Assembly: GCF_017357425.1 (NCBI RefSeq)
Contig: NZ_CP014573.1
Coordinates: 3,222 to 67,221, forward strand
Direction of reading: 5' to 3'
Source: Arthrobacter sp. D5-1
Lineage (GTDB): Bacteria > Actinomycetota > Actinomycetes > Actinomycetales > Micrococcaceae
Length of the DNA: 64,000 bases
Positions 1-64,000 of this stretch are shown one piece after another; position 1 is the stretch's first letter; each line of letters begins with the position of its first letter. Both the position numbers and the translations under genes were made by a program. The notes beneath the pieces are model-generated. The model saw nothing but the letters and a program-made list of their open reading frames with translations, did no database searches and was not told where the DNA came from.

Positions 1-1
1 T

Positions 2-1024
2 GGTTATGACCGGGCCGAGAAGGCCACCGCTACCCGGGATGAGCGGGAGATGCATAGGGCGTCTTTGGCGCGGAAGGTCCGTGCCAGTGCCAGCGCCTCG
101 GCCACCGAGGGGGAGTTCGTCCGCCGCGCCCGGGACACGGGCATGTTGCTCCGTCCGCGGTATGCGAAGAACACCACGGATGTCATCGTTGGGTACTCCG
201 TTGCCGAACGGCCCAGGCCGGGGGAGCGGCCCATCTGGTTTGGTGGCGGCACACTCGCATCCGACCTGACACTGGGTGCGCTGCGGCAAGGTTGGATGGA
301 CTCGCCGCACGCCGCGAGTGAGGCCGCGGCCGAGTGGAACGCCGCGGCACGCAACAAGCGCACCGTCACCAGGACCGGACCCGAGAGGGCAACGCCGTCG
401 CCGCAGGTGTGGGTGGAATACACCCGCAACGCGACCGCCCTGGCGGAGCAACTGCGCTCGGTCCCGCTAGATGATCACGCGACCTGGGCGAAAGCTGCGC
501 GGGACGTTTCCGGGGCGTTCGCTGCGTGGTCCCACCGTCTCGAGCCCACGCCCGGGCCGTTGGCGGCCACCGCGGCTGAACTGTCCCGTACCGCGCAGCT
601 CCGCGCACCACAGGTGCACACCAAGCCCGTGGCGTTGCCGTCCATTGCCGGCACGGCCATGCTGTTCCTGGCCGCCTCGTCCAAGAACAAGACAGCCGCG
701 CAGGCTGCACTGATGGTGCAGCTGGCGAATATGGCGCACGCCATCTACCAGATGCATCAGCAATCCGGCCGGACACGGGAAGCTGAGAGGATCCGCGCCG
801 TTGTCGCGACGCAGCTGAAGCCCTTTGCGGCCACCATGCCACGACCGGTTACCGTGGGCGGGCCGGCCCAGGCTCCGGAGCGTGGCCAGGACCGCAACCC
901 CGTGGAGCTTGGCTTGCGTGGTCTGGCTCCGATCCGTCCCGGCTCCGCCGTTCCCGCGACGGCCATACCCGCCAAGACACCCACCGGGACAGGACGGGAA
1001 TCCGGACCTGTACTTGACCGATAG
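2..1024 (+). CDS. Relaxase/mobilization protein, C-terminal part (5' end outside window)
   Basis: The reading frame is already open at base 2 (GYDRAEKATATRDE...) and ends with TAG at 1022-1024, so about 340 C-terminal residues are present. The segment with RRARDTGMLLRPRY and the VIVGYSVA...PIWFGGGTLASDL stretch resembles the region after the nuclease domain in actinobacterial plasmid relaxases. The catalytic tyrosine and histidine triad would lie upstream, so the relaxase assignment rests on this C-terminal similarity and on the T4SS and coupling protein elsewhere in the window. An internal ATG at 50 is in frame but is not a gene start. The gene is followed after 27 bases by a probable partner protein. 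Confidence 0.7.
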   Translation, partial: GYDRAEKATATRDEREMHRASLARKVRASASASATEGEFVRRARDTGMLLRPRYAKNTTDVIVGYSVAERPRPGERPIWFGGGTLASDLTLGALRQGWMDSPHAASEAAAEWNAAARNKRTVTRTGPERATPSPQVWVEYTRNATALAEQLRSVPLDDHATWAKAARDVSGAFAAWSHRLEPTPGPLAATAAELSRTAQLRAPQVHTKPVALPSIAGTAMLFLAASSKNKTAAQAALMVQLANMAHAIYQMHQQSGRTREAERIRAVVATQLKPFAATMPRPVTVGGPAQAPERGQDRNPVELGLRGLAPIRPGSAVPATAIPAKTPTGTGRESGPVLDR

Positions 1025-1051
1025 AAACACCACTAGTGCGAGGGGAACACC

Positions 1052-2284
1052 ATGAGTGAATCGGACGGAATGGACGACCTGCTGGACGGCGGACTGCGGC
1101 AATCGCTACTGATCGCGGCCCGTATTGCCGAAACACTGGCCCGACACCGGCAGGAAGCACAACGCCAACAGGAACACCACGACACCCAGGCGGCACACGA
1201 AGCCCAGGCACGCCTGGCAGCTGAGCGCAGCGCCGCCCACGCGGTGCTTGTCCCGGTGGAAAAGGACCAGTGGTGGGACAAGGCCCAGCCGTCCGATATC
1301 GCTACCGCGTACACCGTCGCTGAATCGTGGAAGGAGCACGACCCGACAGCACTTGCCGCATCGGAGAGGATCCATCAGGAAGTCCTGACACGCTACGGCA
1401 TCGACACCCACGACGTCGGCCCCGACACCGAGTACCTGGAATCAGGTATCCATACCATCGCCACCGAAAAAGCACGCCAGGAAGCTCTGGCCCGCAGCCA
1501 GGAACAGACCCGTAAAGCTGCCGCCGAACACGAAAAAGCCATGCAGCTGCTCGCCGCCGCCCGCGCCGAAGAACTCCGTGCCCAGGCCGCGAAACTCGCA
1601 CCCGAAATGGAACGGCACCATGTGCCAGTGGAATACCTTGCCAACCCCGAACTGGCACAAGCGCTCCAGCGGGCACACAACGCGAAAACCCCAAAAGCGC
1701 TGGAAGCCGCAGACGGCGCAATCAAAGAGCGCCTGTTCCTCATCAGCAAGGACGGAATCAACGGCCCCGACATCGACCAACTCCGTCGCGAAACCACCGC
1801 GAACGTCAACGGGGCACGGGAGGAACACTTCAAGGATCCTGCCTTCGTGGACGCCGCCAAGAACCTCCACGAGGCGAGACTCCTGGCCGAGGGCGGCTTC
1901 ACTGGTGACAAGTGGGCGACCCAGGAGCAGCGGTACGGGCGGGCAGAGAAGGAACTCTTTGCCCGCATGGAAGGCGTAGGCCGAGAGATTGAAGAGCGCG
2001 TCACCGGCAACGACAGCGGCCGGCTCACAGACCGAGGGCTAAAGGCTGAGACGAGGTCGGCCGCCGGTTACGGCTCGGCCGAACGCCACAGCGCGTTTGC
2101 CGCATCACTGGCCACCACCGGCGCTAACGAGGGTCAGGTACGCGGACGGGTAGCAGCGGAACGCAGTGAAGCCACGCACCCCCGTGCAGGCCTCACCATA
2201 GGCAAAAAGGCCGCCAAAGCACGAAAGGCACCCACTGGGGCATCAAGAGGCGCCGAGCGAAGCAAGAACGGCCTGGGCCGGTAG
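1052..2284 (+). CDS. Coiled-coil mobilization accessory protein
   Basis: 410 aa, ATG preceded by GAGGGGAAC. The protein is highly charged and Ala/Glu/Gln/Arg rich. Residues about 15-60 and 145-185 look like long amphipathic helices or coiled coils (RQEAQRQQEHHDTQAAHEAQ and similar), and the tail is basic (KKAAKARK). There is no signal peptide or membrane segment. It lies 27 bases after the relaxase fragment, so it is probably cotranscribed. The location and the charged helical make-up suggest a relaxosome accessory protein, but no catalytic motif was recognised and the function is inferred from position. Confidence 0.6.
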   Translation: MSESDGMDDLLDGGLRQSLLIAARIAETLARHRQEAQRQQEHHDTQAAHEAQARLAAERSAAHAVLVPVEKDQWWDKAQPSDIATAYTVAESWKEHDPTALAASERIHQEVLTRYGIDTHDVGPDTEYLESGIHTIATEKARQEALARSQEQTRKAAAEHEKAMQLLAAARAEELRAQAAKLAPEMERHHVPVEYLANPELAQALQRAHNAKTPKALEAADGAIKERLFLISKDGINGPDIDQLRRETTANVNGAREEHFKDPAFVDAAKNLHEARLLAEGGFTGDKWATQEQRYGRAEKELFARMEGVGREIEERVTGNDSGRLTDRGLKAETRSAAGYGSAERHSAFAASLATTGANEGQVRGRVAAERSEATHPRAGLTIGKKAAKARKAPTGASRGAERSKNGLGR

Positions 2285-2731
2285 CACTGCTGGCCGTCGT
2301 TCGATGGCTACGGGTACAAACCAGCCGTGGTCGCGGTGCTTGGGCTCCCGTGGCTCTGGCGTCTCGCGACCGTAAGCCTCGTTGGCGCCGGTGGTGGCCA
2401 GTCGCAGCGCGTCGGGCGAGCGGCTGGGTCCCGCCGCCACACCCGTGACAACTCCGCCGAACCAGGTTGACGGAATATAAGCTATCGGCTCTTTAATCCG
2501 ATAGCAGAAGGGGCTATGGAAGCTCCCGATTCCACGGGGAAAGCCAGGGTTCTTCAGACGGAATCTGTGCCTACCGTGCGCGATACTTCCTGGTAATGCT
2601 GAGGCGCTGCAGTCAGCTGACGCATGATCCCACGCACTAGAACCAGGCGTGGACTTGAAAACAAGATCCTAAGCATGCTTATGCTGCTTGTAGCCGCGTG
2701 CGAACGGCTGCCAACCAGAGGAGGAAACACC
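2285..2731. other. Gene-poor intergenic stretch with one hairpin
   Basis: No convincing reading frame in about 450 bases. The clearest structure is an 8-bp inverted repeat, GCTATCGG at 2481-2488 and CCGATAGC at 2498-2505, with a 9-base AT-rich loop and AT-rich DNA just upstream. There is no T-tract, so it is not a classic terminator and could be an operator or recombination site. The promoter of the CsbD-like gene should lie toward the right end. Confidence 0.5.
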
Positions 2732-2908
2732 ATGGGATTGGGCGACAAGATTGAGAACGCCGCCGAGAAGGCCGGCGGTAAGGGCAAGGAAGCGGCAGGC
2801 GCTGCCACAGGCGATGAGAGCCTGCGGACCGAGGGCCAGGCCGACCAGGCCAAAGGCGATCTGAAGCAGGCCGGCGAGAAGGTCAAGGACGCCTTCAAGA
2901 AGGACTGA
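2732..2908 (+). CDS. CsbD-like stress-response protein
   Basis: 58 aa starting MGLGDKIENAAEKAGGKGKE, with a strong ribosome binding site AGAGGAGG seven bases before the ATG at 2732. It is hydrophilic, Lys/Glu/Gly/Ala rich and free of Cys and Trp. The repeated pattern (ENAAEKAGGKGKEA, GQADQAKGDLKQAGEKVKDA) is the hallmark of the CsbD family, small abundant proteins often under general-stress control with no defined biochemical role. It is a single-gene unit closed by the terminator at 2924-2959. Confidence 0.85.
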   Translation: MGLGDKIENAAEKAGGKGKEAAGAATGDESLRTEGQADQAKGDLKQAGEKVKDAFKKD

Positions 2909-2923
2909 CGAGACCACAGAGAA

Positions 2924-2959
2924 GGACGCGCCCAGCGAACGGGGCGCGTCCTTTTGTTT
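2924..2959 (+). terminator. Rho-independent terminator of the csbD-like gene
   Basis: A GGACGCGCCC stem pairs with GGGCGCGTCC across a short loop and is followed by TTTTGTTT. It starts 15 bases after the stop codon. Confidence 0.85.
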
Positions 2960-3189
2960 GCCCCGAACAGGAGCGGGTACGCGCCATTTCCGCCGTGTCA
3001 GCCGGAAGGCCCGGGCACCGGATGACGCCCACCCGAGGGTACTCCCCCTGGCTTATAGCGGCGAGTACCTAAACCCGAGGCGTGGCTCCGACCATAAGGC
3101 AGTAATTCACTCTGGCTTCGATGGCAGTTGACGAAATCCTTATATTATCGGCGTTTGAACGATCTGTGGGAGACGCGCGCATTAGCCCA

Positions 3190-3223
3190 GTAGGCGCTGG
3201 CGTTTGACAACGCCAGCGCCTAC
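3190..3223. terminator. Strong hairpin at the 3' end of the MFS gene
   Basis: A perfect 15-bp stem (GTAGGCGCTGGCGTT with its complement) and a 4-base loop TGAC, 30 bases beyond the minus-strand MFS stop codon. There is no long U-tract, but the stem stability and position fit a terminator. From 2960 to 3189 nothing else gene-like was seen. Confidence 0.65.
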
Positions 3224-3252
3224 CAAAGGTTGTTATGTAGAGAAAGTGGCTC

Positions 3253-4656
3253 TCAGACTGTTAGTTCGTCAGTGCTTGTGTCGGAGTTTTGGGTTTCGGG
3301 TGTTGGGTGTCCATTGAGCGTTGTTAGGGCCAGTACTCCAGCCATGACGAGAATAGCGGCGGCGCCTAGCAACGCTGTACTGTATCCCGCTGTGAGGGCT
3401 GCCCCGGGGCTGACGCCGGCGTGTTCCTGCGGCACTGAGATGGTGGCCGCGACAGCGGCCAGTACGGCTAGGCCGAGAGCGACGCCGATCTGCTGGGCTG
3501 AGTTGAGCAGTGCCGAGGCGATGCCTGCCTTGTCCTGGTCAACGAGGTAAACGGCGGCCTGTGTGAGCGCAATGACGCCCAGGCCGAATCCGAGGGCGAG
3601 CACGAACATGGCTGGAGCCAAGTGGAGCCAGTAGCTGGCGTTCTCGGCGATGGCGGAAAACCAGAGCGCCGCGACGGCGCTGAGGAGTGCCCCGGTTGCA
3701 GCGACGAGGCGCGGCGCTATCTTCAGCAGAAGCTTCGGGGCGCTACCGGCGCCCAGTATGAGTCCGGCAGCGAATGGCAGCCAGGCGGCACCGGTCTGGA
3801 GCGGGCTGAATTGCTGGACCTGCTGGAGGTAGAGGGTGACGACGTAGAAAGTGCCCATCGGGCCGATGGCGAGCAGCAGCATGGTGGCGTAGGCGCCGGC
3901 ACGGTTGCGGTCCCTGAAGAGGCTTAGGGGCACCAGGGGGTTTTTGCTGCGAGCCTGAGTGAGTGTGAACGCCAGGAGCAGGACGGCGGAAGCGCCGAAG
4001 AGTGCCAGTGCTGCCAGATCAGTGAATCCGGCCTCACCGAAACGTGTGATGGCGTACACGAGTGCGACCATTCCGCCGGTGGCCAGTACCGCGCCGAGGA
4101 TGCCGGGCTGTCTGTGGTGACCGCGGGTGGCCGGGAGGGTCCGGCTGCCCAGGAAAACGAGCAGACCGATGGGGATGTTGATGAAGAACACCCAGCGCCA
4201 GCCGAGGGTGTTCGTCAGGACGCCTCCAAGGAGCAGGCCAATGACGAGGCCGAGGGCGGACATCGCCCCATAAAGGGACAGCGCTGTGTCGCGCATCTTA
4301 CGGTCAGGGAATGTCGTTGAGATCAGCGCCAAGGCGTTGGGGGCTGCCATAGCTGCACCCAATCCCTGCGCGGCCCTGGCGATGATGAGCATTTCTGTGG
4401 TTTGCCCGAGCCCTCCGGCCAAGGAAGCCACTACGAAGATTGCGATGCCCAGCTGCAAGGTGCGCCGCCGGCCCCACAAGTCGCCGAGACGCCCGCCCAG
4501 CAGGAGGAGTGCGCCGAACGCCAGGATATAGGCGTTTACAACCCACGGCAGGTGAAGGGCTTCCACGCCCAGCTCCCGCTGGATGCTAGGCAGCGCAATG
4601 TTCACAATCGAGTCATCCAGCACCAGCATCATCTGGGTAGTTGCTATGACCAGCAA
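3253..4656 (-). CDS. DHA2-type MFS multidrug exporter, 5' end damaged
   Basis: 467 residues, mostly hydrophobic, consistent with the 14-segment EmrB/QacA (DHA2) drug:H+ antiporter family. Visible signatures are the TM1 motif LDDSIVNIALPSIQ, motif A in loop 2-3 (GGRLGDLWGRRRT) and the central GWRWVFFINIPIG motif typical of DHA2 members. The N-terminus is abnormal: translation would have to begin at a TTG at 4656 immediately after an in-frame TGA (4657-4659), and the 10-20 residues that normally precede TM1 are missing. Upstream DNA encodes the tail of a PAS-domain protein, so the promoter and true start were probably lost. It may be a pseudogene or weakly expressed. Substrate unknown. Confidence 0.8.
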   Translation of the reverse strand: MLVIATTQMMLVLDDSIVNIALPSIQRELGVEALHLPWVVNAYILAFGALLLLGGRLGDLWGRRRTLQLGIAIFVVASLAGGLGQTTEMLIIARAAQGLGAAMAAPNALALISTTFPDRKMRDTALSLYGAMSALGLVIGLLLGGVLTNTLGWRWVFFINIPIGLLVFLGSRTLPATRGHHRQPGILGAVLATGGMVALVYAITRFGEAGFTDLAALALFGASAVLLLAFTLTQARSKNPLVPLSLFRDRNRAGAYATMLLLAIGPMGTFYVVTLYLQQVQQFSPLQTGAAWLPFAAGLILGAGSAPKLLLKIAPRLVAATGALLSAVAALWFSAIAENASYWLHLAPAMFVLALGFGLGVIALTQAAVYLVDQDKAGIASALLNSAQQIGVALGLAVLAAVAATISVPQEHAGVSPGAALTAGYSTALLGAAAILVMAGVLALTTLNGHPTPETQNSDTSTDELTV

Positions 4657-4659
4657 TCA

Positions 4660-5064
4660 TCTGAGCCGTGATGTCTTCCGCCCCGTGCAGGACGTAGACG
4701 AGCTTGCCCTCATCGTCGAACGCCGGGGCGTTCAGGGCTGGAACCAGCGGGGCTCGAAAATTCCGTCCGAGTTCTCAATGTCATAGCGAACAGGCGGAAG
4801 AATGTCGATTTCTCCGGTCTCGACAACACGCTCGATGGAGCTTCGCAGAATCTCTGTTCCCTTCGCATCAGGGTTGTCCGGGTTGTCCGGAAAAGCGTCA
4901 AGGATATCCATGCCGACGATTCCCTCACGGCTCTTTCCCGTAGATGCAAGGAACGAGTCAGTGGCGGCGACAATCGTCCTGTCAGGGGCGACGATGATGT
5001 ATTGGTTCGGCAGACTTTCGAAGATTCTCTGGAAGTCGGGGTTACGTGCATCTGAGGATGACAC
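4660..5064 (-). pseudogene. PAS-domain protein, frameshifted and truncated
   Basis: Starts at GTG 5064 with AAGGAA as ribosome binding site and reads as a PAS domain (ESLPNQYIIVAPDRTIVAATDSF, GKSREGIVGMDILDAFPDNP) up to EPRWFQP, where TGA appears at 4732-4734. Restoring one base in the run at about 4735 lets the frame continue as NAPAFDDEGKLVYVLHGAEDIT, exactly the expected end of this PAS type. The restored frame then runs into the start of the MFS gene near 4660. This looks like a one-base deletion plus a 3' truncation. Such proteins normally sit at the N-terminus of sensors. Confidence 0.75.
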
Positions 5065-5235
5065 TTTCGGTTCCTTTCCTGATAAGCGACGTTTTCGCGT
5101 CTCGTAATGCCATTGGAGCAGCTGGCCGCGCCCCTAACTAGTGCAAGACATGGACCGGAACGTCCAGTTGCCTCGACCACGAAGCCGCGGGTGACCGTCA
5201 GCCTGGGCCATCTACGGCGAGGTGTCCCAGGCCAA

Positions 5236-5721
5236 CTAGAGGCCGAAGGCGGTTCCGTGACCGTGTTCGAACACGAGGTTGGTCTGGGTGCCTGCGACGG
5301 CAGGATTCGAAGACAAGTGGTCCAGCACGAATTGACGGATGTGCTCAGTGTTTTTGGCCGTGATGTGGATCAAGAAATCGTCGGCACCGCCCAGTACGAA
5401 GAACTGCTTAATTTCGGGAAGGTCCCGCAACTCGTTACCGAAGGCGTTCATGAGGTGACGGGCACCAGGCCTAAGCCGCACGCTCACCAGGGCCTGGAGA
5501 GGCAAACCCATGGCTTCGGGTGCGACTTCGACGGTGAACCGCTTGATCACCCCCGACTCCTTGAGCGCCTTAAGGCGCGCAAGACAGGTTGACGGCGCAA
5601 GCCCCAGGGCTTCCGACAACGACTGATTGGTACGCCTCGAATTCTTGGACAACAGACCCAGAAGCCTCTGGTCGACTTCGTCCAGAGTCACCTGCTGCAG
5701 TTTCTGCGGGTCGGACACCAT
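5236..5721 (-). CDS. Lrp/AsnC-family transcription regulator
   Basis: 161 aa from ATG 5721, with GAGGAG seven bases upstream. The N-terminal winged HTH (LDEVDQRLLGLLSKNSRRTN followed by LSEALGLAPSTCLARLKALKESGVI) precedes an AsnC/RAM ligand domain (LPLQALVSVRLRP, FFVLGGADDFLIHITAKNTEHIRQFVLDHLSS). It is divergent from the alanine dehydrogenase gene 133 bases away, the usual arrangement for AldR-type activators that sense alanine and control ald. A regulatory site probably lies within 5722-5854. Family assignment is firm; the target is inferred from the divergent pair. Confidence 0.9.
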   Translation of the reverse strand: MVSDPQKLQQVTLDEVDQRLLGLLSKNSRRTNQSLSEALGLAPSTCLARLKALKESGVIKRFTVEVAPEAMGLPLQALVSVRLRPGARHLMNAFGNELRDLPEIKQFFVLGGADDFLIHITAKNTEHIRQFVLDHLSSNPAVAGTQTNLVFEHGHGTAFGL

Positions 5722-5854
5722 GTAACGCTCCTCACAACGCAGGAAGTGGCCAATAACTCCTATTTTGCCGCAGATTCTGCACGCAAAGTTGGATGTTTCG
5801 CAGTTTCTGTCATTCTTTTGCTCACAAACGTCAATCCCCTCAGAAAGCGTGAGC

Positions 5855-6969
5855 ATGATCATCTCCGTCCCCAAGGAAATCAAGAACAACGAGTTCCGCG
5901 TGGCCATCACGGCTGCCGGCGTGCATGAATTCAAAGCAAACGGCCACGACGTGCTCGTGGAAACCGGTGCCGGCGCCGGTTCCGGCATTAGCGATCAGGA
6001 GTACGCACTCGCCGGAGCTGAGATCGTTCAGACTGCAGACGAGGTCTGGGCCCGAGCCGACATGGTGATGAAGGTTAAGGAACCCGTGGCGTCCGAATAC
6101 CGCCACTTCCGCGAGGGACTGCTCCTTTTCACCTACCTTCACCTTGCCGCGGAGCCGGCACTCACTCAGGCGCTTGTCGACTCCGGCGTCACGGCCATCG
6201 CTTATGAGACGGTCCAGGAAGGCCGGGCGCTGCCGCTGCTCGCACCCATGTCCGAAGTGGCCGGCCGGCTCTCCGTTCAGGTCGGCGCGACCTCCCTTAT
6301 GGCGCCCGCCGGCGGCAAAGGCGTGCTGCTCGGCGGCGTACCCGGCGTCCGCCCGCGAAAGTGGTGGTCCTCGGTGCAGGTGTTGCCGGCACCAACGCCG
6401 CCGCCATGGCGCTGGGCCTCGGTGCCGACGTCACCATCCTGGACATCAACATCAACCGCCTGCGCGAACTCGACGCCCAGTACCAGGGCCGGCTCAAAAC
6501 CGTGGCGTCGAACTCGTACGAGATCGAAAAGTCAGTGATCGATGCTGATCTCGTCATCGGCTCCGTTCTGATTCCGGGAGCGAAGGCTCCCAAGCTCGTC
6601 ACCAACGACCTCGTGGCCCGGATGAAGCCCGGCTCGGTCCTGGTGGACATCGCGGTGGACCAGGGCGGCTGCTTCGAGGACACGCACCCCACCACGCATC
6701 AGGAACCCACGTACAAGGTTCACGAGACGATCTTCTACTGCGTGGCCAACATGCCCGGCGCTGTCCCGAACACCTCCACCTACGCGCTGACCAACGTCAC
6801 GCTCCGCTACGCGGTTGCTTTGGCCAACTACGGCGTCAAGGGTGCTTTCGACCGGCTCCCCGCTTTGGCGGGCGGTCTGAACGTGGCGGCGGGAAAGGTC
6901 ACCCACAAGTCTGTCAGCGATGCCCATGGACATGACCTCGCCGACTGGCAGGACCTCGTAACGGTTTAA
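5855..6969 (+). pseudogene. ald: Alanine dehydrogenase, single frameshift
   Basis: Two frames together give a full-length (about 371 aa) L-alanine dehydrogenase: [39 protein letters not shown], then [21 protein letters not shown] (NAD fold), [18 protein letters not shown] and [18 protein letters not shown]. The frame breaks near 6350, where the expected GVPGVPPAK needs one more C in GTCCGCCC. The enzyme would oxidise alanine to pyruvate and ammonia. With one base missing, only an inactive N-terminal fragment would be made unless this is a sequencing error. It is paired with the divergent Lrp-type gene and ends at a strong hairpin. Confidence 0.9.
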
Positions 6970-6975
6970 AACAAC

Positions 6976-7009
6976 GGCTGTGCCTGCCCGAGAGAAGGCA
7001 GGCACAGCC
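6976..7009 (+). terminator. Hairpin after alanine dehydrogenase
   Basis: A 13-bp perfect stem GGCTGTGCCTGCC / GGCAGGCACAGCC with an 8-base loop, 6 bases after the ald stop. No U-tract, but the position is typical of a terminator. Confidence 0.7.
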
Positions 7010-7037
7010 CGCTCCATAGGAAGGGGCACGGTATTAA

Positions 7038-7295
7038 ATGGCATTTCACCTGCAACCCAAATGGCAGCCGCTGGTTGGCCAACTGGTCATCGTGAAACTT
7101 CTGGATAAGGAGATCCGCCGCGGAGTTGTCGATGCAGTAACCGACGATGATCAAATCCTGTGGCTCGACAGTGACGGCGCCGAGCCCCGCCGTCTCTTTC
7201 ACCGGGCAGACGGTTTCAGGGTATGGGTCGACTATAGATGGGAAACCGACAGGGCCAGCCTCTGCCCTGGCTTCCAGCATGCTGCTGCACCATGA
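7038..7295 (+). CDS. Hypothetical protein, 85 aa
   Basis: ATG at 7038 is preceded by AGGAAGGGG. The sequence (WQPLVGQLVIVKLLDKEIRRGVVDAVTDDDQILWLDSDGAEPRRLF) reads as an Sm-like or small beta-barrel fold: a short protein with alternating hydrophobic strands and an acidic turn. No family was recognised. Its stop overlaps the start of the next gene (ATGA at 7292-7295), so the two are probably translationally coupled. Confidence 0.55.
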   Translation: MAFHLQPKWQPLVGQLVIVKLLDKEIRRGVVDAVTDDDQILWLDSDGAEPRRLFHRADGFRVWVDYRWETDRASLCPGFQHAAAP

Positions 7296-7531
7296 GGTGC
7301 GAACACTCCGCTGCGCCTGGACGCGTACAGGTTCTGGAACAGCTGCATGACGATAATGACTTAGCAAGAGCGATTACTCGGCTGCGCTCTGAAACAGTCC
7401 AGGATGAAGCGTCAGGCGTTCTTGTCACCTGGCACGGCCCCTGGTCCTACACCCTTGAGCTCAGCCACCAGATTCCTCCTGGACTCGTCTACGAGTGCGT
7501 CGCCCCTGAACAACTGAACTTCTCAGACTGA
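7292..7531 (+). CDS. Hypothetical protein, 79 aa
   Basis: The start at 7292 overlaps the previous stop by four bases. It reads MRCEHSAAPGRVQVLEQLHD..., then AITRLRSETVQDEASGVLVTWHGPWSYTLELS. Acidic, soluble, no known motif. The coupling is the main support for the start; longer in-frame starts would overlap the upstream gene heavily. Confidence 0.45.
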   Translation: MRCEHSAAPGRVQVLEQLHDDNDLARAITRLRSETVQDEASGVLVTWHGPWSYTLELSHQIPPGLVYECVAPEQLNFSD

Positions 7532-7823
7532 TTCAGGACTCGTCTGACTGATCGAGCCCATCAGCGCCCCTCCCCTGGCGTTGGCGCGCCGACGGCGCCT
7601 CCAGCAGGCTGTCAACCTCAATGACGAGCCGACCGCGGTGTCCATCGTCCCCTCACGGATGGGCGCCAGGCACACAGCCGGCGCGAACGCTGTGCCAGCG
7701 GTACATGTCGATCATCTGTGCCGGCGCGAAAATGGTGGAAGAGGCGGTAAGCCGCTCCCATTCCTGGTGTGTCGGGAGCGGGACCCCGCCGGCCGTGTGC
7801 AACCTGGCAACGCGAAGGAACCC

Positions 7824-8321
7824 ATGATGTCCGAACCTACTGTGGAAAGAGCAGATCTCGGCATGGCCTGGGCGGTGAAAGAGAGCTTTGTACAGTACGT
7901 GCAGTCTATGCGCGATGGACGCATACTCGTGCGCGAGGGTGCTGCCGTGACAAATACCCGGCAGTTCTATTTCCCGTTCAGAAGCCTGGATCATTCTGAC
8001 GGGCACAACTTTGTGCTCCAGTTCGGTGGAGAGGCCCGCTTCCTCGCCCATCACGGGCTTATGTCGGTCTCGATTTGCAACCCAAAAATAATAGTCGGGC
8101 CCGACGGGGCATGCTTGTCCATCGAACAAGGAAACGAGATTGTGCACCTCGCCCATCTCGACTTGCCGGCGGTGTCGGTGGAGGACGGCATCAATATGTG
8201 GGCAAATGTCCCGGTAGCTCTGACCAGCGCAGGAGCGGCTGTTTTCGCAGATAGCTATTCAGCCGGAGAAACACTGGCTCCGCTGACCATGAGGGCACCA
8301 TCCTTTGTGGAAGTATCCTGA
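7824..8321 (+). CDS. HtaA-domain protein, cytoplasmic form
   Basis: 165 aa from ATG 7824 with AAGGAA five bases upstream. The segment LGMAWAVKESFVQYVQSMRDGRILV matches the opening of HtaA domains, which bind heme or occur in heme-acquisition and other surface proteins of actinobacteria. The rest (FYFPFRSLDHSDGHNFVLQFGGEARFLAHHGLMSVSICNPKIIVG) continues the domain. Unlike classical HtaA there is no signal peptide or C-terminal anchor, so it would be intracellular. About 290 bases before the start carry no convincing gene. A link to the P450 is speculative. Confidence 0.65.
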   Translation: MMSEPTVERADLGMAWAVKESFVQYVQSMRDGRILVREGAAVTNTRQFYFPFRSLDHSDGHNFVLQFGGEARFLAHHGLMSVSICNPKIIVGPDGACLSIEQGNEIVHLAHLDLPAVSVEDGINMWANVPVALTSAGAAVFADSYSAGETLAPLTMRAPSFVEVS

Positions 8322-8546
8322 CCCCGTTCTGGGGTGAACTGGCGGTACCAGCTGGGACAAGGTCCTGGGTTGCCCATGAGACGCCGTTCTTTGCCCCGCT
8401 CCGGACGTAACTCGTGGATCCGGGCACGAGGTACTGGCAAGGACCTGTTCCTGCCCGCAGACTCAATGAGTCCAGGGGCAGGAATCGCTGCATCGGCTAG
8501 TGTCCAACGTCCACCCCGCGGCCGCAGCGCCACCACGCACTGTTGG

Positions 8547-9311
8547 TTACTGAGTAGCCACCGTTGCCGTGGTTCGGACCAGGTGGGCGAAGCGTCGCGC
8601 CATCGCTTCGGTATGCTCCCTCACGATCTGGTCTTGATTCTCGAATGCTTTCATTCCGCGGCCGGCACGCTCCACGGCAACCGTGTCATTCTCATTGACC
8701 AGGGACAACCACTGGCGGTAGACCACCGGCGAGATCTCCGGGTGAAACTGAACTCCCCATGACATCTCGCCTACTCGAAAAGCCTGGTGCGGATACTGGG
8801 CCGTCATCCCGAGCCATACTGCTGACGGCGGGAGTTGTTCGATTACGTCCCCATGCATGGCGCCTGCGAAGAAGGGACCCGGCAATCCGGCCATCAAGGG
8901 ATCCTCGGCAGCATCGGGCCGTAATGCCACCTCGACGACCCCCGCCTCGAGGCCTTGGTCTCCTCTGGCCACGGTCCCGCCGAACGTCTGTGCCATCAGC
9001 TGAGCTCCAAGGCAGATCCCTAGCGTGGGCTTCCTCTGGCTGGCGGCGGCCGCCATAAGGCGTCGGATGTCGGTAAGCCAGTGATAGGCATGGTCGTCCA
9101 AGGAGCTCATGTCTCCGCCAAGAACCACCAGGGCGTCCTCCTGGATCACGTCCGGGATCACGTCGCCACTGAAAGGCTGGATAATTCTGGTGGTTATTCC
9201 CTCGTCATGCAGCCAACCACCGAGACGGTCCAGCGGGCAGTGGAAATCTGGCTGTATGACGAGTGCCTGCAGGGTACCGGTACCTCGGGGCAGGTTTGGC
9301 TGATTGGTCAT
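8547..9311 (-). CDS. Class I glutamine amidotransferase-like hydrolase
   Basis: 254 aa from ATG 9311. The catalytic triad is visible: nucleophile Cys in TLGICLGAQLMAQ, and His/Glu in WGVQFHPEIS, with the oxyanion-type motif VVLGGDMSS near the N-terminus. The family includes glutaminase domains, GMP synthase-like proteins and gamma-glutamyl hydrolases. Located at the tail of the amine operon, it is a second candidate besides the C26 enzyme for removing the gamma-glutamyl group from an intermediate or recycling glutamate. It has its own 260-bp upstream gap (9318-9577), containing a GCACAT half-site at 9487, so it may have its own promoter. Confidence 0.8.
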   Translation of the reverse strand: MTNQPNLPRGTGTLQALVIQPDFHCPLDRLGGWLHDEGITTRIIQPFSGDVIPDVIQEDALVVLGGDMSSLDDHAYHWLTDIRRLMAAAASQRKPTLGICLGAQLMAQTFGGTVARGDQGLEAGVVEVALRPDAAEDPLMAGLPGPFFAGAMHGDVIEQLPPSAVWLGMTAQYPHQAFRVGEMSWGVQFHPEISPVVYRQWLSLVNENDTVAVERAGRGMKAFENQDQIVREHTEAMARRFAHLVRTTATVATQ

Positions 9312-9577
9312 TCTCAAAATTCCTTATCGGGCGGTCGGGGTTTCAGATTTCGAAACCCCCGGTTGTGAAGGGACGGTGGCTTCCTGCGCGGGCAACCCGG
9401 CCACCAAGGCCCATGGCCTTAGTCCCCGGAGCCACGCGGACAACTTCAACGTAGCGAACACCATGGCCGGGACCGCAGTGCCGTTTGCACATTAAGATCC
9501 AAATGTGTGTGCCATAGACAGCCTGGTGCCCTTGGGATCCCGCGAATATTCCTCAGCGGACCCGGCCGCTGTTGCCG

Positions 9578-11362
9578 TCATTGAAGAACCGCGCGGTGGC
9601 CTTCGCGCATCGCCAGTCGCGCAGCAATGCCCGTGGGCAGCCAGTCGCCGGCTTCTTCGAATGAATGACCGATGAGCTGCTCTACGCGCTGGAGCCGTTG
9701 CCGGAGTGTGTTGCGGTGGATGTGCAGTTTGGAGACCGTGTCGGCACTGGATCCTTTATTGGACAGGAGCATGGCGACTGTTTCGGCCAGCTGGGTTCCA
9801 TTTTCCGCATCGTAGTGCATGAGGGATCTGAGTTCCGCGAGCACGTCCCTGATCTCCGCAGACATCCCCTCGCCAACAAGGGGCAGTTCCTGCAGGTGTT
9901 CTATGTCGCTGAAAGAGGTGACCCGTCTCCCGGATGTCCTGCCGACGAGTTCTGTCCAGGCCAGTGCGGTTTCGGCGTCTGAGAGCGCTGGCTGCAGAGA
10001 GGCGACGTCCCGCGCCAGCGGACCTACGCCGGCGAAGGCTGAGACGCCACGGTGTTCGTCGAGGTCAGAAAGAGTCGTCTCCAGCTTCGCCTTGATCTCT
10101 TCTCCGGAGCCGGAGGGGGTATCGATAAAGAGCAGGCTGAGGGGGCCTTCGGTGAAGACCAGGGATCGGGGGCCGGCCAGCTCCTGAAGGTAGGGGGCGA
10201 TGCGTCTGGACACCGCGTCAGAGTCGAATTTCAGCCGTTTCACCCGCACCAGGACCGGCAGAGTGCGGCCCTTGGACCATCCTGACTCCTCGAGAATGCG
10301 GGCGAATGTGCTCGTGCCGACGCTTCGGAGCAGGCGTGAAGCATGGGATGAGCCGACGGACTCCAGTTCTACTGCTTCAAAGAGGGCGGCCAGCTGAGAG
10401 CAAATGGCGCTGAGCCGATCGAGCTCTCTGGTGGAATAGCGGCGTGGACGATAGCACGTGACGATGCCCCGGGTGCTCGTCAGGCCAAAGGAGACAGATA
10501 TCCGCTCGTGTCCGGCGAAGTTGGATTCAATGAATTCGGACGTTGCTGTTCGTGAGTGAGTGGTTCGAACTACGATTCCGCTTCGCTCGCCCTTGTCCAT
10601 TGCGATGGCGGTGGGCGGCGATGTGGCTGCACCCCGGCCGAAATATTCAATGACGCAGCCGTCGGAGCTCATGTGCTTAAGAATCGCCTGGGTGGCCACT
10701 TGGGCGCATTGTAGGACGGAAGTGGCGGAGTTGATTGGGAAATCGACGAGGAAGTGCGCTGCTGCGGATTGGCGCCGCAAGTCATCAACTGTCTCAGCCT
10801 GCAGCAGGCCGCTGGCAAGCAGCACTCCCACCTCGTCAGCAATCAGCTTTGACTCCCAGGTGAAGGTTTCCTCCTCATATGACCAGAGGCTGAACACGCC
10901 AAGGAGGGTCCCGGTCGGTGCCACGATCGGGACAACCAGCATCGAATTGAATTCTTCTTCCTGCAGTTCGCTGATGCTGGCGAACCTCGGGTCCTGCTGA
11001 ATGTTCTTGTTTAGGACAACCGACTGTCTGGTGAGTCCTGCCCAGCCAGTTACACCTTCGCCGAGGCGAAGGGTGATTCGTCCCACTTGCTGGCTTTGCA
11101 CTCCAGGGGTGCCTGCGCGCATGACAAGGACTTGTTCCTGTTCATCCCACAGGTAGACGAAAACCCCTGCTGAGTTTGTTGCCCTGGCTACCAAGTCCAC
11201 TGCTCTTTGGGCAAGCGCGAGTGGATCGGGTCCTTCCATCATGAGCTGCGTGAGCTCGGACAGGGTGTCTGCGCGAAGCTCTGCTATTTGGAGTTTGTGG
11301 CGATAGCCAGCGGGCAGGACCTCATTCGGTTGCGGGGCCGCGGGTTCAGCAGGGGGTTTCAT
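9578..11362 (-). CDS. GAF-domain PucR-family transcription regulator
   Basis: 594 aa. After a short variable N-terminus, residues about 35-185 form a GAF sensor domain (TNSAGVFVYLWDEQEQVLVMRAGTPG ... FNSMLVVPIVAPTGTLLGVFSLW). A long middle region precedes the C-terminal PucR HTH (AETVAMLLSNKGSSADTVSKL, then HIHRNTLRQRLQRVEQLIGHSF). PucR/CdaR-type regulators activate catabolic operons in response to small ligands. The ATG lies only four bases past the stop of the ferredoxin reductase gene, so the regulator is the last cistron of the operon it probably controls. The palindrome ATGTGC-N5-GCACAT at the amine promoters is a plausible binding site (inference). Confidence 0.88.
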   Translation of the reverse strand: MKPPAEPAAPQPNEVLPAGYRHKLQIAELRADTLSELTQLMMEGPDPLALAQRAVDLVARATNSAGVFVYLWDEQEQVLVMRAGTPGVQSQQVGRITLRLGEGVTGWAGLTRQSVVLNKNIQQDPRFASISELQEEEFNSMLVVPIVAPTGTLLGVFSLWSYEEETFTWESKLIADEVGVLLASGLLQAETVDDLRRQSAAAHFLVDFPINSATSVLQCAQVATQAILKHMSSDGCVIEYFGRGAATSPPTAIAMDKGERSGIVVRTTHSRTATSEFIESNFAGHERISVSFGLTSTRGIVTCYRPRRYSTRELDRLSAICSQLAALFEAVELESVGSSHASRLLRSVGTSTFARILEESGWSKGRTLPVLVRVKRLKFDSDAVSRRIAPYLQELAGPRSLVFTEGPLSLLFIDTPSGSGEEIKAKLETTLSDLDEHRGVSAFAGVGPLARDVASLQPALSDAETALAWTELVGRTSGRRVTSFSDIEHLQELPLVGEGMSAEIRDVLAELRSLMHYDAENGTQLAETVAMLLSNKGSSADTVSKLHIHRNTLRQRLQRVEQLIGHSFEEAGDWLPTGIAARLAMREGHRAVLQ

Positions 11363-11366
11363 CGTT

Positions 11367-12527
11367 TCAGCTTAGAAGGCTCATGCCCAGGGAGGCCCGG
11401 CTGAACTGCCTTGGCGCGTTGACGCCGATCCAAGCCACGTCCTCCTCCGCAGATCCAATCCGGTACAGGGCGGCGTTGCGTTCCTCCGCAGCGTATACCT
11501 GTACAAGTTCGCCTGCCGGCGGAAGCATTCCGTGTACCTGTACCTTTCGGCCGAACTGCTCCGTCCACCCGTACGGAGCCTGTTCCAGTTCGCTGGAGTT
11601 GAAGCCTGCAAAGTATTCAGCCAAGGCTGCGCCATGCCGTTGGGCCTGGGTCCAACTCTCGAACCGCCGAAAGGTTTTGTCCTCGGCCTGCCGGGCCGAA
11701 ACGTCTCCGATAGCGAAGATCCCGTCGGCGATTTCACCGCTGGTCAGCAGGGCTTTCCCGTCCGCAGTGCAACGGACTCCGTTGGAAATGTCGAGCTCGC
11801 TGTAGGTCAGCCATTCGGTGTGGGGGCGTGCGCCGACAGCGCTGATCACCAGGTCGGCGTGCAGGTCCAGGCCGCTGACCCGGACCGTCCACTGCGCATC
11901 CGTTTTCTGAATGGATTCCACAGCAACCCCAAAATGAGTTACGACACCGGCCTGATGCATCCATGCCTTCGCTTCCTCTCCCAGATGTCCTGAAAAGAAG
12001 CGCTGCATTGGTTGCGGAGCCAAATCCACTACCGTGACGGCAAGCCCACGCTGGGCGAGTGTAGATGCCAGTTCCGCACCAATGGTTCCGGCGCCGATGA
12101 TGATCGCACTGGCAGCTCCTGCATCCACGGCGCTGCGCAGGGCAAGGGCGTCCTGGGCGGTTCTGAGGCTGAGAACGCCCGCTGGCTCGTTCGGCAGCCG
12201 GATTGAGCCGGCTCCGGTGGAGATGACGACCGCGTCAGCCGCTACTTCTCCGAGCTTGTCCGTCAGGACAGTCCGCTTGTCGGTGTGCAGCCCGATGGCC
12301 TTTGCATTGAGGATCGGCGTAGCCTCCGGCCACCACTCGGCCGGTTCGACGGGACCAGTGCCAAGAAGGAATTGCTTGGACAGCGGGGGCCGGTCGTAGG
12401 GCGCGTTCGGGTCTGAATCAATGACGATAAATTCGCCTGCAAAGCCCAGCTCGCGGCTGCGTTCAATCAGCATCGCCGACGCAACCGAAGCGCCAATGAC
12501 CGCAACCCGGTTTGGCAGATGTGTCAC
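11367..12527 (-). CDS. NAD(P)H:ferredoxin reductase of the P450 system
   Basis: 386 aa, GTG start overlapping the ferredoxin stop (GTGA). It has two Rossmann signatures: an FAD site near the N-terminus (VAVIGASVASAMLIERSRELG, with a slightly degenerate glycine pattern) and an NAD site at about residue 145 (AIIIGAGTIGAELASTLAQRG). It also has the DRPPLSKQFL motif and the second FAD motif DGIFAIGDVSA. This is the class of flavoprotein that passes electrons from NADH to a ferredoxin feeding an oxygenase. It belongs between ferredoxin and regulator in the amine operon. Confidence 0.9.
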   Translation of the reverse strand: MTHLPNRVAVIGASVASAMLIERSRELGFAGEFIVIDSDPNAPYDRPPLSKQFLLGTGPVEPAEWWPEATPILNAKAIGLHTDKRTVLTDKLGEVAADAVVISTGAGSIRLPNEPAGVLSLRTAQDALALRSAVDAGAASAIIIGAGTIGAELASTLAQRGLAVTVVDLAPQPMQRFFSGHLGEEAKAWMHQAGVVTHFGVAVESIQKTDAQWTVRVSGLDLHADLVISAVGARPHTEWLTYSELDISNGVRCTADGKALLTSGEIADGIFAIGDVSARQAEDKTFRRFESWTQAQRHGAALAEYFAGFNSSELEQAPYGWTEQFGRKVQVHGMLPPAGELVQVYAAEERNAALYRIGSAEEDVAWIGVNAPRQFSRASLGMSLLS

Positions 12528-12760
12528 GATGCCGAAACCTCTGATGCTTTCTCGCTGGCCTCGTTCGTTTCACGTTCCAGGATTGCCCGTTCGGGGCAGT
12601 TCCGGATGGCCTTGCGGACGTTGGGTTCATCGCCGCTGTTTTCGCGGCCAGGAATGACGTGCGCGTAGCCTTCCTCGTCGATCTCAAAGGTTTCGGGTGC
12701 CAGAGCCCAGCACCGGGCGTGGCCTTGGCAACGCCCTCCGTCGACCCAAAGTTCTCCCAT
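12524..12760 (-). CDS. 3Fe-4S ferredoxin for the P450
   Basis: 78 aa from ATG 12760, five bases past the P450 stop. The cysteines Cys-x5-Cys (GGRCQGHARCWALAP) and the later Cys-Pro (IRNCPERAIL) match single-cluster ferredoxins that serve bacterial class I P450s. The arrangement P450, ferredoxin, reductase with overlapping ends is a canonical three-component hydroxylase. An upstream in-frame ATG (12808) would extend it into the P450 coding end and was not chosen. Confidence 0.92.
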   Translation of the reverse strand: MGELWVDGGRCQGHARCWALAPETFEIDEEGYAHVIPGRENSGDEPNVRKAIRNCPERAILERETNEASEKASEVSAS

Positions 12761-12765
12761 GGTGA

Positions 12766-13959
12766 TCAAGCTCCAATCTTGAGGGTAAGCGGGCCGACGC
12801 CGTGCCACGGTTCGTCGTCATTCGCCCGTTCGAAGTGAGGGACAGCCTTCAGGAATTCCTCCATGGCGATAACCATTTCGGCGCGGCCAAGGTTCGAGCC
12901 GAGGCACCGGTGTATCCCTCCGCCGAAGGCCAGGTGGCGGTTGTCTTCACGGTCAATCTTGATGTCATTGGGTTCTTCGTAGACCTCCGGGTCACGGTTG
13001 CCCGCGCCGAAGACGAGCACTACGCGTTCGCCAGCCTTGATTTCCTGGCCCCGGACAACTGTGTCCTTCTTCGCGGTGCGGGCCATGGCCTGGACCGGGG
13101 AGAGGGTCCGCAGGAATTCTTCTGCTGCGGTGGGGATCAGGTCCGGGTCTTCCCGCAACTGCTGCTGGGCCTGCGGGTTGCCGGCCAGGTACCAGAGGGC
13201 GGAACGGATCGCCCAGGCGGTCGTGTCCAGCCCGGCGAGGAAGAGGAGGTAGCAGTACGACAGCAGCTCTTCACGCGTGAGCTTCCGACCTTTCACTTCC
13301 GCTTTGAGAAGCTGGGTGATCAGGTCATTGCTGGCGTCCGCTTCCGGTCCGGCCTTTTCCCGTTCGTCGAGAAGGCGGTCGAAGTAGTCGTTGAGTTCGC
13401 GTCCGGCCGCATATGCGGTTTCCGGATGCGCGGTCCGCTCATAGATGATTTCGTCGATCCACCGGTCGAAGATTGGCCAGTCCTGTTCCGGATATCCGGC
13501 CAGGCGGCTGAAGATAATGGTCGGCATCGGGCGGGCAAGCTTTGCCGAGACATCAACGACGTCGCCGGCTGTGAGGACTTCCTGGCACAGCTGCTGAGCG
13601 GTCTCCCGCATGCCGGGTGTCAGCTTTGAGATGTTCATGGGGGTGAACATCGGCAGCAGAATTTTGCGGAAGTCAGCGTGGGTCGGGGGATCGATGTCGA
13701 TAGGAATCAGGGGGACGTCAGTGCCGAACGCCGGGAGGAGCATTGAGGGTCCGACAGCGAAGGTGTCGGGGTCCTGCTCGGCGTTGAAGATATCTTCGCT
13801 TTTGGTGATGTACCAAAAGCCTCCATACTTGTTGCTGTGCCCAACAGGGCCGTTGGCCAGGATGTCCTGGTATTCGTCGAAAATGTTGTCGAGCGACCGT
13901 CCGTGGAAGTCAAAGTCTGACTTGTTGTGGCTGAGTCCCCGCTCAGTTTCTGTGCTCAT
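12766..13959 (-). CDS. Cytochrome P450 monooxygenase
   Basis: 397 aa from ATG 13959, which overlaps the upstream stop (ATGA) and has AGGAG eight bases before it. Diagnostic motifs: I-helix oxygen-activation AGLDTT at about residue 236, ExxR in AAEEFLRTL, and the heme-binding loop FGGGIHRCLGSNLGRAE with the axial Cys. It is soluble with no membrane anchor. Its neighbours are a gamma-glutamyl ligase, a gamma-glutamyl hydrolase, a ferredoxin and a reductase, so it likely hydroxylates the alkyl part of an N-glutamylated amine, as proposed for the isopropylamine pathway. The exact substrate cannot be read from sequence. Confidence 0.95.
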   Translation of the reverse strand: MSTETERGLSHNKSDFDFHGRSLDNIFDEYQDILANGPVGHSNKYGGFWYITKSEDIFNAEQDPDTFAVGPSMLLPAFGTDVPLIPIDIDPPTHADFRKILLPMFTPMNISKLTPGMRETAQQLCQEVLTAGDVVDVSAKLARPMPTIIFSRLAGYPEQDWPIFDRWIDEIIYERTAHPETAYAAGRELNDYFDRLLDEREKAGPEADASNDLITQLLKAEVKGRKLTREELLSYCYLLFLAGLDTTAWAIRSALWYLAGNPQAQQQLREDPDLIPTAAEEFLRTLSPVQAMARTAKKDTVVRGQEIKAGERVVLVFGAGNRDPEVYEEPNDIKIDREDNRHLAFGGGIHRCLGSNLGRAEMVIAMEEFLKAVPHFERANDDEPWHGVGPLTLKIGA

Positions 13960-14696
13960 GAGAATTGCTCCTGAAGTGGTTTCTGTGACTGTGCGTACGC
14001 TGCGGCCTTCTCCACGAGATCGACGAAGAGGGCCTTCTGGGCTTCGTGGTAGTCGACCATGTGCTCGGGATGCCATTGGACTCCGATGAGGCGGGCATCG
14101 TCGGCTTCAATTGCTTCGATAACGTCGCCTTCCCGTCCCACGACACGAAGGCCTGTTCCGAGCTTTCCCAAGCCCTGGTGGTGGTAGCTGTTCACGGGAA
14201 TGGTCAGGTCTTTGGCGATCCGGGCAAGTTCGGAACCGGGCTCCAGCTGTACCTGGTGCCATGGTTCATGAGAGGGATGGTCCTGCCAGTGCCCCCTGTC
14301 CGGGCTCACTTCCTGGACGAGGTTTCCGCCTCGAATAACGTTGACTAGCTGCATCCCCCGGCAAGTGGCCAGGATGGGCAGGCCGCGGAGCATGGCCTCG
14401 TTGTAAAGCTCGATTTCGAAGTCGTCCCTGATGTCGCACACGTCATAAACAGTGTCGACCGGGTCCTCGCCATACAACCGGGGGCTGATGTCACCGCCGC
14501 CGGTGAGGATCAGCCCGTCGAACCCTTCAAGCGCCGCATCCGGGATCGTTGCCGTGGACGGAAGAATGGCGGGACGGCCGCCTGCGGCAAGCACGCCGTT
14601 GGCGTAGGCCATGTTCTGGACCGTTGAAGGCATCGGGCCGAAGGCGGTATCGACGGTCTGCCGGGCCGCGGAAATGGCAATAAGGGGCGACCTCAT
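13956..14696 (-). CDS. Peptidase C26 gamma-glutamyl hydrolase (PuuD-like)
   Basis: 246 aa. It belongs to the class I glutamine amidotransferase-like C26 family: nucleophile Cys in LATCRGMQLVN, His-Glu in IGVQWHPEHM, and GLILTGGGDISPRLYGEDP, which is typical of PuuD. The start is one base from the SDR stop, and its stop overlaps the P450 start. In the Puu and Ipu pathways this type of enzyme cleaves the gamma-glutamyl bond after the side chain has been oxidised, releasing glutamate and an amino acid or amino alcohol. Confidence 0.92.
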   Translation of the reverse strand: MRSPLIAISAARQTVDTAFGPMPSTVQNMAYANGVLAAGGRPAILPSTATIPDAALEGFDGLILTGGGDISPRLYGEDPVDTVYDVCDIRDDFEIELYNEAMLRGLPILATCRGMQLVNVIRGGNLVQEVSPDRGHWQDHPSHEPWHQVQLEPGSELARIAKDLTIPVNSYHHQGLGKLGTGLRVVGREGDVIEAIEADDARLIGVQWHPEHMVDYHEAQKALFVDLVEKAAAYAQSQKPLQEQFS

Positions 14697-14697
14697 G

Positions 14698-15471
14698 TCA
14701 GTAAACCAGCCAACCGCCGTCGACGTGGATGGTGGTACCGGTCACCCAGCTGGCCTCGTCGCTGGCCAGGAATGCGACTGCGTTGGCAACGTCGGAGGGC
14801 CGTCCGATTCGTCCGAGCGGCGTGCGGTCGAGGAGGAACTTCACGGCGTCCTGGTTCTCCAGCACGGACTTGGTGAATGGGGTCTCGATGAAGCCGGGGG
14901 CGACAGCGTTGACGCGGATTTTGGAAGCTGCGGTTTCGATGGCCAAAGCCTTCGTGAACATAAGAAGTGCACCCTTGGATGCGTTGTAGTGGACCTGGGG
15001 GTGTCCGCTGCTGGCGATGACGATGTGGGCCTCGACAGAGGTGATGTTGACGATGGCACTGGTTGAATCGTCGCCCCGGGCGGCAGCGCCCTTCTCCAGC
15101 AGCGGCCGTGCGGCCTGGCTGACCAGGAACGGTCCGGTGGAGTTCACGGCGAAGACCTGGTCCCATTCCGCTACGCTCACGTCGTCGAAGTTGCTGCCCT
15201 TGACGATGCCTGCGTTGTTGACGAGGGTGTCGAGCCGGCCGAATTTTGCGTCGATCTCGGCCATGCCGCTGCGGACCGAGGCTTCGTCGGCGACGTCCAT
15301 AACAACAGGCACCATTTCCGGGTGCTGGCCGATCAGACGTTCGAGCGCGGCCTCGTCACGGTCGAGGGCTACGACGGTGGCGCCCTCCTTGAGTAGCTTT
15401 TCTGCGATGGCAAGGCCGTTTCCGGACGCGGCTCCGGTGACTGCAGCGATCTTTCCGGGGTGAGTGGTCAT
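14698..15471 (-). CDS. Short-chain dehydrogenase/reductase
   Basis: 257 aa classical SDR: cofactor motif TGAASGNG near the N-terminus, LVNNAGI, catalytic Ser in VNITSVEAHI, Tyr-x3-Lys in HYNASKG, and the C-terminal PSDVANAVAFLASDEASWVTGTTIHVDGG block. Asp at the end of beta2 (ALDRDEAALE) suggests NAD preference. It lies 58 bases after the ligase gene and one base before the hydrolase gene, so it may oxidise an alcohol intermediate made by the P450. Substrate unknown. Confidence 0.92.
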   Translation of the reverse strand: MTTHPGKIAAVTGAASGNGLAIAEKLLKEGATVVALDRDEAALERLIGQHPEMVPVVMDVADEASVRSGMAEIDAKFGRLDTLVNNAGIVKGSNFDDVSVAEWDQVFAVNSTGPFLVSQAARPLLEKGAAARGDDSTSAIVNITSVEAHIVIASSGHPQVHYNASKGALLMFTKALAIETAASKIRVNAVAPGFIETPFTKSVLENQDAVKFLLDRTPLGRIGRPSDVANAVAFLASDEASWVTGTTIHVDGGWLVY

Positions 15472-15529
15472 TGGGTGCTTCTTTCTGAGTATGAAAAATG
15501 GAAATGGAGCTCTTAGCGCTGCACTAGCG

Positions 15530-16975
15530 CTAGATGCGTTCCAGGTACCGTGCGATTTCGAAGTCGGTGACGCTGGTCTGAAGCTTGCGGAGCTCCCAGC
15601 GCCTCGTCTGGACGTAGTGGGTCACGAAGGTTTCGCCGAAGTACGCCTTGGCGACCTCGCTTTTTTCGAACTGTTCGATGGCCTGGTCGAGTGTTCCGGG
15701 CAGCTGCTTTACCTGGTGTCCTTCCTCCAGGGCGTAGGCGTTTCCTTCCACCCGCTTCGGGGCGGTCAGTTCCTGCTCCACGCCGTGCAGGCCGGCAGCG
15801 ATGTTAGCGGCGATGACCAGGTAGGGATTGGCGTCAGCGCCCGGTACCCGGTTTTCGATGCGTGCGGCGCTGCTCTTTGACGGGATGGACCTGATGGCGA
15901 CCGTTCGGTTGTCCAGGCCCCAGGTGGCGCTGGATCCGGCCCACTGCCCGCCTTCGGTCCGCTTGTAAGAGTTGATGGTGGGCAGGTAGAGGGCCGTGAG
16001 CTCCGGTGCCGTCTCGACGACGCCGGCCAGGTAGTTGTATCCGATGGCGCTCAGTTCGCCGGGCTCCTCGGCATTGGCGAAGGCGGACTTGCCCGACTGC
16101 GGATCCCAAAGGCTCTGGTGCATGTGCCCGGAGGAGCCGGCCCACTCCGGGTTGATCTTGGCCATGAATGATGCCGTGTAGCCGGCCTCAGCTGCAACCT
16201 CCTTGACGGTGGCCTTTAGCCGGAGGGCGTTGTCTGCGGCTGCGAGAGCATCCGAATAGTGGATGTTCATCTCGAACTGGCCTGGACCGTTTTCACTGTT
16301 GCTGGCCTCGATGAAAATGTCCTGCTCAGACAGGCGGCGTCGGATCTCACCGATGAGGAACTCGGTGCCTGTGTCCCTGACGAGGCTGTAGGTGTGACTG
16401 CCCGCTGTGATGGGGGTCAGGTCGCGCCAGTCCTTGGCGGCAAGGTCCGTCGGGGTGCCTTTGAGCAGGTAGAACTCGAACTCGTAGGCGCAGACTGGCG
16501 AGTATCCAAGGTCTTCGGCTTTCTGCACGACTCGCTTGAGAATGCTCCGGGGACAGATTGCCGCCGGCTCGCCCGACATCTCGTAGGCGTCGCAAATGAC
16601 GGAAGCCACGCCGGGTTCCCCGGGAACGACCTTCAGGGTACTGAGATCGGGGAGGAGCGTCACGTCAGGGTAACCCGTGTCCCACCCCGTGTAGCTGAGA
16701 TCAGAAATGATTTCGTCCTGAATGTCCCAGCCGAAGATGATGTTGCAGATATTCGTTCCGCGCTCAGCGACGCTTTCCAGGAAGTACCTGGCAGGGATGC
16801 GCTTGCCGCGCCATACGCCGTCCAGGTCCACGACGCCCACTTTGAACGTTTTGATGTCGTTGTCGGAGACGAACTTTTGCAGTTCGTCATGCGCTGACGC
16901 GGCTGAGGATTGATCCTGCATGTCGATGGCCTCGAGTTCGTGGAGGTCCTCCGGGACCTGTGTGATGGGATTCAC
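15530..16975 (-). CDS. Glutamine synthetase-like gamma-glutamylamide ligase
   Basis: About 481 aa from GTG 16975 (AGAGGT five bases upstream); an alternative ATG at 16921 gives 463 aa, closer to the usual length. The GS catalytic core is clear: GQFEMNIHYSDALAAAD, GSSGHMHQSLWDPQSGKSAF, NSYKRTEGGQWAGSSATWGLD and RIENRVPGADANPYLVIAANIAAGLHGV. It belongs to the PuuA/IpuC-type branch, which joins glutamate to amines using ATP, and not to ordinary nitrogen-assimilation GlnA. It would carry out the first step, activating the amine as a gamma-glutamylamide. The candidate operator at 17041-17057 lies 66 bases upstream. Confidence 0.9.
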   Translation of the reverse strand: MNPITQVPEDLHELEAIDMQDQSSAASAHDELQKFVSDNDIKTFKVGVVDLDGVWRGKRIPARYFLESVAERGTNICNIIFGWDIQDEIISDLSYTGWDTGYPDVTLLPDLSTLKVVPGEPGVASVICDAYEMSGEPAAICPRSILKRVVQKAEDLGYSPVCAYEFEFYLLKGTPTDLAAKDWRDLTPITAGSHTYSLVRDTGTEFLIGEIRRRLSEQDIFIEASNSENGPGQFEMNIHYSDALAAADNALRLKATVKEVAAEAGYTASFMAKINPEWAGSSGHMHQSLWDPQSGKSAFANAEEPGELSAIGYNYLAGVVETAPELTALYLPTINSYKRTEGGQWAGSSATWGLDNRTVAIRSIPSKSSAARIENRVPGADANPYLVIAANIAAGLHGVEQELTAPKRVEGNAYALEEGHQVKQLPGTLDQAIEQFEKSEVAKAYFGETFVTHYVQTRRWELRKLQTSVTDFEIARYLERI

Positions 16976-17040
16976 TGTGTACCTCTTATCCTCATTGATA
17001 TTGGTTACTAAAAACACTAAGAGCGGGGTCCTTTTGGCGT

Positions 17041-17057
17041 ATGTGCAAGGTGCACAT
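17041..17057. promoter_or_regulatory. Palindromic operator candidate upstream of the ligase gene
   Basis: ATGTGC-AAGGT-GCACAT, perfect 6-bp arms, preceded by GT as at the other sites. It lies between the diflavin reductase stop and the ligase start, which marks a second promoter inside the minus-strand cluster. The same arms occur at 20400-20416. Confidence 0.6.
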
Positions 17058-17187
17058 CATGATTGCCGGCTACATGCATTCGGTAAGCCAGGTCACATTC
17101 CTGTGCGGTAGGCAGGCCAAGGCTTTTCCGTGTTCTGCCCAGTACCCAGGACACGAAAGCCATGGTGCTGGGCAGGTCGAGCGGGGC

Positions 17188-18894
17188 CTAGTAGACGTCC
17201 TTGACGTAACGTCCTTCGCTCTTCATGGACTGCAGGTAATCGTGCGCCTTTTCGGGGGTCATTGCGCCGTGGCTGCTGAGCACCGCCAGCAGGGCTTCGT
17301 CGATGTCAGGTGCTATTTGTTTGCCGCCGCACACATAGACCGAGGCTCCACCCGATAGCCAGGCAAAGATGTCTTCTCCTTCTTCGCGGATCCGGTCCTG
17401 GACATAGACCTTGCCCTGTTGATCCCGGGAGAAAGCCAGGCTGAGGCGGTTCAGCACGCCGTTGCTTTGCAGTTCTTCCATTTCCGCCTGATAAAGCCAG
17501 GAAGGCTTTTCATGGCGGTCCCCGAAGAACAGCCAGTTTCGTCCCCGGGCTTGTGAGACTTCGCGGTCACGGAGGAAGCCACGGAACGGGGCAACTCCGA
17601 CGCCTGGACCGACCATGATCACGTCAGCTGAGTTGTCGTGGGGCAGGTGGAACTCGTGCGCCGGCAGCGGGAAGACTTTTATGGTTGTCTTGGTCTGCGC
17701 GGCGGACTGGAGGAATCCGCTGCATGCACCCGAGTGCCGGCGGCCGGCGGTCTCGTATTGCACAGTGGAGACCGTCAAGTGGACGCGGTCGCCGTCAGCG
17801 AGGGGACTGGAGGCAATGGAGTACGACCGGTGCTGCAGGGGCCTCAGCATTGAGAGGAACTCGCCGGGATCGACATCCGTTGTCCGGGTTTCCTGCAGCA
17901 CGTCCAGCATGTCCCGTCCCCACAGCCAGTCTTCCAGCGCATTGCGGTCACCGGACTCGACCAGGTTCCGCACGGGATGATCCGGGGCGAGATTTTCGAC
18001 GAGCCAGGCCACGATGCCCAGATGGGGCAGCCGAAGCTCATAGTCGTTTTGAAGCGTCTCGCGTACGGTCTTGCCGTCTTCACCGAATACCTCGCTGCCA
18101 GCGAGGCCAAGGAATCCGAGGAGGTCTTCCACGAGTTCGATGGAGTTGGTGGGGATTACGGCAAGTGAGTCACCTGGCCGGTAGTTGCGGCTGTCGCCGC
18201 TGACCTCAAGCTCATAGTGCCAGACCTCTTTTTCGGACTCTGGAGCGCTTAGGAGGCGGGCCTCGACGACGGTGGCAGTGTCAGGTTCCCGGCGAGTGCC
18301 TTTAGGCTGCTCGGCGGGGTTTGCTCCTGGAACAGTGGAGTCTTGCGGGTTGTTGTCGCGCTTCTTGGGAACAACTGTCTTGAAGGTCTCAAGCATGCCC
18401 CTGATCCACTTGCCTGACGTCAGGTCATAGTCGACATCGCAGTCGAGGCGGTCAAGGATTCTCTTGCCGCCGAGTTCGCCAAGGCGCTCGTCAAGATCGC
18501 TGCCGGCTTTGCAGAAGTCTTCGTACATGGAGTCGCCAATGGCAAGGACTGCGAAGGGAACGTCCTTGAAGAGGTCTGAACCGGCGCTTTGAAGCTGGTC
18601 CCAAAACGGTTGCGCATTGTCCGGCATGTGGCCGTTGTCGTGTGTGGCGGTAACGATCAACAGGCGGTCCTTGCGTGCCGCATCTTGCGGGGTCAGCATG
18701 TCCAGGCTCATAAGCTCGGCTGAGTAACCCTGGCCGTTTGCCTTGTCCACGATTTTGGACGCAAGGAACTCAGCGTTCCCGGTCTGGCTGCCGTAGAGGA
18801 CGCTGAGGGTCTGCACGGCGGTGTCTGTCTCACTGGATACTTCGGATGAGGTGCCGTGGTTGGTCCGAACCAGCTCCCCTGTGTCAGTTGTCAC
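17188..18894 (-). CDS. Diflavin NADPH reductase (CysJ/CPR-like)
   Basis: 568 aa. Residues about 30-170 are a flavodoxin FMN domain (LSVLYGSQTGNAEFLASKI, LIVTATHDNGHMPDNAQPFW, LAIGDSMYEDFC). A linker is followed by a FAD/NADPH reductase module: RSYSIASSP (FAD), GACSGFLQ, GPGVGVAPFRGFLRDRE (NADPH) and the C-terminal VYVCGGKQIAPDID. This is the architecture of sulfite reductase flavoprotein and of reductase domains that drive P450s. The start overlaps the aldehyde dehydrogenase stop by four bases. It supplies a second possible electron route to the P450 besides the ferredoxin pair; the real partner is unknown. Confidence 0.9.
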   Translation of the reverse strand: MTTDTGELVRTNHGTSSEVSSETDTAVQTLSVLYGSQTGNAEFLASKIVDKANGQGYSAELMSLDMLTPQDAARKDRLLIVTATHDNGHMPDNAQPFWDQLQSAGSDLFKDVPFAVLAIGDSMYEDFCKAGSDLDERLGELGGKRILDRLDCDVDYDLTSGKWIRGMLETFKTVVPKKRDNNPQDSTVPGANPAEQPKGTRREPDTATVVEARLLSAPESEKEVWHYELEVSGDSRNYRPGDSLAVIPTNSIELVEDLLGFLGLAGSEVFGEDGKTVRETLQNDYELRLPHLGIVAWLVENLAPDHPVRNLVESGDRNALEDWLWGRDMLDVLQETRTTDVDPGEFLSMLRPLQHRSYSIASSPLADGDRVHLTVSTVQYETAGRRHSGACSGFLQSAAQTKTTIKVFPLPAHEFHLPHDNSADVIMVGPGVGVAPFRGFLRDREVSQARGRNWLFFGDRHEKPSWLYQAEMEELQSNGVLNRLSLAFSRDQQGKVYVQDRIREEGEDIFAWLSGGASVYVCGGKQIAPDIDEALLAVLSSHGAMTPEKAHDYLQSMKSEGRYVKDVY

Positions 18895-20258
18895 GGTTCT
18901 GTCCTTACAAATACGGTCTTGAGTTCGGTGTATGCCTCGATGGCAGCCTGGCCCAGTCCGCGGCCGATGCCTGACTGTTTGAAGCCGCCATAAGGTGTCT
19001 GGATTCGAATGGATGAGTTTGAGTTGACCGACAGAGTCCCGGACTCAAGTGCCCGCGCCGTCCGCAGGGCCTGTCCGACATCGTTGGTCCAGATGGAGCC
19101 GCTCAGGCCGTAAATTGAGCTGTTGGCCAGCGCGATGGCTTCCTCTTCGGTGTCGAAGGGAATCACCGAGGCGATGGGGCCGAAAATTTCATCGGTTGCC
19201 ACCCGGCTCTTGGGGTCCGGGGCGATGACGATTCTGGGCGCCATCCAGAAGCCGGGGCCATCCGGTGCTTCACCGGCGGTGACGACGTTGAGACCGTTTT
19301 CGAGGAAGCTGGAAACGGTGTCGCGGTGGGCAGCCGATACCAGAGGTCCCAGATTGGTCTTGCCGTCCAGCGGGTTACCGATTTTCAGTGCGCGCGTAGT
19401 CTCGATGAATCCCTCAACGAACTCGTCGAAGATTCCCCGCTGCACGAGAAAGCGGCTGCGTGCACAGCAGTCCTGGCCCGTGTTGTCGAAGACCGACATC
19501 GGGGCTGCCTGCAGACACTTGGCGAGGTCAACGTCGTTGTAGACGATACTGGCGGACTTCCCGCCGAGCTCAAGAGAAACCCTTTTCATCGTCGTTGAAG
19601 CCGCCTGGACGATGGACCGGCCGACCTCGGTGGAACCAGTAAAACTTATCTTGCTAACATCCGGGTGTTCAGCGAGGGCATTGCCGATCCGGGCGCCCGA
19701 ACCAGTGAGAACCTGAAGCGCGTCCCCGACGACGCCCAGTTCCTTCACGATCTCACCAAATCGGACAGTTGACAGGGGGGTAAGGGCCGCGGGTTTCACA
19801 ATTACCGAATTACCGCTGGCCAGAGCCGGGGCGATACTCCAGGATGCGATAGGCAGAGGGAAGTTCCACGGGGCAATTACGGCCACAACACCCAGCGGCT
19901 CGCGGAAAGTCATGCTGACGCCGCCGTCGACCGGAATGGTGTCCCCGAGGATCTTGTCCACCGTTCCGGCGTAGTACTTGAAGCACTCGGCGACACCAAG
20001 AACTTCCTGTCGGGCCGCCGCCAATGGCTTACCAACGTCGGTGGATTCGAGAAGGGCCAGTTCGTCGCTGTGGGCGATGACAGCATCGGCAATAGCCCAG
20101 AGGGCATCACGGCGTTCAGCCAGTGGCTTGCGGATCCAGGCGCGCTGGGCGGCCCCTGCGCGTTCGACCGCTGCATTTACGTCCGGCAGGTCGTAGGCGG
20201 GCACCTCGCCTATCTGTTCTTCTGTAGCGGGGTTGTAGACCGAAATAACGCTGTTCAT
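18891..20258 (-). CDS. Aldehyde dehydrogenase (first of two)
   Basis: 455 aa from ATG 20258 (AAGGAGC upstream). Canonical NAD(P)-dependent ALDH: PWNFPLPIASW, FTGSTEVGRSI, catalytic Glu in VSLELGGKSA, catalytic Cys in NTGQDCCARSR, and EIFGPIASVIPF. It is slightly shorter than the usual 470-500 aa at the N-terminus. It is the first gene of the minus-strand unit and directly overlaps the reductase gene. It probably oxidises the aldehyde formed from the amine side chain, as PuuC or IpuI do. The promoter region 20259-20669 is shared with the divergent permease. Confidence 0.93.
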   Translation of the reverse strand: MNSVISVYNPATEEQIGEVPAYDLPDVNAAVERAGAAQRAWIRKPLAERRDALWAIADAVIAHSDELALLESTDVGKPLAAARQEVLGVAECFKYYAGTVDKILGDTIPVDGGVSMTFREPLGVVAVIAPWNFPLPIASWSIAPALASGNSVIVKPAALTPLSTVRFGEIVKELGVVGDALQVLTGSGARIGNALAEHPDVSKISFTGSTEVGRSIVQAASTTMKRVSLELGGKSASIVYNDVDLAKCLQAAPMSVFDNTGQDCCARSRFLVQRGIFDEFVEGFIETTRALKIGNPLDGKTNLGPLVSAAHRDTVSSFLENGLNVVTAGEAPDGPGFWMAPRIVIAPDPKSRVATDEIFGPIASVIPFDTEEEAIALANSSIYGLSGSIWTNDVGQALRTARALESGTLSVNSNSSIRIQTPYGGFKQSGIGRGLGQAAIEAYTELKTVFVRTEP

Positions 20259-20399
20259 AATCGGGTGCTCCTTCAGGAGAAGTGGGATTTGTCGAAAATT
20301 TCCTAGTCCCGTATGGACTCTGGGAAGCTCCGTTAGTTCCGACAATGCCTGAGGAAACTGCGGCCAGCGAGTGCTGGGAGCACCACGATAAGTAGCTGT

Positions 20400-20416
20400 A
20401 TGTGCGCGGTGCACAT
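20400..20416. promoter_or_regulatory. Palindromic operator candidate in the ALDH/permease divergent promoter
   Basis: ATGTGC-GCGGT-GCACAT, preceded by GT, 142 bases upstream of the ALDH start and 254 bases upstream of the permease start. It is identical in arms, spacing and flank to the copy at 17041-17057. Confidence 0.65.
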
Positions 20417-20500
20417 TCCATAAACTCCTCGTTCATAGGACTGCGTCCATTTTTTTGCCAGCGAATAGCTGTGCATCAGGACCATGCGCAGGACGAATGT

Positions 20501-20517
20501 ATGTGCAGGCTCAACAC
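20501..20517. promoter_or_regulatory. Degenerate copy of the amine-operon operator
   Basis: GTATGTGC is repeated here with AGGCT as spacer and CAACAC in place of GCACAT. One arm is intact, the other half-matching. Its position on the permease side of the divergent region suggests a weaker second site. Confidence 0.4.
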
Positions 20518-20669
20518 CGCAAAGCCTGGGGCAACTCCTACGCTGTAATCCAACTCACAGTGATGTTCGGCAAGGGGGCCGGCCCGATTGTGGGTACCGC
20601 GATGCCGCTCAATTCCGCCGTGTCGAAGGCATCGCGATGACACTCAGCTTCTACGTCCAGGAGGGACGA

Positions 20670-22166
20670 ATGGCAACTAAAGATGTTAAATTTGAGCCGG
20701 TGGATGCGGGACCCAACGGAATATTGAGCCCGGACCGCTTGCTCAGCAGGGGCCTGGGAGTCCGGTCGATTGTGTTCATGGTTGTGGCGGGAGCTGCACC
20801 CATGACAGCCGTCGTGGCTGGTTGGCCTGTTGTCGTTTCTGCATCGGGAAGCACGGGCGGTCCGCTGTTCTTCCTTATCGCGACCGCTATTCTGTTTCTG
20901 TTTGCCGTTGGCTTTACGAGGATGACGCCCTTTGTGAAAAATGCTGGGGCGTTCTATTCCTACATCCAAACGGGGCTGGGCCGGGGTGTTGGCATGGGGG
21001 CTGCCACTTTTGCGCTCGGAACATACTTGCTGCTGTTTCTTGCGCTGTGTTCATACCTTGGATCGGCAACGCAGACCACCATTCAGGACCTGGGTGGCCC
21101 GGAGGTCCCCTGGTGGGTTTGCAGCATCACTCTCATGGTCATTTGTGGGCTCCTCGCCTATCGGGACGTCGAACTTTCCGCCAAGGTGCTTGGAGTTGTT
21201 CTGATCATCGAAACGGCGGTTCTGCTGGCCGTCAATATTGGTGTGATCGCCCATGGCGGCGCCGAAGGACTCAGCGCCGATTCACTTTCGCCTCAGCGGC
21301 TTAGCGAAGGCGTCGTTCCCCTTGGTGTCATGTTTGCCTTCTTCTCGTTCATTGGTTTTGAGGCCACCGCCGTCTTCCGGAACGAAGCACGTGACCCTGA
21401 TCGCACTATCCCGCGGGCAACCTATATCGCCGTTATCGGCGTCGGCATCTTCTACACGTTCACTGCCTGGGCACTGCAGGCGGGAGTCGGAAGCAGCCAG
21501 ATCGTCGAAATCGCGACGAATGATCCCACGAGCATTGTGGTAGGGCTCGCGGGACAGTACGTGTCCCCGCTCCTTGCCACCCTGCTCCAGGTTTTCCTCA
21601 TCACCAGCCTTTTCGCCTGCATCCTCACTTTCCAGAACGTACTGACCCGGTACCTCTTTACCCTTGGTACGCAAGGTGTGCTTCCGACTGGACTTGGTGC
21701 AATCCACCCACGTCACCACGCTCCGTCCAGGGCAGCCTTGATCGTCTCGGTAGTAGCGATAGCACTGCTTGGTGTCGAGGCGATCATCGGGCTCGACCCG
21801 GTAACGCAGGCCTACACCTGGTTCTCAGGCTCGGCCACATTGGGCATCGTTGTTCTGATGGCTCTCACATCACTCGCGGTGATCGTGTTCTTCCGGAGGA
21901 ATCCCCACAACAAGAAGGTCTGGGGCACGTTGCTGGCCCCCGCGCTTGCCCTTCTCGGACTCGGGGGAATTGTCTTTCTGGTCCTTCAGAACTTCGGGCT
22001 TCTCGTCGGCGGCGACCTGGCGGCGGGAATACTGTTGACGCTCATGGCTGCACTCTTCCTGGGCGGCGTGACCACCGCGCTGGTTATGCGATCCAAGCGG
22101 CCGGCGACGTATGCCGCACTGATCCCGGCAGGTTCCAGCAGCGAAGAAAGTTCCGCAGCGAGCTAA
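20670..22166 (+). CDS. APC-superfamily amino acid/amine permease
   Basis: 498 aa from ATG 20670, ribosome binding site GGAGGGAC. About 12 hydrophobic segments. The first membrane segment carries GVRSIVFMVVAGAAPMTAVVAG, typical of APC transporters, and FSFIGFEATAVFRNEARDP is the TM6-loop signature. It is divergent from the catabolic operon under a shared control region, so it is likely the uptake system for the amine or its glutamylated derivative. A long upstream extension of the frame lacks a ribosome binding site and was not used. Confidence 0.9.
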   Translation: MATKDVKFEPVDAGPNGILSPDRLLSRGLGVRSIVFMVVAGAAPMTAVVAGWPVVVSASGSTGGPLFFLIATAILFLFAVGFTRMTPFVKNAGAFYSYIQTGLGRGVGMGAATFALGTYLLLFLALCSYLGSATQTTIQDLGGPEVPWWVCSITLMVICGLLAYRDVELSAKVLGVVLIIETAVLLAVNIGVIAHGGAEGLSADSLSPQRLSEGVVPLGVMFAFFSFIGFEATAVFRNEARDPDRTIPRATYIAVIGVGIFYTFTAWALQAGVGSSQIVEIATNDPTSIVVGLAGQYVSPLLATLLQVFLITSLFACILTFQNVLTRYLFTLGTQGVLPTGLGAIHPRHHAPSRAALIVSVVAIALLGVEAIIGLDPVTQAYTWFSGSATLGIVVLMALTSLAVIVFFRRNPHNKKVWGTLLAPALALLGLGGIVFLVLQNFGLLVGGDLAAGILLTLMAALFLGGVTTALVMRSKRPATYAALIPAGSSSEESSAAS

Positions 22167-22225
22167 GAAAAAAGACTCATCTCCGTAGCCGCCGTCGCAC
22201 AAGCCTTCTTGGAACGACGGTAACG

Positions 22226-22257
22226 GTGGCCGGCCGCGCAAAAGCACGGCCGGCCAC
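22226..22257 (+). terminator. Hairpin after the permease
   Basis: An 11-bp stem GTGGCCGGCCG / CGGCCGGCCAC around a 10-base A-rich loop, 60 bases after the permease stop. No U-tract. Confidence 0.6.
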
Positions 22258-22349
22258 TAGCGCCGTAGACGACAAGAACCTGCCAGGGGATTCACTACCG
22301 ACTGGCTTTAAAAGCTGCGAGAGCAGCTGCTGATATTTAGGAGCTTCCC

Positions 22350-23732
22350 ATTTCCGACAGCGCGTTGTTGAAACAAATCATCGACAAGAAGTACCCGACA
22401 GTGGCCTACGGCGAAGGCGTCTTCCTGTATGACACCGAGGGGCGCCAGTACCTGGATGGTTCAAGCGGCGCCATGACCGCCAATATTGGCCATGGCGTGG
22501 ACGAGATTGCGGAGGCGGTGAAAGAACAGTGCCGCCGTGTGGCTTTTACGTATCGAACCCAGTTCACCAGCCTGCCCGCTGAAGAACTGGCCCGCCGGCT
22601 CACTGACATTGCTCCCGGGGACCTCGATATGGCGTTTTTTGTCAATAGCGGGTCCGAAGCATCCGAATTCGCCATCCGCGCCGCAGTGAGCTACTGGCGC
22701 GAAAGGGGGCTCCCAGGCAAAGTCAAAATCCTTGGCAGGACCATCAGCTATCACGGCATGACAATGGGCGCCCTGTCGATGTCCGGGCACGCAGCGCGCC
22801 GCCCCGACTACGGATCCTTGCTCCATGCGTTCTCCTTCGCCCCGCCGGCCTACGCCTACCGCTTCGCCCTGCCAGGCGAGAGCGAAGAAGCGTACGCTGC
22901 GCGCGCTGCGAAAGCCTTCGAAGACGCCATTCAGAACGAGGACCCCGGCACAGTCGCGGCAGTCATCGTCGAACCAATCGTCGGAGCCGCCGGCGGGGTC
23001 CTGACGCCGCCGGCCGGCTACTTCGCCGGCCTTCGCGACATTTGTGATCGGCTGGACGTGCTGCTGATCATCGATGAGGTCATCACGGGAATGGGGCGTA
23101 CAGGCGACTGGTTCGCGAGTTCCTACGAGGACGTCGTGCCGGACCTTCTTCTTATCGGCAAAGGAATGAGTGCCGGATACTCCCCTGTTGCTGGCGTCCT
23201 GCTGCGAAGCCACATCGTTGAGGCGCTCAGAGAGGGCAGCGGCGTCGCTCCGTTCGGGCACACCTTCTCGGGGAACCCCCTGGGGGCAGCGACCTGCCTG
23301 GCGGTCCTGGACTTTATGGAACGCGAGGATATCCTAGCGAACGTTCGACAGCGGGGGAAGCAGCTCGAAGAGGGTCTGCTCTCCCTGGCAACGAGGTACC
23401 GCTGCATGGCCGATGTCCGTGGGCGGGGCCTGCTCTGGGGCTTCGAGTTCGTTATGGACCAGGAAAGCAAGCAGGCACCCGATCCTGCACTGGGAGCCGC
23501 TGGCCTATTCGTCGATGAATGCCTGGACCAAGGGCTCATTGTCTATCCGGCCGGGATCGCCCCGCTGAACAACGCCGTGATCCTGTCCCCGCCCTTGGTG
23601 ATCACCGAAGAGGAGACACGGGTATTGCTGGCGAAGCTGGAAAAAGCCCTCCGCACCCTGGAACGCCACGTTGAGCGCTGGGCCGCTGTAGGTGACAACC
23701 GGCATGGATCCCCAGTTGGAACCGGAAGCTGA
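22350..23732 (+). CDS. Class III PLP-dependent aminotransferase
   Basis: About 460 aa. The PLP lysine is in LLLIGKGMSAGYSPVAG, the cofactor Asp in LLIIDEVITGMGRTGDW, and the N-terminal half carries NSGSEASEFAIRAAVSYW. It is an omega- or acetylornithine-type aminotransferase with a typical length of 430-460. The start is unusual: the best ribosome binding site (TAGGAG at 22338-22343) is 6 bases from an ATT codon at 22350 that opens the frame as xSDSALLKQ; the nearest regular start is TTG 22365, 21 bases from that site. It would move an amino group to or from the amine-derived intermediate. Confidence 0.88.
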   Translation: MSDSALLKQIIDKKYPTVAYGEGVFLYDTEGRQYLDGSSGAMTANIGHGVDEIAEAVKEQCRRVAFTYRTQFTSLPAEELARRLTDIAPGDLDMAFFVNSGSEASEFAIRAAVSYWRERGLPGKVKILGRTISYHGMTMGALSMSGHAARRPDYGSLLHAFSFAPPAYAYRFALPGESEEAYAARAAKAFEDAIQNEDPGTVAAVIVEPIVGAAGGVLTPPAGYFAGLRDICDRLDVLLIIDEVITGMGRTGDWFASSYEDVVPDLLLIGKGMSAGYSPVAGVLLRSHIVEALREGSGVAPFGHTFSGNPLGAATCLAVLDFMEREDILANVRQRGKQLEEGLLSLATRYRCMADVRGRGLLWGFEFVMDQESKQAPDPALGAAGLFVDECLDQGLIVYPAGIAPLNNAVILSPPLVITEEETRVLLAKLEKALRTLERHVERWAAVGDNRHGSPVGTGS

Positions 23733-23882
23733 CACTGATCCCGGCCGGTCCACACCGGCGCTGGTCAGCTTGCACATAGTGGTTGTAAAGGCTGTTCCGT
23801 CCACACACTTTTGAAACTCGACCAGGGCTGAAGATGGTCGAAGCGACCCATCTGCAAGCACCTCAACCATCAAGGAAGCCAA

Positions 23883-24998
23883 GTGACTACACCGATTCTT
23901 GCCGCCGTGCTGGAAAAGCCCGGAGCCCCACTTCGGATCCGCGAACTGCTGCTGGATGACCCGGAGGACAATGAGGTCCTCATCCGGACTGAGCGAGTGG
24001 GCCTTTGCCACAGCGATCTGCACTATCTGAAGGGGTCGCTGGATATCTCCCTACCGGCTGTCCTCGGACATGAAGTCGCAGGCATTGTCGAGCGCGTCGG
24101 CTCTGCGGTCACAAGAATCAAGACCGGTGACCGCGTCGTGGCAACAGTTACCCCCTCCTGTGGGGCATGCCGCAACTGCATAAGCGGGCGCCCGACCCAG
24201 TGCGACCGGGTCGACTCGATGCGTGAGCGGCCTCGACCCAGGCTCCTCTCACCTGATGGATTAGGCGTGGAGTCGCTCGGCGGTATCGGCGCATTTGCAG
24301 AGGCCATCCTCGTGAGGGAGGCATCCGTTGCAGTGGTCGGCTCGGATCTGCCTCCCCAGGTGGCATGTCTTCTCGGTTGCTGCATCAGTACAGGAGTCGG
24401 CGCGGTTATTCACGGCGCAAAGGTCGGACCAGAGGATACGGTTGCCGTAATCGGTTGCGGCGGTGTCGGAATAGCGGCCATTCAAGGTGCCCGGCTGGCT
24501 GGCGCACGACGAATCATCGCCATCGACGCCGTGCCGGCGAAGCTGGAGCTCGCCCGCAACTTCGGCGCCACGGACAGTGTTATCTCTTCACCCGACCCGA
24601 CAGAAACACTCATTCAGGTCCGATCACTTCTTCCCCAAGGTGTCAGCCATGCAATCGAGGCGGTGGGCCGCAGCCAGACAGCGGAACTCGCCTTTTCGCT
24701 CCTGAGCCCGAACGGAACAGCCACCATCCTCGGTCTCATGCCCGCAGGGTCCGAACTGCGTATCCCCGCAGATGCGCTCGTCTACGGCGACCGACACCTG
24801 CAAGGCGCCTACATGGGCGCGAACAGGTTCCTCAGTGACGTCGACATGTTCACGGACCACTACCTGAACAACCGACTGGATCTCGATTCAATGGTTACTA
24901 AGGAACTGCCCTTCGAACGCATCAACGAGGGATTCGAAGCGATGTCGGAAGCGTCGACGATCCGAGTTGTGCTGAACATGACCGACAGGCAACCGTGA
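23883..24998 (+). CDS. Zinc-dependent medium-chain alcohol dehydrogenase
   Basis: 371 aa from GTG 23883 with AAGGAAG just upstream. Catalytic zinc ligands: Cys in GLCHSDLHYLKG and His-Glu in GHEVAG. The structural-zinc loop CGACRNCISGRPTQC has four cysteines, and the NAD fold is VAVIGCGGVGIAAIQGARLAG followed by an Asp (IIAIDA). It matches the family of S-(hydroxymethyl)-, benzyl- and other alcohol dehydrogenases. It sits 150 bases after the aminotransferase and probably oxidises an alcohol intermediate. A lone GCACAT half-site lies at about 23774. Confidence 0.9.
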   Translation: MTTPILAAVLEKPGAPLRIRELLLDDPEDNEVLIRTERVGLCHSDLHYLKGSLDISLPAVLGHEVAGIVERVGSAVTRIKTGDRVVATVTPSCGACRNCISGRPTQCDRVDSMRERPRPRLLSPDGLGVESLGGIGAFAEAILVREASVAVVGSDLPPQVACLLGCCISTGVGAVIHGAKVGPEDTVAVIGCGGVGIAAIQGARLAGARRIIAIDAVPAKLELARNFGATDSVISSPDPTETLIQVRSLLPQGVSHAIEAVGRSQTAELAFSLLSPNGTATILGLMPAGSELRIPADALVYGDRHLQGAYMGANRFLSDVDMFTDHYLNNRLDLDSMVTKELPFERINEGFEAMSEASTIRVVLNMTDRQP

Positions 24999-25203
24999 TC
25001 CGGAAACTTTGAAGACCGTTCGGCAGCTGACTGTTACGCCGATCTCGATTTGATGTTGTGCCACGGCCAGCGCCGGAACGAAGGCTGCGCGACGGGGCGC
25101 CGCAAATCCTCCCGAACATAAACAGTCGAATGTCAGGGCTCAGCCCCTTCCGTCGCCGGTCATGGACGACAAAGACAACAACGAAACCAGAGGAGCACCT
25201 TAA

Positions 25204-26700
25204 ATGACTGCTGAAGCACTAGCACGAATGACCGATATCACCCCCCACCTTGTCGAGCAACGCTCCTTTGTCGATGGCGCATGGCTGCAACTCGACGAAA
25301 ACGGCCGCTACCTTACCAACCCAAATACGGGCGAACCCCGGCAGCCGATGCGAAAGACCGGAAAGGCTGAAGTCGAGCGCGCACTCGCCGCAGCGGCGGC
25401 TCTGCACGAGTCCGGGAAACTTGAAGACATCAAACTCCGGGACCGCCTTGAACTCCTGACCAAGGTAGCCGCATCTCTCGATGCCCAGAGCGAAGAAATC
25501 GCGCTGCAGGACAGCATCAACACGGGAGTCCCTATCCGGACCACCCGCCTGATTGCCGGTGCCCTCGGGGACAGAGTCCGGGGAACTATCGCTGAAGCGG
25601 AGCAGCTTGGCGAGTCGGAGACCCTGAACGGCGGTGACCGGTCTGTGGTCATCCTGCGCAAGCCCCTCGGCCCGGCCCTCATCGTTGGCCCCTGGAATGC
25701 CCCAACCTTTACCGTGGTAGGCAAGGTGGCGGCAGCAATGGCGGCTGGCTGCCCGGTCATCCTCAAACCCTCCGAGAACGCCCCCGGAGGTTGCCAACTC
25801 TTCGCCGAATCGATCGCCGCTGCCATGACCGAACTCAATTACCCGAGCGCCGCGTTTCAACTGGTTCACGGAAATTCGGAGACAGGATCACTGCTGACTT
25901 CGGATCCCCGCATCGAGGCTCTTTCATTCACCGGGGGCGATTCGGCAGGCCGCACGGTCGCGAAGGCTGCGGCGTCCAATCTCGCTGTCATGCAGATGGA
26001 GCTCGGATCCAACAATCCCGTGATCATTCTGGATGATGCCGATGTCAGCTCAGCGGCACAGTCCATTGTGCAGGGCATGACCCGTCTCAATGGCCAGTGG
26101 TGCGAGGCACCCGGCAAGGTACTGGTTGACGGGTCGATTCACGACCGCTTCGTTGAAGCTATGAAGTCCGAACTCAATAAGCTTCGGGTCGGAAATGCCT
26201 TGGACGAGACAACGCAAGTGGGTCCCCTGGCGTTTGAGCGGCAGCGTGATGGTTTGAAAGCCGCAGTGAATCGACTCCTCGAACTGGGGGGAACGCTGGT
26301 CACTGGCGGCGACCTACCAGATCTTAACGGCTGGTTCCTGGCACCGGGGATGATCGTCGGATGTCCCGCCGGCGCCGCCACGGAAGAACTCTTCGGGCCA
26401 CTGGTCACGGTACATCCCGTGCATTCCGTTGAAGAGGCGCTTGGCCATGCAAACGGACCGGCAACCGGTCTTGATGCCTACGTATTCGGCGGTGACGAAA
26501 CACGGGCCATCGACGTGGCATCCCGTATTCGTGCCGGGGAGGTCCGCATCAACGGCACGTTCATGAGCGACCTGGCCGGCAATTCGCGCCAGAGTTTCTG
26601 GGGTACCAGCGGTATTGGAGGCCACGGTCCCCAGTACGGCGTTCGCTTCTTTACCGGCGACCGCGTGGTTGGCGTGGACAGGACGGATTTGCCGCTCTAG
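25204..26700 (+). CDS. Aldehyde dehydrogenase (second copy)
   Basis: 498 aa with GAGGAGC before the ATG. ALDH core: VGPWNAPTFTV, KPSENAPGGCQ, FTGGDSAGRTV, catalytic Glu in MQMELGSNNPVI, catalytic Cys in LNGQWCEAPGKV, EELFGPLVTVHPV. It is only distantly similar to the first ALDH (for example SNNP replaces GGKS, and a single Cys occurs in the active-site motif), so the two are not a recent duplication. The 205 bases upstream carry no other gene. Likely role: oxidation of an aminoaldehyde in the same pathway. Confidence 0.92.
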   Translation: MTAEALARMTDITPHLVEQRSFVDGAWLQLDENGRYLTNPNTGEPRQPMRKTGKAEVERALAAAAALHESGKLEDIKLRDRLELLTKVAASLDAQSEEIALQDSINTGVPIRTTRLIAGALGDRVRGTIAEAEQLGESETLNGGDRSVVILRKPLGPALIVGPWNAPTFTVVGKVAAAMAAGCPVILKPSENAPGGCQLFAESIAAAMTELNYPSAAFQLVHGNSETGSLLTSDPRIEALSFTGGDSAGRTVAKAAASNLAVMQMELGSNNPVIILDDADVSSAAQSIVQGMTRLNGQWCEAPGKVLVDGSIHDRFVEAMKSELNKLRVGNALDETTQVGPLAFERQRDGLKAAVNRLLELGGTLVTGGDLPDLNGWFLAPGMIVGCPAGAATEELFGPLVTVHPVHSVEEALGHANGPATGLDAYVFGGDETRAIDVASRIRAGEVRINGTFMSDLAGNSRQSFWGTSGIGGHGPQYGVRFFTGDRVVGVDRTDLPL

Positions 26701-26855
26701 GCGGCGTATCCGACCCCACCAAAGCGTAAGCGAGGCCCTGCGAGGCCTGCGACAGACATTCCAGAAACGTGACGCCTGGCTAAGGCGGAGGCTCCGCGTC
26801 CTCTCGGGCAAGCAGCAGGCCAGGGCCTGGCAACATGAGACGAGAAAGCCCTTCA

Positions 26856-28163
26856 ATGACAGATACTTCAACGACAGATACGGTGCGGTTTTCACCGCTG
26901 AGTTTCCTTGAGGGCGCCACGGCGGCGATCCCGGCCTTTGGAAGCGACCTGGTCGATTTCCGTAGGGAAATGCACGCCGATCCTGAAGTCGGCCTGTATC
27001 TGCCCCGCAGCCAGGCCCGGGTCCTTGAGGCACTCAAGGGACTCGACCTCGAAATAAGCCTGGGAAAAGCGGCCTCGTCCGTGGTTGCGGTACTCCGGGG
27101 CGGGGCCACCCAGTCCCCCGTTGGGAGCCGTCCTACTGTACTGCTTAGAGGGGACATGGACGCCCTTCCTGTGGCAGAAAAAACGGGTATACCCTTTGCC
27201 TCGACCAATGGCGCAATGCATGCCTGCGGTCATGACCTGCATACAGCGGGCCTGATTGGTGCCGCCCGTTTGCTCTCGTCCGTACGTGACAACCTGACCG
27301 GCGACGTCATCTTCATGTTCCAACCGGGGGAGGAAGGACATGACGGGGCCCGCATCATGCTGGAGGAAGGCGTTCTTAACGCAGCCGGCAGGCGACCGGA
27401 TGCTGCCTACGCCCTGCATGTCGTTTCAGACATGCCGTCAGGCGTGTTCACCACCCGGGCCGGTTCCTACATGGCAGCCTTCGGAGATCTGTCCGTCAAG
27501 GTTATCGGGCGTGGTGGGCACGGTTCGCGCCCCTTCCAGACTCTGGACCCCATACAAGTAGCTGCTGAAATGCTTGGCGCGCTACAGACGTACATCACCC
27601 GGCGATTCAACGTTTTTGATCCCGTGGTCCTGTCCGTGGGCCAATTCCATGGCGGTTCCGCCTCTAACGTCATACCTGATTCGGCGGAATTCAGGGCAAG
27701 CGTCAGATCTTTCAGCCCCGGTGTCGAAGCACGGCTCGCACAGGAGTTGCCGGATCTTATCCGGCAACTGGCGGCCGCTCATCAACTGACAGCCGACGCA
27801 ACGTTCACTCCAGTTATGCCGGCCACCGTCAATCACGACAGTGACGCGGAACTCTGGGGCAGGACCGCCCGGACGTTCTTCGGAGAGCACCGGTTCGTGC
27901 CCAGCCCGTCCCCCAGGACCGGCTCTGACGATTTCTCCCGTGTCCTCGTGGAGGTCCCCGGAGCGTACGGGCACCTCGGAGCAGGGTCTCCAGATATCGA
28001 CCCCATGGAGTGGGCTCCCATGCACTCACCCAGGGCAGTGTTTGACGACAGTATCCTCGTCGATCAGGCACAATTCATGGCGGGTGTGGCGCTTGGAAAG
28101 CTCCAGGAGTTGGAGGTGCGGGGAAGGCTCGGAGGGCCTCCCGAACGGCCACACCTCACTTGA
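26856..28163 (+). CDS. M20-family amidohydrolase
   Basis: 435 aa from ATG 26856 (an ATG at 26835 is also in frame but lacks a ribosome binding site). Metal-binding motifs typical of M20D: LLRGDMDALPV, MHACGHDLHTAGLIGAA, FMFQPGEEGHDGARIM, and the dimerisation domain SVKVIGRGGHGSRPFQTLDPI. The family hydrolyses N-acyl amino acids and related amides (hippurate, indoleacetyl-amino acids). In this cluster it could cleave an amide intermediate, giving a third candidate for the deglutamylation step. It is the last clear catabolic gene on this strand. Confidence 0.9.
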   Translation: MTDTSTTDTVRFSPLSFLEGATAAIPAFGSDLVDFRREMHADPEVGLYLPRSQARVLEALKGLDLEISLGKAASSVVAVLRGGATQSPVGSRPTVLLRGDMDALPVAEKTGIPFASTNGAMHACGHDLHTAGLIGAARLLSSVRDNLTGDVIFMFQPGEEGHDGARIMLEEGVLNAAGRRPDAAYALHVVSDMPSGVFTTRAGSYMAAFGDLSVKVIGRGGHGSRPFQTLDPIQVAAEMLGALQTYITRRFNVFDPVVLSVGQFHGGSASNVIPDSAEFRASVRSFSPGVEARLAQELPDLIRQLAAAHQLTADATFTPVMPATVNHDSDAELWGRTARTFFGEHRFVPSPSPRTGSDDFSRVLVEVPGAYGHLGAGSPDIDPMEWAPMHSPRAVFDDSILVDQAQFMAGVALGKLQELEVRGRLGGPPERPHLT

Positions 28164-28426
28164 AGCAGTGGACCTAGCAGTACCGGTCTCGACGCCCATG
28201 GATGGCACTTCACCACTATCAGGTTGCCGAAGCTCCGGACCTGACGCTCCAGGATCAAACAGATCCTCAATTCTTTGTAGGACAAGCCTCCCTAGAACTT
28301 AACCACATGTGCGGGTTGGAGGCGATTGCGATTTCTGACGACTCGACTGCTTAAGGGATACCCCTGGAACTAGTTGAGCGATAACTACGGCCGGCGCCGC
28401 CGGTCAACCAAGCTGAAGGAGGATTT

Positions 28427-28717
28427 GTGTCCCACCCTGAGCATCTCTTGATTTCGAACGTTGCGCTCCCAGTGATGGGAATAAACCTGAGCCAGAGACC
28501 AACACCTCCGCTTTCCATCGAGGTTACTGTAAGGCGGCCCCAAAACAGGGACGAAAAACTAAGCCGTGCAGTCAGCAACCTGATACCGGTCGCTTTGGAA
28601 CGCAGGCAAGGAATCCTCGTCATTCAACGTGATTACGGCGAGTACACCGTTCGAGTCGACCCCGAAGTTCCATGCGGCACGACTCTCGAATCCCGTCGTC
28701 CCGACTCCGCAAGGTAA
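28427..28717 (+). CDS. Hypothetical protein, 96 aa
   Basis: GTG start with a near-perfect GAAGGAGG six bases upstream is the main support. The protein is basic in the middle (EVTVRRPQNRDEKLSRAVSNLIPVALERRQGILVIQRDYGEYTVRVD) and suggests a small alpha/beta fold. No family recognised. It stands alone between the catabolic island and the T4SS operon, with gene-free DNA on both sides (28164-28426 and 28718-29222). Confidence 0.5.
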   Translation: MSHPEHLLISNVALPVMGINLSQRPTPPLSIEVTVRRPQNRDEKLSRAVSNLIPVALERRQGILVIQRDYGEYTVRVDPEVPCGTTLESRRPDSAR

Positions 28718-29222
28718 CAACAAAAGCCCACCCTGGATCCCACAGACTTTCAGATTAGAGAACCTGAAGCTGTATACCTTGTCCTTTGAGATACACCCGA
28801 ACCTGACGTCAGGCAGCAAGGAAAAGAACGTCAGAATAGGGTCGGAAGGCGGTTCCTGCACATGCTCCCCGAACAATCTCAGATTCAAACCTGACAACCA
28901 GCGCTGCTGTTCAGCTTGCGCGGGCGGGTGACTGGCAGATATGCAACAGCCTGTTGCCCGATTGTCCAGAGAGTGTCTGGACGATCAGTTCCGCTGCCCA
29001 CAGCCGGGGACAATCCTCATGGGTTACCCACCGCTACTACTGCCGAGGGAGCTCCCCAATGGCTCCCGATTCCAGCCGTGGATAACCCGGATTGCCCCCA
29101 ACTGTGGATAGCTCGCAGGGGCACGCGTCTAGCGGAAATTGCTGATTTGAGCCCGGCGCAGCGGCATCAGGCAAACGAAACCGCCCGCTGATCAACACAA
29201 GACAGCAGGTCGCGGACTGCCG
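28718..29222. other. Gene-free stretch with palindromes and DnaA-box-like sites
   Basis: No supported gene in about 500 bases. It contains two adjacent palindromes: GCAACAG-C-CTGTTGC (28943-28957) and GATTGTCCAGA-GAGTG-TCTGGACGATC (28960-28986). Two single-mismatch DnaA boxes follow in the same orientation, CGTGGATAA (29077-29085) and TGTGGATAG (29103-29111). It could be an origin-type or recombination region; as it follows the T4SS operon it may also hold its terminator. Confidence 0.5.
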
Positions 29223-29651
29223 CTAGGCAGGCAGTGCCCGCACGTCGGGGAACCAACCCGTTGGAGCCTTTTTTGGTTCCAGGTGTTCAGGGTCCCGGTG
29301 TTCTTTCATGTCGCAGTTGTAGAACGGCCCTTGGGGATCCAGGAGCACCCGCATGTGGTGGTCCGCGTGGTCTTTCCACCAGACGCTCATGCCGGTCGCT
29401 GGATCCAACCGTAGGTGCTCCCAAGCTCTCCAGAGCGCTGCTACACGGGAGACTGCCTCCGGATGGAAATACCATTCGATGCACCACTTGGCCGATTTTC
29501 CTGTGACGCTGCGAACATAGGTGGGCAGCAGCTGCTCATGGAGGAATTCTTCGGCGGATCCGTAGACGAGCTCCGGTGTCCTCTCCGCATCCTGGGCCTC
29601 CGTAGCTGGTGGGAGTGTGTCCGTGTCGTACAGGTCGAAGTCATTCGCCAT
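29223..29651 (-). CDS. DUF4913 protein at the end of the T4SS operon
   Basis: 142 aa. The conserved block WCIEWYFHPEAVSRVAALWR, AWEHLRLDPATGMSVWWKDH and DHHMRVLLDPQGPFYNC is the DUF4913 signature, a family found beside coupling proteins in actinobacterial conjugative elements. It is acidic at the N-terminus and rich in Trp and His, with no membrane segment. It starts 15 bases after the VirD4-like gene and is the last cistron. Role unknown; the constant association suggests a part in transfer. Confidence 0.85.
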   Translation of the reverse strand: MANDFDLYDTDTLPPATEAQDAERTPELVYGSAEEFLHEQLLPTYVRSVTGKSAKWCIEWYFHPEAVSRVAALWRAWEHLRLDPATGMSVWWKDHADHHMRVLLDPQGPFYNCDMKEHRDPEHLEPKKAPTGWFPDVRALPA

Positions 29652-29666
29652 GAGACCAGGTCCTTC

Positions 29667-31436
29667 CTACTTTGTAACCCAGGGGTTAGCCACCGGCTCC
29701 GCGGGCGCCGAAAGGGCCGGCTCTTCGGGGCGCGGGCTGTATTTCTTGATGGAGGTCTCCACGGCAACCTTGTGGGGTCCGGTGTACCAGGGCATGGTCC
29801 GCACCAGGGTGGCGGGCGCACCGGAGGCGAGCACCACTGCGCGGCCGCGGTCCAGCTCGGCGAGGTTGGAGACGTCGAAGATTCGTTCCTTGGCTTCCTG
29901 TCGGGAGCGGCTGGAACCGGACTTACCCGAGGATGTAGAGACGTTGATGTAGCTGTAGTCCCCGATCAGGTCGGACAGGGCGCGGAGGAATCCTTCTTCG
30001 GCGACGCCGCCGCCGTAGACCTTGATGTTCGCTGCTGACCAGATTTTCCGCATGTTCGCCTCTCCCCACAGCTCCACGCCTTGGGACCAGGACTGCAGGA
30101 TGCCCATGACGATCAGGCCTTTGGAGCCGTAGTGGCTGAACTGGTCCGGCAGCCCGGCCCACCGGACAACGTTGGCCAGCTCGTCGAGAGCGAACAAGGC
30201 CGGCTTGGGAAGCCGGCCGCCGTTGCGTTCGGCGCGTTCCTCCATTGCCTCGGCAATCGCCACGGTCAGGGCCGTGGTCAGAGGGGCGGCGGATCCGGCA
30301 CCTTCCTTGGAGAGGATGTAGATGGTCTCCTGTGACGCGGCGAAGGCGTGCGGGTTGAACTGGCGGCGGGTATCCGTGGCCACGGTCACCCCGCCCGTGG
30401 GGGCGACCCACCGCAGCGTGTTCCGGCTTTTGAGGCACTGAATCATTTTCTCGGCGGTACCGAAGATGCCGTCACGCTGCTTGTCAGCCAGCTCCAGCGT
30501 GGATTCCAGTCCCTTGTACTGCAGCTCGTAGTCGTACTGCTTGAGGATGTTGATCGGTTCCCGGTTCACCTGCTCGGTCACCCACAGATACACCTGCGTT
30601 ATCGGTAGCTCCCCGAGAGCGGCGGCGAGGAAGTAGGAGGACAGAATGTCCTCTGCCTTGGGGTCGAAGTAGGCGTCAGGCTTTGACCCAGGCACGCGGG
30701 AGCCCACGGAGAAATGCTGCGTGAGCTTGTAGGCCTTCTCTTCGTCGGTGACGTACGATAGCGGGTTCCACCACCAGTCCGGCTCTTCCTGGGCGATCTT
30801 CTGCGGATCGAACACCCACACCGGCGCGGTGCGCTCACGGACTCCACGGGTACCGTCCACGACGTCGCGCTTATTCGACGTCGACACCACCGCACCGGGT
30901 GCGTCCAGGATGGCCGGCATGACCCGTGAGGTTGATTTACCGGTCCGAGGCCCCCAGATGTCGAGGCTGAGGTCTTCCCAGGACTGAATGAACTTCTGCC
31001 CTGTGGAGACGACCTTGCCGACGACGATGCCTGGCGTGTCCGTCACGCCCAGACGCTCAGCGGTCGCTTTTGCTCCCTTCTCGGAGAACGCGGCCAACGC
31101 CTTGCCGCGGCCCAGGTAGCGTGCGGCCTTGTCGACCCGGGCACGCTTGGACGCACCTTGCCGCCACGCCACGAGCACGACGATGGCCAACGCCAGGACG
31201 AGCCCGGCCATGACGCAGACAACGATGGTGGCTTCCGTGGGCCACGGCACGCGGCCTTTGATCAGACCTGCGATCAGATCGATCGGGTGCGCCGGCGGGG
31301 CGGCGATGCCAGCCATCCACGAGCCGACGTGCAGGGCGGCGTAGGTGCCGCCGACGAAGACGACGAGGAAGCCGATGGCCAGCCAGACCAGCAGGGCATC
31401 ACCGACGCCGATTCCTTTGCGGTTGGGTGCGCTCAT
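29667..31436 (-). CDS. VirD4/TraG-type coupling protein
   Basis: 589 aa. Two membrane segments at about residues 11-38 and 70-90 anchor a cytoplasmic ATPase. Walker A is GPRTGKST at about 162-169, Walker B is LFALDELANV in the second half, and the family feature DIWGPRTGKSTSRVMPAI is clear. The protein would couple the relaxosome to the secretion channel and pump DNA. Its start overlaps the VirB4 stop by four bases (ATGA). Confidence 0.92.
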   Translation of the reverse strand: MSAPNRKGIGVGDALLVWLAIGFLVVFVGGTYAALHVGSWMAGIAAPPAHPIDLIAGLIKGRVPWPTEATIVVCVMAGLVLALAIVVLVAWRQGASKRARVDKAARYLGRGKALAAFSEKGAKATAERLGVTDTPGIVVGKVVSTGQKFIQSWEDLSLDIWGPRTGKSTSRVMPAILDAPGAVVSTSNKRDVVDGTRGVRERTAPVWVFDPQKIAQEEPDWWWNPLSYVTDEEKAYKLTQHFSVGSRVPGSKPDAYFDPKAEDILSSYFLAAALGELPITQVYLWVTEQVNREPINILKQYDYELQYKGLESTLELADKQRDGIFGTAEKMIQCLKSRNTLRWVAPTGGVTVATDTRRQFNPHAFAASQETIYILSKEGAGSAAPLTTALTVAIAEAMEERAERNGGRLPKPALFALDELANVVRWAGLPDQFSHYGSKGLIVMGILQSWSQGVELWGEANMRKIWSAANIKVYGGGVAEEGFLRALSDLIGDYSYINVSTSSGKSGSSRSRQEAKERIFDVSNLAELDRGRAVVLASGAPATLVRTMPWYTGPHKVAVETSIKKYSPRPEEPALSAPAEPVANPWVTK

Positions 31437-33028
31437 TCTGATGCTCCTTCACTGTGCAGGGCCGGGGCCGCCGGTTCAAGCAGGGCTTTGGCTGTGGTGC
31501 TCCATTTGGCATTGGTGTCGTTGATGCCTTCGGGGCCTTTCTCCAGGGATGTGAGTCCGACCTGGACGGGGATTCCGGGACGGCCGCCGACCTTGATGAG
31601 GAACTTTCCCCGGCCCGGGGGCTCAGCATCGACGCCGCGGGAGTCCCACGCGGGCGGGTCCTGCCAGCCGATTAGCTTTTGTTGCTCCTGGCGCGAGAGC
31701 GGGATGGCGGAGGTCAACTGGGGCATTTCCGAGGCGGGCAGGCCGCCGCAGATCACCATGCCGGAGCGTTCGACGAATCCGCGGGCTTTCATCCGGTCCT
31801 CTTCGGCCGGTAAAGCCAGCAGGTCGGACATGGTGTGGGAGATCATGATCTGTCCGACGCCGACGGAGCGGTTGAGCCGGGTCAGGGCGTCCACCCGGTC
31901 CACCATGCCTTTCCCGGCCCGCAGGGCCCGCCACAGTTCGTCCAGGACGACGAAGTAGTTCCTGCGCGGTTCAAGCCCGGCGTCGGCCAGGGCATTGGCG
32001 ACGTTGACGGTGCCGAAGCCGTAGGACCAGCACGCCAGCAGTACCGCGGCCTGCAGGTCCGTTTCGGTCTCATCAATGCTGGAGACGTCAAAGACCACGG
32101 CACGGTCGCGCACCATCGGCTCGGAGGTTTGCCGGGAGAAGATTTCCCCGAGCTTCCCGCCTCCGGTCAGACCCAACAGGGTGGCCTCCAAGGCGCGGGT
32201 CTCCCTCAGGTAGACAGACTTGTCTCCCCGGTCCAGGGCGACCTGACGCAGCTCATCCGGTGCGGACACGATCACGTCCAGCAGGTCCTTCAGCACCGGA
32301 ACTCCGTCAAAGCGCTCATCGAGGACCCGCAGGGCGCGGTCCAGGATCGTCTGTTCCTGGTCGGTGGGCGGGCTGTTCCGGCTGATCGTGATCAGCGAGA
32401 CGACCATGGTCAGGCGGCGGCCATGAGCATCGGCACGGACGCGTGCCCCGTCCTCAGGATGGCCGTTCTCCTCGAGGAGCTGGGCTGCCTCGACAGCCTG
32501 GCCGGGGTCCAGGATGTTCAGGTACCCGACCCCACGGCCAAGCCGGATGACCTGCCCGCCGAGCGCACGGACGGCTTTGACATGTTCACCTTTGAGGTCT
32601 CCCAGGATCAACGGGTGGACCCCTTGGGCGGAGAGTCCGATGAACATGCGACGCACGACCGTGGATTTGCCGAGCCCTGGTTTTCCGAGGATGAAGGCGG
32701 AGGGGTTGGAGATCAGGCGGGCGCGCTGGAACCAGCTGATCGGGTCGCAGCAGACCGTGGCCTGGGTTTCCTCATGGCGTCCCAGCGGGACACCGATCAT
32801 GGGCGAGGACGCACCGGAGGAGAACGGCCACAACCCGCACACCTGCACGGTGGTTCCCCGGTACTCCTTCACGGACGGGACGAGCCGGGCCATGCCCCCG
32901 CCACGGCCGGACCAGCCACGAGCACCCGGACCAACTTCACGCGACTGCTTCCCCGTCCTTTTCTGCTCAGGCTTGACTGGGGTAGCGCCAGGATTTTTGT
33001 GTCGGGAGAAGAGTTTCAGACCGGCCAT
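31433..33028 (-). CDS. VirB4-like T4SS ATPase
   Basis: 531 aa, start overlapping the previous stop as TAATG. Walker A ILGKPGLGKSTVVRRM lies at about residues 113-128, Walker B NYFVVLDELWRALRAGKG later, followed by the TRLNRSVGVGQIMISHTMSDL segment seen in VirB4/TraC relatives. The N-terminal 45 residues are basic and low in complexity. It probably energises channel assembly and substrate transfer. Confidence 0.9.
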   Translation of the reverse strand: MAGLKLFSRHKNPGATPVKPEQKRTGKQSREVGPGARGWSGRGGGMARLVPSVKEYRGTTVQVCGLWPFSSGASSPMIGVPLGRHEETQATVCCDPISWFQRARLISNPSAFILGKPGLGKSTVVRRMFIGLSAQGVHPLILGDLKGEHVKAVRALGGQVIRLGRGVGYLNILDPGQAVEAAQLLEENGHPEDGARVRADAHGRRLTMVVSLITISRNSPPTDQEQTILDRALRVLDERFDGVPVLKDLLDVIVSAPDELRQVALDRGDKSVYLRETRALEATLLGLTGGGKLGEIFSRQTSEPMVRDRAVVFDVSSIDETETDLQAAVLLACWSYGFGTVNVANALADAGLEPRRNYFVVLDELWRALRAGKGMVDRVDALTRLNRSVGVGQIMISHTMSDLLALPAEEDRMKARGFVERSGMVICGGLPASEMPQLTSAIPLSRQEQQKLIGWQDPPAWDSRGVDAEPPGRGKFLIKVGGRPGIPVQVGLTSLEKGPEGINDTNAKWSTTAKALLEPAAPALHSEGASE

Positions 33029-34536
33029 TACAGGGCATCCCTAATCCCGGACGGGACCATGCTGTGCTGGGGCAGCACCAGCCCCAAGGGCAGGGACGCG
33101 GCAAACGCGGTGTCCTGGGCCCCGTAGGCCCGGCGCAGCAACACCCGCGCGGTGCCGGAGGTCTGCTCGACAGCCGCGACGGCATCAGAGAGCCGCTCCC
33201 TATCGGTCACGGTGGCGGTGACGACCATGCCGAAGTTCACCAGCCCGGCGCCTTGGGCTTCTTCCTGCGCGGTCTGCGCCGCTGAACGGGCGTCAACCAG
33301 GGCACGGGCGGAGGGGCGGTTTCCGGAGGTGATGCGGACGTTGGCGTTGTTCTGGTCTCGCTCGACGACGGCCGCGGCGCGTGCCGAGTCCATCGGACGG
33401 TACAGCAGCGAGACGCGTTTGGGGTCAATGTCTCCGTGCGGGGCCAGCAGGCGGGACAGGACCGAGGAGTTCACTGACCCGCGCGGGGCGGCGGTCATGG
33501 TCCAGGAGACCGAGTACGCGGAATCGTGCCGGTAGTCATCCCAGCTGGCCTGTGTCGCGGTGGGGCCGGCTTCGCCCCAGGTCAAGGATACCGGGGAACC
33601 GGCGGCGTGGGCTTCATCGATGATCAGTGCCGCCGGCGGGTCGTAGGCGATCCGGACGACCTCGCAGAGTTCCTGGGCCGTCATCGGCCGGGCGATCCCG
33701 GCGCCGGTGGACTGCAGCCGTGCTGAGAGGCCCGGGATCCGGGAGGCCAGGTCGCGGGCCACGTCTTCCGGGGTCCGTTTCTTGGCCCCGGCCCGGATGG
33801 CGGCGTTGAAGGTCAGGGACACCCAGGCCCGTACCGTGGCTGATCCTTCCGGGTACGTGTCCACGACCTCGTGCAGCATGTCGCGGGCGAACTCGGGGGC
33901 GTCTGGGTCGATGTTCATCATGACTTCGTTCCGCAGCCGGTACCCGGAGTCAGGCGCGGTCTCGACCGTGACGGCTGCGGCGTCCAGGCCTGCTTCGTCG
34001 GCCAAGGAGGCGAGCCAGCCGCCCCAGTTCGCCACCCAGGCATCGACCTGTTCCGGGTCAACGAGGGAGGCTCCGTCGGGTTCAGTCGAGAAAATCACGG
34101 TGAAGTGACCCGTGGCGGGGACGTGCAGCATGGCGAAGGGGCGCTTGTAGGAGTCGGTGAACTCGTACAGGGTGGACTTCGCTGCCAGACCGGGCAGCTG
34201 GTACATGCCCCACTCCGTGACGCCAAGAGGGCCGGAACGGTAAAGGTTCGTCCCGGAGGCCCGGGAGAGCTTGAACGCCGTCCGGGTGCCGAGGCGGTCT
34301 ACGGCGGACTGGCCGTGCTTGTCCTTGACTGTCAGCAGCAAAGCCATGACACCGGCAAGGGCAAGGACGCCCAGGCCGGCGAGCAAGCCCCACAGCGCGA
34401 AGCTGACGATGCCCATCAGGAGCCCGGCAAAGACAATGGCGGTACCGATCGCCCCGAGGTTGGCCAGGCCAGCTGAGCGCGGTAGGCGCCAGTTGCCGTA
34501 GGACGGTTCCTTGTACTCGGTGTTAATTGCTGCCAC
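33028..34536 (-). CDS. SCO6880-like conjugation membrane protein
   Basis: 502 aa from GTG 34536, with GGGAGGG five bases before it; the start overlaps the TrbL-like gene by 14 bases. The N-terminus is hydrophobic (residues about 20-75, two membrane segments, as in the PrgI/SCO6880 type), then a large soluble domain carries EFTDSYKRPFAMLHVPATGHFTVIF and AQELCEVVRIAYDPPAA. Actinobacterial T4SSs carry this protein directly upstream of the VirB4 ATPase. It probably represents the VirB3/VirB4 N-terminal functions as a separate polypeptide. Confidence 0.82.
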   Translation of the reverse strand: MAAINTEYKEPSYGNWRLPRSAGLANLGAIGTAIVFAGLLMGIVSFALWGLLAGLGVLALAGVMALLLTVKDKHGQSAVDRLGTRTAFKLSRASGTNLYRSGPLGVTEWGMYQLPGLAAKSTLYEFTDSYKRPFAMLHVPATGHFTVIFSTEPDGASLVDPEQVDAWVANWGGWLASLADEAGLDAAAVTVETAPDSGYRLRNEVMMNIDPDAPEFARDMLHEVVDTYPEGSATVRAWVSLTFNAAIRAGAKKRTPEDVARDLASRIPGLSARLQSTGAGIARPMTAQELCEVVRIAYDPPAALIIDEAHAAGSPVSLTWGEAGPTATQASWDDYRHDSAYSVSWTMTAAPRGSVNSSVLSRLLAPHGDIDPKRVSLLYRPMDSARAAAVVERDQNNANVRITSGNRPSARALVDARSAAQTAQEEAQGAGLVNFGMVVTATVTDRERLSDAVAAVEQTSGTARVLLRRAYGAQDTAFAASLPLGLVLPQHSMVPSGIRDAL

Positions 34537-35860
34537 TGGGGCCCTCCCCTGCTGAATCCTGCGCTGTCTTTTCAATTGCCTGCGACGTCCTGGACGCCAA
34601 CTTCGCACCTGTGGCTACAGCCACTCCGGCGGGCCCAGCTGCCGCTGCACCGCCGCCGGCTCCTGCCGCTGATACCGCTCCGCTGGAGCCAGCGGCTGCT
34701 GTCGTTCCGGCGGTTGCTCCGGTACCTGCCTTGGCTGCTGCGTCAGTGCCGGCGGCACCGCCCGGTCCGCTGCTGCCCGGAGTGGGTTGCCCACCTCCGC
34801 CCCGGGGTCCGGCGGGTCCGTCGCTGCCCTTCGGCGAACTGCCGCCCCGCATGCTTTGGGTGTTTGACGTGCTCGATGACGATGCGGGAACGGGGGATGC
34901 ATTGCCCCTGCCGCTCCCACCCCGGCCAAGCGAAACCGCACCGGTTGCGATCGCTCCCACAGCTGCTCCCGCCCCCGCGCCTCCACCAGAGGCAACCGCA
35001 CCAACCATCGGGGTCACGAACCGCATCAACGCCGGCAACGCGAAAAGTGCCACGACCATCAGCGTGAATCCGGTGATGGGCTTCACCAGATTGGCGCTGC
35101 TGCTACTCCCCTTGCCCATCAGCAGGAACGCGACCGAATACACGATCGCAGCGGCTGGTTTGTAGAGGATGAAGGCGATCGTCCAGCCAACAGCCTTCTG
35201 GAACCACTGCCGGCCCATCTCCGTGTTCGTGAACGCGGCCGTGGTTGGGAGGACCCCGGCAAGGATCACCAACATGCCGCTGCGCACCACCATCAACACG
35301 ACCTGAACCAGAGACGCGATCAGCCCGATCAAGCCCAGGACGATCAGGACGAACACCCCGACGCCGGTCTGGTTCGTCATCACAAGGATCTTCAGGGACT
35401 CTGCGAAACCCTTACCCTCGGTGGCACGATTGATCACCACCGCGGAGAAGGCATCAGCGGCGACCACCAGAATGGAGATGACGCCCAGACCGAGGCCGGA
35501 GACAAGCGTCAAGGTCAGCAGGGCCCGGAGCAGATCCTTCAGGGGCGCACCCCGCTGCTCCCAGATCAAGCGAATACCACCCAGGATGACCGCCAAGACA
35601 GCAAGGGCCAGAGTCCACGGCATCAGCTCACTGTTCACCACCGAAACAACGGGGCTTGCAGTTCCGTCCTGGCTGGCCAAGTTCACGGTTGGCATTGAAA
35701 CCCAGAAGGTCGACAGCGTGGTCACCATCTGGCTCATTCCCTCCATGATGGCTTTGGCGAGGTTGTTGATGGCATCGTCTGCAATACCGGCGGCAACATT
35801 GCTCGCACCCTGCTGGGTCCAGCACAGAGCGTTCCAAACTTCGCACTCTTTCTCTGCCAT
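34523..35860 (-). CDS. TrbL/VirB6-like polytopic membrane protein
   Basis: 445 aa from ATG 35860. Residues about 75-300 contain six or more hydrophobic segments (MPWTLALAVLAVILGGIRL, LLTLTLVSGLGLGVISIL, VGVFVLIVLGLIGLIASLVQ, FMLVVALFALPAL-like). The last 130 residues are a Gly/Ala/Ser/Pro-rich low-complexity tail. This is the VirB6/TrbL channel component. The gene is one base from the preceding cistron. Confidence 0.82.
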   Translation of the reverse strand: MAEKECEVWNALCWTQQGASNVAAGIADDAINNLAKAIMEGMSQMVTTLSTFWVSMPTVNLASQDGTASPVVSVVNSELMPWTLALAVLAVILGGIRLIWEQRGAPLKDLLRALLTLTLVSGLGLGVISILVVAADAFSAVVINRATEGKGFAESLKILVMTNQTGVGVFVLIVLGLIGLIASLVQVVLMVVRSGMLVILAGVLPTTAAFTNTEMGRQWFQKAVGWTIAFILYKPAAAIVYSVAFLLMGKGSSSSANLVKPITGFTLMVVALFALPALMRFVTPMVGAVASGGGAGAGAAVGAIATGAVSLGRGGSGRGNASPVPASSSSTSNTQSMRGGSSPKGSDGPAGPRGGGGQPTPGSSGPGGAAGTDAAAKAGTGATAGTTAAAGSSGAVSAAGAGGGAAAAGPAGVAVATGAKLASRTSQAIEKTAQDSAGEGPSGSN

Positions 35861-35861
35861 G

Positions 35862-36599
35862 TCAGACGCCGGCCCAAGGGATGAATGAACTCAGGTCACT
35901 GATCTGGCGGACTGCATTTCCACCGGCGGCGGGGATGTCCATCTTCCAGTCGCCGTCTTCCCACAGCAGGGATGTCGAGAAAGCGCCGTATCCCCCGTCA
36001 CTGCTCTTGATTGCTAGCTCTACGACCGCAGCTTTGGGCGTATACGAGTGGATGATGAAGCCGGCGATCTGTACCTTCGGAATGGTTCCCCCTCCGACGT
36101 CCTTCCCTTCCCTTATTGCCTGTACCGCTTTGTCCCGAGTGGGACTGTCAGCTGAGAGTTCCAGGTAAACCTGCTTCGCATAGCCATTGAACGAGGCAGC
36201 CCAGATGTTCGCCGTGGCATAGAGCGCTCCGGTGGGCGACTGCGCGAAGCAGGACCTCAGACCGTCCTTGCCTACCGTTCCCGGGCCTGCGGTGGTTGGG
36301 TCGGTTGGGACGGCCATGATTCCCACCAACTCCCACTTGGACTTCGGTGCGGTGCCCAGCGCTGTGTGGTTGCTGGCAGGGAGTCCGCAGACACTCTTGT
36401 CAGAGGCAGTAGACGTGCTGGGGCTTGCCGGGGCGGAGCTGGCCTGCGTGGGTGCTGGTTGGGCGTTTCCCTGTTCTTTGGGGAGCAGGAAGATGACGAC
36501 TGCTGCTGCGATCAGCGCCACCACCAGCGCGGCCGCGATGATGAAACCGGGTTTGGTGAACGGATTGCTGTTGGTGGTGTTCTCTGGTGACTGGCTCAC
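35862..36599 (-). CDS. Membrane-anchored VirB8-like protein
   Basis: 245 aa with one N-terminal membrane helix (residues about 18-40), a Ser/Thr/Pro/Ala-rich spacer, then an extracellular domain starting near KSVCGLPASNH. Single-spanning proteins with a compact C-terminal domain in this operon position act like VirB8/TcpC. The fold is not proven from sequence; the assignment comes from topology, size and position. Confidence 0.65.
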   Translation of the reverse strand: MSQSPENTTNSNPFTKPGFIIAAALVVALIAAAVVIFLLPKEQGNAQPAPTQASSAPASPSTSTASDKSVCGLPASNHTALGTAPKSKWELVGIMAVPTDPTTAGPGTVGKDGLRSCFAQSPTGALYATANIWAASFNGYAKQVYLELSADSPTRDKAVQAIREGKDVGGGTIPKVQIAGFIIHSYTPKAAVVELAIKSSDGGYGAFSTSLLWEDGDWKMDIPAAGGNAVRQISDLSSFIPWAGV

Positions 36600-36626
36600 G
36601 ATGAACCTCCCGTTGTCGGTGCTGGT

Positions 36627-36896
36627 TTAGACGAAGGCGCGGACGATACCTGAGGAGCCGGTGATGATGATGCAGCCCATCAGGACCCAGCCGAGTTTGG
36701 CGATTGATTCGCCGCCTTCTCCACGACGGAGCTGGATGACCATGCCGATGCCGACGATGATCACGCCAAGGACGCCAAGGACGAGGCCGATACCGGAGGC
36801 CCAGTTCAGGACGGTGAGCAGTCCGCCGGCTTCGGCGGGCACGACAGGGGTCGGGTTGGGGATGACGCTCGCGGCAAGAGCGGAGAAGGAGTTCAT
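36627..36896 (-). CDS. Small two-helix membrane protein (VirB2/TrbC-like)
   Basis: 89 aa. A Pro/Ala-rich N-terminus is followed by two hydrophobic helices (LNWASGIGLVLGVLGVIIVGIGMVI and LGWVLMGCIIITGSSGIVRAF) joined by a short charged loop RRGEGGES. Size and topology match pilin-like VirB2/TrbC subunits. It sits between the VirB8-like gene and a P-loop protein with gaps of 27 and 18 bases. Confidence 0.7.
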   Translation of the reverse strand: MNSFSALAASVIPNPTPVVPAEAGGLLTVLNWASGIGLVLGVLGVIIVGIGMVIQLRRGEGGESIAKLGWVLMGCIIITGSSGIVRAFV

Positions 36897-36914
36897 GGTG
36901 AGACCTTTCAGTGG

Positions 36915-37517
36915 TTAGTGCTTTGGGTTGGGTTCCGTAGCCAGAGCAGCTACGTCGGTGATGAAGCGTTGATATTCCTTGCCCGGTGGTGTCGTCGTGG
37001 AGTCGCCGTGCCGCCATGCCTCGACCCAGGGGAGGATCCAGAGGCGCGGTGCTCCCCCGCCGATAATCGCTGCGAAGTCACGCAGCGCCTTGGGGGTCTT
37101 TCCTGGTGCATCTGCCAGAACGGCGAGGCCGATAAGTTCAACCTTGGGTGTTGCTCCTGATGCCCATTGGGTCAGGGCGCTTTGCGCGCTGGTGAGGCCA
37201 CGCATATCGTTGCGGCAAACCAGCAGCACCCGGGGCTTGCTGCCGTCCTGCATAACAGGCCAGCAGTGCCCGGCAGGGCGTGCCCAGCCGATCAGGTCCG
37301 CGGTGCGGCTTTCACCCGCTCCCCCGTGGCTACCAACAATCCACAACAGCGTGGACCCGGACACTACGCGGTTGGCCAGCCGGTCCGCGGTGTCCGGTTC
37401 GACCATGCCCCTCAGCGGTGTGCTGATCGCGGCAGCTGGCGGGACGTGCACCTCGGGTGTTTCCTCGTCGTCGCTTTCGGCTGGGCTGGTGATCCAGGGG
37501 TTCAGAGACAGTTGCAT
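36915..37517 (-). CDS. Degenerate P-loop protein of the T4SS operon
   Basis: 200 aa. WIVGSHGGAGESRTADLIGW resembles a ParA/MinD P-loop in which the Lys-Thr is replaced by Glu-Ser, so ATP hydrolysis is doubtful. The rest (LLVCRNDMRGLTSAQSALTQW, LIGLAVLADAPGKTPKALRDF) keeps the alpha/beta arrangement of an ATPase-like fold. It may pair with the larger ATPase 33 bases upstream. Similar proteins are common in Arthrobacter-type transfer operons; role unknown. Confidence 0.7.
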   Translation of the reverse strand: MQLSLNPWITSPAESDDEETPEVHVPPAAAISTPLRGMVEPDTADRLANRVVSGSTLLWIVGSHGGAGESRTADLIGWARPAGHCWPVMQDGSKPRVLLVCRNDMRGLTSAQSALTQWASGATPKVELIGLAVLADAPGKTPKALRDFAAIIGGGAPRLWILPWVEAWRHGDSTTTPPGKEYQRFITDVAALATEPNPKH

Positions 37518-37550
37518 CGTTCCTCCTTTCCGTCGTTCGCTGTTGGGTGT

Positions 37551-38996
37551 CTAAAAGCCCTTGGCGACGGCGGCCGCGGCGGCCAGCCATGCCCGCTGGG
37601 TCGCGGGCTGCAGGGCTTCATAGCGGATGGGGCCGTTGACCAGGGCCGGGTCGTAAGGAATCCGGACGACAGTACGGACGAATGGCTCGAAACCGTCTGC
37701 GATCCGCTGCGCCTCAGCCTTTGCCCGCTTCAGGGCATCCCCAGTCATGCTGCGCTTGGCGTCGGTGGACTCGGAGACGATCACGACGGCGTTGCGTGCC
37801 AGCTCGGCGTCGTGGCCGCCACGGGATTCGAGAGTTTGCAGGGTCAGCCGGGCTGCTTCCGCTCGATCCTCGATGGCGGTGACCGGGACGACGAGCTGGT
37901 TGGTGTGGTCGATCATCCGGCGCCAGTTGGCCGCACGGGCGGTGTTGCCGGAGTCCATGATGACCAGCCGGTAGTAGCGGGTGAGGACCTGGTGGGCGAT
38001 GTCCACTTCCTCGGCGGTGACTTCGTGGTCGCCTTCTTCGTTTTCGTCTGAGCGCAGCACGTCGAACTTGTCGGCCGTCTGGTGGTGGACGAACTTGGCG
38101 ATCTCGGCCGCGTTCGTGGACGGTGACAGCAGCTCGGTGGAGGAATCGATCAGGTCCAGGACGCTGCGGTCGTGGGCGCCCTTCTCGGTCCTCCAGCCCA
38201 GGGTGCCCTGGGACTCGTTGTTGTCCCAGGCGACGGTCGCGGCCCCGCTGTAGCGGGCAAGGATTGCCGAGAGCATCACCACCGTGGGTGTCTTGTTCGC
38301 CCCGCCCTTGCGGTTGACCACGGCGATGGTCCGCGGACCGGGCCAGTGCTGGCTGACGGTCCGAATATCCTCCCGCTCGGATAGTTCTTCCGCTGAGGGG
38401 TCCATTCGGAAGCCCATCCGGGTCAGGGCTCCGCGCCAGCCCTGCGTGGCTGGTTCCAGCACCGGGGCGCTGACCAGGAAGGAAGTCTCCTTCAAACTCC
38501 GCCGGGTCACCGGAGCATCAGCCTCAACAGCTTGCTGCGGTGCCTCGCTAGCAGGGGCAGCTTCTTCGGCCGCCAGAGTATCCACGGCCAGAGGCGGCCA
38601 GGTCTGCCGTTCAACCACGGGCTGGGCCGGCTCTGGTTTCACCAGAGGCCCTGCGGCGGGAGCGGTGTCGCTAATCTTCGGGGCGGCCGCTACGGATGCG
38701 CCGGTGCGGCGGCGGGCGGGCCGCGGTTCGTAGGAGACGGATTCGACGTTCCCGTCTGGGTGGACGATCAGTTCGCCGTGGCCTTCGGGATCTTCAATGC
38801 GGACGCGGACGGGGCGCTGCAGCGTCCTGGCTTCGGCCACGACCAGTGCCAGAGCGTTGTCGCGCAAATCCTGCAGCGTCTCCCCTGCAGGGACGACGCG
38901 GGAGTTTCCTGCGACGGTGACCTCGGCGGTGCCGTTGTCGCTGATGATGGCCTTGATGTTCGGGAAGGCCAGGACATCGCTTGGTGTGGTGCTCAT
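37551..38996 (-). CDS. ParA/MinD-like ATPase of the transfer operon
   Basis: 481 aa. The N-terminal 200 residues form an unusual extension rich in Ala/Pro/Glu. The C-terminal ATPase begins with a deviant Walker A: AVVNRKGGANKTPTVVMLSA. NNESQGTLGWRTE and YRLVIMDSGNTARAANWRRM are typical MinD/ParA strands. In this operon it probably positions or assembles the transfer apparatus; segregation is more likely served by the genes at 47995-48867. Ser/Thr after Lys is present (Thr) but Asn replaces Gly before it. Confidence 0.8.
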   Translation of the reverse strand: MSTTPSDVLAFPNIKAIISDNGTAEVTVAGNSRVVPAGETLQDLRDNALALVVAEARTLQRPVRVRIEDPEGHGELIVHPDGNVESVSYEPRPARRRTGASVAAAPKISDTAPAAGPLVKPEPAQPVVERQTWPPLAVDTLAAEEAAPASEAPQQAVEADAPVTRRSLKETSFLVSAPVLEPATQGWRGALTRMGFRMDPSAEELSEREDIRTVSQHWPGPRTIAVVNRKGGANKTPTVVMLSAILARYSGAATVAWDNNESQGTLGWRTEKGAHDRSVLDLIDSSTELLSPSTNAAEIAKFVHHQTADKFDVLRSDENEEGDHEVTAEEVDIAHQVLTRYYRLVIMDSGNTARAANWRRMIDHTNQLVVPVTAIEDRAEAARLTLQTLESRGGHDAELARNAVVIVSESTDAKRSMTGDALKRAKAEAQRIADGFEPFVRTVVRIPYDPALVNGPIRYEALQPATQRAWLAAAAAVAKGF

Positions 38997-39040
38997 AAAT
39001 CTGATTCCTTACGTTGACGGAGTGAGTGAGGCACGTACGG

Positions 39041-39550
39041 TTAGGACGCGGGCGGGGTGAGCCGGTTGACTTTCCACGGGGCTTCCGTGCCGGTGCGGAG
39101 CAGCTGCAGGGTGTAGGTGCCGGCATCGGTGGGAACGGCAGCCATGACGCCATAGCCATTGGCTTCATCGACCGTCAGCGTCGCGGGGCCGGTGACGCGG
39201 GTGGCGGGGACGTTGGCGGGGTCCACGGCTGAATAATCGGCTGTGGCCTGCGGAGTCAGCCAGCGGGCCAGATCGTTGGCCCACTGCTTGTCCTCCACGC
39301 CCGGGCGGGCGAAGTCCGTCATGGCCTTCTGCGCGGTCTCTACGGCGGCGTCCTTGCTGGCCTGATCCCAGCTGATGCCGATGGTGGCCGGGACGGTGCC
39401 GCCTGGAGCCTGCGGGCCGCTGCTCGCGCTTAGGGAAACCGGTGCAGAAGCGGCGGCTGCACTGGTCGCCGGCGCTGGTGTAGTGTTCGCTGCCGGCGCG
39501 CAGGCCGTGCACAGCAGAACCATCGCGGTCAGTGGCAGTGACTTCTTCAC
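39041..39550 (-). CDS. Transfer-operon lipoprotein
   Basis: 169 aa. A signal peptide with a lipobox-like LLCTAC puts the lipidated Cys at about residue 17. A Pro/Ala/Thr/Ser-rich spacer is followed by an NTF2-like domain (QASKDAAVETAQKAMTDFARP, WANDLARWLTPQATADYSAV). The small extracytoplasmic domain suggests a VirB8-like or scaffold function. Its start overlaps the upstream gene by four bases. Confidence 0.75.
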   Translation of the reverse strand: MKKSLPLTAMVLLCTACAPAANTTPAPATSAAAASAPVSLSASSGPQAPGGTVPATIGISWDQASKDAAVETAQKAMTDFARPGVEDKQWANDLARWLTPQATADYSAVDPANVPATRVTGPATLTVDEANGYGVMAAVPTDAGTYTLQLLRTGTEAPWKVNRLTPPAS

Positions 39551-40626
39551 TTCTTCTCCTCTTGGGTGGGCAGGTACAGGAAGGCTGACGGGATCGTGTT
39601 GCTCACGGTGCGGGTGTAGTAGTTGTGGTCATCCGGCGGCGGGTTGCCGTTGTAGCCCTCTTCGACGTAGGTCCCGTCGTTCTTGACTTCCTTGACCACC
39701 GCCACGTGGCCGAAGGTGGGGTCTGACCCGCCGACGCCTGGCGCGTACCAGACGACCGCACCGACCCGGGGCGTGCTGCCGGTGGGCCAGCCCTTGGCGT
39801 CCCATCCGGCCTTCCACGTCACCGCGGAACCGAGGCCCTGCCCGTCCGGGCGGAAGTTCCCGTTCAGGAACTTGAACGGGGCACTGGTGGACCCCATCTG
39901 CTGGTTGACCCGCCACAGGGCGAAGTCCACGCACTCGCGGTAAAACATGCCCAACGGCGAGGCGGCCGCGGAACCTGCCCCTACCTGCAACCAAGTCGGA
40001 GAGTCCTTCCACGGGTAGTCATCCCCCGCACCGGACTTCCCTGGGATGGCGCAGTCACTGCCCTCGAGGGAGAAGCTCCCGCCCGAGAGCGCCTGGACGA
40101 GCTCGACGGCCTCAGGCCAATACTTCTGGTAGTGGTACGGGTCCGCGTTCCGCTGGACCTTGTTCCCGGCGATAGTCGGCTCCAACAGCTCCCAACCCGG
40201 TACAGCCTGCAGCGCCTTGATGAAATTGGTGGCACTGATCGTTGGATCCATGCGATCCGCGTAGGAGCCCCACGCGCCGTTGTCGCGCTGCTGAAACAAC
40301 CCACGGGAATCCGGGCCGGGACCGTCGCCGTAGTCCAGCACACGCAGTCCCGACTCCCCTAGAGCCACCATGACGCTGATGGTCTGGCCCTTCACGGAGA
40401 GGTTCAGCGCCTTACCGGCGCCCATCACAGCGGCAGCGTTCTTCAACTGCTCCGCGCTGTATCCCTCCACGTTCGTGTTTCCGTCCAGGGCCACAGCTGC
40501 CGGGCCACAGTCGGCCGCCGCAGGTTTCGCAGGATTCAGCAGAAGGATGAATGAGAAGACCAGCCCGAAAAGCAGCCCGGGAATGACGATCAAGGCCACA
40601 AGCACCAACGACTTCCGTTGGTTCAT
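39547..40626 (-). CDS. Membrane-anchored transglycosylase/CHAP cell-wall hydrolase
   Basis: 359 aa, first gene of the T4SS operon. One N-terminal membrane helix (residues about 8-32). A lysozyme-like domain follows (ISVMVALGESGLRVLDYGDG, SRGLFQQRDNGAWGSYADRM, FIKALQAVPGWELLEPTIA), with Glu in ALGESGL as likely catalyst. The C-terminal CHAP domain has Cys in YRECVDFALWRVN, His in FGHVAVVKEV and EEGYNG. Such VirB1-like bifunctional hydrolases open peptidoglycan for the secretion channel. Confidence 0.85.
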   Translation of the reverse strand: MNQRKSLVLVALIVIPGLLFGLVFSFILLLNPAKPAAADCGPAAVALDGNTNVEGYSAEQLKNAAAVMGAGKALNLSVKGQTISVMVALGESGLRVLDYGDGPGPDSRGLFQQRDNGAWGSYADRMDPTISATNFIKALQAVPGWELLEPTIAGNKVQRNADPYHYQKYWPEAVELVQALSGGSFSLEGSDCAIPGKSGAGDDYPWKDSPTWLQVGAGSAAASPLGMFYRECVDFALWRVNQQMGSTSAPFKFLNGNFRPDGQGLGSAVTWKAGWDAKGWPTGSTPRVGAVVWYAPGVGGSDPTFGHVAVVKEVKNDGTYVEEGYNGNPPPDDHNYYTRTVSNTIPSAFLYLPTQEEKK

Positions 40627-40774
40627 CGTGTGGTCCGTTCTCTGACGAACGACCTTAGGTCTTGCATGACCGTTCCCTCCCCCGTGTGCCGAAACTCGCG
40701 TCTTCGACTAGGCGTCCTGGCCAAGATGCCGGGGGTGCGTACCTGATGGGCCGAACCCCTACCCGGCTAAACTC

Positions 40775-40850
40775 GGCCAAGAAGCTAAAATAAAGATAGA
40801 TACCAAATATTGAGTATTTGAAAATATTTAACTATTGGTAGCAGTTTAGC
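40775..40850. promoter_or_regulatory. AT-rich divergent promoter region with dyads
   Basis: A locally very AT-rich block lies between the T4SS operon start (40626, minus) and the regulator gene (40891, plus). It carries TACCAA (40801-40806) ... TTGGTA (40835-40840) as an inverted repeat, an inner AAATATT/AATATTT pair, and a TGAGTATTTG element (40811-40820) resembling the partition-type boxes elsewhere. It likely holds both promoters and an operator. Confidence 0.55.
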
Positions 40851-40890
40851 AGGTTCATTGTCATGCGTCCTGTCACGTCAAGGAGTGTTT

Positions 40891-41628
40891 GTGCCCGTCT
40901 CAGCCAAAGAGTTCAAGAGCTGGCTGGACGCTGCGTCCATCAGCACTTCCCCGGCTGCCCTCAGTGCACTGACGGGCCTTAACCGCGGAACCCTGGGAAA
41001 CCAGCTGCGGAGAGGGAACGTGGCTGAATCGACGGTTGTCGCCGTAGCACGGGCAGCCGGGTTAGGGGTGCTTCAAGCTCTCACGGCCTTCGATGGATAT
41101 CGCGACGTTCTCTCCCGGCCCGTGGAACCGTCCGCTGCCGAAGTTTTGAGCCAGGTCCACCACGCGGATCTCATGGGAGAGCTGCAATTCCGGACCTCAA
41201 AGACCCATTACCCCCGCGAACTCAGAAGCCACATTCCACTCATTGAATTTCCGCACGATGGTTCTCACCGTGCCTGGGTGGACGCCCTGGATCCGGGAGA
41301 CCTACGACACCGCATGGCCGCGGAATCGGGAATGGCATTGACGTACATCATCACGTCCCTCACGGAGAACCGTCTCTCGCCGCACCTTGCCGTAGCGGCG
41401 TCCCGGGCGACCGGAGGGTCTTTCGCCTCAGGACTCGTCGTTGTCGGCCTGATAACGCCGGCAGAAGGCGGCTGGCAGGTGCGTGCACGCGAAGACGAAC
41501 TGCTGGAGGTTTCCGACGACGCCCTTGTGGAGCTGATTTCAGCGCGCATTAACCTCCTGCAGCGCCGAGTGAAACAGCGCAAAGAGGCCCGGGAATACGC
41601 AGAGAAGATGACGGAGCTCCTGGGATGA
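40891..41628 (+). CDS. Helix-turn-helix regulator divergent from the T4SS operon
   Basis: 245 aa from GTG 40891 with AAGGAG five bases upstream. The N-terminus holds an HTH-like stretch (PAALSALTGLNRGTLGNQLRRGNVAESTVVAVARAAGL). The middle has no obvious domain and the C-terminus is a charged helix (LLQRRVKQRKEAREYAEKM). Position makes it a likely regulator of conjugation genes. Its stop overlaps the next gene (ATGA), so the pair is probably functionally linked. Confidence 0.7.
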   Translation: MPVSAKEFKSWLDAASISTSPAALSALTGLNRGTLGNQLRRGNVAESTVVAVARAAGLGVLQALTAFDGYRDVLSRPVEPSAAEVLSQVHHADLMGELQFRTSKTHYPRELRSHIPLIEFPHDGSHRAWVDALDPGDLRHRMAAESGMALTYIITSLTENRLSPHLAVAASRATGGSFASGLVVVGLITPAEGGWQVRAREDELLEVSDDALVELISARINLLQRRVKQRKEAREYAEKMTELLG

Positions 41629-42386
41629 AGGTGCTGGCCGTTGTACCCACTCTGATGCTCATTCTCTTGGGGAGCCTGACGTTCAAACGCCTCAATGCCC
41701 CTACTACGGGATATCAGCATGCACTCAAGGGAAAAGGCAGAAACGTCGCGCTGTCAGGAATATTCCTCACACTGGCTTACCTGCTTCTTGTACCACCCGT
41801 GTATTACGCAGTCGACTCCATCATGCCCATCACGAACGCGACGGACTTGCTTTCGAAATACTGCGCTCTGGTCGCCGTGGCGTTTCTTGGAGGCCACCTC
41901 AGCCAGGCCTACGGTTCAACGTTCGCCAGACGCTGGACTGTAGGCATGCCCGGTGCGGTCATGCTTGGCCTCACCGCTACAGGCCTCCTGTTGACGGTTC
42001 TGGCCACGGACGGCCCGGCCCCCTCCCCACAACTGCTTGATTATGCAGCGCAGCCCAGCGTCCGCCTTAACACCTGGCTGGTCCTGATCTATGTTGCCTA
42101 CGTCGTAACACCCCTGATTCGGCCGGCCTACTTGGACGCCCGTCGGAACCCTTTGGCCATTGGGAAAGTGGCGTCTGGGATGATCGCGGGAGGCTTCACG
42201 CTGTCCTTGCTGCGGGCCGGTAGCTATCCCGCGGAATGGTATGGGTCCAAAGACCTCGCCTATGTGTACATGCTCATCTCCTACGCCTCGACCGCCTTGG
42301 TCGTTATTGGCCTTGCGCTGTTTGCATATGCGCGACGCCAGAAAAAGCCAGAACGTGAGCTGGGATCCGCCCTGTCGATCGACTAG
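41625..42386 (+). CDS. Polytopic membrane protein coupled to the regulator
   Basis: 253 aa with about seven hydrophobic segments; basic loops and tail (ARRQKKPERE). No transporter signature recognised. The overlap with the HTH gene resembles regulator/membrane-protein pairs seen in other actinobacteria, where the membrane protein may sense a signal or antagonise the regulator. Function inferred from arrangement only. Confidence 0.65.
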   Translation: MKVLAVVPTLMLILLGSLTFKRLNAPTTGYQHALKGKGRNVALSGIFLTLAYLLLVPPVYYAVDSIMPITNATDLLSKYCALVAVAFLGGHLSQAYGSTFARRWTVGMPGAVMLGLTATGLLLTVLATDGPAPSPQLLDYAAQPSVRLNTWLVLIYVAYVVTPLIRPAYLDARRNPLAIGKVASGMIAGGFTLSLLRAGSYPAEWYGSKDLAYVYMLISYASTALVVIGLALFAYARRQKKPERELGSALSID

Positions 42387-42395
42387 AAGGACGCT

Positions 42396-42695
42396 ATGAC
42401 GACTCCCCAACAGGCAAAGACAGCCGTGCAGAAGGTACTGGCAGAGGTCCCACGTGAGCACGAGGCGGCGTACCAGGTCATCTACGCCGCAGTCCGTGTC
42501 TGTGTGGAGGCTGGCATGGAGCGGAAGGCGGCCGCGAGATTTCTCGGCATCTCACGTTGGCGCATCGACAAACAAGGCCGTTACTTCCGCTCGCTCAGAG
42601 CTACCCGGGATCTGTTCCGCGGGGCTTTTAGCGCTACCTCCGCGCAGACGGCCGCCGGGCCCGTCGATGAGATAGTGCGGCGGGCATGGTCGTGA
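42396..42695 (+). CDS. Small HTH-containing protein, 99 aa
   Basis: Nine bases after the membrane-protein gene with AGAAGGA as ribosome binding site. MERKAAARFLGISRWRIDKQGRYF reads as a helix-turn-helix. Basic and soluble. Possibly a third member of the 40891-42695 unit. No family recognised. Confidence 0.6.
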   Translation: MTTPQQAKTAVQKVLAEVPREHEAAYQVIYAAVRVCVEAGMERKAAARFLGISRWRIDKQGRYFRSLRATRDLFRGAFSATSAQTAAGPVDEIVRRAWS

Positions 42696-42715
42696 CATGC
42701 AGGCTCGACCCATAT

Positions 42716-42751
42716 CCAAAATTTTTGGAGTTTATGACATATTGGAGTCAT
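42716..42751. promoter_or_regulatory. Operator-like dyads before the RHH-type gene
   Basis: CCAAAA-T-TTTTGG is a perfect palindrome at 42716-42728. TTGGAGTTTATGAC and TTGGAGTCATGGAC form a direct repeat, and ATGAC/GTCAT at 42734-42751 an inverted one. This is a plausible promoter/operator for the small DNA-binding gene at 42873. Confidence 0.45.
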
Positions 42752-42872
42752 GGACTTTTCACCACGTGTCATGAGGGCCCGCGAAGCCACGGTATGGACG
42801 CCGAGCAAGATTAAGCTCGACACACCCGCGCGGATCCCTGCGTATGCATTCGTCGCGTGACACGTTAAAGCC

Positions 42873-43109
42873 ATGAGTGCACAACCAGGACGCGTCCGTC
42901 ACCCTGACGGCATAGATCTGGTGCTCCTGCAGGGCCGAGTGAGGCCGGAGCGCCGCAAAGCCATAAACAGCGCAGCTGCGAACTCTGGCCGGTCAGTCGG
43001 CCTTTACCTTGAGGACCTGGTCCTCTACTTGGAGAAGAACGGCGGACTGCCGGTCTTCCCCAAGATAAACCGACAAGCTGAGGAGCTGCCTATACAGGCC
43101 GCTTCTTAA
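42873..43109 (+). CDS. Ribbon-helix-helix-like small protein
   Basis: 78 aa. A putative strand (IDLVLLQGRVRPERRKAI) and two helices (NSAAANSGRSVGLYLEDLVLYLEKNG) give an RHH-type pattern seen in plasmid copy-number and relaxosome proteins. It ends in a terminator and precedes the Rep candidate, so a role in replication control is likely but not proven. Confidence 0.55.
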   Translation: MSAQPGRVRHPDGIDLVLLQGRVRPERRKAINSAAANSGRSVGLYLEDLVLYLEKNGGLPVFPKINRQAEELPIQAAS

Positions 43110-43117
43110 ACGAAAGA

Positions 43118-43136
43118 CCCCGCACTAGGTGCGGGG
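43118..43136 (+). terminator. Short GC hairpin after the RHH gene
   Basis: CCCCGCAC-TAG-GTGCGGGG, 8 bases past the stop. No U-tract. A GTG within it (43129) is in frame with the downstream gene but is an unlikely start. Confidence 0.6.
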
Positions 43137-43257
43137 CTTCCGAAATCCTTCCATCACCGTCTCTGTTTGGCGACTGTGCCGGCGATGGATACCAGAACCT
43201 TCCCGCGAGGGACGGTCCCTTTGTGTTCCCTTCAAACTGAAAGGTCTTGTCCCCCTT

Positions 43258-44607
43258 ATGGTACCGGACCCTGCCCGGGCGTCAACGCACGTCCCGGCCC
43301 GAGTTGTGCCCTGCGGCGAGCAGGGAAAGGCCACGCCGAGAATCCCCGGCTATGTGGCGGTGCAGGGCTTGCCTGGCGTCTGGAAGCAGCGCGACCACGC
43401 GCTACTAGGCGAGCATTCGAAACGCACCGAAGCCCCCCGGCGCCTTAACCGGATGGTGGAGCGGAACGAGGAAAACGTCCTTCGCGCCGTCCCTGAGGGC
43501 AGCTGCGCGCTGACGATGGACTTCGACTGGCTGGAAGCTATCCGCCAACACCCCAAGCTCACTTGGCGCAGATCCGACTTCCGCCGAAACCTCCTCGCCG
43601 TGGCCTCGCTTTTACTTCTGGGCTTCGACTTCAATAGCCACACGGTGACCCCGGGCAACGCCTACCTGTTGGCCTCAGCCGGTATCGGCCAAGGCACCCT
43701 GGGGCGCATCAAACGCTGGCTGATGCGCCACGGATTCCTCGCCATCGTCGCTGGCGGCCGCTCAGCGATCTACACCCCCAAAAACTGCAGCGGAGAGACC
43801 AACCTCTTCAAGGTTGGCGAACGCGAAGAACGGATGGCCGACAGGGCCGTCTACGTCCTCTGCCGTCCCGCCACCGAAGAGGAACTGGCCAGGTTCGGTG
43901 AAGAAGAAGTCCAGCGCATGGAATCCAAGTGCAAACTGGATCCGCTTCTGGGCATGTTCGGATTCGCTGTGGACATAAATGGCAACCCTAACCTGTCCAA
44001 AGGAAAATCAACCCCCAAAGGCATAATGGCGTGGGCTTCGCCCACACTGAAATCCTATTTTGAGGCGGCCACTAAATGGGTGGCCGATATGACGGCCGCT
44101 CGTACAGATCTGCAATGGCCAGCTGATAAAACGACAAGCGCCAATGACAAGGCAACCCGCGACTTCAACGAGTTGCAAGCGGCCCGTACCGTCCAATGGA
44201 ACTCACCGCCACTCCGTAAGCTGCGCTCACGCCACCTCGCCCGGATCCTGGCGCCCTTTTTCCGTGCCGGTTACACACCAAGCGATGTCCTGCACGCTCT
44301 CGACACCAAACCCGACGGCACCGAGCACCGTCACGATGGCTTCCACGGCGCGTTGAACCTTCCCGCGCTCCTGCAAAGCAGGCTCAACCACTGGCGGGTT
44401 AACGGCCAGCCTGTCTACAGCCGTCGGCAACGCGCCTTGCAGCGCTCCGAGGCGGCAAAAGCCCAAGCGAGGGCCGAAGCCCAGCGGATCCAGCAGCAAG
44501 CAGCTGAACGCCGCTCAGACACTGTGCGTGCGTCCTGGCGAACAAGGTTCGCTGATGACTACCAAAAGGGACTTCAGGAGGCTGCCGTACGCGGCACCAC
44601 GCGCTGA
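43258..44607 (+). CDS. Plasmid replication protein candidate
   Basis: About 449 aa from ATG 43258; the frame is open further upstream, and an ATG at 43453 is another possible start. Central winged-helix character: FRRNLLAVASLLLLGFDFNS, SAGIGQGTLGRIKRWLMRHG, FLAIVAGGRSAIYTPKN. The C-terminal part is helical and basic with a final Gln/Ala/Arg-rich coiled coil (AKAQARAEAQRIQQQAAERR). Length, position beside small regulators and a downstream gene-free region fit a theta-type replication initiator of Arthrobacter-type plasmids. No catalytic residues identify it, so the call is tentative. Confidence 0.55.
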   Translation: MVPDPARASTHVPARVVPCGEQGKATPRIPGYVAVQGLPGVWKQRDHALLGEHSKRTEAPRRLNRMVERNEENVLRAVPEGSCALTMDFDWLEAIRQHPKLTWRRSDFRRNLLAVASLLLLGFDFNSHTVTPGNAYLLASAGIGQGTLGRIKRWLMRHGFLAIVAGGRSAIYTPKNCSGETNLFKVGEREERMADRAVYVLCRPATEEELARFGEEEVQRMESKCKLDPLLGMFGFAVDINGNPNLSKGKSTPKGIMAWASPTLKSYFEAATKWVADMTAARTDLQWPADKTTSANDKATRDFNELQAARTVQWNSPPLRKLRSRHLARILAPFFRAGYTPSDVLHALDTKPDGTEHRHDGFHGALNLPALLQSRLNHWRVNGQPVYSRRQRALQRSEAAKAQARAEAQRIQQQAAERRSDTVRASWRTRFADDYQKGLQEAAVRGTTR

Positions 44608-44974
44608 CGCCCAATGTGGACCGCTTTGAGATTTATCCTCCGGTCTCCACCCGGCCCACAGTAGGGACAGCGCAAAACCGAAGCACTTCCCCATGGTCCA
44701 GGCCTGGGGGTTGCCGTCTCCCCCTACCGTCTCCGTTGGGTCTCTTTCAGCCGGGACGACACACATCTACCGTGCGGGCCGCGAGTGGGAGGGCACAGGA
44801 ACCGTGGCGGCGTGGCCGGCTTCTTAGGCACCGGGGGGATCCCAGCGAGCTACTGGCGGGGATGACCACAACCAGAAACCGCACAAATCGAGTATTTCTC
44901 CTAGGGGGGCTTGAATAAAAGTTCCTAGGTGGACTAGAGTGGAAGTGTTAGCAGCCCAACGAGAGGAACTGAAA
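44608..44974. other. Intergenic region after the Rep candidate, with a promoter
   Basis: No gene in about 370 bases. There are two CCGTCTCC-type repeats near 44720-44750, but no clear iterons. At the right end a promoter can be proposed: TTGAAT (44911-44916), 18-base spacer, TAGAGT (44935-44940), overlapped by the 21-bp motif 44923-44943 that recurs at 47005-47025. The region is a candidate origin. Confidence 0.5.
44923..44943 (+). promoter_or_regulatory. Shared 21-bp promoter/operator motif, copy 1
   Basis: The consensus CTAGGkGGACTAGnGTrGA occurs here and at 47005-47025 with 16 of 21 identical positions. Both copies cover the likely -10 region (TAGnGT) and lie 31 or 44 bases before a start codon. 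Confidence 0.55.
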
Positions 44975-45172
44975 ATGCTCACCGAAACCACCTATCCAAG
45001 CGGAAACACCGTCACCTTCGACCACGAAGACAAGTGGTTTCAGACCTTCGGAGCCGCCAACAACATCCTCAGCGGTGACTACGTGGCCGCCGGAGGAACC
45101 GGGCGCCAGCACTTCTGGATCGATAAGGAAAGCCTGCAGGCATACGTCCCCGCTGCCATCCGCCACGAATGA
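44975..45172 (+). CDS. Small hypothetical protein, 65 aa
   Basis: ATG 44975 with GAGAGGA seven bases upstream. The sequence begins MLTETTYPSGNTVTFDHEDKW and continues with GAANNILSGDYVAAGGTGRQHFWIDKESLQ. Soluble, no family recognised. It is followed by the DUF3846 gene after 12 bases, so the two are probably cotranscribed from the promoter at 44911-44940. Confidence 0.6.
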   Translation: MLTETTYPSGNTVTFDHEDKWFQTFGAANNILSGDYVAAGGTGRQHFWIDKESLQAYVPAAIRHE

Positions 45173-45184
45173 AGGAGCGCCGCC

Positions 45185-45556
45185 ATGATCCGCAAGTGCA
45201 TTGCCCTCGTCATCCCCGCGCGACTCAACGACGAAGTCACAGCCAACCGCCAAGACGTCCGCCACGGCACCCTTGAAGCGCTGTACGGACAGCTGGACTG
45301 CATCGTCAATGGGGACTGGCAGGTCTACCTCAGGGCTGACAGCCGGAACGTCCACCCCAACGTACGAGCAGGGCAACTACTTCGGGAGACAGGCCTCTAC
45401 CTGCCCGAGGTAGCAGGCACCGCTGTTTACCTGGGACGCGCGGAACACGGCTGGGACACCGACGCCCCAACCCATCTGATCCGCGTCGCAGAAAAGTTAT
45501 TCGACACCCGCCTAGCTGTACTGAGTCAGGACGTTGGTTACATCGTGAATGGGTGA
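45185..45556 (+). CDS. DUF3846 protein with IS-altered C-terminus
   Basis: 123 aa as it stands. The N-terminus aligns with the second DUF3846 gene at 62672 (IRKCIALVIPARL versus NTCTALIIPANL), and NVRAGQLLRETGLYLPEVAGTAVYLG is the DUF3846 core. An IS481-type element inserted at 45511-45516 replaces the last five codons with 12 IS-encoded residues. Removing the element and one CCTAGC restores a frame of 116 aa ending DTRLAAVEFV, the same length as the paralogue. The domain occurs on phages and plasmids; function unknown. It may still be functional. Confidence 0.8.
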   Translation: MIRKCIALVIPARLNDEVTANRQDVRHGTLEALYGQLDCIVNGDWQVYLRADSRNVHPNVRAGQLLRETGLYLPEVAGTAVYLGRAEHGWDTDAPTHLIRVAEKLFDTRLAVLSQDVGYIVNG

Positions 45557-45608
45557 AGACCTCTTAGGTTGGTGGTTACCACACACAGCCAACGACTAAG
45601 AGGTCTTC
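45555..45608 (+). promoter_or_regulatory. Hairpin sequestering the transposase ribosome binding site
   Basis: GAAGACCTCTTA (45555-45566) pairs perfectly with TAAGAGGTCTTC (45597-45608), directly before the transposase ATG. The right arm contains the AAGAGG ribosome binding site. In transcripts that enter from outside the element the site would be masked, a known way for IS elements to limit activation by readthrough. Confidence 0.7.
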
Positions 45609-46583
45609 ATGTCCCACCGTAATGCCCGTCTGACTCCGAACGGTAGGCGGATCCTTATCGAGCGCGTCCTCGCCGGCCGTCCCGTTGCCCATGTCGCGAA
45701 GGAAATGGGCATCTCGAGGACCTGCGCACACCGCTGGCTCAGCAGGTACAGGACGCACGGCTGGGACGGTCTTGAAGACCGCAGCTCCCGCCCAAGGTCG
45801 TGCCCGCACGCGACCTCCGCGGAAGTCGTATCTGATGTTCTGACCCAGCGCGTTGAGCACCGCGAAGGGCCAGCGGGCCTGGCCTTGCGCTGCGGGACGA
45901 GCGCACGGACGGTCTCTCGGATCCTGACCCGCGCGGGCATGCCCCGACTGTGGGACCTGGACCCGGTGACCGGGGTACGGATCCGGGCATCCCGTGCCAC
46001 GGACCGCCGCTATGAGCGTGACGCTCCCGGAGATATGATCCACATCGACGTCAAGAAACTGGGGCGGATTCCCGACGGCGGAGGCTGGCGGGCCGACCCG
46101 AAGCAATCCGCCCGCAACCACTCAACAGGCCATACAAGGGTCGGTTTCGACTACGTCCACGTGGCCGTCGATGACCACACCCGTCTGGCCTACGCCGAGG
46201 TCCTGCCCGACGAGAAAGGCCCGACCTGCGCCGGGTTCCTCACCCGGGCCGCAGCGGCCATGGCAGCCAACGGCGCACCCGTCCGCAGAGTCATGACCGA
46301 CAACGCGTTCGCCTACCGGCTATCGAAAGACTTCCAGGACGCACTGGCTGCACTGGGCGCCAAACACATCCTGATCAAACCCCGCCATCCCTGGCAGAAC
46401 GGCAAAGCAGAACGCTTCAACCGCACCCTCCAAGAAGGCTGGGCCTACCGGCAACCCTTCACGTCCAACCAAGCCCGGACCGACGCCCTGCAGCCCTGGC
46501 TAGACTTCTACAACAACCACCGGCCCCACGGCAGCCTCGGAGGCAAACCACCCATCAGCAGGTGCAACCAACCTACTGACTGA
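45609..46583 (+). CDS. IS481-family DDE transposase
   Basis: 324 aa. An N-terminal HTH region (ERVLAGRPVAHVAKEMGISRT, HRWLSRYRTHGWDGL) is followed by an integrase-core domain with acidic residues in MIHIDVKKLG, VMTDNAFAYR and NGKAERFNRTLQEG (D, D, E). The C-terminal LDFYNNHRPHGSLGGKPP is typical of the family. No frameshift or truncation. Confidence 0.95.
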   Translation: MSHRNARLTPNGRRILIERVLAGRPVAHVAKEMGISRTCAHRWLSRYRTHGWDGLEDRSSRPRSCPHATSAEVVSDVLTQRVEHREGPAGLALRCGTSARTVSRILTRAGMPRLWDLDPVTGVRIRASRATDRRYERDAPGDMIHIDVKKLGRIPDGGGWRADPKQSARNHSTGHTRVGFDYVHVAVDDHTRLAYAEVLPDEKGPTCAGFLTRAAAAMAANGAPVRRVMTDNAFAYRLSKDFQDALAALGAKHILIKPRHPWQNGKAERFNRTLQEGWAYRQPFTSNQARTDALQPWLDFYNNHRPHGSLGGKPPISRCNQPTD

Positions 46584-46666
46584 GTACACCTAGCCGCAGT
46601 GGAATTCGTTTAGCCAACCCATGGTGGCCGGAAACCCCGGCCACCCCTCCCTAGGAGCCCGGAACC

Positions 46667-46897
46667 ATGAGCATCACCGTCTACACCATTACCGATGAAA
46701 CAGGCCGTGAGTGCGGTAACTGCACCGCCACCAAGAAGGCCATGGACCGCCAGAGAATCACCTACCAGGTAAAGGAGATGACAGAGATGGAGCGGGACAT
46801 TTTCCGGCAGGCCGGCCACATGGCCGCGCCCGTCGTCGTCACCGATTCAGATTCATGGTCAGGCTTCCGCCCCGACAGAATTCTCACCCTCAAATGA
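46667..46897 (+). CDS. Glutaredoxin/NrdH-like redoxin
   Basis: 76 aa, ATG 46667 after TAGGAG. ITVYTITDETGRECGNCTATKKAMDR holds the Cys-x2-Cys redox site (CGNC) at about residues 17-20, followed by the PVVVTDSDSWSGFRPDRI segment with the cis-Pro region typical of NrdH/glutaredoxins. Such proteins reduce ribonucleotide reductase or other disulfides in the cytosol. The stop codon lies inside the ACTC/GAGT box array starting at 46889. Confidence 0.88.
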   Translation: MSITVYTITDETGRECGNCTATKKAMDRQRITYQVKEMTEMERDIFRQAGHMAAPVVVTDSDSWSGFRPDRILTLK

Positions 46898-46926
46898 GTA
46901 TCTACTCATTTACTCAGTTGAGTATC
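46889..46926. promoter_or_regulatory. ACTC/GAGT box array 1
   Basis: Overlapping CTCAAATGAGTAT and ACTCATTTACTCAGTTGAGTAT, that is, four-base ACTC or GAGT units spaced by AT-rich quartets. The same arrangement appears at 47914-47972, 48616-48647, 48861-48890 and 62618-62647. It precedes a 13-codon frame with a ribosome binding site. Confidence 0.65.
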
Positions 46927-46945
46927 AATCGCGAAAGGAAAGATC

Positions 46946-46987
46946 ATGACGGAGTTAGCCGGCCAGCTCAACGAGGAATCCTGCTAG
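46946..46987 (+). CDS. Possible 13-aa leader peptide
   Basis: ATG 46946 follows GAAAGGAAAG and reads MTELAGQLNEESC before TAG. The ribosome binding site is better than needed for chance, and the frame sits between an ACTC-box array and the 21-bp promoter motif. It may be a leader peptide or the remnant start of a lost gene. Too short to assign. Confidence 0.3.
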   Translation: MTELAGQLNEESC

Positions 46988-47004
46988 CACCCCTGCGATA
47001 AGTG

Positions 47005-47025
47005 CTCTAGGGGGACTAGCGTAGA
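47005..47025 (+). promoter_or_regulatory. Shared 21-bp promoter/operator motif, copy 2
   Basis: CTCTAGGGGGACTAGCGTAGA, related to the copy at 44923-44943, 44 bases before the HicB-like gene; TAGCGT takes the -10 position. Confidence 0.5.
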
Positions 47026-47069
47026 CACGGACAGCTGCCCGGGCCGCCAGGAAAGGACTCCCCCCACGC

Positions 47070-47465
47070 ATGAAAAACAAACGTGAGTTTGAAGCAATCG
47101 CCCATAAAGAGGGCAAATGGTGGGAGATACGTATCCACCAGATCAACCAGGCAGCCCGCGCCAGCCGCGCAAAAGACATCCAGGACATCGCTGCTGACCT
47201 CGTGGCCACGACGCTCAACCTCGATCCAGAAGACGTAACGGTGCACGTCACCCTCAGGGCACCTGGAAACATCATGGAACGCTGGACCCAAGCCCGGAAC
47301 GATCTGGAGAAGGCCCAAGAACTATCGACAAAGGGAGCCGCGGAATCCCGCGCCGTCATCGCCGAACTGAGCGAGGACTTCACCATCACCGAAGTGGCCC
47401 GCATGCTCGGCATCTCCACGCAACGCGTATCCCAGCTGAAAGCGAAGAAGGCACCCACCGCATAA
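47070..47465 (+). CDS. HicB-like protein with HTH
   Basis: 131 aa. The N-terminal part (KWWEIRIHQINQAARASRAKDIQDIAADLVATTLNLDPEDVTVHVTL) resembles the HicB RNase-H-like fold. The C-terminus is a clear HTH (ITEVARMLGISTQRVSQLKAK). HicB proteins are antitoxins for HicA, but no HicA-like frame lies on either side within the neighbouring 100-200 bases. It may be a solitary regulator on this plasmid. Confidence 0.7.
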   Translation: MKNKREFEAIAHKEGKWWEIRIHQINQAARASRAKDIQDIAADLVATTLNLDPEDVTVHVTLRAPGNIMERWTQARNDLEKAQELSTKGAAESRAVIAELSEDFTITEVARMLGISTQRVSQLKAKKAPTA

Positions 47466-47535
47466 GCCCGACATAGGCAGTCAGACCACAACCGTAGGCT
47501 GACTCAGAAATGCCCATCCCAGAGAGGAACGCACC

Positions 47536-47901
47536 ATGGATGGCGAGACCCCCGAAGTGATCCGCGCGGCCGATGACGCCTACGAGGCCATTCGCTCAAT
47601 CAACCACCTGACCATCACGCAGATCCACCCGGCCCCTACCGTTTATAGCGTCTTAGGAAATCTCAAGGGCCTAGGCCACATGCTGCCGCAGGCGTGCACG
47701 CAGCTCGCCAAATCCCTCGGCCGCTCTCTGGACGAATACGACGTGTACGAGGATGACGGCCGCGATCCCATTCAGAGCGTGGCCGCTGCTACTGACCATC
47801 TCACAAGGGCCGCGCAGTTGGCCGCCGAACTGGGCGCCGAGCTGGAGAAAGCGCAGAGCGCCATTTCCCGCCAAGGTTACAGGGACACGCCGCTCCCCTA
47901 G
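47536..47901 (+). CDS. Hypothetical protein, 121 aa
   Basis: ATG preceded by GAGAGGAACG. Mostly helical and acidic (AATDHLTRAAQLAAELGAELEKAQSAIS). No family recognised. It is located between the HicB-like gene and the partition operator. Confidence 0.6.
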   Translation: MDGETPEVIRAADDAYEAIRSINHLTITQIHPAPTVYSVLGNLKGLGHMLPQACTQLAKSLGRSLDEYDVYEDDGRDPIQSVAAATDHLTRAAQLAAELGAELEKAQSAISRQGYRDTPLP

Positions 47902-47913
47902 CCTCACTCAAGC

Positions 47914-47972
47914 ACTCATTTACTCATGAAATACTCAAATGAGTATTAGCTCAAATACTCATTTGAGTATTT
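47914..47972. promoter_or_regulatory. Partition operator: ACTC/GAGT box array 2
   Basis: The densest array: ACTCATTTACTCATGAAATACTCA at the left and GAGTATT, CTCAAATACTC, ATTTGAGTATTT at the right, ending 23 bases before parA. The known ParG of plasmid TP228 recognises ACTC tetramers with four-base AT-rich spacers; the spacing here is the same. It is probably the autoregulatory site and possibly the centromere. Confidence 0.75.
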
Positions 47973-47994
47973 CGCGTAGAACAGGACGCCGCAC

Positions 47995-48627
47995 ATGAAA
48001 GTCATCGCAGTTCTCAATCAAAAAGGCGGGGCCGGCAAAACAACCATTGCCACGCATGTCGCCACGGCGCTTAGATTGGCCGGCCATACCGTACTGCTTG
48101 TGGACTCAGATCCTCAAGGCAGTGCGCGGGACTGGGCCGCAGCCCGCGAAGATCATCCCATGCCCGTAGTGGGGATGGACCGACCAACGATTGAACGGGA
48201 CCTTAAGAGCATCGCCCCCGTGGACTTCGTCATCATCGACGGCGCCCCACAAGCCGCAGACCTAGCCGTGTCGGCCATCAAAGCCAGCGACTTTGCCCTC
48301 ATCCCCGTGCAACCGTCGCCCTACGACATCTGGGCCACATCCGACCTCGTTGACCTGGTGAAGCAGCGAATCGAAATTACAGACGGAAAGCTGCAGGCAG
48401 CTTTTGTTGTCTCCCGCGCCATCACTGGAACGAACATCGGAAAAGAAGTCTCCGGGATCCTGGAAGGCTACAACCTTCCCGTTCTGCAATCCCGGGTGCA
48501 CCAGCGGGTTGACTACCCAGGAACCGCAGCGGGGGGATCCACCATCCTGGAGGACTTCCCGGGGTCGCCCGGGGCCAGGGAGATCCAAGAGCTCACCAAC
48601 GAACTCCTTACGCTTGTGAGTAAATGA
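47995..48627 (+). CDS. parA: ParA-type partition ATPase (small, type Ib)
   Basis: 210 aa without an N-terminal HTH. Deviant Walker A NQKGGAGKTTIATHVATALR at the N-terminus, LLVDSDPQGSARDWA and FVIIDGAPQAADLAVSAIKASD follow. Length and architecture match ParF-like partition proteins (about 206 aa), which work with a small RHH partner. It is followed after 12 bases by such a partner and preceded by the box array. Confidence 0.93.
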   Translation: MKVIAVLNQKGGAGKTTIATHVATALRLAGHTVLLVDSDPQGSARDWAAAREDHPMPVVGMDRPTIERDLKSIAPVDFVIIDGAPQAADLAVSAIKASDFALIPVQPSPYDIWATSDLVDLVKQRIEITDGKLQAAFVVSRAITGTNIGKEVSGILEGYNLPVLQSRVHQRVDYPGTAAGGSTILEDFPGSPGAREIQELTNELLTLVSK

Positions 48628-48647
48628 GGAAATGAGTAAATGAGTAG
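48616..48647. promoter_or_regulatory. ACTC/GAGT box array 3 between parA and its partner gene
   Basis: GAGTAAATGAGGAAATGAGTAAATGAGTAG: GAGT units in direct orientation overlapping the parA stop and the start of the next gene. Confidence 0.55.
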
Positions 48648-48867
48648 CTTCTCTAAGCTGTCCACTGGGCGCCCCAGCCAGTCCGCCACAGCCAAAGCCA
48701 AACTGATGGAAAGCCTTAAGGATGAGGTTCCAGCTGAGCAGCTTCAGCGGGTGAACTTTGAAGTCCCCAGAAGTAAGCATGCCAAGCTCAAAATCCTCGC
48801 CGCCAAGCGCAACCAGAGCGTCAAGGAGTTCCTGACCGCCTACATAGATTCGTTTCCAGATGAGTAA
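48640..48867 (+). CDS. ParG-like RHH partition protein
   Basis: 75 aa. A flexible polar N-terminus (LSTGRPSQSATAKAKLMESL) precedes an RHH domain: strand QRVNFEVPRS, then helices KHAKLKILAAKRNQ and VKEFLTAYIDSF. Size (ParG is 76 aa), two-part architecture and position after a ParF-sized ATPase make it a ParG counterpart that binds the ACTC boxes and stimulates the ATPase. Confidence 0.8.
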   Translation: MSSFSKLSTGRPSQSATAKAKLMESLKDEVPAEQLQRVNFEVPRSKHAKLKILAAKRNQSVKEFLTAYIDSFPDE

Positions 48868-48890
48868 CTACTCATTTGAGTATTTGAGTG
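48861..48890. promoter_or_regulatory. ACTC/GAGT box array 4
   Basis: GAGTAACTACTCATTTGAGTATTTGAGT overlapping the end of the ParG-like gene and lying before the gene at 48945. Confidence 0.6.
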
Positions 48891-48944
48891 GGGAAGTGGA
48901 TCCCAGAACACTATCTAGTTTTGCTTGGAAACGTGGGACTTGGC

Positions 48945-49862
48945 ATGAATGATCGCATGACGCTGCCCATCTGGGAGAGCCTTGTCGCCGAAACCCAATT
49001 CGCCTCCGATCTGGCCTTGGCCGGGCTTCGTAGACTGTGCTCCGTCCCGACGGCTCCCGATTTGTTCCCCTGGGGCAGCAAAGATCAGAACTACGCACTT
49101 CACGTCGGGATGCACTCGTATTCGTCCGGGTTGGAGCGCCTGTGCAAGTTGGCTATCGCCTGCAACGGGTACGCGGTCGCTGGCGAGTTCCCGAGGCTGC
49201 GTGACTACTCCCACAAGATTGGGAACCTGCTCAACGCGGTTGAGGAGTTGCCGCTGCCTCAGTCGGGCCCCAGCGTCTCGCCGCGTAAGATGGGGTACCT
49301 CGTCCGCCCGCTGGACGCCCTCGACCCCGATGTCACGAACATGGTCGAGCGGTTCGCCAATGGGGCCGGCAGATACGAGCACCTAGATTCGCTTTCGAAC
49401 GATGACACCGAGGTCAGTACGTACAAGGAATGGTCTGCACTTGCTGCAAGGGCTTCGGTCTCGGAAGACGTGCGCCGACTGATCTCGATCAAGGAACGAG
49501 CGGCCGACGCAATCCAATCTGAGCTGGTTGACAACGGGCTCCTATGGACTTCGCAGCGAGTGATACAGGACCTGGCTCTTGACCTGTACAAGCCGTCAGT
49601 CGGCGTAGTGATGAGCCTTTTCCGGAAGGTCCGGTGGGTGTCCGCAAGCCTTGATGTGGCCACTTGCTACACACGACAGGAACTGCCACTGCTGGGGGAG
49701 GTTGTCTCTCGTATCTTCATCCACACTTCCGCGGACTTCTTCAACTACCACATCGCCAGAATCGGGGACGAGGAAGCCGTGGGCGAAGAGCTCGAAGCGG
49801 CGCACGAACGGATTCGCTTACGTGAGGCGGAAGCGGACGATGAAGGCCCCCTGGCGCCATGA
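48945..49862 (+). CDS. Hypothetical protein, possibly HEPN-like, 305 aa
   Basis: ATG 48945 (a GTG at 48888 is also in frame but overlaps the box array). YSSGLERLCKLAIACNGYAVAGEFPRLRDYSHKIGNLL is helical and resembles HEPN-type segments, though no Rx4-6H motif was confirmed. Charged C-terminal tail. No membrane segment. It lies between the partition genes and the resolvase at the left edge of the defence region. Function not recognised. Confidence 0.6.
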   Translation: MNDRMTLPIWESLVAETQFASDLALAGLRRLCSVPTAPDLFPWGSKDQNYALHVGMHSYSSGLERLCKLAIACNGYAVAGEFPRLRDYSHKIGNLLNAVEELPLPQSGPSVSPRKMGYLVRPLDALDPDVTNMVERFANGAGRYEHLDSLSNDDTEVSTYKEWSALAARASVSEDVRRLISIKERAADAIQSELVDNGLLWTSQRVIQDLALDLYKPSVGVVMSLFRKVRWVSASLDVATCYTRQELPLLGEVVSRIFIHTSADFFNYHIARIGDEEAVGEELEAAHERIRLREAEADDEGPLAP

Positions 49863-49875
49863 GCAAACTTATGTC

Positions 49876-50454
49876 TTAGTCCTTATCGTCCTGGCGAGGC
49901 GGTAGGTGGCGGTACAGCGTTGTTCGGGCCAGTCCCGTTTTGCTGACAATTTCCCGCATCGGGATGCCCTTCTCCCGCAGCATGGCGGCGTGTTCAAGCT
50001 TGTCAGGATCGACTACGGAAGGCCGGCCCGTCCGCCGGCCATGTGCCGTGGCCACCGCCCGCGCATGGGATGCCCGTTCGGACGCGTAAGTTCGTTCCAT
50101 CTCTCCGAAAAGCGCCAGCATTACTACCGCCAGCTGCGCCATGGGGCTGTCCGGGTTCGATGTGTCGATTGGCAGGGGATCAGCCAGCGTCCGGACACCC
50201 ACCCCGCGCCCTTTGAGCTCGTGCATTAGGTTCAGAGTGTCCCGCACCGTGCGCCCCAGCCGGTCCAAGGTATGCACAACGATCACGTCGCCGGCCCTTG
50301 CATGGTCCAACGCCCCCCGAAGGCCGGGCCGGTCCCTTGTGGCTCCGGACTTCTTATCAGCGAACACTTTGGTGATGCCGGCGACCGCCAGCGCATCCAG
50401 TTGCCGCCCTAGGTCCTGTTTGGCGGTTGAGACTCGCGCATATCCGATTTCCAT
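49876..50454 (-). CDS. Serine resolvase/invertase
   Basis: 192 aa. The catalytic Ser lies in YARVSTAKQDLGRQLDAL, and VIVHTLDRLGRTVRDTLNLMHEL carries the conserved Arg residues. The C-terminal HTH is MREIVSKTGLARTTLYRHL, Hin/Tn3-resolvase type. No transposase is next to it, so it is an orphan resolvase that may resolve plasmid multimers or be a remnant of a Tn3-like element. Its likely recombination site is in the upstream region 50521-50661. Confidence 0.93.
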   Translation of the reverse strand: MEIGYARVSTAKQDLGRQLDALAVAGITKVFADKKSGATRDRPGLRGALDHARAGDVIVVHTLDRLGRTVRDTLNLMHELKGRGVGVRTLADPLPIDTSNPDSPMAQLAVVMLALFGEMERTYASERASHARAVATAHGRRTGRPSVVDPDKLEHAAMLREKGIPMREIVSKTGLARTTLYRHLPPRQDDKD

Positions 50455-50520
50455 CCGAGCACCGTACCGAAAGTTGCGTCTGTGACCTCCTTCTATGGCG
50501 GGCGTTTTGGCATAACATGC

Positions 50521-50661
50521 GGGACACGAAGATTACGCGGAACGGTGCGGATCAGATTGCTGGGGGAGTGTCCCACTGACAGGTGTCCTGATTCCAAGGA
50601 AGTGGGACGACGGTATGCGGCTGCGTCCTCTGGTAGTCAGTGGTGACTGAGAGAATCAGCT
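50521..50661. promoter_or_regulatory. Candidate recombination (res) region
   Basis: Between the divergent resolvase and HEPN genes. GTCCCACT (50570-50577) and AGTGGGAC (50601-50608) form an inverted repeat around GACAGGTGTCC, itself nearly palindromic. A related dyad lies at 52008-52028 on the other side of the HEPN gene. Confidence 0.45.
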
Positions 50662-51954
50662 ATGGCCTCAGTCGAATACATCCCTGCACGGCTCCGAAGC
50701 GCTTTTCGTGAGCAGGCGCGGGGGATTGTCGTCCATGACATCGAGAGAATGTGGCGGGATGAGGGCTTTGCGCCCGGGTCGGGTCAATCATTCAGCGGCG
50801 TGCGCATGTCCCTTTGGTCTGATTATGAGGCTTCGGTGCAGTGGTCAGACTGGGAGCACATTGTCAGAGTCCTTAGGGTCTATGAGGGGACTATTGCCCT
50901 GGCTACGCCGGATGATCGGGAAAAACTTGCTGGATTGCTGAGCCGTGAAGGGTTCCGACTGGTTAGTTCGGGTCGGATTGAATACATCGGTGCAGGCAAC
51001 AGAATCACCGAAGTGACGCGGACTCGAATTTTGGAGCATTTGAAGAAGACACCCGGAGGAAGAAACTGGGCGGGTCGCTTTGATCCACCCGAGTTTCTGA
51101 AGAGACTCTACGACCTTGCGGCAATGCCCAGTGAAGACCCGCGATTCGAAAATGCCGAGCTGGAGGTTTGGCAACATTGTGTCAACAACGATGACTGGGA
51201 CTTCGACTGGGTGTTCTACGATGCCAGGTTCGACCTGGCGACTGATGGCATGCTGTTGAGGTTCCTTGCAGAAATGCTGCATCCAGCAGTCCGGACTGAC
51301 CCGGAAGACGTTGCTGCTCTTCTTGGCGGTTTAAACGATGCACTGAGACCGGATGGGTACGAGCTTTACGAGAAGTCCAGCATCAGCGGCCGACCCCTCT
51401 ATGCATGGCGGAGCATTGCGGGATTCCATGGATCGGCACCCTTCCATCTCCTCCAAAACCGTCCAGCAATCACTGATCCCGCGGTCCTTCAAGAACACCT
51501 TGACCGGATAAAGAGGGTTATCGAAATTGACCCATCTGCGGCGATTGGTTCTTGTAAGGAGCTCATTGAATCTTTGTGCAAGCTCATTCTTGAATACAGC
51601 AGCGTGGAGTACACAAGGAACGATGACCTTCCTAAGCTCTACAAGAAAGTTGCCGCGTTGCTGGCCCTGAACGCGGAGTCGGTGGAGGAGAACGTTAGGG
51701 GAAGCGAGGCCAGCCATTTGGTTCTTCGAGCCCTAACGACAAGTGTGCAAGGCATAGCAGAGCTTCGTAACCAGCTGGGACTCGGACATGGACGAACGAC
51801 CCGCAGCACTCTGCGACCTCGCCATGCACGCCTTGCTTTGAACAGCACGGTGACGGTCGCCGAATTCCTCCTTGACACATGGCACGCACGCATTGAAGCC
51901 GGGAAGATTCCGACACCGGGGGATGATCCTAGTACTGGCGCTTGTAAACAATAA
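50662..51954 (+). CDS. Abortive-infection protein with Abi_C/HEPN domain
   Basis: 430 aa. The N-terminal and middle parts have no recognised fold. Residues about 295-415 match the abortive infection C-terminus: ELIESLCKLILEY, LPKLYKKVAALL, SVQGIAELRNQLGLGHGRTT, then ARLALNSTVTVAEFLLDTWH. The RNQLGLGH stretch is of the HEPN R-x4-6-H kind that forms RNase sites in defence proteins. It is divergent from the resolvase. Probably an anti-phage effector; the trigger is unknown. Confidence 0.75.
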   Translation: MASVEYIPARLRSAFREQARGIVVHDIERMWRDEGFAPGSGQSFSGVRMSLWSDYEASVQWSDWEHIVRVLRVYEGTIALATPDDREKLAGLLSREGFRLVSSGRIEYIGAGNRITEVTRTRILEHLKKTPGGRNWAGRFDPPEFLKRLYDLAAMPSEDPRFENAELEVWQHCVNNDDWDFDWVFYDARFDLATDGMLLRFLAEMLHPAVRTDPEDVAALLGGLNDALRPDGYELYEKSSISGRPLYAWRSIAGFHGSAPFHLLQNRPAITDPAVLQEHLDRIKRVIEIDPSAAIGSCKELIESLCKLILEYSSVEYTRNDDLPKLYKKVAALLALNAESVEENVRGSEASHLVLRALTTSVQGIAELRNQLGLGHGRTTRSTLRPRHARLALNSTVTVAEFLLDTWHARIEAGKIPTPGDDPSTGACKQ

Positions 51955-52074
51955 GCAGGAGCCTCCGTTTTTGGAGGGAGCCTACGTCTGTGCCACTGGA
52001 TAGGACAGTCCCACTAGGGAAGTGGAACGCTAGCGTGTTGGTCCAGTCCAAGTGGTGCCCGGTAAGTTTTGGAG

Positions 52075-53016
52075 ATGCCTACCGAATTATCTGAAATTGC
52101 TGCGCTCCTGGGAATCGATCTTGGTACTGAACGGACTAAAGATCGACTCCTAACGGCCATCGATAGTGAACTCAAAGACCTGCAAGTGCCCCAGACCACA
52201 GCAGCGCAGCACGAACGGCAAGTTGCTCTCATGGCTGCGCGCGCCGAACTTAGAGGCCCAGGGAGCAGCCATACCGATCCGTCTACGGATTTAGTTCCTC
52301 TGTCGCTTGTCAGCCAGGTGGTGGCAGCCATGCAGGCAGGCGCAGTGAAGGATCAGATGGGCACGGCGCCCCGGCCGGACCCAACCCTGACTATGAGGAC
52401 AAACGTCAAAGCCGCAGCGACCCAGGCGTCGGCTGATTTTTCAAAGGCTCGCTCATGGCCGTTTGCCACGGCAGGTGCACTATTGGTCTCGGTATACGGC
52501 CTCAGAACGTACTTCAACGTCGGTGATTTGCAGCTCCCCTCGGAACTCTTCTACCCGTTTCTAGGCATAGCAGCGTTCGCGATTGTTATTGGCTTTGGCC
52601 TGTCCACAGCGGCCCAGCGGCGAGCCACCCTTTTCTTGCGTAGGCTCTACGATCCAGACGTCCAGGAAGAGGCATTGAACCGTCTGAGCGACGAATCGGG
52701 AGACTTTTTCGGCAGCCATGGGGAGCGGGAGTTTGTTCGCCGCGACCACCATGGAAGGTCACCCCGGGCTGTGGACGATGGGGGTGGCATAATCGTCAAC
52801 CGGCCCATGTACAGGGACGCTCTGCAGGCTACCGCTCACGGTGGACGCTCAGCCTTCATAAGTCTTCTGTCCACAGTAGACCTGGAGGCAGCGGCTGATG
52901 ACGCCGCAGGTTTGGCTTTGGACCGTCTGAGCGATCTGAAGATAGTAGAGCCCGTCGTTTACCAGCGCCGCCAAGCATTCCGGCTCGTACCTGAGCAGGC
53001 CTTAGAACGAAGGTGA
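52075..53016 (+). CDS. Membrane protein of the defence region
   Basis: About 313 aa from ATG 52075 (a TTG six bases earlier is also possible; the ribosome binding site is weak). Two hydrophobic segments near residues 125-180 (WPFATAGALLVSVYGLRTYF and FYPFLGIAAFAIVIGFGLSTA) separate a soluble N-terminus from a C-terminal domain. No enzyme motif. Membrane proteins beside Abi genes sometimes act as effectors, but nothing here proves it. Confidence 0.65.
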   Translation: MPTELSEIAALLGIDLGTERTKDRLLTAIDSELKDLQVPQTTAAQHERQVALMAARAELRGPGSSHTDPSTDLVPLSLVSQVVAAMQAGAVKDQMGTAPRPDPTLTMRTNVKAAATQASADFSKARSWPFATAGALLVSVYGLRTYFNVGDLQLPSELFYPFLGIAAFAIVIGFGLSTAAQRRATLFLRRLYDPDVQEEALNRLSDESGDFFGSHGEREFVRRDHHGRSPRAVDDGGGIIVNRPMYRDALQATAHGGRSAFISLLSTVDLEAAADDAAGLALDRLSDLKIVEPVVYQRRQAFRLVPEQALERR

Positions 53017-53372
53017 CTACAACAGCCGATGGAGGATATTGGCGCGTCCCGTTTGTAAGAAAATGGAACACTCGCGTGGCGCACTTATGCACGTCAATGC
53101 AGGAGCTGGTTCCTGGTCATTCTGTAGGACCGCAAGCTGCTTCCTTCTCCGAGCCGGTTCACGAACACACGACGATGACGGAGCACAAAAAAAGCCTGCA
53201 GGCGCTTTTCGTCCTGCAGACCTTTTTAATCTCGTTGATGAGAGACCCTGTCCTCACCTTCTATGCCCACAACACTACACATGCGTAGGGCGTTATGACA
53301 ACCATGTAGTACACGTAGATGGTGTGATGTCTACTTCATGGGTACAGAGCCCGATCTGGCAAGATACAGTCC
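53017..53372. other. Intergenic region with a terminator
   Basis: Frames here lack supporting signals. It contains the terminator at 53196-53227 and an AT-richer stretch around 53270-53340 that probably carries the promoter of the next gene. Confidence 0.5.
53196..53227. terminator. Rho-independent terminator, probably bidirectional
   Basis: CTGCAGG (53196-53202) pairs with CCTGCAG (53213-53219). A-run upstream and T-run (CTTTTT) downstream. Confidence 0.75.
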
Positions 53373-54104
53373 ATGGCAGACAGACGGCAGACTCGTGGCG
53401 CAATTATTGATTCTTTTCACCGCTCACGCCTAGAGCCGTATTTGAAGGCCTCGGCAGGTGATGAGAAGCTCGCCCTTTCGCTATATGGCTGGAATCTCCA
53501 GCTGACCTCAGCCTTTCAAGAACTGCTTAGCGTTACGGAAGTGGTCCTCCGGAACGCCATGGACGCCGAGCTACAGAAATGGAATTCTGCCGAGCTAAAG
53601 GTTGACCAGAGCTGGCTCCTGAAAGACCCGGCCGCCCCGCTTCGCAGCCTAAGCCAAGGGAAGAGGGTGGAAGCGCTTAAGCAGGCCAATTCGGCCAAGA
53701 AGAAGCGGGATGCGGCTCATTGGCGTCATGGCATGGATGTAACGCATGACGACGTCTTGGCGCAGGTGACGTTCGGACTTTGGAAGGACCTGCTACCCAA
53801 CCACCTCAACAATGCTGCTGACAATAGAGAAAACCGAAATCGTCAACGGATGTGGAAAGAAGCGCTGGTGAACGCCTTTCCGAATGTTGTTGACCCTGAC
53901 GGGGAAACGACCTTCTGGCGTGTGTACCGGCTTCATGGGCTGCGTAATCGCGTATCGCACATGGAGACACTGCTAGAGGTAGATGCAGCGGAACGGACTC
54001 GCGATGTATTCAACCTCGTCAATTCGATCAGCTCGCCCGTACATGACTGGTTGACCGGCCTGAATCGCGTTCCCGCGGTGATTAAGGCGCGTCCTTCAGC
54101 ATAG
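53373..54104 (+). CDS. Abi-like HEPN protein
   Basis: 243 aa. Matches the Abi_2/AbiD-F type: LALSLYGWNLQLTSAFQELL, LSVTEVVLRNAMDAELQKW, FGLWKDLLPNHL, and an R-x4-H pair in LRNRVSHMETLL, the HEPN RNase signature. It is soluble. Transcribed alone after the terminator. Probably an RNA-cleaving abortive-infection protein, the second in this region. Confidence 0.8.
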   Translation: MADRRQTRGAIIDSFHRSRLEPYLKASAGDEKLALSLYGWNLQLTSAFQELLSVTEVVLRNAMDAELQKWNSAELKVDQSWLLKDPAAPLRSLSQGKRVEALKQANSAKKKRDAAHWRHGMDVTHDDVLAQVTFGLWKDLLPNHLNNAADNRENRNRQRMWKEALVNAFPNVVDPDGETTFWRVYRLHGLRNRVSHMETLLEVDAAERTRDVFNLVNSISSPVHDWLTGLNRVPAVIKARPSA

Positions 54105-54216
54105 GGGCTTGGACCGGGCACGCGGGGGTATGGAGAATCACTAGCTCCAATAGGACAGTAACGCCCTTAGACGTGTCGCCCAGAGGAGCCTCAGCTAGGC
54201 CCAACTTAGGAGATAC

Positions 54217-54699
54217 GTGGCCGACTTCAATGCCCTGCTTGCGCAGGTCATACCTGTGCTGCTGCTCGCCGCCGCCTTTGAGTCACGATGGCTACAAAAG
54301 AAGCCAAGCAGGTATGGTGCGGGGGCCGGCCTCAAAGACGACAGCACTAATGAACCTGGCCGTCGTGTCCACTGGGACACAAATCCATTTCAATCCCCGG
54401 TGCTGTTGTTTTTCACCCTCTTCATTGGGTTGGGTGAGGCTCTGGCGCTTCTGGCTGTCTATCGGGGTACCAGTGAGCCATGGATGAACGCCTGTGTTCT
54501 GCTTGCAGGCTTTCTGGCGTTGTTCTTGGTGGTCTGGCCTCTGATGTCCCTGCACCTGAAGGACATCATCGAAACCCTTCGCCGCCAGGGGATTGACGGC
54601 ATCACGATTGTCCTTCACATCATTGTGATCGGAACCCTCGCCTACCTCGCATATAAGGGAGTCGGCTGGCTGACGCCGGTTCAATCCGGCGGGAGATAA
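54217..54699 (+). CDS. Small integral membrane protein
   Basis: 160 aa from GTG 54217 with TTAGGAG five bases upstream. About four hydrophobic stretches (LLAQVIPVLLLAAAFESRW, SPVLLFFTLFIGLGEALALLA, ACVLLAGFLALFLVVWPLM, GITIVLHIIVIGTLAYLAY). No family recognised. It follows the Abi-like gene by about 110 bases; a membrane effector or immunity role is conceivable. Confidence 0.6.
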   Translation: MADFNALLAQVIPVLLLAAAFESRWLQKKPSRYGAGAGLKDDSTNEPGRRVHWDTNPFQSPVLLFFTLFIGLGEALALLAVYRGTSEPWMNACVLLAGFLALFLVVWPLMSLHLKDIIETLRRQGIDGITIVLHIIVIGTLAYLAYKGVGWLTPVQSGGR

Positions 54700-54790
54700 C
54701 GCTGGGCCCTTTGCAGGCGCATAAGGTGGTCCGACAAACTCCTCCAGGACCATCACCTACTATCTGCCTCTCGCGCTGCCAGTAAGATCG

Positions 54791-55117
54791 ATGCCTGTGT
54801 ACGACGAAGCTTCCTCACTCTTCGAGATCGACGAGCCTGCCCCATCTCCAAACGTCATCGCACCGCTTCCGATCAAAGCAGAACAAATACAAGAGATCCG
54901 TGATGCCTTCGAGGAGGCCGGAGTGTCAGGTCAGGCCGATCGCAAGGCCCTGATCGAATCAGTTGTCGTTCGTGAAGTATCCAGCCTCCGGGAGCTTCAG
55001 GCAGTGGAGGTTCGGAGGATTCTTCAGCGCATCCACGGCCTGCGTGGATCCAAGCCAACACGCACGGGATCTGCCTGGGATAACCGCGAAGAAGACACCT
55101 GGATCGACAAGCTTTAG
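54791..55117 (+). CDS. Hypothetical protein, 108 aa
   Basis: ATG 54791 without a strong ribosome binding site. Acidic N-terminus, then helical IKAEQIQEIRDAFEEAGVSG, ESVVVREVSSLRELQAVEVRRILQRIHGL. No recognised family. It precedes the restriction-modification genes by 160 bases. Confidence 0.5.
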   Translation: MPVYDEASSLFEIDEPAPSPNVIAPLPIKAEQIQEIRDAFEEAGVSGQADRKALIESVVVREVSSLRELQAVEVRRILQRIHGLRGSKPTRTGSAWDNREEDTWIDKL

Positions 55118-55279
55118 CGGCGTCTTTTCGCCATTGACTCCCTCCATTTCGACATGTCCTGTAAGCCCTGCCCCGAGGTCTGAACCACCCAAGCCGCGCG
55201 GGTAGGGTTGGAGTTGAGTTCGCGCCCGCGCAGTTTGCGTGTGACGCGGACTCACTCATGTCTCAGTAAGGATGGGGAA

Positions 55280-57409
55280 ATGTCGCGGCTCACGGACCTT
55301 TTGCGCGCTGCCAAGCAGCTTGACGAGCAGCTTGGCAAAGATTTGGAAGACGAGATTCTTCCATTGCAGAAGCGACTGCCGTTCGGGCTCAATTTTGAAA
55401 GACATGCTCCCGAGGCCGTCGAACTCGCAGGACATAAGATCCGCAAGGGAAGCAAGGTACGGATCCTGCCTCCGAGAGGATCGACCGGTCGTGGTGACCA
55501 ACGACTCTGGCGCGTCACAGAGCTAATTGGTGACGCCGCTGAGATCTCGCTCCTGGACAGTTCCGAGGGTGAGGTCTGCACCGTGCAGCGGGACGATCTC
55601 ATTTTGGTGGCCGAATTTCGCGACTGGATCTACCCCGGGCTGCGCCCTGACGGAACAGTGGAGCGAGGCGGGGATAGGCCTTTCCACACAGTCATCAATG
55701 GCGAGAACTTTCATGTGCTCGAACAGCTGACTTTCACTCACGAAGAGGCTGTGGACGTGATCTACATTGATCCGCCTTACAACACAGGCGCCCGTGACTG
55801 GAAGTACAACAACGACTACGTCGAGGGCGATGACCTTTACCGGCATTCGAAATGGCTTGCGTTCATGGAGCGACGGCTCAAGCTGGCCAAGCGACTCCTC
55901 AAGCCCGAAAACTCTGTTCTGATCGTGACAATCGATGAGAAGGAATACTTGAGGCTCGGGCTGCTGCTGGAGCAGACGTTCGACGATGCACGTATCCAGA
56001 TGATCTCTACCGTCATTAACCCCAAGGGAGTTTCGCGCGGCGATTCCTTCCGCCGCTCCGACGAGTACATCTTCTTCGTGATGCTGGGCGCGGCCGCCCC
56101 ACAAAGGTTGGAACTTGGTGGGGAGTGGGGGTCGGGAAGCTTTGGCAATAGCGACACTGCAGCGAGCGACGACAATACCGAGCCCGCTTGGAGCTCCATG
56201 ATGCGTCGCGGGTCGAACTCAGCTCGTGCGGATCGGCCGGGCCTCTTTTATCCAATCTATGTCGATCCTGCCACTGGCCGAATCGAGCAGGTCGGAGCAC
56301 CCCTCAGCGCTGATAAGCACGAGGCCCCGGAAGTTCCTGGCCTCATCACTACTTTGCCACTGCGTCGGAATGGGTCAGAAGGCCGATGGCAGATAGGTCC
56401 AGAAGAACTCAGGTCCCGTCTCTCCCAGGGACGGGTGCGAATTGGCCGGAAAACCGCCTACGGCTACGTGATTAATTACCTCTCGGATGGGGCATATGCC
56501 GAGGTGTTGTCCGGCAGGTTTGAGATCAAGGGCCGAGCGGAAGACGGATCGATTCTAGCGACCAGAGTAGGTGTGCAATCTCGAGCTCAGGTTCCTTTCA
56601 CTCAGTGGCGCACACCTTCGCACAATGCCTCTGAGTATGGCTCCACTCTTCTGACAGCATTCCTCCCCGGCAGGAAGTTTCCGTTCCCGAAGAGCCTTCA
56701 TGCGGTCGAGGATGCACTCAGGCTCTTTGTCAGCGACAAGCCCGAAGCAGTTGTGCTCGACTTCTTTGCCGGCTCCGGAACCACTGCCCATGCTTTGATG
56801 CGGCTAAACCGGCAGGATGGCGGCAGCCGGCAATGCATTTCCGTGACGAACAACGAGGTTTCAGCTGAGGAGCAAGCACGGTTACGCAGGGAGAAACTGC
56901 GTCCAGGCGACGCCCGGTGGGAGCAATGGGGCATATGTGACTACATCACGAAGCCCAGAATTCTCGCAGCGATTACGGGTCGCACTCCAGATGGAGAGCC
57001 GATCAAGGGCGACTACAAGTTTGTCGATGAGTTTTCGATGGCTGACGGCTTCAACGAAAACGCCGCATTCTTCACACTCACTTACGAGTCACTGTGGCAG
57101 GTCAGCACTGACCGCGCGTTTGCGGCAATTGCTCCGATGCTTTGGCTGCGTGCTGGCGCAAGGGGGAGATGCATAGACGATCTCTCGCCAGGGTGGGCGG
57201 TTGCCGAGGCCTACGGCATCATCAAAGACCTTGACCGGTCAACCGAATTCATAGCTGCGCTTCAGCCCCAGGAGAGCCTCAGGATCGTCTTCATCGTTAC
57301 GAACGACGAGGGCCGCTACCAGCAGATCGCAAACGAGATCCCCGGTGTTGAAACCGTCCGTCTTTATGAGGATTACCTCCGGAACTGCGAAAGCAATGGT
57401 GACTTCTAA
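55280..57409 (+). CDS. mod: Type III restriction-modification methyltransferase
   Basis: 709 aa from ATG 55280 (AAGGA upstream). Methyltransferase motif IV is DPPYNTG at about residue 164 and motif I, DFFAGSGTTAHAL, at about 493, the beta-class order usual for type III Mod. Adenine-N6 methylation is expected. A target-recognition region lies between the motifs. The stop overlaps the Res start as TAATG, so translation is coupled. Confidence 0.93.
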   Translation: MSRLTDLLRAAKQLDEQLGKDLEDEILPLQKRLPFGLNFERHAPEAVELAGHKIRKGSKVRILPPRGSTGRGDQRLWRVTELIGDAAEISLLDSSEGEVCTVQRDDLILVAEFRDWIYPGLRPDGTVERGGDRPFHTVINGENFHVLEQLTFTHEEAVDVIYIDPPYNTGARDWKYNNDYVEGDDLYRHSKWLAFMERRLKLAKRLLKPENSVLIVTIDEKEYLRLGLLLEQTFDDARIQMISTVINPKGVSRGDSFRRSDEYIFFVMLGAAAPQRLELGGEWGSGSFGNSDTAASDDNTEPAWSSMMRRGSNSARADRPGLFYPIYVDPATGRIEQVGAPLSADKHEAPEVPGLITTLPLRRNGSEGRWQIGPEELRSRLSQGRVRIGRKTAYGYVINYLSDGAYAEVLSGRFEIKGRAEDGSILATRVGVQSRAQVPFTQWRTPSHNASEYGSTLLTAFLPGRKFPFPKSLHAVEDALRLFVSDKPEAVVLDFFAGSGTTAHALMRLNRQDGGSRQCISVTNNEVSAEEQARLRREKLRPGDARWEQWGICDYITKPRILAAITGRTPDGEPIKGDYKFVDEFSMADGFNENAAFFTLTYESLWQVSTDRAFAAIAPMLWLRAGARGRCIDDLSPGWAVAEAYGIIKDLDRSTEFIAALQPQESLRIVFIVTNDEGRYQQIANEIPGVETVRLYEDYLRNCESNGDF

Positions 57410-59970
57410 TGCGCTTCACTCTCAAGGACTACCAGGTGGACGCTGTCGGGGACACCTTGGCAGAGCTGACCGATGCACGCGAGTTCTACCACGGCGCGCG
57501 GAAGCGGGTTTCGTCGGTAGCACTCACAGCCACGACTGGTGCCGGCAAAACGGTGATGGCGGCAGGGGTTATTGAAGCGCTTTTTTGGGGGAGCGAGGAC
57601 TTCGAAACCGTCCCTGATCCAGGTGCGGTCGTATTGTGGTTCAGCGACGATCCCTCATTGAACCAGCAGACCAGGTATCGCCTGGAGCAAGCTTCTGACC
57701 GACTCCGCAACCGGCTGGTCACGGTCGAACATCCGTTTAGATACCGGAAGCTGCAGCCCGGGCATGTGTACTTCCTCAATACCTCTAAGCTGTCACGGAA
57801 TAGTCTGCTGGTACGGGGTCACGATGCTGCTGACGCCCTGCCGGGCATGGAATCAAACCCGGACACTGTGCCATTCACGTTTTGGGACACGCTGCGAAAC
57901 ACCATTGAGGATGAGAGCACCACGCTGTACATGGTGCTTGATGAGGCTCACCGAGGTATGGGACGGAGGGCATCATCTGACACGCCTACTATCGTGAAGC
58001 GTCTCATCAACGGTCACGGCTCCGTTCCGCCTGTTCCGATCGTTTGGGGTATCTCTGCGACGGTAAAGCGGTTCGAGGACTCCATGAGTGCTGCCGAAGT
58101 GCAGGACAACCGGGTGCATCTTCGGACCATTACCGTGGATCCTGTTCGGATTCAGGAGTCGGGGCTCCTCAAAGATGACATCGTCCTCGACTTCCCCGCA
58201 GAGACGGGAGACTTTAACACCGTTCTCCTGCGGCGCGGCGTTCGTAAGGTGAAGGAGATGTCGGCGGCCTGGGCGGCATACGCCGCCGCACAAAATGACC
58301 ATGACCCCATTGCGCCCCTACTGGTTTTGCAAGTGCCGAACAAGCCTTCACCGACAGAGGTGGCCTCTGCCATTGATGTCATCCGGCATGAATGGCCCGA
58401 GATCGGCTCCGAGGCGTTCGCGCACGTCTTTGGTGAACATACTGCTCAAACTTTCGGTGCGCACAACGTCCCCTACATCTCACCGGAACGAGTGCAGGAC
58501 GCTGCCTATATTCGGGTGATATTGGCTAAGGATGCCATCAGCACAGGTTGGGACTGTCCGCGTGCAGAGGTAATGGTTTCCTTCCGTCCAGCCGAGGATG
58601 AAACACACATCACCCAGCTTTTGGGCCGGATGATACGTACCCCTCTCGCGCGTCGAGTTGAGGGTGACGACGTCCTAAACAGTGTCGAGTGCATCCTTCC
58701 ACGGTTTAACAAAGCCACGGCCAGCCGCGTGCTTGAGCAGATCATGGGCAATGACCTCAGCGAAACCGGAACTGGAACCGGTCAGCGTGTTCTGATCGAC
58801 CCGCAGCTCATGAGGCCGAACGAAAGGGTTCCTGATTCGGTGTGGGCGCTGTTCGCCGAACTCCCTGCCGAAACGTTGCCCCGTAAGCATGCGAACCCAA
58901 TGAAGCGCCTGACCTCTCTGGCTCATGCGCTGGCGGCGGATGGCTTGGTGCCGGAGGCGGGGCGGATAGCTCATGAGCGCCTGCACGGGGTCCTCAACGG
59001 GCTGTCTGCGCAGTACCGGAACGAGCTCGAGAAAGCCGAGTCGGACGTGCGGACTGTAGCCGGCGGCACTGTCCGCGGACACGCGCGCTACGGTCTAAGG
59101 GCCGACGAAACCTGGACTGAGGCGGCGGATGACCGCGCCATCCAGGAAGCATTCCGTCATGCCACACGAACAGTGACCCCAGACATCGCGCGCACCTACG
59201 TAGACCACCTTGCAGCAGACGCCGAGGACGAGGATGTTCTCCGTGACGCTCACGTACGCGTGGCAGGGCTCGCGATGCTGCCGCAGACCCGGCCATCGCT
59301 GGATGCGGCTGCCGATCTGCTCTCGTCGGAGTGGTTGGGCAAGCACCGCGTAGCCATCAAGACGCTGTCGGAGTCCCGTCAAAGCTTGTATGCGGAGATT
59401 ACGGCCATGAGCACGGACCCTCAGCTGATTTCCATGGCGTTGCCCAAAAACCGACAGGAGGAAACGCGCCGGGCCGTGGGCGACGCAACCCAGATACTCG
59501 ACCAGCGCCCGCTCCACCTGCTCTCGGACGAAGATGGCATGTTCCCAGTAGGGAAACTTAACCCCGACGAGATTCAGGTGCTCGATACCGAAATTCAACG
59601 CGGCGACCTACTCGCCTGGTATCGCAACCCTACCGGCGGCCGCGACTCGATGAGCATCGCCTATCAGGACGTCCACGGAGCCTGGAGGACACTCAGACCC
59701 GACTTCCTCTTCTTTGTCACCACTAGTCACGGTGTACGAGCCAGCATCGTCGATCCTCATGGGTCGTGGCTACCCGATGCACTGCCCAAGCTACGGGGCC
59801 TAGCGCGATTCGCAGAGGTCTACGGCGAGAGTTTTCATCGCATCGAGTCAATTTCTCGCATAGATGGAGAACTGCGTGTCCTCGACTTCACCTTGCCGGA
59901 AATACGGAAAATTGTCTTGGATGCGATAGATGCAGACTCTGCCTACCGCGAGTCTGCTGTGGCGTACTGA
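57409..59970 (+). CDS. res: Type III restriction helicase/nuclease subunit
   Basis: 853 aa SF2 helicase: Walker A TTGAGKT at about 42-48, DEAH in LDEAHRGMGRR at about 178, motif III-like WGISATVKRF, then DCPRAEVMVSFRPAEDETHITQLLGRMIRTP (motif VI). The C-terminus shows RPDFLFF about 18 residues before VDPHGSW, where a PD-(D/E)xK nuclease would have ExK; here Asp-Pro-His takes that place. The lysine is thus missing and nuclease activity may be changed or lost. It is coupled to mod. Confidence 0.9.
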   Translation: MRFTLKDYQVDAVGDTLAELTDAREFYHGARKRVSSVALTATTGAGKTVMAAGVIEALFWGSEDFETVPDPGAVVLWFSDDPSLNQQTRYRLEQASDRLRNRLVTVEHPFRYRKLQPGHVYFLNTSKLSRNSLLVRGHDAADALPGMESNPDTVPFTFWDTLRNTIEDESTTLYMVLDEAHRGMGRRASSDTPTIVKRLINGHGSVPPVPIVWGISATVKRFEDSMSAAEVQDNRVHLRTITVDPVRIQESGLLKDDIVLDFPAETGDFNTVLLRRGVRKVKEMSAAWAAYAAAQNDHDPIAPLLVLQVPNKPSPTEVASAIDVIRHEWPEIGSEAFAHVFGEHTAQTFGAHNVPYISPERVQDAAYIRVILAKDAISTGWDCPRAEVMVSFRPAEDETHITQLLGRMIRTPLARRVEGDDVLNSVECILPRFNKATASRVLEQIMGNDLSETGTGTGQRVLIDPQLMRPNERVPDSVWALFAELPAETLPRKHANPMKRLTSLAHALAADGLVPEAGRIAHERLHGVLNGLSAQYRNELEKAESDVRTVAGGTVRGHARYGLRADETWTEAADDRAIQEAFRHATRTVTPDIARTYVDHLAADAEDEDVLRDAHVRVAGLAMLPQTRPSLDAAADLLSSEWLGKHRVAIKTLSESRQSLYAEITAMSTDPQLISMALPKNRQEETRRAVGDATQILDQRPLHLLSDEDGMFPVGKLNPDEIQVLDTEIQRGDLLAWYRNPTGGRDSMSIAYQDVHGAWRTLRPDFLFFVTTSHGVRASIVDPHGSWLPDALPKLRGLARFAEVYGESFHRIESISRIDGELRVLDFTLPEIRKIVLDAIDADSAYRESAVAY

Positions 59971-60009
59971 TCTTAAGAGCACCGCAATATGCGGCGGGAC
60001 GGACTGAGC

Positions 60010-60282
60010 ATGGACCCCAAGTACCTTGAAGCACTTTTCGCTAAGTACCCCGAGCGGCTGACGCCTCAGCACCTCGAAGAACTCTTCGGGCTATCCCGAA
60101 ACACTGTGTACCGGTGGCTCCAAAACGGAGTGATTCCTGCTTACCAGGTCGAGAAGACGTGGTTGATTGCCAGAGATCAGGTCAAGGATTGGGTCTGGGA
60201 AAACCGGAACACACTTAGGACGGGTCAGGCGCCGGAAGTGATCGAGGACCAGGCCCAGAGCGAAGCGGCTGAGCAGCTGTAA
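60010..60282 (+). CDS. Excisionase-like HTH protein
   Basis: 90 aa from ATG 60010. LTPQHLEELFGLSRNTVYRWLQNGVIPAYQVEKTWLIARDQVKDWV is a textbook MerR/Xis-type winged HTH. It lies 39 bases after res. Probably a regulator of the restriction genes; the acidic tail is unusual. Confidence 0.75.
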   Translation: MDPKYLEALFAKYPERLTPQHLEELFGLSRNTVYRWLQNGVIPAYQVEKTWLIARDQVKDWVWENRNTLRTGQAPEVIEDQAQSEAAEQL

Positions 60283-60341
60283 GGATGGCACATACAGAGT
60301 TGTCGGGACGGAATGGTTCCCAAAGAACGGAAGGCTAGAAC

Positions 60342-61022
60342 GTGAGTGTCGATCCCCAGCGGATATCCCCTGAAGATCTCCGCACGCTGGTCACCGAAAT
60401 ACGTAACGGGAGCTCCCGGCGGAGCGGTTCGGAACCTGATCTTCGGGGTACACCGTGGGATCCTGCCGTAGCTGAACCGGACATGTCTTGGGACGATATC
60501 AGGGCGCAGATAGCGCGAGAACAGTTGGAAGTAGACGAAAAGTTGCGCTCGAAGGAGCCCATCTTCGTCATCACCGCAAGTGGATCTCGACGGGTTCACC
60601 TCGCCGAATGCTTTCATGTCCGGCATGTCCTTGACCGGAAGCAGGCCTGGGCACATGTGCTCAATGGCGACGGGGAACTAACGCTAAATCACCTGTCGCT
60701 GGTCTACGCTCAGCCACACATCCTCAGCAGGACGGAAGTAGAACAGCTAAATAGCTATGTCGCGTGCCAGGTTTGCTCTCCCACTCTGGACCACCAGCAA
60801 AAGCTTTGGAGATTCAACCCCAAACCCATGTTGGCAGTGAATCTAGGCCCAAAGCACATCGGACGGAATGTCACCACGCCTGAGGGCAAGGCGCTGGGGC
60901 AGCTGATAAGCCATCAGCGGATTGTCGCCGCTGGTGGCATCCGAAGCATCACTACAACGACTACCGGCAGCTTCGAAGGCGATGGGAATGAGAAGTACGT
61001 CGTTGCTCCTGCGGAAGCGTAA
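60342..61022 (+). CDS. Unknown protein with possible zinc site, downstream of the R-M genes
   Basis: 226 aa from GTG 60342 (GGAAGG upstream). HLAECFHVRHVLDRKQAW and VACQVCSPTL bring His and Cys residues together as in a zinc-binding fold (HxxxCxH ... CxxC). No enzyme family recognised. It follows the HTH gene by 59 bases and may belong to the restriction-modification unit. Confidence 0.6.
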   Translation: MSVDPQRISPEDLRTLVTEIRNGSSRRSGSEPDLRGTPWDPAVAEPDMSWDDIRAQIAREQLEVDEKLRSKEPIFVITASGSRRVHLAECFHVRHVLDRKQAWAHVLNGDGELTLNHLSLVYAQPHILSRTEVEQLNSYVACQVCSPTLDHQQKLWRFNPKPMLAVNLGPKHIGRNVTTPEGKALGQLISHQRIVAAGGIRSITTTTTGSFEGDGNEKYVVAPAEA

Positions 61023-61039
61023 CTGAGGCGATAAGCCGC

Positions 61040-61342
61040 TTACCCTTCCTTGGGCGCCGGCCCATCCGGCAATCCTTGAGCCGCTTCCTGCGTGACGCCC
61101 CTGATCGTGGCAGCAATCGCCCGAATCGCTTCAGGGTCCTCGCCCCAATGCCGCCCGTTTCGGCTGCAAGCACGAAGGGACGTCACATTGGACTCGCTAA
61201 GGGCCAGGTTGAGTTCAACCAATGCACCGTCTAGGTCTGCCTGCTCTGCAAGCGACAGCGGCGCAGGCTCAGCCGCGGCTACGGTGCCTGCCAAGGGCTC
61301 ACCTCGAGTGCCCCGCTTGTTCAGTAGGTTCCAAAATCCCAT
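61040..61342 (-). CDS. Hypothetical protein, 100 aa
   Basis: Minus strand, ATG 61342 with GAAGGG upstream. Begins MGFWNLLNKRGTRGEP, then a helical Leu/Ala-rich region (SLAEQADLDGALVELNLALS). Convergent with the previous gene. No family recognised. Longer starts up to 61414 are possible. Confidence 0.5.
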   Translation of the reverse strand: MGFWNLLNKRGTRGEPLAGTVAAAEPAPLSLAEQADLDGALVELNLALSESNVTSLRACSRNGRHWGEDPEAIRAIAATIRGVTQEAAQGLPDGPAPKEG

Positions 61343-61438
61343 GAGTCGGCCCTTCGTCGGAAAAATCATCCCACCAGGGAATATGGGGGCAAGACCGTGG
61401 CGGGACACTGCCACCGTACCAAGTTCGCTGGCGCCAGG

Positions 61439-61633
61439 TCAGCGCAGCCGGAATTCGTCACCGCGATGGACAGCTTCCGCCCAAGCACTCACGGTCACAT
61501 CCGGTACAACGAACCTGATTGCTTCTGCCTCTCGCCTGATGGCCGCCGTGATCTGACGGATTGGCTGACCCTCAAGTGCGGCGATCTTCGCGTTCATCCG
61601 GGCCAAATCCAGCAAAGTCCTATCTCGATCCAT
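61439..61633 (-). CDS. Hypothetical protein, 64 aa
   Basis: Minus strand, start at ATG 61633 with AAAGGG six bases upstream. Reads MDRDRTLLDLARMNAKIAAL, then IRQITAAIRREAEAIRFVVPDV. Helical, soluble. Probably in one unit with the gene at 61040-61342. Confidence 0.45.
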   Translation of the reverse strand: MDRDRTLLDLARMNAKIAALEGQPIRQITAAIRREAEAIRFVVPDVTVSAWAEAVHRGDEFRLR

Positions 61634-61741
61634 GTCCATCCCTTTCGGTTTGTTCTGATGTGCCAATACGAACGTAGGTCTGGACTTCAAAAATGTGGGG
61701 GAGGGCTGCCGGGTTGCGCCGGCAGGTGACCAAGGTGCTCG

Positions 61742-62127
61742 CGGGCGAGCACTGTTGGGCGTCCTCTCCGCTTCGCTCCGTGGCCGGCTGTTGGGTGCTG
61801 CCGGTCCGTCGCAGAGCTCCGGCCCGTCATCACCTGTTGCTTACAAGCATTTTTGTGGCTGTCCTGCGGATCATACGGTTCCGCTCCGGCTCAAGCTCCT
61901 GACCCCTTCGTTCCTCAGGGGCCCTGCGGCGCCGGAATTCTTCGACGGCGCTCCTGCGTCGCTTATTTCCTTTCGAAGATTTCCAGCACCTTGCCCTGGC
62001 GGGAGGAGACGCCTCCGTCGGCCCCGTAGAGCACTACGTGCCAGCAACAAAAAAGCAACTGGGGGAGAGGGGAGCTGGCCGGTCACCTAAGCCGCCCGAC
62101 CCACCCACCATTTCGGCAAAGAATGGA
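61742..62127 (+). repeat. 386-bp direct repeat, copy 1 (leader of the gene at 62138)
   Basis: Matches 63205-63590 across 386 bases with only two visible mismatches (62098 and 62101). It starts CGGGCGAGCACTGTTGGGCG and ends GCAAAGAATGGA, ten bases before the start codon of the next gene. Internal hairpins: TGCT-TACA-AGCA followed by five T; CCCCT-TCGTTCCTC-AGGGG; GCGCCG ... CGGCGC. No coding frame is supported. It looks like a structured leader or a recombination site. Confidence 0.85.
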
Positions 62128-62137
62128 GCACCACCAC

Positions 62138-62569
62138 ATGAACGCAGTCATCAAGATGACCGTGACCACCGTTGATACCGAGGAAACCATCCACGATGTT
62201 CCGGTGCTCGTGGATTACCACATGAACGACGGATACGACTGGATGGACGTAATCGGTGAACACGGCTGGGCCGTGATCCCCAGTTGGGGCTGTGACGGCT
62301 GGGACTTGGGCCAGTGGCCTTACGTCATGGTCGCCGGGATCCGCACCGCCGACGAGATCGGCAACCTGTTCGGCATGGCCACCTACTGTGAGGGCGACAT
62401 GAGGACCACGTTTTACCGGACCAAGGCCGCTTTTTGGACCGCGATAAGTGAGCAGGCGTTCTTCCACTGGAAGAACGGACAGGCCCAAGGCCCCGACGAC
62501 CTGCCAGAGGCAGCCGCCGAGATGCCCAGTCGGTACCGGATTCCCTGCAATCTCTCCGCCGCCGCCTAA
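62138..62569 (+). CDS. Hypothetical protein with repeat-type leader, 143 aa
   Basis: ATG 62138 in a context like the parB start (ATGAACGCAG in both). TVDTEETIHDVPVLVDYHMN, then a Trp-rich stretch (DWMDVIGEHGWAVIPSWGCDGWDLGQWPYVMV). Acidic, soluble. No family recognised. It is followed by a strong terminator. The shared leader suggests coordinate control with parB. Confidence 0.65.
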   Translation: MNAVIKMTVTTVDTEETIHDVPVLVDYHMNDGYDWMDVIGEHGWAVIPSWGCDGWDLGQWPYVMVAGIRTADEIGNLFGMATYCEGDMRTTFYRTKAAFWTAISEQAFFHWKNGQAQGPDDLPEAAAEMPSRYRIPCNLSAAA

Positions 62570-62583
62570 CCACCACCCAAACC

Positions 62584-62609
62584 GGTGCCCCGCCTACGGG
62601 CGGGGCACC
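62584..62609 (+). terminator. GC-rich hairpin terminator
   Basis: GGTGCCCCGCC-TACG-GGCGGGGCACC, 11-bp stem, 14 bases after the stop codon. Confidence 0.7.
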
Positions 62610-62617
62610 CCTCCCAC

Positions 62618-62647
62618 CTCAAATGAGTATTTGAGTAAAAACTCATG
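62618..62647. promoter_or_regulatory. ACTC/GAGT box array 5 before DUF3846 gene 2
   Basis: CTCAAATGAGTATTTGAGTAAAAACTCAT, about 14 kb from the partition genes. Same units and spacing as the arrays there; it ends 24 bases before the gene. Confidence 0.65.
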
Positions 62648-62671
62648 ATTGCAATCGTTGAAGGACAAACC

Positions 62672-63022
62672 GTGAACACCTGCACAGCATTGATCATCCC
62701 AGCCAACCTGGCCGAGCCGGCACGCGTCGAACCCATCAACGCCGGTTTAGACAACCTGCAAACCCTTGTGGCCGGAAACATCGAAGCCGTCACCGTCGAT
62801 GACTGGCACTTCTACCTGAATGAAGAAGGCAAGATCATGCAGCTTGCACCGAACCGCCGCGCCGCCCAGCTGGTGCTGGAAGAAACCGGCGTTCTGGCAG
62901 ACGTGTACTGCGGTGACGTCGTTGTCTTGGGCGAAACCGCTGACGGCGACGAAGCAGACGTCCCCGAACATCTGATTGACACCGCGCAACAGCTTTTCGG
63001 ACTCCACCAAACCACCGCCTAG
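62672..63022 (+). CDS. DUF3846 protein (intact paralogue)
   Basis: 116 aa from GTG 62672 with AAGGA six bases upstream (an ATG at 62645 would lie in the box array). NTCTALIIPANL and QLAPNRRAAQLVLEETGVLADVYCGDVVVLGE give the DUF3846 pattern. It is the same length as the reconstructed gene at 45185. Function unknown. Its promoter region contains partition-type boxes, which suggests control by the ParG-like protein. Confidence 0.8.
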   Translation: MNTCTALIIPANLAEPARVEPINAGLDNLQTLVAGNIEAVTVDDWHFYLNEEGKIMQLAPNRRAAQLVLEETGVLADVYCGDVVVLGETADGDEADVPEHLIDTAQQLFGLHQTTA

Positions 63023-63204
63023 ACAGGCTGCGGGCCGTTCGCCTTTGTGGGCGGGCGGTCCGCCGCAGGTGGCCGCCTGGGTGGGTGGTTGCCGGCGCCG
63101 GACCGCCGTTCCCGCGTCAGGGCCGGCGCTGGTCACCTGGTGCGTGCGACAAGCCCACGCTTACGGTGATTTGGGCGCAGAGGAGGGGTCGGGGAAAGGG
63201 TACT

Positions 63205-63590
63205 CGGGCGAGCACTGTTGGGCGTCCTCTCCGCTTCGCTCCGTGGCCGGCTGTTGGGTGCTGCCGGTCCGTCGCAGAGCTCCGGCCCGTCATCACCTGT
63301 TGCTTACAAGCATTTTTGTGGCTGTCCTGCGGATCATACGGTTCCGCTCCGGCTCAAGCTCCTGACCCCTTCGTTCCTCAGGGGCCCTGCGGCGCCGGAA
63401 TTCTTCGACGGCGCTCCTGCGTCGCTTATTTCCTTTCGAAGATTTCCAGCACCTTGCCCTGGCGGGAGGAGACGCCTCCGTCGGCCCCGTAGAGCACTAC
63501 GTGCCAGCAACAAAAAAGCAACTGGGGGAGAGGGGAGCTGGCCGGTCACCTAAGCCGCCCCACTCACCCACCATTTCGGCAAAGAATGGA
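63205..63590 (+). repeat. 386-bp direct repeat, copy 2 (leader of parB)
   Basis: Second copy of 61742-62127. It ends eight bases before the parB start. The 180 bases before it (63023-63204) hold no gene and are very GC-rich. Confidence 0.85.
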
Positions 63591-63598
63591 AGAACACC

Positions 63599-64000
63599 AT
63601 GAACGCAGCACCCACACTGGAAATGCTCGACCCCACGACTTTGACTGTGGATATCAACGTCCGCAAAGACGCCGCCCTGACCGCTGACTTCATTGCCAGC
63701 GTCAAAGAACACGGCGTGATGGAACCCGTGATCGCGCACCGCAAGGACGACGGCACGGTGCATGTGCTGATGGGACAGCGCCGCACCCGCGCCGCCGTCG
63801 AAGCCCAGCGCCCTGAAATCCCGGTGATGATCATCGAGTCCCCGGAAGAGGCCGAACGGATCGTGACGCAGGTCGTGGAAAACATCCAGCGCGCCGAACT
63901 GACCGAAGCGGACGAGGCAGACGCCTACCACCAGCTATCCCTGATCGGTGTTTCGGCGGCATCGATCGCCAAGAGGACCGGACGGAAAAAGGCCGCCGTC
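63599..64000 (+). CDS. parB: ParB-family partition protein, N-terminal part
   Basis: 134 residues are present; the gene continues past the window. LTVDINVRKDAALTADFIASVKEHGVMEPVIAHRKDDGTVHVLMGQRRTRAAVEAQ is the ParB/Srx N-terminal domain. ENIQRAELTEADEADAYHQLSLIGVSAASIAKRTGRKKAAV begins the HTH. The box II-type motif is GQRRTRAA, matching GERRxRAA. No ParA is visible next to it in the window. Confidence 0.93.
   Translation, partial: MNAAPTLEMLDPTTLTVDINVRKDAALTADFIASVKEHGVMEPVIAHRKDDGTVHVLMGQRRTRAAVEAQRPEIPVMIIESPEEAERIVTQVVENIQRAELTEADEADAYHQLSLIGVSAASIAKRTGRKKAAV

Follow-up and report, generated by a model that had tools for sequence, protein, structure and literature searches.

Repeated structured leaders before genes of Arthrobacter-group plasmids as candidate single-stranded DNA promoters

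A plasmid of Arthrobacter sp. D5-1 carries two near-identical leaders, each directly before a start codon, and each of them is probably a single-stranded DNA (ssDNA) promoter that serves an establishment gene in the leading region of a conjugative plasmid. This reading draws on the leader family, the position of its members at start codons, their direction relative to relaxase genes, the covariation and strand bias of their stems, and the position of promoter boxes in the family, all of which were computed. Most likely the leaders are an actinobacterial counterpart of the ssDNA promoters of leading regions, new and not homologous to the known ones. With somewhat less assurance we lean towards a wider claim, namely that a separate, non-homologous class of such promoters evolved in the conjugative plasmids of Actinobacteria: a direction-reversing element with its -10 box in a preformed bubble, driving a regulon of ParB, DprA, DUF4192, DUF3846 and the 143-aa protein, which would mark establishment or anti-defence proteins. 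Weak spots include the weak boxes and the divergent own folds of the two copies studied here.

The two copies and their plasmid

The window, i.e. the whole stretch of DNA that was analysed, has 64,000 nucleotides and corresponds to bases 3222-67221 of contig C3 (67,221 bp) in a genome of 5.1 Mb with three contigs. Since parB reads across both contig ends of C3, this contig was taken as a circular plasmid. Its MOBP-type relaxase gene shares 92% identity with the one in Paenarthrobacter sp. R1. The features of the window are collected in Table 1.

An earlier note, made from the letters of the sequence, had described two near-identical blocks of 386 bp, each ending 8-10 bases before a start codon. 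Both statements were confirmed. Aligned with each other, 61742-62127 and 63205-63590 have exactly 2 mismatches over their 386 positions (62098, G/C, and 62101, C/T, in the order copy 1/copy 2) and their first 300 bases are identical; copy 1 leads to the ATG at 62138 of an ORF of 143 aa, and copy 2 to the ATG at 63599 of parB. Within C3 the identity of the two copies is 98.7%, versus at most 77% to the copies on contig C2 of the same genome, which holds 6 further diverged copies (72-77% identical). The same note had also pointed to a hairpin followed by a run of T. One terminator-like hairpin with a T-rich tail is present in each copy, at 61946 and 63409 on the plus strand, and the number of such sites in 61600-63700 is not above that of shuffled sequences (3 found versus 2.0 ± 1.7); being at chance level, these hairpins mean little by themselves.

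Table 1. Positions of the leaders, their predicted parts and the plasmid genes discussed (window numbering unless preceded by C3).
Feature	Position	Strand	Remark
Leader copy 1 (candidate ssDNA promoter)	61742..62130		predicted fold on minus strand
Leader copy 2, same element preceding parB	63205..63594		predicted fold on minus strand
-10-like TATGAT, copy 1	61870..61875	-	mostly unpaired in consensus fold
-10-like TATGAT, copy 2	63333..63338	-	
Weak -35-like TTGAGC, copy 1	61889..61894	-	only 13 nt before -10
Weak -35-like TTGAGC, copy 2	63352..63357	-	13 nt before -10
Predicted transcription start zone, copy 1, folded minus strand	62035..62043	+	predicted from geometry only
Outer stem P1, family consensus, left arm	61850..61861		pairs with 62042-62053
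Outer stem P1, family consensus, right arm	62042..62053		
Stem P2, family consensus, left arm (spacer region)	61876..61883		pairs with 62019-62025
Stem P3, family consensus, left arm (-35 region in most relatives)	61888..61900		pairs with 62005-62013
Stem P5	61928..61990		apical loop 61944-61974 strongly conserved
143-aa protein, first gene after copy 1	62138..62569	+	function unassigned
DUF3846 protein, second gene after copy 1	62645..63022	+	
parB (ParB_N domain)	63599..64000	+	continues at C3:1
MOBP-type relaxase gene, 3' part	2..1024	+	
mobC	C3:2227		before window
oriT-like motif	C3:2084		before window
TraG/TraD-type coupling protein of the plasmid's transfer system	29667..31436	-	

The leader family, its downstream genes and its direction

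The block recurs well beyond chance: besides the copies on C2, a search of PLSDB (E ≤ 1e-5) gave 167 places on 56 plasmid records, with 1-6 copies per plasmid. The records belong to Arthrobacter (32), Paenarthrobacter (15) and Pseudarthrobacter (9), and by mobility type 40 are conjugative, 9 mobilizable and 7 non-mobilizable. No leader match was found in the phage collection. At E ≤ 0.001, matches were obtained in 99 of 150 genomes of the genus; among the genomes of the family 81 of 295 matched, spread over 15 of 32 genera, many of them only in a core of 26-36 nt. When a pattern of the promoter region was run against 297 genomes of the order, 18 sites in 5 genomes were found with 0-1 mismatch, all of them in the family of the window; 2 mismatches gave 7 single sites, 5 outside the family, and the reversed pattern used as control gave 1. 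The element is thus confidently seen only in the window's family, which judging by the named plasmids is Micrococcaceae. No paper on these repeats was among the matches listed in a literature search whose coverage mostly excludes subscription papers, and the main text of a survey of Frpo-like promoters (PMC11541004), in the part available, does not mention Actino- or Arthrobacter.

In 105 of the 108 distinct copies that reach the end of the profile, an ATG follows within 10 nt of that end; hits stopping before profile position 340 had been dropped (31 or fewer of 145, before removal of repeats). Classified by their N-terminal residues, the genes after the 108 copies encode members of the 143-aa family (31), ParB (25), DUF4192 (21), DprA (15) and DUF3846-like proteins (5), with 10 other genes and 1 copy where no ORF was seen, and so 82 of the 108 copies precede a gene other than parB. 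Pfam searches on examples confirmed ParB_N, DUF4192, DprA (DNA_processg_A) and DUF3846, one of the DUF3846 examples scoring just below the cut-off. The suggestion that the leader is what the copies have in common, the downstream genes being unrelated, is therefore borne out across the family. A recombination or partition site, which had also been proposed, is not supported, as the copies precede at least five gene families and lie directly at the ATG.

The leader matches all lie on one strand in 52 of 52 loci longer than 5 kb (38 of these loci have more than one match). Leaders are co-directional with, and upstream of, MobC, MobP or MobF in all 23 loci holding both; these 23 loci are partly related, and the relation to the relaxase in the window was counted across the circular junction. 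At several loci an ssb gene is also found in the cluster. Just before mobC, a conserved oriT-like inverted repeat was seen in 7 of 13 MobC-type loci, a repeat which does not settle the strand. An RP4-like nic motif was not found upstream of mobC in the 13 stretches, and the alignments upstream of MOBF have conserved blocks with no clear nic.

The relaxase is described as typically lying on the lagging side (PMC11541004, in the part available). If this holds here, the leaders lie in the leading region and are directed toward oriT and the relaxase, and the minus strand of the leader would be both the transferred strand and the template.

Conserved fold, folding strand and promoter boxes

For the analysis of the fold, 233 hits with overlapping loci were reduced to 200 with coverage and then to 80 non-redundant copies (at least 70% coverage, at most 92% identity). 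RNAalifold predicted one multibranched fold on either strand. In a separate minus-strand alignment of 48 sequences, 91.5% of 4,649 cells pair, and changes on both sides were found in 39 of 98 pairs, against 26.3 ± 2.1 in shuffles. The covariation score of these 48 sequences was 0.218, compared with 0.112 for shuffled alignments and at most 0.070 for slid versions, over which the structure is favoured by having been derived from the same alignment. A plain G-test for covariation with APC was set aside for the control-based counts, because block substitutions and the relatedness of the sequences (Neff about 15) dominate its signal. Covariation, named by the earlier note as a check, was positive, but on the strand opposite to that which an mRNA leader requires.

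The part comprising P5 and its apical loop is common to other genera of the family. When the minus-strand DNA of each of the 80 rows was folded on its own, at least half of the stem pairs were formed for P1 in 60, for P2 in 50, for P3 in 51 and for P5 in 52 rows. The minimum-energy minus-strand folds of the two window copies contain P5 in both, P1 in copy 2 only, and P2 and P3 in neither. At the level of the family, the minus strand, presumably the T-strand, folds into a conserved stem-loop structure.

Mismatches within the stems carry information on the folding strand, as an A.C mismatch on the coding strand is G.T on the minus strand and vice versa. Over the 69 pairs on which four predictions agree, 168 A.C cells stand against 98 G.U cells on the coding strand. 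Counted as events on the tree, the leader stems have 105 A.C and 44 G.U (p 6e-7 against 1:1). The same script applied to RNase P RNA from 23 non-redundant relatives in the same bacterial family (95% identity) gave the reverse, with 102 G.U versus 9 A.C cells and 70 versus 9 events, and at 92% identity (20 rows) 65 G.U versus 8 A.C; the test thus reads a true RNA strand correctly. In DNA a G.T pair is only mildly favoured, so that a weaker bias is expected. The bias of the leaders is opposite in sense to that of RNase P RNA and weaker, which suggests minus-strand DNA. At unpaired sites the asymmetry was at its highest 0.0296 for G->A and 0.0207 for C->T (ratio 1.43). Taking the unpaired-site ratio as the null, the one-sided p for the strand bias was 0.002 for all pairs, 0.02 for full-length rows and 0.12 for only those pairs that are at least 85% Watson-Crick; at 80% redundancy p was 0.065.

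Folding energies were also compared between strands. After correction for composition, the minus strand had the lower fold z in 33 of 40 leaders and in all 6 repeats that precede leading genes of ColIb-P9 and R100; taken by themselves, the window copies had z from -1.3 to -2.4 with the strands nearly equal. Raw energies with DNA parameters were lower on the minus strand in 50 of 50, a difference which shuffles of the window copies attribute largely to composition, and therefore only the comparison of z was used.

Promoter boxes were searched by scoring every column on both strands against TTGACA/TATAAT with spacers of 15-19; 3,207 combinations were covered by at least 50 rows. The top site lies on the minus strand with a spacer of 16 and a mean of 8.59 of 12, the next distinct site reaching 5.79, and among about 5,000 permuted pairs of hexamers only 7 had an equally high top. 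In the sequences with their inserts, counted over 80 rows (78 non-redundant copies together with the two copies of the window), a -35-like hexamer matching at least 3 of 6 bases is found with a spacing of exactly 16 nt in 70, and the -10 is TACAAT, TAGAAT, TATGAT, TACGAT or TAAAAT (TANNNT) in 68. Most copies of the Arthrobacter group have just TAGACG as their -35 (4 of 6), and diverged relatives have TTGACG-16-CATAAT or TACGAT. Both copies of the window are without a -35 at normal spacing, like 10 of the 80 family rows in all, and a consensus scan of 61600-63700 found no sigma70-type site on either strand.

The consensus fold places the -35 region in a stem and leaves 5 of the 6 bases of the -10 unpaired, within a loop of about 14 x 16 nt in which small hairpins also occur. 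The -10 lies on the left arm, i.e. the 3' arm of the minus strand, reading from the loop to the base. By this geometry the boxes would face the gene when the strand is folded and point away from it as duplex. Our own box search in the ssi stretches of ColIb-P9 gave no clear canonical boxes, so that the box geometry is here without a positive control.

Proposed mechanism, known systems and alternatives

From these results we infer the following course, comprising the transferred strand, the off state, transcription from ssDNA, its start site and its transient timing. In the donor the plasmid is duplex, the sigma70-like boxes of the minus strand would be directed away from the gene, which presumably stays silent. 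On transfer the minus strand would enter the recipient first, starting from an oriT beside the relaxase genes, and would fold into the multibranched hairpin with the -35 region in a stem. The mostly unpaired -10 would lie on the arm serving as non-template strand, in a loop similar to a bubble already opened. RNA polymerase could then transcribe the opposite arm, pass through the outer stem and continue along the single-stranded template as far as the RBS and ATG, which lie about 95-100 nt further on. ParB, DprA, DUF4192, DUF3846 and the 143-aa protein would in this way be made at once in the recipient, until conversion to duplex removes the fold and ends expression. The promoter module before genes envisaged in the earlier note is supported in a special form: it would face the gene solely in the folded ssDNA state of the template strand.

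Frpo and ssi of the leading regions of F and ColIb-P9 are reported as ssDNA promoters (PMC9849209, PMC11541004, both in the parts available), and Frpo-like promoters in leading regions have been surveyed in the latter. The ssDNA form of Frpo folds into a stem-loop that reconstitutes the -10 and -35 boxes; early expression of the leading genes depends on the folded form and is switched off by conversion to duplex, and ssb, psiB and ardA of ColIb-P9 are reported to be expressed early (PMC9849209, same part). The gene order of ColIb-P9 is antirestriction, ssb, ParB, psiB, psiA, ardA, a small opposite gene and nikA-nikB, and as in the leader loci the leading genes run in one direction toward the relaxase genes. 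Further likenesses are the repeated blocks of 330-500 nt that precede leading genes of ColIb-P9, ssb and ardA among them, and the better folding of the ColIb-P9 and R100 repeats on the T-strand than on the coding strand (6/6, composition-corrected). The leaders differ from Frpo and ssi in that no sequence relation was found: PLSDB contains ColIb-P9 and R100, yet all 56 matches are from Arthrobacter-group genera. The leader fold is multibranched and less stable, the boxes of the family are TTGACG/TAGACG-16-TANNAT, the genes are parB, dprA, DUF4192, DUF3846-like and the 143-aa family, and the host is actinobacterial.

If the leaders are ssDNA promoters, ssDNA-driven early gene expression would extend to Actinobacteria, which would suggest that this trick arose more than once. 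They would also provide a sequence handle for leading regions and for establishment genes (DUF4192, DUF3846 and the 143-aa family), and the stem-mismatch test, by finding the strand that tolerates G.T, may separate ssDNA from RNA elements in other genomes.

The leaders could instead resemble EGeRS1 of pLS20-type plasmids, blocking read-through in the donor and giving transient expression in the recipient by a route other than an ssDNA promoter, which we consider unlikely. According to the available part of PMC8708921, EGeRS1 are structured repeats of 420-750 bp, 62-95% identical, before the RBSs of establishment operons; they have no constitutive promoter and block read-through, and the copies of one plasmid mostly cluster together. 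This anatomy of several hundred bp with inverted repeats, copied before the RBSs of clustered operons, matches the leaders, which are likewise repeated structured blocks directly before RBSs of genes to which we ascribe an establishment role. One terminator-like hairpin per copy, though not above chance, and the weak boxes of the window's own copies also fit an element of this kind. The best-scoring site of the family block is nevertheless a promoter-like box pair on the minus strand, and the direction relative to the relaxase would make the transferred strand the template, opposite to pLS20. For pLS20 the nicked strand is stated to be the non-template strand, and partly for this reason the authors judged an ssDNA promoter highly unlikely (PMC8708921, same part). 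Bacillus records are absent from the 56 PLSDB matches. The Reg-repressed EGeRS2 of p576, described in the same part of PMC8708921 as a strong dsDNA promoter with repressor boxes, shares with the leaders that it is a repeated upstream element for an establishment regulon; it differs from the stretch in the window, where the consensus scan found no site of sigma70 type.

A cis-regulatory RNA leader common to a regulon (a riboswitch, attenuator or protein-binding 5' UTR), as raised in the earlier note, would suit the location directly before a start codon and the strong covariation. It is disfavoured by the stem mismatches, which, unlike those of the RNase P control, point to the other strand, and by Rfam, where no match was found at the gathering score and the 5 weak matches (E 1.4-3.3) were all below the cut-off; the RNA-leader reading is probably wrong, and we regard it as very unlikely. 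A structured non-coding RNA of the minus strand, or a minus-strand dsDNA promoter giving an upstream antisense RNA, would agree with boxes and strand bias both being on that strand. The mismatch bias is, however, weaker (105:44) than in RNA (70:9), and the constant spacing to the downstream ATG would find no explanation; by geometry a transcript from the minus boxes would begin to the left of most of the fold, which places the fold outside the transcript, and we hold such an RNA to be highly improbable. Extremely improbable, in our view, is an ssi priming site for the complementary strand that does not promote genes, or a partition or recombination site. The presumed location in the leading region and the minus-strand fold are compatible with priming, and Frpo is described by the title of a paper cited in PMC11541004 (in the part available) as serving both transcription and primer RNA synthesis. 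Against it, there are mostly several copies per plasmid, each at the start codon of a different gene, which points to gene expression, and the leaders may serve priming in addition.

Of the genes that the putative ssDNA promoters of the window would drive, the one directly after copy 1 encodes the 143-aa protein, for which no Pfam or PADLOC family matched. A confident structural model (pLDDT 89) had no significant match among PDB structures and viral models; weak Pur-alpha-like matches with E of at least 0.07 were seen and are not relied on. The protein has 103 homologues (E ≤ 0.001), and the named ones are nearly all from Arthrobacter-group bacteria.

Apical loop of the leader

The apical loop, on stem P5 of the family consensus fold, holds stretches of 26 nt that are unchanged in other genera. 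This strong conservation is accounted for by no part of the model of the leader as a single-stranded promoter, and the loop is perhaps a site for protein binding or priming.

Genes behind the leader

The leader regulon regularly includes a plasmid dprA, which directly follows 15 of the 108 distinct leader copies. The product of one such dprA was scored as ShosA-like by PADLOC (E 2e-48). It is suggestive that the inferred leading region carries a recombination mediator (DprA).

The 143-aa protein has 103 homologues in a family without a name, and the named homologues are nearly all from Arthrobacter-group bacteria. Its fold was predicted with confidence (pLDDT 89); a structure search of the model against the PDB and viral models gave no significant match.

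Other plasmid features

An oriT-like motif, GGAGCAAGYTATACAYTTAC, and an inverted repeat are conserved immediately upstream of mobC in 7 of 13 MobC-type loci: L009, on the window's own plasmid (C3), and L014, L015, L081, L083, L086 and L107. The 733-aa and 853-aa ORFs look by eye like a plasmid type III restriction-modification pair, in the putative order methyltransferase, helicase/endonuclease.

Positions of the features discussed
Feature	Location	Remark
143-aa protein gene	window 62138-62569	after leader copy 1
Apical loop with CGGCGCTCCTGCGTCGCTTATTTCC	window 61944-61974 (copy 1), 63407-63437 (copy 2)	strongly conserved
Plasmid dprA	L013 (leader-bearing locus):22025-22930	leader regulon; relatives at other loci
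oriT-like motif, then inverted repeat	C3:2084-2125 (L009)	shortly ahead of window
Neighbouring ORFs, 733 and 853 aa	window 55208-59970	judged by eye
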